Shown here piece by piece: positions 1 to 33,579 of a DNA stretch of 33,579 bases. The stretch lies in IMG/VR virus record IMGVR_UViG_3300015371_000110, positions 1-33,579 of that record; one strand, written 5' to 3'. The position numbers and the translations under genes are program-made. Under the pieces are notes generated by a model. The model searched no databases and was not told where the DNA came from. It saw only the letters and a list, made by a program, of their open reading frames with translations. Every line of letters begins with the position of its first letter. The first letter of the stretch is position 1. This stretch comes from a virus.

Positions 1-81
1 CCCCAGAAGCGACGAAGGCCCGGAGGGTATCCAACCCCCCAGGCCAAACGGCTTGGACGCTCCTACGGGCCCTAGGGCCCT

Positions 82-408
82 CTAGCGGCGCATGGCTGTT
101 TGCAGCACGTGCCCGGCGAGCTGAAGCCGTCCCTCCAGCTCTGCGTCATCCTCGGCCTGCACCTGCGCCTTGGCCGAGCGCGGAACCACCACGCCAGGCC
201 GCGGCATGTGATGCGGGTGCAAGCCGACCTTCATCAGGAACAGCTCCCACAGCAGCGGCGGCATCGGCTCGAGCGAGCGCTCCCACCTGCCCCACTGCCT
301 GTAGCCCTCGAGGCCGATGAGCTGCGCTGCCTGGGACTGCGTGAGGCCGGCATGGTGGCGCGCCAGCTCGATGAGGGCCGGGTGTGGGTCCAGCTCCAGG
401 CTACGCAT
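82..408 (-). CDS. HTH (XRE-like) DNA-binding protein, copy 1
   Basis: This is a 108-residue protein. Residues about 15-60 form a short helix-turn-helix: an AGLTQSQAAQLIGLE recognition-type segment, then a W-x-R-W-E-R turn and the signature WELFLMK-x-G-x-HP. The next gene (401-610) has the same signature and order, so the two are tandem paralogues that overlap by 8 nt. The C-terminal 35 residues are charged and have no counterpart in the paralogue. The family fold is known for small transcriptional regulators; which operator it binds is inference, and the TAAGC dyads at 1260-1294 are the nearest candidates. The gene ends beside the palindrome GGGCCCTAGGGCCC (67-80). Confidence 0.75.
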   Translation of the reverse strand: MRSLELDPHPALIELARHHAGLTQSQAAQLIGLEGYRQWGRWERSLEPMPPLLWELFLMKVGLHPHHMPRPGVVVPRSAKAQVQAEDDAELEGRLQLAGHVLQTAMRR

Positions 409-610
409 GGCAGGCCTCCTTGGGCCCGTACTCCGGGTGCTGCCCGGTCTTGATCAGGAACAGCTCCCACGCGGCCGGCGCCATTGCCGAGACACCGCGC
501 TCGTACTTGGACCAGTTCATCGGATGCACGCCCACCAGCTCGGCAGCTTGCGGCTGACTGAGCCTGGCGATCGCGCGCGCGGCCTTGATGGTCTCAGCGG
601 TCGGAGTCAT
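401..610 (-). CDS. HTH (XRE-like) DNA-binding protein, copy 2
   Basis: This 69-residue protein is almost entirely a helix-turn-helix: ARLSQPQAAELVGVH, then W-S-K-Y-E-R, then WELFLIKTGQHP. It is the shorter paralogue of the 82-408 product. Its ATG overlaps the stop of the upstream membrane-protein gene (ATGA at 607-610), so translation of the leftward operon is coupled. It is probably a transcription regulator that may bind as a dimer. The target is not shown by the sequence. Confidence 0.75.
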   Translation of the reverse strand: MTPTAETIKAARAIARLSQPQAAELVGVHPMNWSKYERGVSAMAPAAWELFLIKTGQHPEYGPKEACHA

Positions 611-723
611 TGCGCAAGCCCCAGCACGATGAGGCCAGCGCCAAGCGCGCCGGCGACGATGGGGCCGAAGAACCAGCCCACGATGGCCAGGATGATGATG
701 AAGACGACGATGTAGGAGTCCAT
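607..723 (-). CDS. Small single-span membrane protein (38 aa)
   Basis: The ATG at 723 gives a 38-residue protein that is one long hydrophobic stretch (IVVFIIILAIVGWFFG, then a Gly/Ala/Leu-rich second half), so it spans the membrane once or forms a tight hairpin. A longer in-frame extension upstream overlaps the gene at 731-910 and is Arg/Ser-rich, which looks like a wrong-frame shadow, so the internal start is preferred. It lies in a tight leftward operon. Function is unknown; small hydrophobic proteins of this kind in phages can be superinfection-exclusion or lysis-timing factors, but nothing here decides that. Confidence 0.6.
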   Translation of the reverse strand: MDSYIVVFIIILAIVGWFFGPIVAGALGAGLIVLGLAQ

Positions 724-730
724 GGTGTTC

Positions 731-910
731 TCACTTCTGGAAGGCAGCTTCGCCAACCCGGTTGCCGTTGATGTCGCGCAGCGGGAACTTGTAGAGCGTC
801 TCATCGGCTTCGATCCGATCGGCCACTTCGCGCAGGATGCGAGCAACCTCCGCGTTGAGGTCCTCATCGAAGGCAGCGTTGTTGCAGTTGAGTTCTAGGG
901 TGAAGTTCAT
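731..910 (-). CDS. Hypothetical small protein (59 aa)
   Basis: This short leftward reading frame starts at the ATG at 908-910 and stops at 731-733. It encodes 59 residues beginning MNFTLELNCNNAAFDEDLNA, and the middle is an acidic/basic amphipathic helix (EVARILREVADRIEAD). Its N-terminus resembles that of the next upstream gene (MNITYTIELAD), so the two may share a fold or have arisen by duplication. The composition is protein-like and it fits the spacing of the operon. No function is recognised. Confidence 0.6.
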   Translation of the reverse strand: MNFTLELNCNNAAFDEDLNAEVARILREVADRIEADETLYKFPLRDINGNRVGEAAFQK

Positions 911-944
911 TGGTTGTCTCGGTGAGGGCCCGAAGGCCCGGTGA

Positions 945-1196
945 TCAGAAAGGGATGTCGTCGAAGCAGTTGACGTTGTGGAAGGCCCAGTAGTGGGCGT
1001 CGTGCAGGCGCAGGGGATCGAAGAAGCACTCGCCGTGCTTGATCACGAAGGCTTCGTTGCCCTTGATCTGGTCGAGCCGATCAGCCAGCTTGCGAGCCAG
1101 GGCTTGGGTCAGGTAGTGGTAGCCACCGTTGGCCGGGGTGCTGCTGATCCTGCCGTCGAAGCAGTCAGCGAGTTCGATGGTGTAGGTGATGTTCAT
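945..1196 (-). CDS. Hypothetical protein (83 aa), first gene of leftmost operon
   Basis: This 83-residue protein is preceded by a good AAGGAA ribosome-binding site and is the first gene downstream of the control region at 1197-1700. It begins MNITYTIELADCF, has a central helix (LARKLADRLDQIKGN) and ends in an aromatic/His-rich tail (HDAHYWAFHNVNCFDD). The initial MN-x-T pattern is shared with the 59-aa product downstream. No domain is recognised. Expression is presumably controlled through the TAAGC dyads about 65 bp upstream. Confidence 0.7.
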   Translation of the reverse strand: MNITYTIELADCFDGRISSTPANGGYHYLTQALARKLADRLDQIKGNEAFVIKHGECFFDPLRLHDAHYWAFHNVNCFDDIPF

Positions 1197-1257
1197 AATC
1201 GCTTTCCTTGGTGAGTCGTTTCGTGGCTGAACTCCTGTTCAACCCAACAGACTCAAG

Positions 1258-1303
1258 CATAAGCGATCTGCTTAGTGCATAAGCGATCCACTTAGGCAGT
1301 AAG
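1258..1303. promoter_or_regulatory. Paired dyad operators TAAGCGATCNNCTTA
   Basis: TAAGCGATCTGCTTA (1260-1274, arms TAAGC/GCTTA) and TAAGCGATCCACTTA (1280-1294) are spaced exactly 20 bp apart. Each carries the direct repeat GCATAAGCGATC (1258-1269 and 1278-1289). A third half-site pair, CTTA then TAAG, spans 1291-1303. Two helical turns between centres is typical of cooperative repressor binding. They sit upstream of the leftward small-gene operon. The binding protein is not identified. Confidence 0.6.
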
Positions 1304-1474
1304 TCTCGAAACCCTCGAATGAATGTCGCAAGCGTTGCCCAGAAGCTGCAGTTGAACCTGCAGTAGGCATTTGCGTTAAATATGACCAATTTGCCCTCAA
1401 AGCCAATGGAATCAACGACTTACGAGGCTTCTGTTACAGGCGTCGCGCTCCCCCGCAGAGAGAGCAAGGACCGA
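1304..1474. other. Non-coding part of the int/leftward divergent region
   Basis: No convincing gene is seen here. A 77-residue frame over 1382-1615 has a gene-unlike composition and runs through the phased decamers. The stretch holds one palindromic feature, CTGCAG-TTGAAC-CTGCAG (1346-1363), next to an A/T-richer segment (1364-1390) that could hold a promoter. Confidence 0.4.
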
Positions 1475-1524
1475 TCACGAAGATTCATCAGGCGTCACCA
1501 GCTTTCACGACGTGTCAAAAACCC
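1475..1524. promoter_or_regulatory. Phased TCA decamer cluster 1 (upstream of int)
   Basis: Five consecutive 10-nt units begin with TCA at 1475, 1485, 1495, 1505 and 1515 with exact 10-bp spacing: TCACGAAGAT, TCATCAGGCG, TCACCAGCTT, TCACGACGTG, TCAAAAACCC. The TCACGACGTG unit recurs word for word at 7662 in the early promoter region. One repeat per helical turn puts every site on the same face of the DNA. Confidence 0.55.
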
Positions 1525-1569
1525 TAGGTGTGACAAGCACTTAGCGGTGCCTCCATCACTTTTCTTTGA

Positions 1570-1629
1570 TCACGATTCATCACGATGGATCACGCGAAGT
1601 CATGTCCTGTCATGAACGGTCAAGGGATC
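1570..1629. promoter_or_regulatory. Phased TCA decamer cluster 2 (upstream of int)
   Basis: Six consecutive decamers start at 1570, 1580, 1590, 1600, 1610 and 1620 without any gap: TCACGATTCA, TCACGATGGA, TCACGCGAAG, TCATGTCCTG, TCATGAACGG, TCAAGGGATC. The first five fit TCAYG. The cluster ends about 72 bp before the int start codon, so a bound protein could repress or activate int, or act in the intasome as an arm-site or accessory array. The cluster lies half a helical turn out of phase with cluster 1. Confidence 0.6.
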
Positions 1630-1701
1630 TTGCAGTACAGGCTGCAGTACGGCCAAATCGAGCCTTCTCATACAAAACACCGGCAACGAAGGACAAACGA
1701 A

Positions 1702-3090
1702 ATGGCTGCACCGAAGTTCAAAGCGCTCAACGATTCTGCGCTCAAAGCCTACTCGATGGCGAGCGACAAGGAGCTGGTCAACCTGGTCGACGGCGAAGGC
1801 CTCGACCTCCAGTTCAAGCGCGTCAAGCGCGGCGACAAGCCGGTGATCACCAGGACCTGGCGCTTCACCTACACCCGGCCGATCAGCTCGCCCAAAGCCG
1901 GCCTGCGCACCACGCTGATCCTCGGCAGCTATCCCGAGCTGGGCCTGGGCGCGGCACGCACTGCTGCCACTGAGCTGCGCGGGCTGGTGCAGCGCAACGT
2001 CGACCCTTCGATCGTGCGTGAGCAGGGCAAGGCCAAGGAGGCCGCGGTGCGTGAGGACAAGGAGCGCTCAGAGAACGGCCTGCCGCTGCGTGGCAGCTTC
2101 AAGGAGGCCGCGCTCGAGTACCACGCAGATCGCATGATCCCCGGCACCAAGACCACCTGGTCGGTCCAGTACGGCAAGACGTGGCTGCAGCGCGCCAGGG
2201 ACTACCTGTTCCCCACGATCGGTGACAAGAAGCTCGAGGACCTGACGGTGGCTGACATCGTGGCCTGCTTCAAGCCGCTCGAGGCGTCACAGAACTTTGA
2301 GACCGCGACCTGTGTCCGCGAGGGAGCGCAGCAGGTGCTGGACTTCGCGATCTCCCACGAGAAGCTCGACCGCAATGTCGCGCGCGATGCCAAGCCGCGT
2401 GCCAAGACCCACACACCCGAGCACCATCCGCAGATCCACGATCCGAAGCAGCTCGGCCAGCTCTACCGTGAGCTGATGGACCCGGTGAAGAGCGGCAGGT
2501 ACGGCACCCGCGCCAACGAACTGGCACAGGCTGCGTGTCAGATGCAGGTCCTGTTGTGGCAGCGCCCGTCGATGATCACCGGCATGCAGTGGAGCGAGAT
2601 CGACCTCGAGCACGAGACCGGCCCGCGCTGGACCATCCCCGCGAAGCGCATGAAGCTCGACCAGGACCGCAAGGGCCAGGGCGACAAGTACAACCACGTG
2701 GTGCCGCTGCCGAAGAAGGCCATCGAGATCCTCGAGCGCATGCGCGAGATCAATGGCCACCGCGAGCACGTGTTCGCCGTGCTGCCTTCGAAAGATGTGC
2801 CGATGGCCAACGAGACCATGATCAAGCCGCTGCGCGAGCTGGGCTGGGGCAAGGAGGAGATCAATGGCCACGGCTTCCGCGGCACCGCGCAGACTATGTG
2901 CCTCGAGCGTCTCGGCATTGCCCTGCAGACCACCGAGTGCCATCTGGCGCACGTGCCTCCCGGCCTGGGCCGCACCTACAACAATGCCGAGTTCGTTGAC
3001 CAGCGCCGCGCGATGCTCGAGCAGTGGGTGGCCTACGTCGAGCGCCAGGCCTTCGGTGCCGAGGTGGTGCAGCTCAAGCGTGCCGCGTAA
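1702..3090 (+). CDS. int: Tyrosine-recombinase integrase (P4/DUF4102 type)
   Basis: The enzyme catalyses site-specific integration and, with an excisionase, excision of the phage genome. The start chosen is the ATG at 1702 behind AAGGA (1689-1693); it gives 462 residues, normal for P4-type integrases, whereas the longer frame adds 39 residues that cover the decamer array. Residues about 5-100 match the N-terminal DUF4102 arm-binding domain (LVDGEGLDLQF, TTLILGSYPELGLGAAR). The catalytic core shows R288 (in WQRPSMITGMQWSEIDLE), the H-x-x-R box HGFR (390-393), H417 (in CHLAHV) and nucleophile Y426 (TYNNAEF). It faces the AlpA-like gene across a 29-bp gap. No att site could be identified by eye. 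Confidence 0.95.
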   Translation: MAAPKFKALNDSALKAYSMASDKELVNLVDGEGLDLQFKRVKRGDKPVITRTWRFTYTRPISSPKAGLRTTLILGSYPELGLGAARTAATELRGLVQRNVDPSIVREQGKAKEAAVREDKERSENGLPLRGSFKEAALEYHADRMIPGTKTTWSVQYGKTWLQRARDYLFPTIGDKKLEDLTVADIVACFKPLEASQNFETATCVREGAQQVLDFAISHEKLDRNVARDAKPRAKTHTPEHHPQIHDPKQLGQLYRELMDPVKSGRYGTRANELAQAACQMQVLLWQRPSMITGMQWSEIDLEHETGPRWTIPAKRMKLDQDRKGQGDKYNHVVPLPKKAIEILERMREINGHREHVFAVLPSKDVPMANETMIKPLRELGWGKEEINGHGFRGTAQTMCLERLGIALQTTECHLAHVPPGLGRTYNNAEFVDQRRAMLEQWVAYVERQAFGAEVVQLKRAA

Positions 3091-3097
3091 AAGCAGA

Positions 3098-3119
3098 AGG
3101 GCCCGGTTGGGCCATTTGA
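3098..3119. terminator. Weak bidirectional hairpin between convergent genes
   Basis: A 5-bp stem GGCCC-ggtt-GGGCC (3100-3113) lies exactly between the stop codons of int and of the convergent AlpA-like gene. There is only a short ATTT after it on the plus strand, and CTTCTGCTTTT on the minus strand. Position supports termination; strength is doubtful. Confidence 0.4.
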
Positions 3120-3362
3120 TCAATTGCCTCCTTGGCCGGCGCGCATCTTGTAGAGCGCCTCGAGCACCTGCTCGGCACGCCACCGCAGACCTCTCAAGCC
3201 CCAGGGGATGGGTGCCTCGAGGATGCCCTTGGTGATCAGCTTCTTGATGCTGTTGTGCGAGCGGATGTTGAGCTTGGCCTTCACAAACTTGATGTCCACA
3301 AGCTGCTTCAGGTCGGCCGGCCAATCCAGGTTGTCATCGTCATTTGTCGGTTCGCTAGACAT
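3120..3362 (-). CDS. AlpA/excisionase-like small DNA-binding protein
   Basis: The ATG at 3362 follows a very strong ribosome-binding site (AGGAGGTG) and gives 80 residues; the longer frame is therefore rejected. After an acidic N-terminus (EPTNDDDNLDW), residues about 18-75 form a winged-helix-like core: VDIKFVKAKLNIRSHNSIKK, then LITKGILEAPIPWG and LRWRAEQVLEALYKM. This matches the order of AlpA/MerR-type excisionases (recognition helix, K-x-G wing, W-R-E-x-x-V-x-x-x final helix). Its place at the end of the leftward operon and next to int suggests it is the Xis partner, in the way lambda xis sits near int. That role is inferred. Confidence 0.7.
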   Translation of the reverse strand: MSSEPTNDDDNLDWPADLKQLVDIKFVKAKLNIRSHNSIKKLITKGILEAPIPWGLRGLRWRAEQVLEALYKMRAGQGGN

Positions 3363-3439
3363 AGCGGACACCTCCTCAGAATGAGGTGCGTGTTCGCACT
3401 CTTGTACATGCACATCTAAGCGTCTTCCCATTGCTCGGC

Positions 3440-3694
3440 TCACATCCACAAATATTCGACCTGCACCCAGTTGAGGCTACCCAGCTCCAGCCCTAGTCGA
3501 TACCCTTCGACCGCTTGCTGCTGAAGCTCGAAGCGATGACCACGCTTGTTGCCATCGGCCTGGTAGTCGATCGACGTGTACTCAAAGGCCTGCGTGTAGT
3601 TGGCCAGTGCTTCGCCTGGCAGCAGACCGGCACGCACGACCCACTGGGCCTTCAGCCCAATCAGGCACCCAGGTTCCTCAGTGTTGCGTGTCAT
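3440..3694 (-). CDS. Hypothetical protein (84 aa)
   Basis: The ATG at 3694 overlaps the end of the upstream gene by 17 nt and is preceded by GGAGCAGG, which implies translational coupling. The 84-residue product (LIGLKAQWVVRAGLLPGEAL, YTSIDYQADGNKRGHRFELQ, ending QVEYLWM) is compact, with mixed beta/alpha character and no cysteine pairs or membrane segment. It is not recognised. The longer frame would start inside the neighbouring gene and is Pro/Arg/Ser-rich, so it was not used. Confidence 0.65.
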   Translation of the reverse strand: MTRNTEEPGCLIGLKAQWVVRAGLLPGEALANYTQAFEYTSIDYQADGNKRGHRFELQQQAVEGYRLGLELGSLNWVQVEYLWM

Positions 3695-4910
3695 GGTCCT
3701 GCTCCATGTACAAGAGGTTGATGGCTTGCGCGATCGCGGCCGAGGTGGGAGCGTAGGCACGCACCACCCGATGGGCCTCCTTGTTCACACGCACCGCAAC
3801 CTCGGGTGAGATCTTGCCGCTCAGGACCACCACGTCCCGGTAGCTGCCGAACTCGCGCGAGCCTGGCGTCACGAACCGGATGTCGGGGTGTGCGTCGAGG
3901 GTGCCGTTCAGAAAGCGCAGCATCTCATCCTGCTGCTGACCCTTCAGGCCCACCACGTCGATCTGCAATCGCCTCTCACCGTTCGCCAAGGTCTGTGCCT
4001 TGGCCACGGCTTTTGGGGGCGTTAGCGGCCCTCCTAGCGCTTCCTCGAGGCTGGCCACAGATTGCTTGCGCACGTCGTCCATCAGCGCGCCCAGGCGCTG
4101 CTTGAAGATCGTGTCGACCTCCGAGCTGAACTCATGCAGCGTCTGCGCCACGGCACGCGCGAGGATGGAGCTGATGCGCTCCGCGAGCGGCTGTGAAGTG
4201 GGGACTTCGGCCGGCAGCGCCGGCGAACCATCGTCGTCCTTGGGCTCGACTAGGTCGGGAATCGCCGGTGCGGGGGGCCCGGCCGAAGTCTCCTGCTCTG
4301 GACCATCCCCTAGGAGGGTCCACATGTTGTCTGCGCCGCGGGCCAGGCCTTTGAGCAGCTCGCCCACCTTGGGCTTGCCGGCCTTCTCCAGGCTCACGTG
4401 CGATCGGCGCCGCTCAGGGGGCAGCACCTGCTCTTGCACGTCGATCACGATGCTGGCCAGGCGCCGACCATCACCGGCATCCTGACGTGCCTGCACTGCC
4501 CGCGCGACCAGGGCCCACTCGTGCGTGGTCCACATGACAGTCCGGCCGCGATAGTTGTCGACCGGCTTCAAGCTGATTGGTGGTGGTGCCGGCGTAGGTG
4601 CGGGCTGGCCCTGCTCCTCATCAGGCAGAAAGGACTGCTGGACATCCTCCAGCAAGCCACGCCAGAGTGCGAGCCGCTTCTCGCACTCGATCTCTTTGGT
4701 GCCGTAGGTGCCCTGCTTGATCGATCGCTCTTCACGCCATCGCGAGGGTGGGAGCACCTTGCGCTGGGCCTTGAGCATCAGTTCAACCCACTGCTCGCGT
4801 TGAGGGCTGCGGCCAGGCTCGAGGTGCTTGAGCTGAATCCATGCCATCAACCGATGCCACTCTGCGTTTGTCCAACGCACTGTCCTGTGGCCAGCTTTAT
4901 TCGTATTCAT
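3678..4910 (-). CDS. Large protein with two SANT/Myb-like repeats, probable DNA binder
   Basis: The protein has 410 residues. Two similar blocks begin with W and lie near residues 13-65 (VRWTNAEWHRLMAWIQ ... KVLPPSRWREERS) and about 123-175 (VMWTTHEWALVARAVQ ... QVLPPERRRSHVS). Each has the spaced tryptophans and the L-P-P-x-R-x-R end of a trihelical SANT/Myb-like domain. A Pro-rich linker separates them, and another Pro/acid-rich linker leads to a helical region (LAERISSILARAVAQTLHEF) and a C-terminal alpha/beta domain (RRLQIDVVGLKGQQQDEML). Known SANT/Myb repeats bind DNA; here that is inferred from pattern only. It is the largest candidate regulator in the leftward operon. The ATG follows GGAGCAG. 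Confidence 0.6.
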   Translation of the reverse strand: MNTNKAGHRTVRWTNAEWHRLMAWIQLKHLEPGRSPQREQWVELMLKAQRKVLPPSRWREERSIKQGTYGTKEIECEKRLALWRGLLEDVQQSFLPDEEQGQPAPTPAPPPISLKPVDNYRGRTVMWTTHEWALVARAVQARQDAGDGRRLASIVIDVQEQVLPPERRRSHVSLEKAGKPKVGELLKGLARGADNMWTLLGDGPEQETSAGPPAPAIPDLVEPKDDDGSPALPAEVPTSQPLAERISSILARAVAQTLHEFSSEVDTIFKQRLGALMDDVRKQSVASLEEALGGPLTPPKAVAKAQTLANGERRLQIDVVGLKGQQQDEMLRFLNGTLDAHPDIRFVTPGSREFGSYRDVVVLSGKISPEVAVRVNKEAHRVVRAYAPTSAAIAQAINLLYMEQDHDTQH

Positions 4911-4925
4911 TCGTACTGCTCCAAC

Positions 4926-5003
4926 TCAGTGCAGGCATCCCACTGCCCGCACGCGCGCGACATCCGCACGCTGTTTCTTGCCGAATTCGTATGTGTAGTG
5001 CAT
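4926..5003 (-). CDS. Possible 25-aa mini-protein
   Basis: The frame starts at the ATG at 5001-5003 behind GAGGTTCACC and encodes MHYTYEFGKKQRADVARVRA plus five residues, stopping 15 bp before the SANT-like gene. The basic composition is protein-like, but its length is too short for certainty. A competing 69-residue frame (4907-5116) overlaps it and shares ATGA with the downstream start. Only one of the two can be real, if either. Confidence 0.3.
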   Translation of the reverse strand: MHYTYEFGKKQRADVARVRAVGCLH

Positions 5004-5137
5004 GGTGAACCTCGGTTCAAGTGACCAGTTGTGACTCGTTGAATGGGCGCCACAGACATCAGATGTCCGAGGGCATGTGCAAATGACCAGTGGCAATTGG
5101 GTGGGAAGCGGTGCACATGGCGTCGCCCGTAAATGGG

Positions 5138-6091
5138 TCAGGAGCTGCCCTGCTCCGGTGCATCAGGGGGCTCGACTACTTCAGTTGGTGGATCCATCGA
5201 CTCGCCCTCTTCAGCCAGGCGCTTGTTGACCAGGCGCTTGCCGCGGGGTGAGTCCTTGTCCCTGGCCAAGGCATCCTTGACCGCGTTCACGGCGTCGCTT
5301 GCGCTGGGCTGTGCCGGTGCAGCCACGTCGAAGAACTGGTCGATGGTGCCGACCTGGTCGCGCAGCGAGAGCCAGATGCGCTTGAGGTGCAGGACCTGTG
5401 CCGGCGTGATCGCTTCGATCGAGCGCTGGTACTTCTTCTCCACCATCTCGCGCGTGACACCGAAGGGCTCGAAGCTCTGCAGCAGGCGCAAGATGTTGGC
5501 CGGGCTCACGTCGGCATGTGCGCGGTTGGTGACCTCGCACTGCTTGATGGCTGTGTCGAACACATCGCCGGGGATGACGCTCATCAGCACCGCGCGCTTG
5601 CGGCGCTGTCCCATGTTGGCCACCAGCTCATAGATGTCCCGCTCATCGGTGACACGCTTGCGGCCCTGCTTGGTGTCGCGCACGTGCTCGACGTGGAAGG
5701 TGCGGTAGTCATAGAAGCCGCTCTCGAGATCCCAGGCCTCGGCCTTGCACTCGGAGTAGCCATCGTGCCGGATCTCTTTGATGCCGCACATGATGTTGCC
5801 CCAGCGTCGAGCTGCAGCCTCGACCAGCTTGATGGAGGGACCGGTGATGGCGCTGCCACCGCGCGAGTACTCATACACGGCTTGCTCTGCCAGGCCTGGG
5901 CGCATGCAGTCGCCCTGGATCAGGTCCATGGCCTTGACCGGGTCGCGTGGATTGGCGCGTGCCATGAGCATCTGCGCCTGCACCTCGGCCACTGCACGCT
6001 GTGCCTCGCCGGCCAGGACCAGCGAGGTGGACTGTGCCGGGCTGGGTTCGTTAGGCTCGCGCTTGAAGGGGGACTCGACTAGTTCGTTCAC
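5138..6091 (-). CDS. Probable single-strand annealing recombinase partner
   Basis: The start chosen is GTG at 6091, overlapping the exonuclease stop (GTGA) and preceded by AAGGAG; it gives 317 residues. The core (about residues 45-195) holds conserved-looking blocks: GGSAITGPSIKLVEAAARRW, RTFHVEHVRDTKQGRKRVTD, ERDIYELVANMGQRRKRAVL and SVIPGDVFDTAIKQCEVT. They are familiar from a phage protein family encoded next to PD-(D/E)XK exonucleases. The pairing with a RecE-like nuclease in one operon is the classical exo/beta or RecE/RecT arrangement, so a single-strand annealing or mediator role is inferred. The C-terminus is acidic and Pro-rich (VVEPPDAPEQGSS), typical of a flexible protein-interaction tail. 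Confidence 0.65.
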   Translation of the reverse strand: MNELVESPFKREPNEPSPAQSTSLVLAGEAQRAVAEVQAQMLMARANPRDPVKAMDLIQGDCMRPGLAEQAVYEYSRGGSAITGPSIKLVEAAARRWGNIMCGIKEIRHDGYSECKAEAWDLESGFYDYRTFHVEHVRDTKQGRKRVTDERDIYELVANMGQRRKRAVLMSVIPGDVFDTAIKQCEVTNRAHADVSPANILRLLQSFEPFGVTREMVEKKYQRSIEAITPAQVLHLKRIWLSLRDQVGTIDQFFDVAAPAQPSASDAVNAVKDALARDKDSPRGKRLVNKRLAEEGESMDPPTEVVEPPDAPEQGSS

Positions 6092-6954
6092 GCTGTGATC
6101 TCCTTGAGCTTCCACGGTGGCAGGGACAGGATCTGGATGTCTTGCGGATAGCCTGGCCACTCATTGCGGTACTGGCAGCGCGCAGCGAGCTGGAGCGCGT
6201 CTTGGCACTCCTGCTGGCCACGCTCCATGGCCAGGTCATCGATCATGCAAGGGGTGGCTGCGAAGGGCCACGAGGACTCGACCACACCGAACACGAAGCC
6301 GACCACCTTGATGCCGGTCGCAGCCTCGAAGCCGCGCGAATACCACATCGCTTGCCGGTGGTAGTTGTAGTTCGCCACTGAGCGCTCGAAGGCACTGCGT
6401 GCGGCATTGCCTGATGTCTTCAGATCGAACAGCACCGCGGCAGGCTCTTCATCGGTGCCCACCATGTGCACCCAGTCGATGCGCGCCTTGCACAGGATCT
6501 TGACCTTGATGCCGTCGAGCGAGACCTCTTCGTGCCAGAAGCAGGACACCTCTGGCTTGCCATCGGCCAGCAGGTCAGCGATCAATGGCACTGAGCGCAC
6601 CGCAGCGGCCTGCTCAAAGGCCACCTCACGCTCGAGCTGCGTGATGACCTCGAGTCCCATGTCCTTGGCCTTGGCAGTGAAGGTCTTCCATTCCTTCGAG
6701 CGCTTGTCGACATCAGGACCGACCACGTAGCGCCTGGTCAGCTCATCAGGCTCGAGCACTGCGACGTGCGTCAGGGTGCCATTGAGCATCTGCGGTGAGG
6801 GCTCACGTGCATGCGCGCGTGCCTCCTCGGTGAAGGACAGCTTGTAGTGCCGGGGCGATCGCTCCATCAGGGTCGAGATGCCCGAGTTGCTCAAGGCCTC
6901 GATGGCGAAGTACTGCGCCGCGGGCATGCGTTCGATCAGTCCGAGGTGGGACAC
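6088..6954 (-). CDS. RecE/DUF3799-like PD-(D/E)XK exonuclease
   Basis: This is a 5'-3' double-strand exonuclease of the exonuclease VIII/RecE type that makes 3' tails for the annealing protein downstream. The start chosen is GTG at 6954 behind GGAGGTGACC (288 residues); the in-frame extension to 7101 overlaps another gene and lacks family features. Numbered from that start: the N-terminal LSNSGISTLMERSPRHY, H63 in GTLTHVAVLEPD, R158-x-D160 (KARIDWV), the catalytic D177-x-K179 (VLFDLKTSG) and Q201-x3-Y205 (RQAMWYSRG). That is the full PD-(D/E)XK set for this clan. The stop overlaps the GTG of the next gene. Confidence 0.85.
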   Translation of the reverse strand: MSHLGLIERMPAAQYFAIEALSNSGISTLMERSPRHYKLSFTEEARAHAREPSPQMLNGTLTHVAVLEPDELTRRYVVGPDVDKRSKEWKTFTAKAKDMGLEVITQLEREVAFEQAAAVRSVPLIADLLADGKPEVSCFWHEEVSLDGIKVKILCKARIDWVHMVGTDEEPAAVLFDLKTSGNAARSAFERSVANYNYHRQAMWYSRGFEAATGIKVVGFVFGVVESSWPFAATPCMIDDLAMERGQQECQDALQLAARCQYRNEWPGYPQDIQILSLPPWKLKEITA

Positions 6955-6974
6955 GGTCACCTCCAGCAGGTTGG

Positions 6975-7130
6975 TCACGGTCTTGCTCCAAGCAATGTGC
7001 TCAGCCACCGCGCGAGACGATTCCAGAAGCGAGCCTTGAAGAAGGGGCCTTCGCAGGCATTGCCCTGGATCACGCGCGAACACCACTTGTCCACGCTCCA
7101 TGAGTGCCTCTTGTTAGTCGAGTAGGGCAT
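6975..7130 (-). CDS. Small basic aromatic protein (51 aa)
   Basis: The ATG at 7128-7130 lies inside the end of the 97-aa gene (17-nt overlap) in a different frame and encodes 51 residues. It is rich in Trp, Arg and Phe (WSVDKWCSRVIQGNAC, GPFFKARFWNRLARWLSTLL) and the C-terminal half would form an amphipathic cationic helix. It ends 20 bp before the exonuclease GTG, filling the gap between two sure genes. The ribosome-binding site is weak. Function is unknown; anti-RecBCD or membrane-active roles are possible for a small protein at this spot but unsupported. Confidence 0.5.
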   Translation of the reverse strand: MPYSTNKRHSWSVDKWCSRVIQGNACEGPFFKARFWNRLARWLSTLLGARP

Positions 7131-7407
7131 CCAGGTGCTTCCATGCGTGATCGCCGGCCAGCAGCTCGAGCACATCCTTGCCTTCATCGCAGCAGGTGAG
7201 GGCGCGTGCAAGCAGCTCGAGCTTTTCGTCTGTGATCTCGGTGAGTGCGACCACGAACACGTCCAGCCACTTGCCCGTGAGCTGCGAGCTGGCAGGTGTG
7301 GGGATGATGGCCTGGCGATCCTTGTAGGCCGCGTTGATCCACTCCTCGTGCAGCTTCGACCAGATGCGTTCGCGGTTCTTGATGTTGGTCTCGTCATCCA
7401 TCGCCAT
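7114..7407 (-). CDS. Hypothetical protein, first gene of leftward recombination operon
   Basis: This 97-residue, mostly helical protein starts at 7407 behind TTGGAGACTG. Visible segments are KNRERIWSKLHEEWINAAYK, KWLDVFVVALTEITDEKLEL and a final DVLELLAGDHAWKHLDALLD. No domain is recognised. It is the first gene downstream of the divergent control region, the place occupied in lambda-like phages by early leftward genes such as antiterminators or host-inhibitory proteins. Nothing in the sequence identifies it as either. Confidence 0.7.
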   Translation of the reverse strand: MAMDDETNIKNRERIWSKLHEEWINAAYKDRQAIIPTPASSQLTGKWLDVFVVALTEITDEKLELLARALTCCDEGKDVLELLAGDHAWKHLDALLD

Positions 7408-7491
7408 CAGTCTCCAAGTTCAGTGCTCTCAACGGGAGTGCATTTGAACTGCGGTCGCAAGCGCTTGTCGAGTGTTTTTGCAATCGGTCTG

Positions 7492-7671
7492 TCATGTCGT
7501 TGTATGAGTTTTCATGACGTGTCACGACGTTGAATGAGGTATCAAGAAAGACCGGTTTCAGCGCATCAACCCTAAGCTTTTCTCAGGAAATACAGATGTG
7601 CTTGGTGCGTGTCATGAGCTGTCATCAAGAGTCATGAACGTGTTTGTTCAGACATGTGATGTCACGACGTG
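7492..7671. promoter_or_regulatory. Phased TCATGACGTG decamers in divergent early promoter region
   Basis: Sites beginning TCA occur at 7492, 7512, 7522, 7542, 7612, 7622, 7632 and 7662, all in one 10-bp register (every start is congruent to 2 modulo 10). The best units are TCATGACGTG (7512), TCACGACGTT (7522), TCATGAACGT (7632) and TCACGACGTG (7662). Two in-register positions, 7502 and 7532, hold degenerate units (GTATGA and GAATGA). The 338-bp region between the leftward and rightward early operons has no gene and must contain both early promoters. The same decamer lies upstream of int, so both control points probably answer to the same protein. Confidence 0.6.
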
Positions 7672-7745
7672 GCAAGGCCATTGCGATGCACGTATGCGAG
7701 TGCTTGAATGGCCCGGCTTGCACATTCACACAAGAGGTTGGGGAC

Positions 7746-7988
7746 ATGACTAAGCAAGATGCATTCGACGTGCTCGCGCCTGGCGTGACAGGCACTGATG
7801 CCATCAACGAGGTGGCTTCGATATGCGGCGTGTGCTACCAGGCTGTGGTCAAGTGGCCCAGTGGTGAGCTGCCCCCCGGCATCGAGAACAGAGTGCTCGC
7901 AGCCATCTACCGCATGCGCCATCCGAGAGAGGTGTATGCGCTGAGCAAGTGCCCGCTAGTGGCCAATCCATTCGCAGTGCGCGCCTGA
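7746..7988 (+). CDS. Cro-like helix-turn-helix protein
   Basis: The ATG at 7746 gives 80 residues. The central segment, DAINEVASICGVCYQAVVKW followed by PSGELPPGIENRVLAAIYRM, is a Cro/YdaS-type helix-turn-helix: helix, turn at I-C-G-V, recognition helix YQAVVKW, then the conserved P-x-x-x-x-x-R region. It is the first gene of the rightward early operon, exactly the place of cro. It probably binds the operators in 7408-7745. A longer in-frame start (7686 or 7644) would add a Cys-rich leader through the control region and is less likely. Confidence 0.7.
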   Translation: MTKQDAFDVLAPGVTGTDAINEVASICGVCYQAVVKWPSGELPPGIENRVLAAIYRMRHPREVYALSKCPLVANPFAVRA

Positions 7989-8008
7989 GCCCCTGCAAGG
8001 CCACCAGC

Positions 8009-9031
8009 ATGGTTGGCTACTACCACCACTTCGGTGACTTCGCGCGCGACACGAACGCACTCAGCAGTTCGCAGCTCGGCCTCTACCTGCAGCTCATCCA
8101 TTGGTCGTACATCCACGAGACTCCGCTGCCTTTGGAGGTGCCTGAGGTCGCAAGTTGCTTACAGGGGTGCAACCGATCCGCAAGAACCCTTGCGAGCTTG
8201 AGATGCGTGTTGGAGAGGTTTTTTGCTCGCACTGCAGAGGGTTGGGTGCATGCACGGGTGCAACGGGATATTGAGCGCTACCACGCGGCTCTGCCGAAGC
8301 GTGAGGCCAAGCGTGAGAACACCAAGGAACGCCAGAGAAGGTATCGCGACAACCGCGTGAAGCTCTTCGAATCCTTACGCAGCGCGGGCTGCAACATGCC
8401 CTACAACGCAACCAACATCACTCTGTACGAGATGCTCGAGCGCCTGGGCCTGCCCAATCCGTGCCAGTACACACAAGACTTGAGCCTGCCCGTAACGCGT
8501 GACGTAACGCGTTATGCGTCAACCAGTGACGCCGTTTCAACTGTTGCCCAGGCAGAGGACGTAACGCGTCTTGTCGACGGTAGGCATAACCCAGAACCCA
8601 TAACCCAGAACCCGATAGCTGGACGCGTTACGGGTAGGGCCGGCGAGGCGTCAGGAGAGGCCGCTGCGCGCGCTCGCAGCGCGTTAGATGAGCAGGCAAT
8701 TCAGGCCTTCAAAGCCATCCGAAAGGCCTACGGCAGCATCCCTGGTGGTGGCAACGCCAGTGACCCTCGCTTGCGCCAGGTGCTCATGGCCGGCGTGACT
8801 GTCGACCGCATCGGTGTGGTGGCCACGCAGTGCGGCGTGCTGCGCAAACCGTGGAACTACCTGATGGCCACGCTCACCGGCCAGCTACATGACGCCCAGC
8901 AAGGGCCCAGGAACGGCACACACGCGGCGAACGTCGCGATGGTCAGGGCCTTGTGCCCCTCGCTGGCTGAGAAGGCGCCTGAGCCCGCTAAACCGCTCGA
9001 GGTTGACGATGACTACCCACCGATCAGTTGA
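8009..9031 (+). CDS. Replication initiator-like protein (DUF1376 N-terminus)
   Basis: The start chosen is the ATG at 8009 behind AAGG (7997-8000), giving 340 residues. Residues 1-90 match the DUF1376/YdaU family seen at the front of phage replication proteins (YYHHFGDFARDTNALSSSQL, then GLYLQLIHWSYIHETPLP), followed by a basic helix (KREAKRENTKERQRRYRDNR). The middle (about 160-225) is a low-complexity linker. The C-terminal domain (AFKAIRKAYGSIPGGGNASD, CGVLRKPWNYLMATLTGQLH) is helical. The linker DNA carries iteron-like repeats (8492-8631), as the lambda origin lies inside gene O. The next genes encode a P-like loader, so the protein most likely binds the origin and recruits helicase. That role is inferred. 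Confidence 0.75.
   Translation: MVGYYHHFGDFARDTNALSSSQLGLYLQLIHWSYIHETPLPLEVPEVASCLQGCNRSARTLASLRCVLERFFARTAEGWVHARVQRDIERYHAALPKREAKRENTKERQRRYRDNRVKLFESLRSAGCNMPYNATNITLYEMLERLGLPNPCQYTQDLSLPVTRDVTRYASTSDAVSTVAQAEDVTRLVDGRHNPEPITQNPIAGRVTGRAGEASGEAAARARSALDEQAIQAFKAIRKAYGSIPGGGNASDPRLRQVLMAGVTVDRIGVVATQCGVLRKPWNYLMATLTGQLHDAQQGPRNGTHAANVAMVRALCPSLAEKAPEPAKPLEVDDDYPPIS
8492..8631. other. Candidate replication origin: GTAACGCGT iterons inside initiator gene
   Basis: GTAACGCGT occurs at 8492-8500, 8504-8512 and 8561-8569, and inverted (ACGCGTTAC) at 8623-8631. The second copy extends into the perfect palindrome TAACGCGTTA (8505-8514). Between them lie two perfect tandem copies of CATAACCCAGAACC (8585-8598 and 8599-8612), an A-rich stretch in an otherwise GC-rich gene. 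All of this falls in the linker of the initiator gene, the same arrangement as the lambda origin in gene O. Confidence 0.55.
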
Positions 9032-9327
9032 CGCCGTCCCGTCGAGGGAGCGCGATGCGACCCGCAAACCCGCGCCAGGCTTGGCTATGCGGCAGGCAGG
9101 GTCCTCCGCTACTGCAGCTTGGACTGCAGCTTGCCTCGAGCGATCGCCCGCGAGCAGGACCTCGAGCCGTGAGGTGCGTCCGAGTGGAGAGGGGGTGCCT
9201 GGCGTGGCGTGCGCGGGTGCCGGGGGGGCGGCGAGCGGCGCGGCCGGGCCGGCGCGAAAGAGTGGGGCCCTCCCTCCCTCTCACTCCCCTACCTTCCCTG
9301 AACCCAGGTTCACTTGGCTAGACAACC
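9032..9327. other. Gap without a convincing gene
   Basis: An 88-codon frame from the ATG near 9055 (behind GAGGGAG) is Arg/Pro/Gly-rich and looks like shadow composition, so it is not called. The stretch contains a 12-bp tandem repeat, ACTGCAGCTTGG/ACTGCAGCTTGC (9111-9134), a very GC-rich block (9215-9260) and a polypyrimidine tract (9268-9289). On the minus strand that tract has four G-runs with loops of 7, 1 and 1 nt, a canonical G-quadruplex pattern. Confidence 0.4.
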
Positions 9328-9402
9328 ATGTGTGAATGGTTCTGGACTCTGTGCCTGGTGTGGTTTGTGTGGGCCCTTGTGGTCACGTGGAGGCATTGGT
9401 GA
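9328..9402 (+). CDS. Tiny Trp-rich membrane protein (24 aa)
   Basis: The frame starts at 9328 and stops at 9400-9402 with TGATG coupling to the next gene. It encodes MCEWFWTLCLVWFVWALVVT plus four residues, a single hydrophobic helix with a basic end. The tight coupling and membrane-like composition in a GC-rich background favour a real gene. No strong ribosome-binding site precedes it. Function is unknown. Confidence 0.45.
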   Translation: MCEWFWTLCLVWFVWALVVTWRHW

Positions 9403-9548
9403 TGAGCAACGAACGAATCACGGAGCTGTGGGAGCAGGCGAGGGAGCAGTGGCTTCGGGCCGATGTTCCAGAAGCGGAGCTTCACCTGCTCTTCGCCAGG
9501 CTGATCGAACGGGAGGTGCGCTATGGAAGCCAATCAGGTGCTAGGTGA
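9402..9548 (+). CDS. Small helical hypothetical protein (48 aa)
   Basis: The ATG at 9402 overlaps the upstream stop (TGATG). The product is 48 residues, acidic and helical (ERITELWEQAREQWLRADVP, EAELHLLFARLIEREVRYG). A longer in-frame start at 9336 covers the membrane mini-gene in another frame and is not preferred. It overlaps the next gene by 26 nt. Its position before the loader-like gene suggests a replication accessory, but no family is recognised. Confidence 0.55.
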   Translation: MSNERITELWEQAREQWLRADVPEAELHLLFARLIEREVRYGSQSGAR

Positions 9549-9927
9549 ACTCGCCGCGATCTACGGCATGCGCTTCATGCGCCAGTACGACGGCATGGAC
9601 ATGGAGCAGGTGGCAAGGGCCTGGTCGAGGCAGTTGGCGACGCTCACTCCGAGGGCGATCGAGTGGGCCATGGAGCACTTGCCGAATGTGCCCCTCAACG
9701 CGCTTGAGTTCAGAGCACTCGCGATGCAAAGGCCAGCGGTGCAGCATGTTCAAGAGCAGGGGCCACCGGCCGACCCGGCGCGTGTGGGTCAGATCATGGC
9801 TTGTCTAAGCAAGGGCAAGGGGCGCGGCGCCTGGCAATGGGCGATGGATCTGCAGGCCAGGGAGTTGGCAGGCGAGAAGCTGACGCAAGCGCAGAGGGTG
9901 ATGTGGCGCGTAGTGATCGAGAGGTGA
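9523..9927 (+). CDS. Lambda P-like helicase-loader domain protein
   Basis: The protein has 134 residues. The segment AAIYGMRFMRQYDGMDMEQV, then ARAWSRQLATLTPRAIEWAM and NVPLNALEFRALAM resembles the repeated pattern of phage replication protein P and loader-like small proteins: L-x-x-x-Y-G/F start, W-x-x-x-L-x-x-x-T, and a P-x-x-x-x-E-F-R-x-L box. The C-terminus is basic and helical. It lies directly behind the initiator, as P follows O in lambda. A role in bringing DnaB to the origin is inferred from pattern and position, since no ATPase motif is present. Confidence 0.6.
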   Translation: MEANQVLGELAAIYGMRFMRQYDGMDMEQVARAWSRQLATLTPRAIEWAMEHLPNVPLNALEFRALAMQRPAVQHVQEQGPPADPARVGQIMACLSKGKGRGAWQWAMDLQARELAGEKLTQAQRVMWRVVIER

Positions 9928-9930
9928 GTC

Positions 9931-10194
9931 ATGGCAAAGAACCAGCGGTACACGGTGGCGCGCTATGTGCGCAGTCGCAATGAGGCGCTCGAGAAGTTGG
10001 ACATGGCATGGGCCAAGTCGATGATGCCGAGTGCTCCGAGCGATTGGATGCTGCTGGGGGCGATGCACAAGGCCAGGTATGACTGCGTCGAGATTGACGA
10101 GAAGCTGCGCCATCTGAGCGGCGTGTGGCTTCGAGAGCATGGCATGGGCGTGATGTTTGGCGAGCTGCTGCCGCCGGGCGAGCTGCCGCGGTGA
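9931..10194 (+). CDS. Hypothetical early protein (87 aa)
   Basis: The ATG at 9931 lies just after the previous stop, with GAGAGGTGAG as ribosome-binding site inside the end of that gene. The 87 residues are basic at the N-terminus (AKNQRYTVARYVRSRNEALE) and then helical (KARYDCVEIDEKLRHLSGVW). No motif is recognised. The stop overlaps the GTG of the RusA-like gene (GTGA at 10191-10194), so it belongs to the same coupled early operon. Confidence 0.65.
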   Translation: MAKNQRYTVARYVRSRNEALEKLDMAWAKSMMPSAPSDWMLLGAMHKARYDCVEIDEKLRHLSGVWLREHGMGVMFGELLPPGELPR

Positions 10195-10625
10195 TCGAGT
10201 TCGTGATTCACGGCGAGCCGGCTTCGAAGGCCAACTCGAGGCAGTTGGTCAACCGCGGCAAGCGCGTGGTGTCGATCAAGAGCGAGAAGGCTCTTGCGTA
10301 CGAGGTGAGTGCGGTGCGCCAGATTCCGGGTGTGGCCAGGCTGATGCTCGAGGGCGAGGTCGCGGTGGAGCTGCGGATCTTCTATGCCAGCCAGCGGCCC
10401 GATCTTGATGAGAGCGTGGTGCTCGACGTGATGCAGGCCAGGTATGTGCGCGTGATGGCGCCGAATGGTTCGATGCTCAAGGTGCTGGTGGCCAGGGGCG
10501 TGTATGTGAACGACAGGCAGGTGCGCGAGAAGCATGTCTTCCATGGCATCGACAAGGTGGATCCGCGTGTCGAGATCAAGGTGTGGTTGCGGACGCAACA
10601 AGGAGAGCTGGATGGACAAGCATGA
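10191..10625 (+). CDS. rusA: RusA-like Holliday-junction resolvase
   Basis: RusA-type nucleases cut four-way DNA junctions during phage recombination and replication. The GTG at 10191 (overlapping the previous stop) gives 144 residues, close to the usual 120-140. Visible family features are the opening EFVIHGEPASKANSR, a central acidic motif RPDLDESVVLDVMQ (D71, D73, D79) and a late NDRQV (D108) matching the usual D-D-x-Q-V. The Lys normally found a few residues after D-L-D-N is not at its place (E-S-V-V here), so activity should not be taken for granted. The alternative start at 10125 is in a shadow frame of the neighbour. Confidence 0.8.
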   Translation: MIEFVIHGEPASKANSRQLVNRGKRVVSIKSEKALAYEVSAVRQIPGVARLMLEGEVAVELRIFYASQRPDLDESVVLDVMQARYVRVMAPNGSMLKVLVARGVYVNDRQVREKHVFHGIDKVDPRVEIKVWLRTQQGELDGQA

Positions 10626-10809
10626 ATGGACCACTTTCGAGCGCGAGCTGCGCGACAACTTCGCGATGCATGCGATGCATGCGATGGTGGTGGCACTCAC
10701 CAAAGACGAGGTCTTCAGTGAAACCGAGATTGCACGAATGAGCTACTCGCAGGCCGAGGCAATGCTCATCGAGCGCAAGCGCATTCGCAGAGAGGAATAT
10801 GGGCAGTGA
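10612..10809 (+). CDS. Hypothetical protein (65 aa)
   Basis: The ATG at 10612 follows AAGGAGAGCTGG and overlaps the end of the RusA-like gene. The product is 65 residues with a notable His/Met stretch (FAMHAMHAMVVAL) whose DNA contains the direct repeat GCATGCGATGCAT-like units near 10667-10685. The rest is helical and charged (SYSQAEAMLIERKRIRREEY). No family is recognised. It is coupled to the next gene through GTGA (10806-10809). Confidence 0.6.
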   Translation: MDKHEWTTFERELRDNFAMHAMHAMVVALTKDEVFSETEIARMSYSQAEAMLIERKRIRREEYGQ

Positions 10810-11012
10810 CGCCACGCAGGTTTTGGAATGGCAAGCCGTTCGAAGCGCTCGAGCATGAAGAGATGATCGAAGCTCTCGAGTGGGCCTTCGAGGAGATCAG
10901 TCGGCAGCGCCAGGAATTCATGGCAATGATGCCAAGCATCAATTGGGTGGAGTACTTCAAGGCCAAGGCAAAGCCCCGTGGCCGTGCTCAAGGAGCAAGC
11001 GACGATGTTTGA
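10806..11012 (+). CDS. Hypothetical protein (68 aa), GTG start
   Basis: GTG at 10806 overlaps the preceding stop and has GAGAGGAA upstream. The product starts TPRRFWNGKPFEALEHEEMI and continues as an amphipathic helix (EALEWAFEEISRQRQEFMAM), ending in a basic tail. The competing ATG at 10799 leads to a short frame of no more than about 20 codons, so GTG is preferred. It overlaps the next gene by 8 nt. Function is unknown. Confidence 0.6.
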   Translation: MTPRRFWNGKPFEALEHEEMIEALEWAFEEISRQRQEFMAMMPSINWVEYFKAKAKPRGRAQGASDDV

Positions 11013-11628
11013 GATCAAGCAAGCCAGCGTCAAGCTGGTCCATTCGCAGACCAGGATGGAGGGCCGCGGCGATGAGCTGGTGCCTGCGGTCGACATGAGC
11101 TTCACCTGGTGCGCCTCGAGCAGCGTGCTTGATGCGCTGATGCCTCGCTTGCGAGCGACCTTGTTCATGGCCGACCGCGATGGTGAGGACAAGGAACCGC
11201 GCCTGGATCTGCACGGCATCGAGGAGGTGCTGCCCTACTTGCGCCTGCCCAACATCGACTACCCGCTGAAGCTCACCGGTGAGCTGGCCGGCATGTCGCT
11301 CGCGGTCGGATGCAACGAGGGCTCGATCGAGCTGGGCAACTGCACCGTGAAGAAGTTCAAGGTGACGCCGCTCGAAGGTGGCAGCGTGGAGCTGGGCTTT
11401 CTGGTGCAGTGCTCGGAGGAGATCAACGAGATCGTCGCCGGTTGGCTAGACATGTGGCAGCAGCGGCAGCTGTCGCTCCACCTCGTGGCCGGCGAGCTGC
11501 ATGACCTGCGACAGCAGGAGTTCGATGTCGAGGACACGCGCGAGGCCGCGATCGCGGAGAACGCGCCGGATGGCAAGAAGCGCAAGCCACGCGCGCCCAA
11601 GGAGTACGTGACGGGGAACGAAGCATGA
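11005..11628 (+). CDS. Conserved-looking early protein (207 aa), function unknown
   Basis: The start at 11005 has AAGGAG at 10989-10994; an earlier GTG at 10978 would add nine residues. The protein looks like a beta-rich domain (residues 1-150: VKLVHSQTRMEG, LVPAVDMSFTWCASSSVLDA, VGCNEGSIELGNCTVKKFKV, GSVELGFLVQCSEE), then a helix and a basic C-terminal tail (DGKKRKPRAPKEY). Its place among replication/recombination genes and its basic tail would suit a nucleic-acid-associated protein, but no motif proves it. The stop overlaps the next ATG (ATGA). Confidence 0.7.
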   Translation: MFEIKQASVKLVHSQTRMEGRGDELVPAVDMSFTWCASSSVLDALMPRLRATLFMADRDGEDKEPRLDLHGIEEVLPYLRLPNIDYPLKLTGELAGMSLAVGCNEGSIELGNCTVKKFKVTPLEGGSVELGFLVQCSEEINEIVAGWLDMWQQRQLSLHLVAGELHDLRQQEFDVEDTREAAIAENAPDGKKRKPRAPKEYVTGNEA

Positions 11629-11945
11629 ACAAGCTCGACGGCAAGAGTCTTGGACAGATGGTGGCCGACGGTGACGTGGTGGTGCTCTCAGGCTCGGCAG
11701 ATCAATGCGGCGAGATGGTCTGGGACAAGGTCACCGAAGGCGTGATGAACGGACTCATGAACTCGATGAAGCGCGATGCGCGCTGCGAGTGCTGGTGGGC
11801 CTTCATGTGCAAGGCGCGTCACTCGCTGATCGAGTCGGTCGGTGGCGAGGAGTCCTCGCTGATGCTGACCGCGCTGCAGATGACGATGCCGATGGCAGTC
11901 TCCAAGGTTGATGAGGAACATGCGAAAGGAGGGCACGATGCCTAG
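11625..11945 (+). CDS. Hypothetical protein (106 aa)
   Basis: ATGA coupling at 11625 links it to the previous gene. It has 106 residues, Met-rich (MNGLMNSMKRDARCECWWAF, LMLTALQMTMPMAVSKVD), with a C-x-C-W-W motif and no obvious domain. It overlaps the next gene by 8 nt. It is probably a small accessory protein of the early operon; function is unknown. Confidence 0.6.
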   Translation: MNKLDGKSLGQMVADGDVVVLSGSADQCGEMVWDKVTEGVMNGLMNSMKRDARCECWWAFMCKARHSLIESVGGEESSLMLTALQMTMPMAVSKVDEEHAKGGHDA

Positions 11946-12351
11946 CACCCAATACACAGGACCGACCAAGGACCAGATCGAAGAGACCATTGAACGCATG
12001 AAGCGCTCGCTTCATCATCAGCACACCAAGGATCGACAAGACAAGGACCACCTGGTCCTGATGCCTGCGGGCTCGAAGACACCGGTCTGGTTGGCGCAGA
12101 TCCCGAAGCAGTCAGCCTTCACGCGCGAAGAGACCAAGGACATCGTGAGCCAATCGGTGGCGCGTGCACTCGAGGTCGATCGTCAGCATCGCCCCGAGGA
12201 TGGCTGGGTGCAGCGCGCTGATGCCAGGGTCGAGTTGATTGCGCATGTCGCGCTGGAGCTGCGTGAGCAGCATGTGCCGGGCGATGCGTACGACTCGATC
12301 ATCGATGCGCTCTACAGGCGCTTCAAGCAATGGGTGGATCACAAGGAATGA
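11938..12351 (+). CDS. Hypothetical protein (137 aa), last early gene before the array
   Basis: The ATG at 11938 follows a strong AAAGGAGGG, so this start is preferred to the upstream in-frame one. The 137-residue protein has an N-terminal basic helix (EETIERMKRSLHHQHTKDRQ), a middle KSPVWLAQ-type strand region and a C-terminal helical half (VELIAHVALELREQHV, IIDALYRRFKQWVDHKE). No family is recognised. Its TGA (12349-12351) overlaps the first, degenerate repeat of array 1, so the array begins exactly at the end of this gene. Confidence 0.65.
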   Translation: MPSTQYTGPTKDQIEETIERMKRSLHHQHTKDRQDKDHLVLMPAGSKTPVWLAQIPKQSAFTREETKDIVSQSVARALEVDRQHRPEDGWVQRADARVELIAHVALELREQHVPGDAYDSIIDALYRRFKQWVDHKE

Positions 12352-12668
12352 TGGAACCCAATCAAACGAGAGCACCGAGTGAGATGAGTGAACCCATGTA
12401 GTCGAGAGAACCCAGCCTGGCCGAGTGAACCACGAAAGCCGAGAGCACCCTCTCACGCGAGTGAACCAAAGAACGCGAGAGCACCCACCTTGGAGAGTGA
12501 ACCCGAATGAAAGAGAGCACCCTTTGCTGTGAGTGAACCACGCGACGGCGAGAGCACCCAACTGCACGAGTGAACCCACACGTTCGAGAGCACCCAGTTT
12601 CGGGAGTGAACCCACGATTTTGAGAGCACCCAACTACCGGAGTGAGCCCATGAATACGAGAGCACCCG
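12350..12668 (+). repeat. TIGR-like array 1: 18 half-units, 18-nt period
   Basis: Alternating 9-nt cores GAGTGAACC (type T) and GAGAGCACC (type A) start at 12350 (degenerate T), 12368, 12386, 12404, 12423, 12441, 12459, 12477, 12495, 12513, 12531, 12550, 12568, 12586, 12604, 12622, 12640 and 12658. Spacing is 18 nt throughout except for two steps of 19. Each core is followed by about 9 variable nt, the first two of which are biased to CA. One T plus one A half-unit makes a 36-nt double unit with two spacers. That matches the edge-repeat/spacer A/loop-repeat/spacer B plan of TIGR arrays, whose processed RNAs are 36 nt. Variants are GAGAGAACC at 12404 and GAGTGAGCC at 12640. Plus-strand transcription is assumed from the neighbouring genes. 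Confidence 0.9.
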
Positions 12669-13477
12669 GCATCATCAGTGCCGGGCACCTAGAACCGATC
12701 GAGCGCCTGTCGCGCGACATCCTGACAGCGGCGCGCACACTCACCGACACCGAGGCGCGCTTCCTTGTCGACGCCTACTACATGATGCAAGAGGACCGAA
12801 AACGCGCGCACAACCAGGTCCGCGCATTGGGCGAAGATGCCGAGCCGAACTCGGTGGTGCAGTGGCTTGCCACTCAAAGCCAGACGCTCGAGAACCAGAT
12901 CAAGCGCGGCCTGGACACCTACACCGATGCTCACGTGATGGGATCGTGGATGCGCGAGGTCAAGGGCATCGGGCCGGTGCTGAGTGCCGGCCTGCTCGCG
13001 CACATCGACATCACAAAGGCACCGACCGTGGGCCACATCTGGCGCTATGCCGGACTCGATCCCACCGTGAAGTGGGAGAAGGGCCACAAGCGCCCGTGGA
13101 ACGCGACCCTGAAGACCTTGTGCTGGAAGATCGGGCAGAGCTTCATGAAGCTGTCGAATGACGAGGAGTGCTTCTACGGTCAGATCTACAAGCGGCGCAA
13201 AGCCTACGAGATCGAGCGCAACCTTGCCGGTGGCAATGCCGAGACGGCGAAGACTTGGCTAGACAAGGTGGGCAAGACCACCGAGGCGCATGGGCACTAT
13301 GCGGCAGGCCACCTGCCTCCATCGCAGATCGACGGGCGCGCGCGCCGCTATGCGGTCAAGCTTTTCCTGAGCCATCTGCATGGGGCCTGGTATTGGCAGC
13401 ACTTCAAGCAACTGGCGCCACTGCCCTACCCGATCGCGATCCTCAACCACGTGCACATGATCGAGAGCCCGCATTAG
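12650..13477 (+). CDS. tasA: Nop/IS110-like Tas protein without nuclease domain (TasA-like)
   Basis: The 275-residue product starts at the ATG at 12650, which is made by the end of the penultimate repeat (CCCA+TG), with GGAG at 12639-12642 as ribosome-binding site. An in-frame upstream extension to 12533 only translates the array. Residues about 15-100 are helical and coiled-coil-like (RFLVDAYYMMQEDRKRAHNQ). Residues 104-118 are a helix-hairpin-helix (VKGIGPVLSAGLLAH), followed by HIWRYAGLDP and KGHKRPWNATLKTLCWKIG. This is the C-terminal core of IS110/IS116 transposases, which is structurally related to the Nop domain. The IS110 DEDD/RuvC domain and the catalytic-serine segment are missing, and no HNH or RuvC is fused. 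With arrays on both sides it fits a nuclease-free Tas protein that binds guide RNAs and targets DNA. Assignment rests on architecture, not on a search. Confidence 0.85.
   Translation: MNTRAPGIISAGHLEPIERLSRDILTAARTLTDTEARFLVDAYYMMQEDRKRAHNQVRALGEDAEPNSVVQWLATQSQTLENQIKRGLDTYTDAHVMGSWMREVKGIGPVLSAGLLAHIDITKAPTVGHIWRYAGLDPTVKWEKGHKRPWNATLKTLCWKIGQSFMKLSNDEECFYGQIYKRRKAYEIERNLAGGNAETAKTWLDKVGKTTEAHGHYAAGHLPPSQIDGRARRYAVKLFLSHLHGAWYWQHFKQLAPLPYPIAILNHVHMIESPH
12665..12685 (+). other. Hairpin at the end of array 1
   Basis: CCCGGCA (12665-12671) pairs with TGCCGGG (12679-12685) around a 7-nt loop. It follows directly on the last repeat and lies inside codons 6-12 of the Tas gene. It could cap or protect the array transcript, or modulate translation of the gene. 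The role is inferred. Confidence 0.45.
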
Positions 13478-13845
13478 CCCGGTCCACTGAGAGCACCCAA
13501 ACGTTCGAGTGAGCCCGATGGTCTGAGAGCACCCGTTGTGAGGAGTGAACCCATGAGGGCGAGAGCACCCTGATTGACGAGTGAACCCCATCCCCAGAGA
13601 GCACCCTTAGGCGTGGAGTGAACCCCCATTCCCTGAGAGAACCCTTTGCCCCAGAGTGAGCCCAGATTGATGAGAGAACCCGGTGTCACGAGTGAGCCCA
13701 GATTGATGAGAGAACCCACCAAAGGCGAGTGAACCCAGCAGGTCGAGAGCACCCGTCGCTGCGAGTGAGCCCAAATGCGCGAGAGCACCCATTACGCGGA
13801 GTGAACCCGGACCCCTGAGAGCACCCAACGACGCGAGTGAACCCT
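13471..13845 (+). repeat. TIGR-like array 2: 21 half-units, 18-nt period
   Basis: A degenerate T-type unit (GCATTAGCC at 13471) covers the stop codon of the Tas gene. Clear cores then start at 13489, 13507, 13525, 13543, 13561, 13579, 13597, 13616, 13635, 13654, 13672, 13690, 13708, 13727, 13745, 13763, 13781, 13799, 13817 and 13835, alternating A and T types. Spacing is 18 nt with four steps of 19. GAGAGAACC variants cluster at 13635, 13672 and 13708, and GAGTGAGCC occurs at 13507, 13654, 13690 and 13763. A 28-nt segment is repeated (13654-13681 and 13690-13717), including one identical spacer, which points to local duplication of a 36-nt unit. All other spacers look different by eye. Confidence 0.9.
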
Positions 13846-13852
13846 GAAAAGC

Positions 13853-13877
13853 GAAAGCGCCTCTGGAGGGCGCTTTC
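13853..13877. terminator. Hairpin closing array 2
   Basis: GAAAGCGCC (13853-13861) and GGCGCTTTC (13869-13877) form a perfect 9-bp stem with a 7-nt loop, 8 bp after the last repeat. The plus strand has no U-run after it (CTGGTGGG follows), so it is either an RNA-stabilising 3' end or a weak terminator. On the minus strand CGCTTTTC follows the stem. Confidence 0.5.
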
Positions 13878-13942
13878 TGGTGGGAGCACAATTCGTGCGA
13901 AGTCTTTGGCCGGACTGATTCCCGAATGGGAATCGTAAGGCC

Positions 13943-14350
13943 ATGACTGCGCGCAAAGCAAACCCTATCCATCCACCAAACCCAACTGGCAAGGGACTCA
14001 CGCCAGGAGGGCGCCCTGGGCGCATCTCGAAAGAGAACCGCGACCTGGTCGACAACCTCACGATCGCCCTCGAGGTGCTCGGTGGCAAGCGCCTGATGGT
14101 GCCACCGCTCGCGCAGTACTTCGTCAACCTCGGCAAGAAGAGTCCGACCGCGCTCGCCTCGGTGGTCTCGCGCGCGATGCCGCTGCAGATCAAGGCCGAG
14201 GCCGGCAACCTGCAGATCGTGGTGCAGCAGCTCGTGGTGAGCGACCGGCCGGTGGCCGGCGTGATCAGCTCACCGATTCAGGAGCACGTTCAACTTCTCG
14301 AGGCCAGGCCGGCGCTGCCGATGATCGAAGAGGTCATCGATGCCTCGTGA
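13943..14350 (+). CDS. Probable small terminase subunit
   Basis: The 135-residue protein lies directly before TerL and overlaps it by 11 nt, the normal place of TerS. The N-terminus holds a TPGGRPGRISKENRDLVDNL motif of the G-R-P-x-x-R/K type common in small terminases and HTH packaging proteins, followed by helices (TIALEVLGGKRLMVPPLAQY). The C-terminal half contains LQIVVQQLVV and a helical tail that could serve in oligomerisation. The identification depends mainly on position. TerS recognises the packaging site and forms a ring that regulates TerL. Confidence 0.6.
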   Translation: MTARKANPIHPPNPTGKGLTPGGRPGRISKENRDLVDNLTIALEVLGGKRLMVPPLAQYFVNLGKKSPTALASVVSRAMPLQIKAEAGNLQIVVQQLVVSDRPVAGVISSPIQEHVQLLEARPALPMIEEVIDAS

Positions 14351-15695
14351 GCAGATCATCGACGGTGGCATCGAGCCGCGCTTCTACCAGGCGCCCTACA
14401 TGGCCGCTCGCGAGCGCGACTGCAAGTTCCTGTGCTGGGTCATGCACCGGCGCGGCGGCAAGGACCGCACTGCGCTTGCCCAGGCCTGCCGGGATGCCTT
14501 CCGGCGCGTGGGTCTGTACTGGCACTGCCTGCCGACCCTGAAGCAGGGCAAGAAGGTGGTGTGGGACAACATCACCGCGGATGGCCAGAACCTGATCAAG
14601 CAGACCTTCCCCGACTCGATCATCAAGAAGAAGGTCGAAGACGAGATGAAGCTCGAGCTGGTCAACGGCAGCATCGTGCAGATCGTCGGCGCCGACTACT
14701 TCACCGGCGTGCTGGGTGCGAACCCGGTGCACGTGACCTTCTCCGAGTGGTCCCTGACCGACCCGCGGGCCTACGACTACATCCGACCGATCCTGCGCGA
14801 GAACAAGGGCTCGGTGGCGTTCATCTACACCCCCCGCGGCTACAACCATGGCTGGTCCACATTCAACATCGCCAAGAAGCTGAAGGGCGCCTTCGTGGCG
14901 CGGATGACGATTCAAGACACCGGCGTGCTGACCGAGGCCGACATGGAGATGGAGCGTGCCATGGGCATGCCCGACGACCTGATCCAGCAGGAGTACTTCT
15001 GCGACTTCGCCGCGGCCAACGTCGGCGCCATCGTCGGCAAGCAGATCAGCCAGGCCGAGCGCGAGGGGCGGCTCAACACCGAGGCGAACTACTTCCAAGG
15101 CTCGCGCATCGTGGTCTCGAGCGACATCGGCTACCGCGACACCGCGGCCTGGTGGTTCTGGCAGCTCGAGATGGGCGGCTTCTCGCTGATCGACTACGAC
15201 GAGGGCTCCGGGCTCGACGCGCAGGACTGGATCACGCGACTGAAGGAGCACAACCTTCCCATCGATCGCCTCTACCTGCCGCACGACGCCAGGGCCAAGA
15301 CGATGGCCACCAAGTACAGCGTGATCGAACAGATGGCGCAGGCCTTCAATTGCGAGATCGTGCCGCTGTCCAGGGTCAAGGACCGCATCAACGCCGCACG
15401 CACGGTGCTGCCTCGCTGCCAGTTCCATTCGGAGCGTTGCTCACGCGGCATCGACGCGCTGCGCGCCTGGTGCTTCGAGTGGGACGACGAGCGAAAGATC
15501 TTCTCGATGGAACCCGAGCACAACTGGGCCAGCCACGCGAGCGATGCCTTCAGCTATGGCGCGCAGGTGGTGCGAGAGATGGTGCTCGGGCCCAAGCCCG
15601 AGGTGCGGCCGATCGCGCAGCCGCTCGACCTGACGATGAGCCTCGAGGAACTCTTCGAGGACCGCGAAGCGCGCCTGGCAGAGATGAGGCTTTAG
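14340..15695 (+). CDS. terL: Terminase large subunit (packaging ATPase and nuclease)
   Basis: TerL cuts concatemeric DNA and pumps it into the prohead through the portal. The 451 residues show the ATPase motifs: Walker-A-like HRRGGKD (36-42), Walker B VHVTFSEW with E136, and motif III FIYTPRG (161-167). The C-terminal RNase-H-like nuclease has VVSSDIGYRDTAA (D262), LYLPHDARAK (D316) and NWASHASDAFSYG (D402). The length suits short two-domain podoviral/siphoviral terminases. The start at 14340 overlaps TerS and has GAAGAGGTC upstream. Portal follows 10 bp downstream. Confidence 0.92.
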   Translation: MPREQIIDGGIEPRFYQAPYMAARERDCKFLCWVMHRRGGKDRTALAQACRDAFRRVGLYWHCLPTLKQGKKVVWDNITADGQNLIKQTFPDSIIKKKVEDEMKLELVNGSIVQIVGADYFTGVLGANPVHVTFSEWSLTDPRAYDYIRPILRENKGSVAFIYTPRGYNHGWSTFNIAKKLKGAFVARMTIQDTGVLTEADMEMERAMGMPDDLIQQEYFCDFAAANVGAIVGKQISQAEREGRLNTEANYFQGSRIVVSSDIGYRDTAAWWFWQLEMGGFSLIDYDEGSGLDAQDWITRLKEHNLPIDRLYLPHDARAKTMATKYSVIEQMAQAFNCEIVPLSRVKDRINAARTVLPRCQFHSERCSRGIDALRAWCFEWDDERKIFSMEPEHNWASHASDAFSYGAQVVREMVLGPKPEVRPIAQPLDLTMSLEELFEDREARLAEMRL

Positions 15696-15705
15696 GGAGA
15701 CCACC

Positions 15706-17748
15706 ATGCCCACCGAATACAACACCGGCGACGACGTGAAGCTCGAGGAACCCAAGGGCGAGGGCAAGAAGGAACCCAGCGAGCTGGCGCGCAAGTGGTC
15801 CACCGAGCTGAATGCGTCGAAGCGCTGGATGGCGAAATTCGTGGAGCGTGCGCGCAAGTGCGAGAAGGCCTTCATCGATGAGCAGGACGGCGCGACGGAC
15901 ACGCGCCTGGGCGACGGCGTCTCGCTGGTCAACCTCTACTGGTCCAACACGCAGGTGGTCCTGTCCGCGATCTATGGGCGCATGCCGAAGCCCGAGGTGG
16001 ATCGCCGCTTCAAGGACTACGACGACGACGTGGCGCGCGTGGCCGCGGAGATCATGCAGCGCCTGCTCAACAGCGACCTCGAGCGCGAGCACGACGACAC
16101 CGCGGCTGCGACGCGCGACGCCGTGCAGGACCGCTTCGTGAGCGGCCTGGGACAGGTCTGGTGCCGCTATGACGTGGACACCGAGGAGTACGACGCGCCG
16201 ATCACGGACCCGATGACGGGCCAGCCGCAGATGGACGAGCAGGGCCAGCCGGTGACGCAGAAGGCCGAGCGCATCCTCAACGAAGAGGCAGAGACCGACT
16301 ACGTCTACTGGGAAGACTTCCGCTACAGCCCGTGCCGGCGCTGGCGCGATTGCCGCTGGGTGGCCAGGCGCATCTACATGGGCAAGAAAGCCCTGATGAA
16401 GCGGTTTAAGTTGGACGAGGACCAGGTCGCGCTGGTGCCGATGGTCACCAAGGACCTGAACGGCGGCGACGACGTGCTCAAGGCAACGCCATTCAAGCAG
16501 GCCGCGGTGTGGGAAATCTGGGACAAGGACAGCAACCAGTGCCTGTGGTACGTCGAAGGCTGCGACTACCTGCTCGACCAGCAGGACGACATCCTGCGCC
16601 TGGAAGGCTTCTTCCCGTGCCCGATGCCGATCGTGGCCACCACGCTCACCAAGAGCTTCCTTCCCAAGCCGGACTACGCGATGGCGCAAGGCCTGTACCG
16701 GCAACTGGACCGCATCAACGCGCGGATCTCGAAGCTGCAGGATGCCATCAAGGCCACCGGCGCCTACGACAAGAACTCTGCCAGCTTGAAGAACATCCTC
16801 ACCCGGCAGGCCGACAACGAGCTGATCCCGGTCGACAACTGGTCTTCGTTCGTTGAGAAGGGTGGCCTCAAGGGAGTGGTCGACTGGGTTCCGATCGAGC
16901 CCTTCGTCAACGCCATCACGCAGCTCGAGATGCGCAAGGCCAAGCTGCAGGCCGACCTGTACGAGGTGCTCGGTCTGAGCGACATCATGCGCGGCACGTC
17001 AGCGGCGAGCGAGACGCTCGGAGCGCAACAGCTCAAGGTGGCCTATGGCGGCGCCAGGCTTTCGAAGATGCAGCAGGAGATCGCGCGCTTCGTGTCGTCG
17101 GTGTCGCGGATCCGCGCGGAGATCGTCACGAATCACTTCCAGCCGGAGACCATCAAGGCCCGCTCGGTGATCATGCAGACCAGTGACGCGCCACTCGCTG
17201 ACCAGGCGATCGCGCTGCTCAAGCAGCAAGGCCTGGCGCAGTACAAGATCGAGGTCGACGCCGACCAGCTCGCTGCGCCCGACTGGGAGCAGCAGAAGGC
17301 CAGCCGCACCGAGTTCATGGGAGCGTGCTCCAACTTCATCATGGCCGCTGCGCCGATGGTGCAGCAGGACCCGAAATTCGGCATCGTGATGCTCAAGCTC
17401 CTGCAGTGGGGCGCAGCCGGCTTCAAGGGCTCGAGGACCATCGAAGGCGTGCTTGACCAGGCAGTCAAGCAGTTCGAACAGCAGGCCCAGCAACCCGAGC
17501 AACCGAAGCCCCCGACCCCGCGCGACCAGAAGGACCTGGCGAGCGCCGACAAGAGCAAGGCCGAGGCGAAGAAGAGCGGCGCGCAGGCGACCGCGCAAGA
17601 GCAGGCCAACCAGCTCACCGCGCAACTCATGCCACCTCCACCGCAGATGCCACCGGACGGCATGCCCATGGGTGGGCCACCGAACGGGATGCCCGCGCCG
17701 CAGATGCCGCAGGCCCTGCCACCGACGCCACCTGTGCCACTGCAGTGA
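15706..17748 (+). CDS. Portal protein (P22-like)
   Basis: Portal proteins form the dodecameric vertex through which DNA enters and leaves the head. The 680-residue length, the N-terminal helical region (ARKWSTELNASKRWMAKFVE), the stem/clip region (ETDYVYWEDFRYSPCRRWRD) and the long C-terminal helix (MGACSNFIMAAAPMVQQDPK) agree with the P22-type large portal family. The last 70 residues are Gln/Pro/Met-rich (barrel-like or disordered). The ATG follows AGGGAGACCACC, 10 bp after terL. Position between TerL and the scaffold/capsid genes supports the call. Confidence 0.88.
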   Translation: MPTEYNTGDDVKLEEPKGEGKKEPSELARKWSTELNASKRWMAKFVERARKCEKAFIDEQDGATDTRLGDGVSLVNLYWSNTQVVLSAIYGRMPKPEVDRRFKDYDDDVARVAAEIMQRLLNSDLEREHDDTAAATRDAVQDRFVSGLGQVWCRYDVDTEEYDAPITDPMTGQPQMDEQGQPVTQKAERILNEEAETDYVYWEDFRYSPCRRWRDCRWVARRIYMGKKALMKRFKLDEDQVALVPMVTKDLNGGDDVLKATPFKQAAVWEIWDKDSNQCLWYVEGCDYLLDQQDDILRLEGFFPCPMPIVATTLTKSFLPKPDYAMAQGLYRQLDRINARISKLQDAIKATGAYDKNSASLKNILTRQADNELIPVDNWSSFVEKGGLKGVVDWVPIEPFVNAITQLEMRKAKLQADLYEVLGLSDIMRGTSAASETLGAQQLKVAYGGARLSKMQQEIARFVSSVSRIRAEIVTNHFQPETIKARSVIMQTSDAPLADQAIALLKQQGLAQYKIEVDADQLAAPDWEQQKASRTEFMGACSNFIMAAAPMVQQDPKFGIVMLKLLQWGAAGFKGSRTIEGVLDQAVKQFEQQAQQPEQPKPPTPRDQKDLASADKSKAEAKKSGAQATAQEQANQLTAQLMPPPPQMPPDGMPMGGPPNGMPAPQMPQALPPTPPVPLQ

Positions 17749-17755
17749 GGTCCAC

Positions 17756-18067
17756 ATGGCCACCCGCGCACAACTCAAAAGCCAGATCACCGACGCACTG
17801 GGCGTGCTGCACGAGCTGGAGAAGGAGCGCCGCGAGCTGGTGCTCAAGCATCAAAGCGTCAGCCACCTGCTGCCACTCATCACCGGCGCGCGCGCCGAGC
17901 TGAACCGACTGCACGCCACCACCCCGGAGAAGCCACCCCATGAACCCAAAGCACTCCCCAGCACGAAAGCAGCGCGCCATGGCGATGATGCTGCGCGGCA
18001 AGACACCTCCCAAGCCAGGCCAGATGCAGCAGATGCAGCCGATGCCACAGGAGGTCCAACCGGATGA
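17756..18067 (+). CDS. Small coiled-coil protein after portal (103 aa)
   Basis: The start at 17756 has GAGG upstream. Residues 1-60 are clearly protein-like, with a heptad-type helix (ITDALGVLHELEKERRELVL). From residue about 62 on, the frame overlaps the next gene by 128 nt and its composition turns to Ala/Asp/Arg/Ser-rich shadow-like sequence. Either the two genes overlap in full, or the real protein continues into the second frame by a frameshift. No function is recognised. Confidence 0.55.
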   Translation: MATRAQLKSQITDALGVLHELEKERRELVLKHQSVSHLLPLITGARAELNRLHATTPEKPPHEPKALPSTKAARHGDDAARQDTSQARPDAADAADATGGPTG

Positions 18068-18158
18068 ACTCGACCAGGCGCTCGCCGGGCTGGGCCAGGC
18101 CGGTGGCGCGCAAGGTGCTGCCGAGCGCGTGGCGCAGGTGCTGCGCAGGAGGGGCTGA
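17940..18158 (+). CDS. Met/Gln-rich small protein (72 aa)
   Basis: The ATG at 17940 follows GGAGAAG and opens MNPKHSPARKQRAMAMMLRG, then a Pro/Met/Gln-rich linker and a C-terminal helix (ELDQALAGLGQAGGAQGAAE). It begins inside the preceding gene in another frame. The composition resembles the Gln/Pro/Met-rich tail of the portal protein. It may be a small head-assembly accessory. No family is recognised. Confidence 0.55.
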   Translation: MNPKHSPARKQRAMAMMLRGKTPPKPGQMQQMQPMPQEVQPDELDQALAGLGQAGGAQGAAERVAQVLRRRG

Positions 18159-18159
18159 G

Positions 18160-18528
18160 ATGCCCACCTACACCTGGCACTGCCAACACTGCGACGAGCA
18201 CCTCGAGGCCTTCATGAGCATCCGCAGCTACATCGAGGACCAGCCGGTCTACGTGCATTGCAGCGACCGCATGGAGCGCGTGCTGCAGCCGGTGATGGTG
18301 CTGGCCGGTGGGGACCGGCTCTACCAGGACCTGCGCGCAAGCGATGGCACCGACATCAGCACGCGCAGCAAGCACCGCGAGTACATGAAGTCCCGCGGCA
18401 TCACGACCATCGATGACTACAGCCAGACGTGGAAGCGTGAAGCCATCAAGCGCGCCGAGCGGCTCGAGGGCGTCGATCCCGATCGCAAGTCCGACATCGT
18501 GGACGCTGTCCACAGGCTAGGAGGCTGA
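18160..18528 (+). CDS. FmdB-like putative zinc-ribbon protein, partly degenerate
   Basis: The ATG at 18160 follows AGGAGGGGC and gives 122 residues. The start MPTYTWHCQHCDEHLEAFMS resembles FmdB-type zinc ribbons (MP-x-Y-x-Y-x-C-x-x-C). The second half-site is incomplete, with only one Cys (VHCSDRMERV), so zinc binding is doubtful. The second half (GITTIDDYSQTWKREAIKRA) is helical. Such proteins are common in podophage structural clusters without a proven role. The stop overlaps the next ATG (position 18528). Confidence 0.65.
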   Translation: MPTYTWHCQHCDEHLEAFMSIRSYIEDQPVYVHCSDRMERVLQPVMVLAGGDRLYQDLRASDGTDISTRSKHREYMKSRGITTIDDYSQTWKREAIKRAERLEGVDPDRKSDIVDAVHRLGG

Positions 18529-18827
18529 TGATGAAACTGCTCTTGCTGATTCCACTGTGCTGCCTGGCCGCATGCACCATGCAAACCGCTGTCCAGGGCG
18601 ATGTGTACCTCAGCGCGGACACCGACCCGCAGGCCACCGCGTGCGGCGGCTACGTCAACGACAAGCGCATCCCCGACGTGCCGGTGAGCGCTTCCGAGTG
18701 CGTCATCCACGCCAACGACTACGTCAAGAACGGTTCCAACACCTGGACTGCGTGCAACAGCGCGCCCGAGCTGGGCGAAGCCTGCATCGCGTCACCCTTC
18801 ACCTTCAAGCTATCGGGCAAGCCATGA
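18528..18827 (+). CDS. Exported lipoprotein-like small protein, paralogue 1
   Basis: The 99 residues start with a signal sequence (MMKLLLLIPLCCLAAC) ending in a LAAC lipobox, so the mature N-terminus would be a lipidated Cys facing the periplasm. The mature part has the pattern ACGGYVNDKRIPDVPVSAS, C, SNTWTACNSAP, C, which recurs in the 20224-20577 product (HCGGYINGVRIANVPLQAS, C, GNSWKACNSAP, C). The paired cysteines suggest disulfides. The stop overlaps the start of the beta-helix gene (ATGA). Signal-bearing genes inside a virion cluster are unusual. The function may be at the cell envelope, for example lysogenic conversion or exclusion, but this is inference. Confidence 0.7.
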   Translation: MMKLLLLIPLCCLAACTMQTAVQGDVYLSADTDPQATACGGYVNDKRIPDVPVSASECVIHANDYVKNGSNTWTACNSAPELGEACIASPFTFKLSGKP

Positions 18828-20089
18828 AAGCCATCCTTCTCACGCTGGCCATGCTCGCCGGCAATGCCTTCGGGCAGAGCTGCACCTCGACGCTATCGCC
18901 TGGCGCAGACGTTCCCGGCGCGGTGAACAGTGCTGCGACCGGCGCGGTGATCTGCCTCAACAGCGGAGACTGGGGCAAGGTCGAATTCGCCAACATCACC
19001 AAGAGCGGCTACGTCACGGTCAAGAGCGCCAGCGGTGTCGGGGCCAAGGGCTCATGGCGCACCTGGGGCTCGAGGTTCATCAAGCTCGCATCGCTCACGG
19101 GCTCGTTCTCCATCGAAGGCTGCAGCAAGGACATCACGATCCAGGGCACGGTCGGCACTCCGAACAGCTACGAGGGCATCTACATCTCGGGGCAGGACTG
19201 TCCGACAACCCCCCAGAACATCGTGGTGGATGGCGTCACGCTGGACCGCATCGGGCAGATGGGCTACGAGGGGCGGCTCTCGATACGAGACGGCAACGGT
19301 GTGACGGTCAAGAACTCGCAGTTCCTCGGGGTCTATGCGACACCCGGCACCGGCCCATCGGACGGTCTCATCATGGTCGGCGCCATCCGCAACATCTTCA
19401 TCGGGCCGGGCAACGTCTTCAGCGGCATCGACCAGCAGATCTGCAACGCCAACGGCGGCGCGCACTGCGACATGATGCAGACCTACGGCAGCCCGTGCGA
19501 AAGCGTCAAGGTCGAGGGCAATTACTTCCTCGACTCCAGCACGTTCATGATGAACGAGTCCAAGTGCAGTGGCAGCAGCACGTTCCGCGACAACGTCGTC
19601 GCGAACATCACGTCGGGCCAGTGGCACACCTGGTCTTCGCTCGACTGGTCGCACAACACGATCTACCGCACCCAGGTCACCTTCAATTCGTGGGGCGACT
19701 TCACTAGCGCCGGCACTTTCAACAACAACGTCTTCCACGATTCCGGCATTACCTGCGGCGACTACGACGGCAGTGGGACCGCGGGTGCAGGTGCGAACTG
19801 CACCGGCACGCACAACACCTTTACCAGCGGCTGCAAAGGGTCCGAGTGCATCACCGGCTCGCCCACCTACTCGGGCACCAACAGCTCATCGCGACCCTCG
19901 AGCTTTGCCGGCTGGGCACTCGCTGCTGGATCGATCGGCAAGGGCAACGCCAACGACGGCAAGGACCGCGGCAACACCAGCTTCGGCAGCTCTGGCACCA
20001 CGCCACCGACTGAGCCACCACCGACGCAGCCACCACCGAGCGGCTCGACGCAGCTCGCCGCGCCCACCAATCTGAAAGTCACCCAATGA
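18824..20089 (+). CDS. Exported right-handed beta-helix protein
   Basis: The 421-residue protein opens with a signal peptide (residues 1-18, MKAILLTLAMLAGNAFGQ). The body shows parallel beta-helix character: repeated short strands with G/N/D turns such as KDITIQGTVG, QNIVVDGVTLDRIG, NGVTVKNSQFLGV, RNIFIGPGNVFSGI, ESVKVEGNYFLDSS and STFRDNVVANITSG. Such folds occur in pectate-lyase-like enzymes and phage depolymerases. The C-terminus is a Ser/Thr/Pro linker ending in QLAAPTNLKVTQ, like the end of the 117-aa neighbour. It may bind or cut polysaccharide, but no catalytic residues can be named. A signal peptide argues against a simple tailspike. Confidence 0.7.
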   Translation: MKAILLTLAMLAGNAFGQSCTSTLSPGADVPGAVNSAATGAVICLNSGDWGKVEFANITKSGYVTVKSASGVGAKGSWRTWGSRFIKLASLTGSFSIEGCSKDITIQGTVGTPNSYEGIYISGQDCPTTPQNIVVDGVTLDRIGQMGYEGRLSIRDGNGVTVKNSQFLGVYATPGTGPSDGLIMVGAIRNIFIGPGNVFSGIDQQICNANGGAHCDMMQTYGSPCESVKVEGNYFLDSSTFMMNESKCSGSSTFRDNVVANITSGQWHTWSSLDWSHNTIYRTQVTFNSWGDFTSAGTFNNNVFHDSGITCGDYDGSGTAGAGANCTGTHNTFTSGCKGSECITGSPTYSGTNSSSRPSSFAGWALAAGSIGKGNANDGKDRGNTSFGSSGTTPPTEPPPTQPPPSGSTQLAAPTNLKVTQ

Positions 20090-20180
20090 ATTACGGGCCG
20101 GCTGCAAGCGCAGTGAGGTGGGATCTCTTTAGCTATCCCAAAACGATATCGACAGGAGACCACAACACCCCCACCGATGA

Positions 20181-20200
20181 GCCCCGAGTTGCGTCGGGGC
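20181..20200 (+). other. Perfect 7-bp hairpin in the 20090-20223 gap
   Basis: GCCCCGA-gttgcg-TCGGGGC lies 23 bp before the next start codon and just before its ribosome-binding site (AGGAGAG). It lacks a U-tract, so it is more likely an mRNA-processing or translation-control element than a terminator. The rest of the 134-bp gap has no gene. Confidence 0.45.
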
Positions 20201-20223
20201 CGGCCCACCCACAGGAGAGAACC

Positions 20224-20577
20224 ATGAAACTGATCTTCATCGCCTGCATGACGCTCGCATGCGTAATGGCGCAAGCGCAGACCGCGACCCTCACCGCGGA
20301 TACGGTGACCGACACGCATGCCACGCACTGCGGCGGCTACATCAATGGGGTGCGGATCGCCAACGTGCCGCTGCAAGCAAGTGCGCCCCGGTGCAAGCTG
20401 GTGAACCCACCGAACCTCATGTATGGCGGCAATAGCTGGAAGGCCTGCAACAGCGCTCCCGGCAGCACCACCTACACCGAAGGCTGCAACTCCACCGTGC
20501 TCAATTTTTCGCTGGCCAAGCCACCGACCACGGTGCAGTTGTCGCCACCGACGAATCTGCGGCTGGTGCAGCAATGA
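20224..20577 (+). CDS. Exported small cysteine-containing protein, paralogue 2
   Basis: The ATG at 20224 follows AGGAGAG and gives 117 residues with an N-terminal signal peptide (MKLIFIACMTLACVMAQAQ, with an A-Q-A cleavage site rather than a lipobox). The mature domain is a clear paralogue of the 18528-18827 product: HCGGYINGVRIANVPLQAS versus ACGGYVNDKRIPDVPVSAS, and SWKACNSAP versus TWTACNSAP. It differs by a C-terminal extension VQLSPPTNLRLVQQ that resembles the end of the beta-helix protein (QLAAPTNLKVTQ). The two small proteins therefore flank and partly resemble the larger one. Periplasmic or secreted location is predicted; function is unknown. Confidence 0.7.
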   Translation: MKLIFIACMTLACVMAQAQTATLTADTVTDTHATHCGGYINGVRIANVPLQASAPRCKLVNPPNLMYGGNSWKACNSAPGSTTYTEGCNSTVLNFSLAKPPTTVQLSPPTNLRLVQQ

Positions 20578-20597
20578 ACTGAACAGGGAGGCCGACC

Positions 20598-23324
20598 ATG
20601 TCCGCATCCGAAAAGATCTCCGAGCTGCTGCGCGGCACGGGTCGCGAAGCGCTGGGTTACCTCGACACCGCGGCGACGATCGGCAAGAACATCGCATGGA
20701 CCCCAGTGGCCGGCTACCACGGCATCGTGGAAGGCTTGCGCACGGGGAGCCTCGACAAGGCAGTCGACGCCATCAACAGCACGCAAGCGATGGCAGGGCC
20801 GCAGACTGAAGAGGGGCAGCGCAACCTCGAGCTGATCGGCAAGGGCATCAACTACTTCACCGAGCCACTTTCCAAGGCAGTCGACGCGGTGGGCGAGTAT
20901 TCGCCCGCGGCCGGTGCTGCGCTCACTGCGGCTGGTGCCGTGGTGGACCCGACCAAGCTGGGCCGTGTTGGCAAGGCAGCTAAGGCTGCAGTGCGTGGTG
21001 CCAAGGCCGAGCGCAACGTGGCCAAGGCCATCGAGCAAGGTGCCGCAGAGGTCCCGGTCACGAAGCCCGCAGTCCCCACCACTCTGCGCGATGACATCGT
21101 CCAAGCCACCGACGAGGTGATGGGCCCGCAGATCCCCGAGGCCTACAAGACCTTCGGCACCACCAAGATCGAACGCGAGAAGGCCCTCAAGGCGAAGGTC
21201 GACAAGCAGGCCACCGACGCGCCACGCGAGCGCGTCGCCACCGGCAAGCGCGCCAAGCAAGAGGCGCAGGTCTACCGCACGATGTACAAGGAGCAGGGAC
21301 CCGAAGCCGTCGAGGCCGCTGCCGCTGCTGACCAGCATCTGAAGCCAAAGCCAGAGGGCGGCTTCGTGGGTGGACCGCGCACCATTCAAGACGTGCCTGA
21401 ACTCGAGGCGAACCGCGTGCGGATGGACCGCGAGCTGGGCGAGGCAGTTGATGCACTCTCGTACGCCGAGCCGTATCGCACCGGCAATTGGTACGACCGC
21501 GCCAAGGGTTCGCAAGCCTCGAGCGCTGAACCGTGGCAGCTCCCGCGCACGCTCGAGACGCACGGTGTGTACAGCGCCGGTGTGGCGCCAGAGACCGAGC
21601 TGGCATTCGCACTCAAGCACTGGAACGCGGACCAGCTCGGCACCGGCGACATCGCCTACCGTGGCAAGGCCAAGGACACGCTCGACACCGCGGTGGCTGA
21701 GAACAGGCCGGCGAAGCTCGCGGCCAAGGTGGGCGAGTACCGCAGCAAGCTCGATCCGCGCGTCGAAGAGGCCTCGCCCTTCGGTGTCAATGACTTCCGG
21801 CGCGCACAGAACTTCGGCTACACCGACCCGCAGGGTCGACCCTGGAAGGCAGGCCCATCGGCGCAGATGCACCAATTCATGGACCTGGAGAACGTGCTGC
21901 AGGTGCTGCGGGCCAACGATCAGGAGCTGGGCGGCATCAAGAACTGGACCGGCGCCAAGCTGCAAGAGGTGCCCTGGGTCTACGACAAGGCCATGGACCT
22001 GTACAACCGCGACACGAAGGGCACGCGCTTCGGCAAGGGTGCGCAGGGTTCCATCAATGCGCTGCAGGAGGCCAACAAGGAGGCCGGCGACTTCATGGGC
22101 AAGCATGCGATGGGCGTCACGCACGAGCCGATGCCAGGCGCCACCACCGGCCACCGCAGCGAGCTGTTCTCCAATCCAGAGGCCAAGGCAGCGTATGAGT
22201 CCGCGAACCCGTGGGCGACCGAGCAACCCTACTGGCTGGACCCGGAGAGCAAGCAATTCGGCTTCAACCCGGAGGTGTCCCCGTATGCGCAGGACGTCGC
22301 CTCGCGCGACACGCAGGGGGCCAGGCATGGCCCTGGCGCGCATCCCAGGACCGGAGACATCTCCATCGGTAGTCAATGGCTGGACCCGGAGACCGGCCGC
22401 GCAACCGACCTCGCCAAGAACGTCGGCACTGGCCCGCGCGATGCGATCCATAGCGCACTGGGCTTCAGGCAATTGCCCACGCAAGAAGGCGCCGGCATGT
22501 ACACCAACGCGCTGGGCGATGTGGAGCAGAACAAGCTCTTCATGTCGAGGCCGCTGGTGGACTTCTCGACCGGCACGCAGCAGCAGATCAACCCGCACAC
22601 GATGGAAGCGCTCAAGCTCGGTGAGATGCTGCGCGGTGGCATCGACGTGCAGGAGGCCGTTGCCGGCAATCTGCCGGTCACGATGCAGGGCCGCACTGGC
22701 AAGAAGGGCATGCTGCTCGAGCGCCCGATGGGCTCGCCCATGGCCACGGCTGACGAGCTGGCCGACGTGCAGTCCCTGATGCCCGAGGGCGCCGGCATGT
22801 ATGCGATCCCCACTCCACGCGGCATCAACGTGATGCACACGCAGGACAAGGAACTGGACCTGCTCGGTCGCTACCTCAAGACGATGGGCCCGGTTGCCGA
22901 ATCGGCATTCCCAGGCTCGAAGGCCAGGCCCGCGGCCAGCGAGGGCTTCTATGAGCCGCTCTACACCCGCTTCGACCCTGGCAAGCGCAAGAAGGACCCG
23001 TGGGTGCAGGTGCCCGAGCCGCAAGGGCAGGGTGTCGTCACCAGCAAGATCCTCAACCAGGCAGCGCAGACGCAGCCGTCCGCGGTGGCCAACCTAAGCG
23101 AGTCGCCCGAGGTGCGCCGGGTCATTGAAGGCAAGTTCAATACTGACAAGGGCCAGGCGACTACGCGCGAAGACGTGCAGCGCATGCGCCAGTTTTTCCA
23201 GAAGGCTGACTGGGCCAAGGTGGCAGAGGCAATCCGGCGCGGTGTCGCACCCGCTGCCGCGGTGGCAGCGGCCGGCTACAGCCTCGAAGGCATGGCTGCG
23301 GAACCGCAGCGCGATAGGAGATAG
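20598..23324 (+). CDS. Large virion-cluster protein of unknown function (908 aa)
   Basis: This is the longest gene of the window. The start at 20598 has GGGAGG upstream. Residues 1-150 are helical and Ala/Gly-rich (AVDAVGEYSPAAGAALTAAG), 150-260 charged coils (KIEREKALKAKVDKQATDAP), and the middle 300-650 holds Tyr/Trp/Pro-rich segments (WLDPESKQFGFNPEVSPYAQ, SIGSQWLDPETGRATDLAKN). The last 30 residues include a hydrophobic Ala-rich helix (GVAPAAAVAAAGYSLEG). It lies between the exported trio and the scaffold. Size and composition fit an internal or ejected virion protein, but no catalytic motif was recognised, so this stays a guess. Confidence 0.7.
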   Translation: MSASEKISELLRGTGREALGYLDTAATIGKNIAWTPVAGYHGIVEGLRTGSLDKAVDAINSTQAMAGPQTEEGQRNLELIGKGINYFTEPLSKAVDAVGEYSPAAGAALTAAGAVVDPTKLGRVGKAAKAAVRGAKAERNVAKAIEQGAAEVPVTKPAVPTTLRDDIVQATDEVMGPQIPEAYKTFGTTKIEREKALKAKVDKQATDAPRERVATGKRAKQEAQVYRTMYKEQGPEAVEAAAAADQHLKPKPEGGFVGGPRTIQDVPELEANRVRMDRELGEAVDALSYAEPYRTGNWYDRAKGSQASSAEPWQLPRTLETHGVYSAGVAPETELAFALKHWNADQLGTGDIAYRGKAKDTLDTAVAENRPAKLAAKVGEYRSKLDPRVEEASPFGVNDFRRAQNFGYTDPQGRPWKAGPSAQMHQFMDLENVLQVLRANDQELGGIKNWTGAKLQEVPWVYDKAMDLYNRDTKGTRFGKGAQGSINALQEANKEAGDFMGKHAMGVTHEPMPGATTGHRSELFSNPEAKAAYESANPWATEQPYWLDPESKQFGFNPEVSPYAQDVASRDTQGARHGPGAHPRTGDISIGSQWLDPETGRATDLAKNVGTGPRDAIHSALGFRQLPTQEGAGMYTNALGDVEQNKLFMSRPLVDFSTGTQQQINPHTMEALKLGEMLRGGIDVQEAVAGNLPVTMQGRTGKKGMLLERPMGSPMATADELADVQSLMPEGAGMYAIPTPRGINVMHTQDKELDLLGRYLKTMGPVAESAFPGSKARPAASEGFYEPLYTRFDPGKRKKDPWVQVPEPQGQGVVTSKILNQAAQTQPSAVANLSESPEVRRVIEGKFNTDKGQATTREDVQRMRQFFQKADWAKVAEAIRRGVAPAAAVAAAGYSLEGMAAEPQRDRR

Positions 23325-23326
23325 AC

Positions 23327-24409
23327 ATGGGACCCGACACCGACCTCGACACCACCCTGCCGGATGCCGGCAACGAGGAACTGAGCCTGCGCGACCAGCT
23401 CGAGGAGGCCTTCGAGCAGGAACCCACCGACGAGGTGCGTGCCGACGATCGCCCGCGCGACGAGATGGGCCGCTTTGCTCCGAAGGCCAGCGAGGCCCCT
23501 GAGAGCCCGCAGGAGCGCCCGAAAGCGGAGCCACAGGAGCAAGGTGCACCCCAGGTGCCGCAAGCGGTCCAGCCGGCCGTGCCCGAGCTAAAGGCGCCGC
23601 AGTCATGGCGCCCCGACGTGCGCGAGAAGTGGAGCCAGGTCGACCCGGACATCAAGCAGGAGATCCACCGGCGCGAGCGCGAGCATGAGCACTTCATGGA
23701 GCAGGCCGCTGGTGCACGCCAGTTCATCGACGCATTCGAGCGCACGGTGCGACCCTTCGAGGTGTTCATCCGCGCGGAGAACTCCGACCCGCTCACCGCG
23801 GTGCAGAGCCTGTTCCAGACCGCGGCCACCTTGCGCGTCGGCACCGCGGAGCAGAAGGCCGGCTTGATCGCCGGCATCATCCAACAGCACGACGTGAATA
23901 TCGATTTGCTCGATGCTGTGATCCTGCGCTCCCGTGGCCACAACGTGGCATTGCCGCCAGCGCAACAGCCGCAGCAGTTCCGCGATCCGCGCCTCGACCA
24001 GTTGCTCGCGCAACAACAGCAGATGCTGCAGTTGGCAGACCAGCGCGACACGCAGGAGCTGCACGGGATGCTCTCGCAGTTCGCGTCCGACCCGCAGCAT
24101 GAGTTTTTCAACGACGTGCGACTGGTGATGGCCGACCTGATCGAGATGGCTGGGCGCCGCGGGCAGGTGCTTACCGTCGATGAGGCCTACCGTAGAGCTT
24201 GCCAATTGGATGAAGGTGTATCTAAGATCCTGTCCCAGCGTTCAGCGCACCAGAGTACCGGTACGCTGACTCAAGCGGCCCTTCGAGCGAAGCGTGCTGC
24301 GGCGAGTGTCAGAGGCGATACGACCCTGCCAGACGGGGCCACGGTGCCAAAAGGCGACTCGATCCGCGCGGCCCTCGAAGCTGCAATGGAGTCTCACTCT
24401 CGCGTGTGA
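23327..24409 (+). CDS. Scaffolding protein-like
   Basis: The protein has 360 residues, very rich in Glu, Gln and charged helices. The N-terminal 110 residues are acidic and disordered (LEEAFEQEPTDEVRADDRPR, with the R-D-E-M-G-R-F-A-P-K box common in podophage scaffolds). Then comes WRPDVREKWSQVDPDIKQEI and a long coiled-coil/Gln-rich stretch (DQLLAQQQQMLQLADQRDTQ), with a basic C-terminus (RAKRAAASVRG) of the kind that contacts coat protein. It lies immediately before the major capsid gene, as scaffold genes do. Scaffolds guide procapsid assembly and are released or degraded. Confidence 0.75.
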   Translation: MGPDTDLDTTLPDAGNEELSLRDQLEEAFEQEPTDEVRADDRPRDEMGRFAPKASEAPESPQERPKAEPQEQGAPQVPQAVQPAVPELKAPQSWRPDVREKWSQVDPDIKQEIHRREREHEHFMEQAAGARQFIDAFERTVRPFEVFIRAENSDPLTAVQSLFQTAATLRVGTAEQKAGLIAGIIQQHDVNIDLLDAVILRSRGHNVALPPAQQPQQFRDPRLDQLLAQQQQMLQLADQRDTQELHGMLSQFASDPQHEFFNDVRLVMADLIEMAGRRGQVLTVDEAYRRACQLDEGVSKILSQRSAHQSTGTLTQAALRAKRAAASVRGDTTLPDGATVPKGDSIRAALEAAMESHSRV

Positions 24410-24528
24410 GGCTCACCCCCGGAGCCCCATGGGGCCCACCGGGTTTGAACGCGCCATAGACCGGTGCTGAGAACCCGTTGTCGGGCCATCTCCAAAGAGG
24501 TCGGTGAATCAACCGATGGAGATCAACC

Positions 24529-25494
24529 ATGGCTTTCCCAAATGTCACCGACATTGTCGCGACCACGATCGAGAACCGGTCGAAGAAGCTCGCTGACAAC
24601 GTCACCAAGAACAACGCGCTGCTATCAAAGCTGAACTCACGCGGCAACATCCGCACGGTCAGCGGCGGCAGCACGATCCTCGAGGAACTCAGCTACGCGG
24701 AGAACGCCAACGCAGGCTGGTACAGCGGGTATGACCTGCTGCCGGTCGCGCCGCAGGACGTGATCAGCGCAGCGCAGTACGACCTCAAGCAGGCCGCGGT
24801 GCCCGTGGTCTGGTCTGGCCTCGACCAGCTCAAGAACTCGGGCAAGGAGCAGATGATCGATCTGCTCGAGAGCCGCATCAAGGTCGGTGAGTCGACCATG
24901 ATGAACCTGCTCGCAGCAGGCGTGTACAGCGACGGCACCGGCGCCGGTGGCAAGCAGATCACCGGACTAGACGCTGCAGTGCCCGTGGCGCCTGGCAGCG
25001 GCATCTACGGGCTGATCGACCGGGGCACCTGGGCCTTCTGGCGTTCGAAGACCACCACCGCAGGCGCAGCGCTCACCAGCGCGACCGTGCAAGCGGCATT
25101 CAATGCGATGTGGGCAAGCCTGGTGCGCGGCAGCGATCGGCCGGACCTGATCGTGGTCGACAACTTCATGTGGGGCATCTACGTTGCATCGTTGCAGGCG
25201 CAACAACGCTTCACCAATCCCAGCTCGGCAAAGCTCGGCTTCCCGTCGATCGAATACATGGACGCGGACGTGGTGCTCGATGGCGGCATTGGTGGCTACG
25301 CAGTCACGAAGACCGCGTACTTCCTCAACACGAAGTACCTCTTCTTCAGGCCGCACGCCGACCGCAACATGGTCCCGCTCGAGCCCAACAAGCGCTACTC
25401 GATCAACCAGGACGCGAGCGTCTCGATCCTGGCGTGGGCCGGCAACATGACCTGCAGCGGCGCGCAGTTCCAAGGGCGACTGATCAGCCCGTGA
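24529..25494 (+). CDS. Major capsid protein (HK97-fold type)
   Basis: This 321-residue coat protein opens FPNVTDIVATTIENRSKKLA. It has the E-loop-like segment GGSTILEELSYAENANAGWY and SGYDLLPVAPQDVISAAQYD, the spine/P-domain region IDLLESRIKVGESTMMNLLA, and a C-terminal A-domain (DRPDLIVVDNFMWGIYVASL, RPHADRNMVPLEPNKRYSIN). Order and length agree with the small HK97-fold capsids of podophages. A strong terminator follows. The 119-bp gap upstream (24410-24528) holds an inverted repeat (CACCGG, 24438-24443, and CCGGTG, 24463-24468), CCCCATGGGG, and GATGGAGATCAACC before the start. Confidence 0.85.
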   Translation: MAFPNVTDIVATTIENRSKKLADNVTKNNALLSKLNSRGNIRTVSGGSTILEELSYAENANAGWYSGYDLLPVAPQDVISAAQYDLKQAAVPVVWSGLDQLKNSGKEQMIDLLESRIKVGESTMMNLLAAGVYSDGTGAGGKQITGLDAAVPVAPGSGIYGLIDRGTWAFWRSKTTTAGAALTSATVQAAFNAMWASLVRGSDRPDLIVVDNFMWGIYVASLQAQQRFTNPSSAKLGFPSIEYMDADVVLDGGIGGYAVTKTAYFLNTKYLFFRPHADRNMVPLEPNKRYSINQDASVSILAWAGNMTCSGAQFQGRLISP

Positions 25495-25534
25495 TTGTCC
25501 AAACGGGCCCTTCGCGGGGCTCCGTTGCCATCTT

Positions 25535-25560
25535 CCCAGGGGGCAACCCCTGGGCCTTTT
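25535..25560 (+). terminator. Rho-independent terminator after the capsid gene
   Basis: CCCAGGGG (25535-25542), loop GCAA, CCCCTGGG (25547-25554), then CCTTTT. A perfect 8-bp GC-rich stem with a GNRA-type tetraloop and a T-run lies 41 bp after the capsid stop. It would reduce read-through and raise the ratio of capsid to downstream head-tail proteins. A second imperfect stem (GGGCCC-ttcg-CGGGGCTCC) lies just before it at about 25505-25523. Confidence 0.8.
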
Positions 25561-25573
25561 GAAAAGGACAGAC

Positions 25574-25837
25574 ATGACTTCACTAGCCCCCAGGCCAAGG
25601 ACTCCCAAGCCAGTGACGCGCACCGGCGAAGAGGAGGAGAACCAGATCCCGGTGCCACCGGTGGAAGAGCTGACCGACGCGACTTACCCGCTCGGACGCG
25701 GCAGCACATCCGACACCACCTATCCACCACCGGACCCGCTGGACCATCTCAAGCCCGAGCCCGAGCCACCACCGGCACCTTCGCCGGCACCGGCACCGGA
25801 ACCAGCACCAGCTCCACCGGCTACCAGGCGCGGATGA
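25574..25837 (+). CDS. Pro/Glu-rich small protein (87 aa)
   Basis: The start at 25574 follows GAAAAGGACAG directly after the terminator. The product is disordered and Pro-rich, with an acidic patch (GEEEENQIPVPPVEE) and a C-terminal (P-x)n stretch (PEPEPPPAPSPAPAPEPAPA). Such linkers occur in small head-decoration or tail-attachment proteins; no domain is recognised. Confidence 0.6.
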   Translation: MTSLAPRPRTPKPVTRTGEEEENQIPVPPVEELTDATYPLGRGSTSDTTYPPPDPLDHLKPEPEPPPAPSPAPAPEPAPAPPATRRG

Positions 25838-25847
25838 GGAGACGACC

Positions 25848-26051
25848 ATGGCCATCACTTTCGGCGACGCCGTCAAAGCCACCGCACCTGCTGTCTTCGC
25901 CACGCTGCCCGCAGCGGCCACCGGCGCGATGTGTACCGGCATCGGCCTCACCGGCGCGGACGGCGCCGCGCTGCCGGCTAACGCCACCGCGCTGGGCGCC
26001 ACCGCGATCACCGCGAAGTTCGACACCAACAAGGACGCACTGACGCCTTGA
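25848..26051 (+). CDS. Small Ala/Thr-rich head-region protein (67 aa)
   Basis: The start follows GAGGAGACGACC. The 67 residues (AITFGDAVKATAPAVFATLP, GLTGADGAALPANATALGAT) are Ala/Thr/Gly-rich and probably beta-structured, as in small decoration or head-completion proteins. Position between capsid and adaptor genes supports a head role. No family is recognised. Confidence 0.6.
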   Translation: MAITFGDAVKATAPAVFATLPAAATGAMCTGIGLTGADGAALPANATALGATAITAKFDTNKDALTP

Positions 26052-26061
26052 GGAGACCACC

Positions 26062-26403
26062 ATGGCCACCAACCCGGCAGGACTCAATGGGGCGATGTTC
26101 GACCCCGACACCACCAACGGTCTCGGCGCACTCAACTGCGGCCTCGGAGGTGGCATCAATTCGGTCTATGGGCCACCAGTGATCGTGGGCGTTCCAGGCG
26201 ACGGCGTGCCCATTGCGCGCCTCGGTGGCACCCCACCGTATGGCGCGCGTGCCCAGGCCTGCGGCTACCCCGGCAAGGTCGTCACCTTGCAACTGGCCAC
26301 CGTGGCGGCGATCGCGCCGGCTGGGGCGATGCCAGGTGGGGGTGTGAACCGAACCGGCCAGACCGTGCCGATAGGCGGCGCCTGCTACGCAGTGGCGCCA
26401 TAA
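26062..26403 (+). CDS. Gly/Ala/Pro-rich structural hypothetical (113 aa)
   Basis: The start at 26062 follows GAGGAGACCACC. The 113 residues (ALNCGLGGGINSVYGPPVIV, VVTLQLATVAAIAPAGAMPG) are Gly/Pro-rich and beta-strand-like, ending GGACYAVAP. It is probably a minor head or decoration protein, since it is one of three small genes directly after the capsid gene. Function is not recognised. Confidence 0.6.
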   Translation: MATNPAGLNGAMFDPDTTNGLGALNCGLGGGINSVYGPPVIVGVPGDGVPIARLGGTPPYGARAQACGYPGKVVTLQLATVAAIAPAGAMPGGGVNRTGQTVPIGGACYAVAP

Positions 26404-26421
26404 GCGACAAGGAGCAAAGAC

Positions 26422-27003
26422 ATGGACATCTTCGATGGCGACGTGAATGACTTCACCCGGCAAGACGCTGGCGACGAGAAGCTGGTGGTGGGCTTCTACA
26501 TGGGCATCATCAAGGACGAGGGAGCGACGATCGAGCAGGGCCGCGCGATCTTCCGCGACGTGGAGTACTGCAAGATCTTCACGCCAGGCGACAACACCAA
26601 CGTCATCGACCAGCCCGCGACCGAGCGCTATCGGCAACGCTTCGCCAAGCAGTACGCGCGCTTCAGGCAGGGGCACGATGAGAACAGCCAGAGCGAAGGC
26701 ACCCCGCTGTCGGAGTGGCCTCTGCTGTCGCGCGCGCAGGTAGCCGAGTTGCACCACATGAACATCCGCACCGTCGAGCAGCTCGCCGGCGTGAGCGACG
26801 CAGCCAAGCTCAAGATGCATGGACTCATCAGCCTGTCGCGCCACGCGCAGACTTGGCTAGGCAAGACCGCATCGGCCGCGGAAGCTGCCAAGCAGGCCAA
26901 GTTGATCGAGGACCAGGTCAACCGCATCGAGAGCCTCGAGAAGGCTATGCGCGACCTGATGGAGCGCAACGAGAAGTTGGTCGCTGACAAGGTAGCGGCG
27001 TGA
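26422..27003 (+). CDS. Head-region protein with C-terminal coiled coil (193 aa)
   Basis: The N-terminal 100 residues (DEKLVVGFYMGIIKDEGATI, IFRDVEYCKIFTPGDNTNVI, YRQRFAKQYARFRQGHDENS) form a compact alpha/beta domain. A helical hairpin follows (RAQVAELHHMNIRTVEQLAG, a pattern like a helix-hairpin-helix: T-V-E-Q-L-A-G), then a coiled coil (AAKQAKLIEDQVNRIESLEK). Proteins of this form are common just after capsid genes in podophages, with unknown roles. The start has AAGGAG upstream (26409-26414). Confidence 0.65.
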   Translation: MDIFDGDVNDFTRQDAGDEKLVVGFYMGIIKDEGATIEQGRAIFRDVEYCKIFTPGDNTNVIDQPATERYRQRFAKQYARFRQGHDENSQSEGTPLSEWPLLSRAQVAELHHMNIRTVEQLAGVSDAAKLKMHGLISLSRHAQTWLGKTASAAEAAKQAKLIEDQVNRIESLEKAMRDLMERNEKLVADKVAA

Positions 27004-27004
27004 T

Positions 27005-27982
27005 ATGGCGCGCTTCAATCGTCTGCAAAGCGGTGTCCAGATCGTGCAGGCAGTGAGCACGCAGCTCGGCCTGCCCGTGCCCAGGGCGATTGCAAGCGAT
27101 GCCACCAACCGCGTGGCGCAACAGATGTGGGGCCTGCTCACGAGCGAGGGACGCTCGCTGGTGAAGCCACAGCGCGAACACCGCTGGCAAGCGCTGACGA
27201 TGACCTGGTCACTCACCACGGTGCCAGGCCAGACCAAGTACGACCTGCCAGATGACTGGGATTCATTCATCGATGACACGAGCTGGAACGGCACGCAGGT
27301 GTCGCCGCTGGGCAGCGCAACGGATTCGCAGTGGGCCATGCTCAAGGCGCGCTCCTTGGGCCCGCAGTGGGTCGCGATCATCTACCGTGTGCGCGGCAAC
27401 CAGTTCGAGCTGCACGGCTCGCCGTCCGATGCACAGACCTTGCTGATCGACTACACGTCGCGTGGCTGGGTCAAGGGCAGCGGCACCGCAGGGCAGACCA
27501 AGGACTGGATGGAGCTGGACGACGACATGTGCCTGCTCGACGCGGAGCTGGTGACGGCTGCGCTCAAGCTGCGCTGGCTGGCTGAGAAGGGCTTCGACAT
27601 CAACCAGGCCACCAACGCCTACGACCTGGCGCTCGAGCTGGCCATCAATGCCGACCTGCAGAGTGAACGCCTCACGGTGGGCGATGAGGATGACGACGGC
27701 TTGCTCGATGGCCATGCGATGTACATCGCCGGGCCCGAAGGCCCGCAAGGTATCAAGGGCGACACCGGCACCATGGGCAGCACCGGTCCTGCCGGTTCCA
27801 CCGGCCCCGCTGGCCCTGCCGGCCCCCCAGGCACGGTCTTCCTCACCAGCAATCGGCCACCCACGCCGGCAGACGGCAACGAGGGCGACTTCTGGATCGA
27901 TCTCAGCACCGGCATCGTCTACGGGCCGAAGACTGGCGCGACCTGGCCGCAGGCGCTCGATACCACCGCACGCTGGGTGTAA
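27005..27982 (+). CDS. Head-tail adaptor-like protein with collagen-like segment
   Basis: The protein has 325 residues. Residues 1-240 resemble podophage head-tail adaptor/tail-tube proteins: the helical start SGVQIVQAVSTQLGLPVPRA, a beta part (WSLTTVPGQTKYDLPDDWDS), then DDDMCLLDAELVTAALKLRW and a helix pair. Residues 243-275 are eleven G-X-Y triplets (GPE GPQ GIK GDT GTM GST GPA GST GPA GPA GPP). Residues 278-325 contain ADGNEGDFWIDLSTGIVYGP, a motif common at tail-fibre termini. Collagen-like triplets form trimers, so the tail may project from the ring. The adaptor role is inferred from position between head and nozzle genes. Confidence 0.7.
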   Translation: MARFNRLQSGVQIVQAVSTQLGLPVPRAIASDATNRVAQQMWGLLTSEGRSLVKPQREHRWQALTMTWSLTTVPGQTKYDLPDDWDSFIDDTSWNGTQVSPLGSATDSQWAMLKARSLGPQWVAIIYRVRGNQFELHGSPSDAQTLLIDYTSRGWVKGSGTAGQTKDWMELDDDMCLLDAELVTAALKLRWLAEKGFDINQATNAYDLALELAINADLQSERLTVGDEDDDGLLDGHAMYIAGPEGPQGIKGDTGTMGSTGPAGSTGPAGPAGPPGTVFLTSNRPPTPADGNEGDFWIDLSTGIVYGPKTGATWPQALDTTARWV

Positions 27983-27985
27983 GCC

Positions 27986-29653
27986 ATGCGCCCCACCACC
28001 CTCAAGCCACCGATGCGCAAGCCGAGGGGCAAGACGCACGTGACCCAGACCAAGCCACCACCGGTGGGTGGCATCGACACTGTCAACCCGCGCGCGCTGA
28101 TGCCGCCGAACAACGCGGTGGTGCTGGACAACTTCATCTCGAGCGAAGCCGGCCTGGCCATGCGCGAGGGCTGGTATGAGTACGCCACCAAGGTCGGAGG
28201 TGGGATCGATCCGATCCGCACCATCATGAGCTTCGAGTCCTCGCCCGAGACCTCGCTGGTTTCGCCGCTGTCTGTGTCGGAATTGTTCGCCTCGACTGAC
28301 AAGGGGATCTACCTGATCGAAGGTGGTGCCGACATGACCGGCGAGGCGCCGATGTTGGCGCTGTCGACCGTGCCCAATGCCGGCGTGTTCTCGTTCGTGC
28401 AGTTCGTGACCGAGGGTGGCAACTACCTGATCGCGTGCAGCGAGACCGATGGCGCGTTCATCTACGACGGCTTGGCGTGGACCAAGTACTCGAGCACTGG
28501 TGGCCAGGGCCCCGGCACGATCAATGGCGCCGACCCGACCAAGTTCGTGTACGTGACCAGCTACAAGAAGCGGCTGATGTTCCTCACCCGCGCGAACAGC
28601 TTGTGCTGGATGTTCCCGGTGGGGCAGGTGGGTGGCACCGTAACGAAGTTCGACTTCGGGCCCATGCTCAAGCACGGCGGCATGCCGCTGATGATGGTCA
28701 ACTGGACGCAGGACTCTGGCGAGGGCACCGATGACCGGCTGATGGTGATGGGCAGCGCTGGCGACCTGGCCATCTACGAGGGGGACGACCCGACCAGCGC
28801 GACGGCATTCCGCTGCGTGGGCATCTGGTTCATCGGCCAACCACCGATCGGCCGGCGCAGCATCACCGTGGCAGGGGGCGCGCCGTATGCGCTCACCTCC
28901 TTCGGGCTGATCTCGCTGGGGGCGATCGTCAACGGTGGCCTCGAGAACATCCTCACCAGCAACGCCGAGCAGTTGCGCCAGTTGCGCTTGCTGCAGCAGA
29001 CGCTGTCGCAGGACTTCCAGACCAAGCTCTACAGCGACGGCTGGGAGATCCGCGCGATCCCATCGAAGAGCCTGCTGCTCATCACGCGCCCGCGCACCAC
29101 GATCGATGAGGACGTGCACTACGTCTTCCAGCTCCACACCTCGGCCTGGTCGCGCCTGCTCGACATGCCTGGCAGCACCTTCGGCACGCGCTTGAACGAG
29201 GTCTACTCGGCCACCCCGACCGGACGTGTGCTGCGCGTGCTCGACGGCTACACCGACTCCAAGCAACTCGACGGCTCAGGTGCACTGCACATCCGTGGCC
29301 GCGTGATCCCGGCCTTCGACTACTTCGGCTCGCCCGACGTGATCAAGCAGGCCTTGATGATCCGGCCAACCTTTCTCGCTGCGGGCCCGGTCTCCTACAC
29401 GGTGTCGATGAACGTCGACTTCGAGATCAATACCGACCAGCTCACGCCGATCGACCAGGACGTGGTGGGTGCACTGTGGAACCAGGCTACCTGGGACAAG
29501 AGCCATTGGGCACCGGACTTCAAGACCAGCAGCGAGTGGCGCGGTGTCGAAGGCCTGGGCTATGCGCTTGCGCCATCGCTCTTTGTCAGCTCGCAGACGC
29601 GCTGCGTGTTGGCCTCGATCGCTTACATGATGATGCCGGGAGGTCCGCTGTGA
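27986..29653 (+). CDS. Tail nozzle/stabilisation-like protein (555 aa)
   Basis: This 555-residue, beta-rich protein begins with a basic tail and PPPVGGIDTVNPRALMPPNN, AVVLDNFISSEAGLAMREGW, a segment typical of podophage nozzle (tail tubular B/gp10-like) proteins, which line the distal tail tube. The body has many repeated strands (GVFSFVQFVTEGGNYLIACS, DDRLMVMGSAGDLAIYEGDD, EDVHYVFQLHTSAWSRLLDM) suggesting a beta-propeller-like core. It follows the adaptor and precedes ejection-type genes, as nozzle genes do. The stop overlaps the next ATG (TGATG). Confidence 0.7.
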   Translation: MRPTTLKPPMRKPRGKTHVTQTKPPPVGGIDTVNPRALMPPNNAVVLDNFISSEAGLAMREGWYEYATKVGGGIDPIRTIMSFESSPETSLVSPLSVSELFASTDKGIYLIEGGADMTGEAPMLALSTVPNAGVFSFVQFVTEGGNYLIACSETDGAFIYDGLAWTKYSSTGGQGPGTINGADPTKFVYVTSYKKRLMFLTRANSLCWMFPVGQVGGTVTKFDFGPMLKHGGMPLMMVNWTQDSGEGTDDRLMVMGSAGDLAIYEGDDPTSATAFRCVGIWFIGQPPIGRRSITVAGGAPYALTSFGLISLGAIVNGGLENILTSNAEQLRQLRLLQQTLSQDFQTKLYSDGWEIRAIPSKSLLLITRPRTTIDEDVHYVFQLHTSAWSRLLDMPGSTFGTRLNEVYSATPTGRVLRVLDGYTDSKQLDGSGALHIRGRVIPAFDYFGSPDVIKQALMIRPTFLAAGPVSYTVSMNVDFEINTDQLTPIDQDVVGALWNQATWDKSHWAPDFKTSSEWRGVEGLGYALAPSLFVSSQTRCVLASIAYMMMPGGPL

Positions 29654-30090
29654 TGCAGTATCGCGATGGCCACATGGTGCACAGCTACTTCGAGCATGAG
29701 CTGGGCCTGCACTGGAGCGACGACTTCCGCGGTGTGCTGTACGTGCCCGACAAGTACGTCAACCAAATGGCCGAGCAACAGCACGTCGTTGTGGCAGTGG
29801 CCTACAACGCCTTCATCGGCCGCACCTGCTGCATGCACTCGGTGATCAAGCGACCCGAAGCCGTGACACGCAAGATGGTGCGCGAGACCTTCGAGTTTCC
29901 ATTCGAGGTGTGCCACTGCGAGGTGGTGATGGCCCTGGTCGACTCGACCAACAAGGCAGCGCTGCGCTTCGACACCCGGCTCGGCTTCCACGAGGCTGCG
30001 CGCATTCGCACCGGTGGCACCGATGGCGACCTGATCGTGCTCGAGATGCAGCGAGCGGACTGCCGTTGGATCAAGAGCAACCTGCACTAG
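29653..30090 (+). CDS. GNAT-family acetyltransferase-like protein
   Basis: The start at 29653 is coupled to the nozzle gene (TGATG) and gives 145 residues. The middle and end carry the GNAT pattern: VAVAYNAFIGRTCCMHSVIK, then MALVDSTNKAALRFDTRLGF, HEAARIRTGGTDGDLIVLEM. The N-x-x-A-L-R-F-x-x-R-L-G-F-x-E box matches the C-terminal acceptor/CoA part of small GNAT proteins, which transfer an acyl group from acyl-CoA to an amine. The R/Q-x-x-G-x-G/A CoA loop is not clear, so activity is uncertain. Its target, whether phage tail protein or host factor, is unknown. Similar proteins occur in podophage tail clusters. Confidence 0.65.
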   Translation: MQYRDGHMVHSYFEHELGLHWSDDFRGVLYVPDKYVNQMAEQQHVVVAVAYNAFIGRTCCMHSVIKRPEAVTRKMVRETFEFPFEVCHCEVVMALVDSTNKAALRFDTRLGFHEAARIRTGGTDGDLIVLEMQRADCRWIKSNLH

Positions 30091-30099
30091 GAGCACCCC

Positions 30100-31350
30100 A
30101 TGGGCAAGAAGTCAGGTCCCAAGCCTCCCGACTACACCGCGCTCGCCAACCAGCAAGCCAGCCAGCAGCAGGACCAGCTCGCGCAGCAGAACTGGGCCAA
30201 CCGGCCCGACCAGACGAATCCCTGGGGATCGGTCTCGTGGCAGTCCAAGCAGAGCATCGACCCGGCAACCGGCAAGCCGGTCACGAGCTGGGAGCAGAAC
30301 ACCACGCTGGACCCGCAGATGCAGCAGGCACTCGACTCGCAGCAGCAACTGCAGGCCGATCGCTCAGGCCTGGCGCAAAGCATGTGGGGCAACGTCGCCA
30401 ACACGCTCGGCACGCCGATGGACTTCTCGCAGTTCACCGACTGGCAGCAGGGCGCGAACCCGATGAACACGTCGACCACCACCGGCGCGGCGTTCGACCC
30501 CAGCAAGATGAGTGGCCAGGCAGCGGATGCTGCCTATTCGCAAGCAACCTCGAGGCTCGACCCGCAGTGGGACCAGCGGCAGCGCAGTCTGGAGACGCAG
30601 CTCGCCAACCAGGGCATCGGGCGCAACTCGGAGGCCTACTCGCAAGCCATGCAGGACATGGGCCGCACACGATCGGATGCCTACAACCAGGCGCAATGGA
30701 CCGCGCAGCAAGCCGGCGCAAGCGAAGCGCAACGCATGCAGCAGATGCAGCTCGGGCAAGAGCAGCAGGCCTTCGGTCAGAACCTCAACGCCAACAACCA
30801 GAATTGGAACCAGGCCAACAGCTACGCCAACTTCCAGAACCAGCTTCGACAGCAGCAGGTCAACGAAGGGATGATGCAGCGCGGCTTCGGTCTCAACGAG
30901 ATCAATGCGCTGCTGCAAGGCCAGGGTGTGCAGATGCCCAACTTTGGTGGCTTCAACATGAATGGCCAGGGCCAGACGCCAGACCTCACGAGCGCCGCGC
31001 AGAACCAATACAACGCCGCGTACCAGCAGCAGCAGAACAAGAACGCAGCCACGGGTCAGATCGTCGGTGCCATCGGCACGGTGGCCGGTGGCTTCTTCGG
31101 TGGGCCGGCAGGGGCCGCGGCCGGTGGTGCTCTGGGCAACTACGTCGGTTCATCCGATCGGCGCCTGAAGAAGGACATCACCGTGGTGGGCAAGGACCCG
31201 CGCGGCTTCAAGCTGTACAGCTTCCGCTTCATTGGCGAGACCGGGCCGAAGCGCACCGGCGTGATGGCGCAGGAGCTGCAGCGTGTGATGCCAAAAGCCG
31301 TGGTCAAGCGCTCCAACGGATCGCTCGCGGTGAACTACTCGATGCTTTGA
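30100..31350 (+). CDS. Gln/Asn-rich virion protein with C-terminal S74 chaperone domain
   Basis: The start at 30100 follows GGAGCACCCC. Of 416 residues, 1-310 are Gln/Asn/Ala-rich helices (ANQQASQQQDQLAQQNWANR, NLNANNQNWNQANSYANFQN). Next comes a Gly/Ala hydrophobic stretch (GAIGTVAGGFFGGPAGAAAG). Residues 352-416 (SDRRLKKDITVVG, LYSFRF, RTGVMAQELQRVMPKAV, GSLAVNYSML) match the peptidase S74/intramolecular chaperone domain, with S352 and K357/K358 as the likely dyad. In tailspikes this domain trimerises the protein and then cleaves itself off. Here the body is Q/N-rich rather than a fibre, so it may be an ejection or tail-needle-like protein. Confidence 0.75.
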   Translation: MGKKSGPKPPDYTALANQQASQQQDQLAQQNWANRPDQTNPWGSVSWQSKQSIDPATGKPVTSWEQNTTLDPQMQQALDSQQQLQADRSGLAQSMWGNVANTLGTPMDFSQFTDWQQGANPMNTSTTTGAAFDPSKMSGQAADAAYSQATSRLDPQWDQRQRSLETQLANQGIGRNSEAYSQAMQDMGRTRSDAYNQAQWTAQQAGASEAQRMQQMQLGQEQQAFGQNLNANNQNWNQANSYANFQNQLRQQQVNEGMMQRGFGLNEINALLQGQGVQMPNFGGFNMNGQGQTPDLTSAAQNQYNAAYQQQQNKNAATGQIVGAIGTVAGGFFGGPAGAAAGGALGNYVGSSDRRLKKDITVVGKDPRGFKLYSFRFIGETGPKRTGVMAQELQRVMPKAVVKRSNGSLAVNYSML

Positions 31351-31359
31351 GGTGATGCC

Positions 31360-31935
31360 ATGCCCTACATGAACCCCTACCAGATGCAGCTCCCGCAAGG
31401 CGCCGTGGTGCCCGGCATGCCTCAGATGCCTGGTCCGCAGCAGATGCAGATGCAGCTCCCACCCGGCGCGATGAGCCCCGGCATGCAGCAGGCTATGCCA
31501 CCGCAGCCTCCACAGCCTGGCATGGGTGCACCGCAGGCACCACAGCCTCCACAGCCGGCACAGCCTGGGCAACCTGCCAGGCCCGCGCAGCCAGTGCAAG
31601 GGGTCTCGCCAGAGACAGTGCAAGCCGTGCTGGGGCTGGGTGGCCTCGAGGGCGAAGAAGCCAAGATCGCGCGCCAGATGAAGATGGCCGATGCGCTGCG
31701 CAATGCCGCGCCTGGCATGTCGAAGAGCCACTCGGACCTGAACACTCCGAACTGGGCCGGCGCGCTGGCAGGTGTGTATTCGAACTACAAGGCCGGGCAG
31801 TACGAGAACGCGGCCAACGAAGGTCTGACCAACGTCGGCAACCAGCGGCAGCGCGTGTACCGTGACTTCTTCGAGTCGCAGCGCAAGAAGGGCGCTGCGG
31901 GCCCGGCTGACTCTGCGACAGCACCCACTGTGTGA
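31360..31935 (+). CDS. Pro/Gln/Met-rich virion-associated protein (191 aa)
   Basis: Residues 1-80 are a Pro/Gln/Met repeat-like region (MPQMPGPQQMQMQLPPGAMS, PPQPPQPGMGAPQAPQPPQP). Residues 85-180 are helical (EEAKIARQMKMADALRNAAP, NWAGALAGVYSNYKAGQYEN, QRQRVYRDFFESQRKKG). The form resembles small internal or ejection proteins of podophages that travel with the DNA. The start follows TTGAGGTG. No catalytic motif is present. Confidence 0.6.
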   Translation: MPYMNPYQMQLPQGAVVPGMPQMPGPQQMQMQLPPGAMSPGMQQAMPPQPPQPGMGAPQAPQPPQPAQPGQPARPAQPVQGVSPETVQAVLGLGGLEGEEAKIARQMKMADALRNAAPGMSKSHSDLNTPNWAGALAGVYSNYKAGQYENAANEGLTNVGNQRQRVYRDFFESQRKKGAAGPADSATAPTV

Positions 31936-31944
31936 GGTGAAGCC

Positions 31945-33036
31945 ATGGCCACCAACTTTCCACTGACGCGCTTCGGCACGCAGCCGCAGGGTGTGATCCC
32001 CAACGTGGCGACGCCGGTGCAGCCGCAGAACGGCAGCTTCTATGCACCACAGGTGCAGGCGTTGCAGCGCCAGATGGATGAGTTGGATGCCAACCCCGGT
32101 GGCATGTACACCCCCGAGCAGATCGAAGAGCGCCGTGCACAGAACCAGCGCGACTATGAATTCGGCATGCTCGGGATGCTCTCGGGCGACAAGAACCTGG
32201 CCCCGCTCGGGGGCGAGATGTACAAGCAGGCCATGGTCGGTCGCACCCCCAAGACCACCGAGAAGGGCGCCTATGACCCGATCACGGGGCAGTGGACCTA
32301 CGACCCTGCCTGGAAGCGCGAGAACCTCCAGGGGCGCTTAGAGAAGCTGCAGAACCTGCAGTCGGCCGAGCAGCAGCAGAACCTGCAGCGCGAGGATACG
32401 CAGGCCTTCAGGCTGGCGACACTGCTGTCGCAGCAGGACCAAGCCAGGGCACTGCATGCGGTGGCCGGCAGCAACAAACAATCGCAACAAGATGCGCGAG
32501 TCTGGACCGTTGAAGACCGCATGGCCGACGACGCCACGCGCGACCTCAAGGGCCACCAGGCCGTGCTCGGGGGGTACAACAACATCAAGGCAATCGCTTC
32601 GCGCACCGACCCGATGGCTGGCACCGCGCTGGTGTTCGCCTACATGAAGATGCTCGACCCGACCTCGGTGGTGCGCGAAGGCGAAGCCGCATCGGTGCGC
32701 AACGCAGCAGGCGTGCCCGACCGCATCATCAACTGGTACAACAACACGCTGACGGGCGACCAGCTCGGTCCAAAGCAGCGTGCGGAGATCCTCGCGACAG
32801 CGGAAGGCCTGGCGCAAGTGGCGCAGAAGGGCTACGACAGCACGGTCAGGCAGTACAACGACAAGGCGCGCCGACGCGGACTAAACCCGCTCAACGTCAC
32901 CGGCGTCGATGACACGCCACCCAAAGCGCCCCCAGGCCGCGATGTCGACGTAGGCAACCGGCTCGGCAACAAGCCACCGGCACCAGCTCCACCGACCGCG
33001 TTCCCGCTGACGCGCGGGGCCACCGGAGGCTACTGA
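31945..33036 (+). CDS. Ejection/internal virion protein-like (363 aa)
   Basis: The start follows GAGGTGAAGCC. The 363-residue protein is helical in the middle (ALQRQMDELDANPGGMYTPE, LQGRLEKLQNLQSAEQQQNL, RMADDATRDLKGHQAVLGGY) and Pro-rich at the C-terminus. The segment TALVFAYMKMLDPTSVVREG, EAASVRNAAGVPDRIINWYN recalls phage internal proteins. The motif FPLTR occurs near both ends (residues 5-9 and about 353-357). The order GNAT, S74 protein, Pro-rich protein, this gene and the next is typical of a podophage ejection cluster. Assignment is by context. Confidence 0.6.
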   Translation: MATNFPLTRFGTQPQGVIPNVATPVQPQNGSFYAPQVQALQRQMDELDANPGGMYTPEQIEERRAQNQRDYEFGMLGMLSGDKNLAPLGGEMYKQAMVGRTPKTTEKGAYDPITGQWTYDPAWKRENLQGRLEKLQNLQSAEQQQNLQREDTQAFRLATLLSQQDQARALHAVAGSNKQSQQDARVWTVEDRMADDATRDLKGHQAVLGGYNNIKAIASRTDPMAGTALVFAYMKMLDPTSVVREGEAASVRNAAGVPDRIINWYNNTLTGDQLGPKQRAEILATAEGLAQVAQKGYDSTVRQYNDKARRRGLNPLNVTGVDDTPPKAPPGRDVDVGNRLGNKPPAPAPPTAFPLTRGATGGY

Positions 33037-33037
33037 C

Positions 33038-33579
33038 ATGCCCTACAGCATCACGACGCCCGACGGGATCAGGCTCACCAACATCCCCGACCACGTCCCG
33101 AAGAACTCGCCCTTGCTCGAGCAGCTCGCCTCAGAGGAGCGTCAAACGCGCGTGGCCAGGGCTACCCCCCAGCCGAAGCCGAGCGCCGCTCCTGAGCCCG
33201 CATACGACCCCACCGAGGGCATGTCTGGAACCGACAAGGTCCTGGCCAACGTGGGCGCCGGCATGGCCGATCTGTACACCGGTGGCAAGCAGCTCTACAC
33301 CGGCATGTTTGGCAGCGACGAAGACAAGAAGGCTATGCAGGCCGAGGTGGACGAGAAGCGTCGCATGGATGAGCACCTGGCCAACAAGACGACCGGGGGC
33401 AAGGCGCTGCAGATCGCAGGCAATGTGCTGCCGACACTGGTCATCCCGGCCGGTGGCTTCGCGCGCGGCGTCGGTGCTGTGGCACGACAGATGCCCTACT
33501 TCGCAGGACGCGCTCTGCCGCGTGCATTGATGGGCCAGGGGGGGGGGGGCGCGGTGCTCGACTCCTCGCTTGCTGGGGC
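33038..33579 (+). CDS. Partial large internal virion protein, cut by window end
   Basis: The ATG at 33038 follows the previous stop and the frame stays open to the end (180 codons). The start MPYSITTPDGIRLTNIPDHV, a Pro-rich part, and DKVLANVGAGMADLYTGGKQ, LYTGMFGSDEDKKAMQAEVD look like the N-terminus of a long ejection or polyvalent protein. A Gly/Ala hydrophobic region (QIAGNVLPTLVIPAGGFARG) follows. Near the end a run of twelve G (33538-33549) encodes four Gly. It is in frame as read, but homopolymer error is possible and could change everything after it. Confidence 0.6.
   Translation, partial: MPYSITTPDGIRLTNIPDHVPKNSPLLEQLASEERQTRVARATPQPKPSAAPEPAYDPTEGMSGTDKVLANVGAGMADLYTGGKQLYTGMFGSDEDKKAMQAEVDEKRRMDEHLANKTTGGKALQIAGNVLPTLVIPAGGFARGVGAVARQMPYFAGRALPRALMGQGGGGAVLDSSLAG

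What the first reader, a model, noticed from the sequence alone, without database searches (positions are those of the whole stretch)
12350..13877. Twin guide-RNA-like arrays around an IS110/Nop-domain gene: a phage TIGR-Tas (TasA-type) system
Alternating 9-nt cores, GAGTGAACC and GAGAGCACC, recur at an 18-nt period (18 half-units upstream, 21 downstream) with variable ~9-nt spacers, so the double unit is 36 nt with two spacers. Between the arrays sits a 275-aa protein with the IS110-like helix-hairpin-helix core (KGIGPVLSAGLLAH, WRYAGLDP). Established knowledge: TIGR-Tas systems pair tandem interspaced guide RNA arrays, processed to 36-nt RNAs, with Nop-domain proteins related to IS110 transposases and snoRNP Nop proteins, in phages. 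Inference: this is a nuclease-free member used by the phage to bind DNA of the host or of rivals. No nuclease gene is adjacent, so silencing or regulation is more likely than cutting.
Basis: partly seen in the sequence, partly recalled or inferred. Interest (0 to 1): 0.95.

Follow-up and report, generated by a model that had tools for sequence, protein, structure and literature searches.

The report
Phage TIGR-TasA guide-RNA arrays
A temperate tailed phage carries a compact TIGR-Tas system, a nuclease-free RNA-guided DNA-binding protein between two arrays of 19 paired guides; the system type is known since 2025, but comparison with about 80 related phage arrays shows that the two guides of a pair are inherited as one unit and stay unusually conserved.

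Summary
Two arrays of alternating 10-nt repeats (edge GAGTGARCCC, loop GAGAGMACCC) with 8-nt spacers, 9 + 10 units of 36-38 nt, abut a 275-aa gene on the same strand. The protein passes NCBI's curated TIGR-Tas model (221 bits, cut-off 100). Its profile matches solved TasR (1e-21) and TasH (5e-12), and its model superposes on TasH/TasR (Z 19.4/18.1), above IS621 (13.3). It lacks any N-terminal nuclease. It is therefore TIGR-TasA, a new member of a published kind (PMC12045711), one of 544 viral contigs found with relatives. New here, from 81 kin arrays: spacers flanking a loop repeat stay together (76/121) far more than spacers flanking an edge repeat (37/143, p=1.5e-9). Shared spacers are more conserved than tas fourfold sites, though array recombination could also cause that. 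Arrays show no CRISPR-like polarity. Targets were not found in own or kin phages. Best mechanism: a TasA-tigRNA complex binds about 16-bp targets on both strands without cutting and blocks transcription or replication, probably of rival mobile elements. Target class is unproven.

The parts
12350..12680 (+). Upstream TIGR array: 5'-truncated edge repeat at about 12353, 9 tigRNA units, ending in a 3'-truncated edge (CAGTG) inside the tasA coding frame
12650..13477 (+). tasA, 275 aa, solo Nop-domain protein without nuclease; ATG lies in spacer A of the last upstream unit, with GGAG at the preceding edge repeat as likely ribosome-binding site
   Evidence: NF052498 TIGR_Tas 1.3e-65, 221 bits, cut-off 100; PDB profile hits 9mty TasR 1.2e-21 and TasH 5.4e-12; model pLDDT 84; fold match
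13472..13847 (+). Downstream TIGR array: 5'-truncated edge (AGCCC) overlapping the tasA stop codon, 10 tigRNA units, last edge repeat at 13835
13851..13878 (+). Strong hairpin (10-bp stem) directly after the downstream array, possible terminator but without a T run
   Evidence: whole 70-nt stretch -23.2 kcal/mol, z -1.35; not called by the terminator scan
12665..12686 (+). Hairpin CCCGGCAT/GUGCCGGG at the end of the upstream array, within the first codons of tasA
   Evidence: 46-nt stretch -14.9 kcal/mol, z -2.56

Best explanation
This is a TIGR-TasA locus of a temperate tailed phage. Shown here: protein family, absence of an N-terminal nuclease, two dual-repeat arrays with 19 spacer pairs, and a compact same-strand layout. 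Inferred from the published family: the operon transcript is cut within edge repeats into about 36-nt tigRNAs, and a TasA dimer holds one tigRNA through the matching GAG and CC(C/A) ends of the edge and loop repeats. Spacer A pairs with one DNA strand and spacer B with the other, at adjacent 8-bp sites, without cutting. The bound, bent DNA is then blocked for transcription or replication. I think the most likely targets are other mobile elements or phages of the same host (about 0.4); host genes are second (about 0.25). The new comparative evidence supports the two-spacer unit: kin phages keep A-loop-B pairs together while whole units are gained, lost and shuffled.
For: Curated TIGR-Tas model 221 bits against cut-off 100; profile match to TasR/TasH structures; fold Z 19.4/18.1 against 13.3 for IS621; only about 28 residues precede the coiled coil, so no RuvC or HNH domain; same repeat logic and layout in published CGphi29; arrays on the tas strand in most of 112 loci and none on the other strand; tas is the only widely conserved gene nearby, 89 of 108 loci against 16 for the next; co-inheritance across loops 76/121 against edges 37/143; constraint on shared spacers. 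Targeting rule: PMC12045711.
Against: No target found: own and kin phage genomes give only chance hits, about equal in all four spacer orientations; two Halomonas prophage tigRNAs had no target in their own host genome; hits of two conserved tigRNAs in viral contigs look like chance. No promoter or clear terminator was seen. tigRNA production, TasA dimerisation and DNA binding were not testable here.
Confidence: 0.75

Rival explanations
1. TasA uses its arrays to regulate host genes or counter host defence rather than rival mobile elements; the shared spacers track conserved host sequence.
For: Shared spacers are far more conserved than tas fourfold sites, which suits slowly changing targets; own and kin phages are not targeted above chance; no nuclease.
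Against: No match of two Halomonas prophage tigRNAs in their host genome (only two of about six tested, one of them at gap 2 only). Many units differ between close kin, more like a changing target set.
Confidence: 0.25
2. TasA works with a partner in trans (a phage nuclease, an integrase, or a ParB-like protein) and positions it at target DNA; the complex is not only a roadblock.
For: The paper reports tasParB operons; a recurring neighbour in 10 kin loci resembles ParB (weak Pfam ParB_N hit). The phage carries a RusA-like and an exonuclease gene elsewhere.
Against: No gene beside tas is conserved across the family, and the window has no ParB-like or nuclease gene adjacent to the arrays.
Confidence: 0.12
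3. It is an IS110-family transposase or a remnant of one flanked by unrelated repeats.
For: Pfam Transposase_20 hit 5e-5 and PHROG 4285 labelled transposase.
Against: No room for the DEDD catalytic domain; NCBIfam IS110 model 25 bits against cut-off 140; best folds and profiles are Tas proteins; alternating guide arrays on both sides and in most relatives.
Confidence: 0.01
4. The locus is a decaying, non-functional TIGR system.
For: The upstream array runs into the coding frame, the terminator is imperfect, and half-unit lengths vary slightly.
Against: Intact ORF, invariant family residues kept, regular repeats, near-identical locus in other metagenomes.
Confidence: 0.05

Closest known systems
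TIGR-TasA (dual-repeat class; e.g. FpTIGR of Flavonifractor plautii, Faure et al. 2025, PMC12045711)
   Same: Solo Nop-domain protein, no nuclease, alternating edge/loop repeats with short paired spacers, arrays upstream and downstream, truncated edge repeats at array ends, phage setting.
   Different: 8-nt spacers instead of 9; repeat ends GAG...CC(C/A) instead of UG...CCA of TasR arrays; last upstream unit overlaps the tas start; no clear T-run terminator; no TasParB gene.
TIGR-TasH of Salicola phage CGphi29 (SpTIGR; PDB 9w04, 21kl)
   Same: Closest solved fold (Z 19.4), 8-nt spacers, similar repeat logic (edge AAGCGAGCCA, loop AAGACAACCA).
   Different: TasH has an N-terminal HNH nuclease; the window protein has none.
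TaTasR (PDB 9mty)
   Same: Nop domain and coiled coil, profile E 1e-21, Z 18.1.
   Different: TasR has an N-terminal RuvC nuclease and 9-nt spacers.
IS110 family (IS621, ISCro4) RNA-guided recombinases
   Same: Shared RNA-binding core, Z 13.3, Transposase_20 match.
   Different: IS110 has a DEDD catalytic domain and a single bridge RNA, no guide array.

Membership tests
TIGR-Tas (dual-repeat class) | Protein of the Tas Nop-domain family | tested here: met
   NF052498 221 bits against 100; TasR 1.2e-21, TasH 5.4e-12; fold Z 19.4/18.1
TIGR-Tas (dual-repeat class) | Two distinct alternating 8-12-nt repeats with short variable spacers (usually 9, 8 in SpTIGR) | tested here: met
   10-nt edge and loop repeats, 8-nt spacers
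TIGR-Tas (dual-repeat class) | Array adjacent to tas, upstream and/or downstream | tested here: met
   Arrays overlap or abut both ends of the ORF; most relatives likewise
TIGR-Tas (dual-repeat class) | Array begins with 5'-truncated and ends with 3'-truncated edge repeat | tested here: met
   GGAACCC at 12353, AGCCC at 13475, CAGTG at 12676; the downstream array ends with a full edge repeat
TIGR-Tas (dual-repeat class) | Rho-independent terminator after the array | tested here: inconclusive
   Strong hairpin at 13851-13878 but no T run
TIGR-Tas (dual-repeat class) | Box C / box D motifs shared by edge and loop repeats | tested here: met
   Both repeats start GAG and end CC(C/A) in the window and kin; binding by Tas not tested
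TIGR-Tas (dual-repeat class) | Processing to 36-nt tigRNAs bound by Tas | not testable with these tools
   Needs small-RNA sequencing; unit length is 36-38 nt
TIGR-Tas (dual-repeat class) | Tandem-spacer DNA targeting on opposite strands | not testable with these tools
   No protospacers found; co-inheritance across loop repeats is indirect support
TasA subtype | No HNH or RuvC nuclease domain | tested here: met
   275 aa; only about 28 residues before the coiled coil; no nuclease family hit
TasH / TasR subtypes | N-terminal HNH or RuvC nuclease | tested here: not met
   Alignment to TasH starts at chain residue 64 and to TasR at 111; the window protein has no counterpart of the earlier part
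IS110 transposase | N-terminal DEDD catalytic domain and family score | tested here: not met
   IS110 model 25 bits against cut-off 140; alignment to IS621 starts at chain residue 125

The most novel reading that the evidence does not exclude
In nuclease-free phage TIGR systems the tigRNA (A-loop-B) is the heritable unit. Arrays evolve as non-polar mosaics of whole units, and the spacers of retained units are held under purifying selection against conserved targets, so TasA guides act as a maintained silencing repertoire rather than a CRISPR-like infection record. In this phage and several kin the terminal edge repeat also serves as the ribosome-binding site of tasA, so that array processing would limit TasA synthesis.
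Probability: 0.35. Interest if true: 0.72.

Novelty: new member of a known kind. Interest (0 to 1): 0.5.

Why it matters
TIGR-Tas was described in 2025; what TasA does, what the arrays target and how arrays grow are open questions stated in that paper. This locus is a clean, compact TasA case. Its kin give a population data set that speaks to array evolution: paired spacers travel together, units turn over throughout the array, and retained spacers are constrained. That makes target class and array turnover directly testable.

Tried and rejected
Target search: about 2,800 adjacent spacer pairs against 0.9 Mb of kin loci and 1,771 pairs against 31 phage genomes, own and kin, about 1.5 Mb. Exact and one-mismatch hits equal those of shuffled partners and of the three wrong orientations, so neither self- nor kin-targeting is shown. 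Halomonas prophage tigRNAs: one (gap 2, up to one mismatch) in 61 genomes of the genus, no hit in its own host; one exact search in its own host, none. Two conserved tigRNAs against all viral contigs gave 34 and more than 120 hits without a shared context that stands out. Rfam: no match. PADLOC: no match for TasA. Sigma-70 promoters: none found near the locus. Codon-like 3-nt spacing of spacer changes within one spacer: 52 of 185 distances against 25% expected, no signal. IS110 identity rejected on domain content. The 15-nt tandem repeats in L014 and L015 are a different thing. No Nop5/Nop58 structure appeared among the listed fold matches; its absence is not informative. Searches failed on wrong coordinates and were repeated.

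Full report
Observation. The window (33,579 bases, an IMG/VR virus record) holds two arrays on the + strand. GAGTGAACC occurs 13 times and GAGAGCACC 15 times exactly, all inside 12350-12667 and 13489-13844. The motif pair at 18-nt spacing is found 29 times, against 0.00 in 100 dinucleotide shuffles. Repeats are best read as 10 nt (edge GAGTGARCCC, loop GAGAGMACCC) with 8-nt spacers; six of the steps are 19 nt instead of 18. Counting from the 5'-truncated edge repeats at about 12353 (GGAACCC, right after the TGA of the upstream gene) and about 13475 (AGCCC, overlapping the tas stop codon TAG), there are 9 and 10 complete tigRNA units. Two other metagenome contigs carry the same locus (L002 99.99%, L003 99.89% identical).

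Protein. The 275-aa ORF 12650-13474 matches NCBIfam NF052498 TIGR_Tas at 221 bits (cut-off 100) and IS110 at only 25 bits (cut-off 140). The NF052498 name says endonuclease, but this protein has no nuclease domain. Pfam gives Transposase_20 (5e-5) and PHROGs 'transposase' 4285. A 16-sequence profile hits the solved TasR 9mty (1.2e-21) and TasH (5.4e-12), with IS621 weaker (6.7e-5). AlphaFold2 gives pLDDT 84 and pTM 0.81. Foldseek and VIA-align rank TasH (Z 19.4) and TasR (18.1) first and IS621 at 13.3. Alignment to TasH starts at its residue 64 and to TasR at 111, behind their nucleases; the window protein has only about 28 residues there, the first 12 of them of low confidence. It is TasA by architecture.

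Setting. Nearby genes are those of a temperate tailed phage: integrase at 1585, large terminase at 14340, major head protein at 24529. The arrays and tasA fill the space between an upstream gene ending at 12351 and a 135-aa gene at 13943 just before the terminase. No sigma-70-like promoter is found there. A strong hairpin follows the downstream array but lacks a T run. There is no adjacent nuclease or ParB-like gene.

Relatives. One scan found 544 viral contigs encoding a relative (best 80 kept), and another found 10 bacterial contigs, including Ca. Propionivibrio aalborgensis, Halomonas sp. NO4 and Acidobacteriaceae KBS 96. An array detector tuned to the repeat pattern finds arrays on the tas strand in most of the loci and none on the opposite strand. 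Phage CGphi29, the published TasH case, has edge AAGCGAGCCA and loop AAGACAACCA with 8-nt spacers, which helps to fix which window repeat is edge and which is loop. tas itself is the only widely shared gene (89 of 108 loci; next cluster 16).

Array evolution. In kin phages with partly shared arrays, shared units mostly keep their order but are interleaved with private ones. After collapsing near-identical arrays to 81, a spacer shared by two or more arrays has the same next spacer in all of them in 76 of 121 cases across a loop repeat and in 37 of 143 across an edge repeat (Fisher p 1.5e-9). When the loop-linked partner differs, it differs by 1-2 nt in 46 of 61 comparisons; edge-linked alternatives mostly differ at 4 or more of 8 positions. 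This is what is expected if A-loop-B is one functional or one acquired unit. Arrays are related by descent, so the test's independence is approximate. Private units occur in all fifths of the array (fractions 0.68, 0.69, 0.70, 0.49, 0.77), unlike leader-end growth in CRISPR. Shared units have spacer identities of 0.94-0.98 where tas fourfold sites are 0.70-0.76 identical in well-sampled comparisons (L052/L055, L047/L055, L045/L055, L051/L052). Units were matched with at most 5 mismatches of 16, which biases identities upward, and exchange of array segments between phages could also cause this; so purifying selection is likely but not proven.

Start codon inside the array. tasA begins with ATG 12650, in spacer A of the last upstream unit; GGAG, made by the last base of the preceding spacer plus the edge repeat, lies 7-8 nt upstream. 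No in-frame ATG, GTG or TTG lies between it and the conserved part of the protein. In several relatives (L004, L013, L015, L093, L095, L105) the terminal truncated edge repeat likewise overlaps the GGAG- or AGGAG-like ribosome-binding site of tas. Since published processing cuts in the middle of edge repeats, array processing could separate the ribosome-binding site from the start codon and limit TasA synthesis. This is inference.

Targets. With the published rule (A on one strand, B on the other, gap 0-2), the expected target is A + rc(B). That orientation is derived here from the reported 8-nt 3' overhangs and C-5 rule. Searches in own and kin phages gave chance-level hits in all orientations, and small searches in a host genus and in all viral contigs gave nothing convincing. 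Targets therefore remain unknown.

Conclusion. This is a TIGR-TasA locus (identity about 0.97). The most likely mechanism is guide-directed DNA binding without cleavage that silences or blocks targeted DNA. Whether the targets are rival elements or host genes is open. It is a new member of a known kind; the unit-wise inheritance and constraint on spacers across kin are, as far as the held literature shows, not yet described.

Noticed in passing
window 13654-13717: Two neighbouring tigRNA units share the same spacer A (AGATTGAT) but have different spacer B; about 20 such half-shared pairs of units occur within arrays of the window and its kin.
   Followed up: partly
window 12638-12686: The tasA ribosome-binding site and first 12 codons are made of array sequence; a strong hairpin lies just inside the coding frame. 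In at least six kin loci the truncated terminal edge repeat overlaps the tas ribosome-binding site.
   Followed up: partly
L113:3620-3960 (Microcystis phage Mvi-JY20, PP438412.1): A similar array (ATGCGAGCC / ACGAAACCC) follows a hypothetical protein related to TasA; array and gene carry no such annotation in the record.
   Followed up: no
L023, L024, L025: TasA loci with arrays in bacterial genomes (Ca. Propionivibrio aalborgensis, Halomonas sp. NO4, Acidobacteriaceae KBS 96), giving named hosts.
   Followed up: partly
L035:5364-6221: A weakly ParB-like gene directly after the array, with homologues in 10 kin loci, probably the published tasParB.
   Followed up: partly
kin arrays L035-L110: In near-identical tigRNAs, positions 1, 4 and 7 of spacer B vary least (4, 2, 4 of 72 clusters) while spacer A is flat; post hoc, unexplained.
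   Followed up: no
L020:1-360 and 1580-1800: A relative with a different repeat pair (GAGTGGCC / GACAGGATC), about 35-nt units, beside a longer Tas protein with insertions.
   Followed up: no
L014:438-977 and L015:8802-9266: Long runs of 15-nt tandem repeats (29 and 24 copies), in a different position from the TIGR arrays.
   Followed up: no
window 27005-27982: An SU10-type adaptor protein with a collagen-like tail.
   Followed up: no
window 11935-12351: The gene just upstream of the array has only a marginal PADLOC hit (PDC-S15, E 0.005); function unknown.
   Followed up: no
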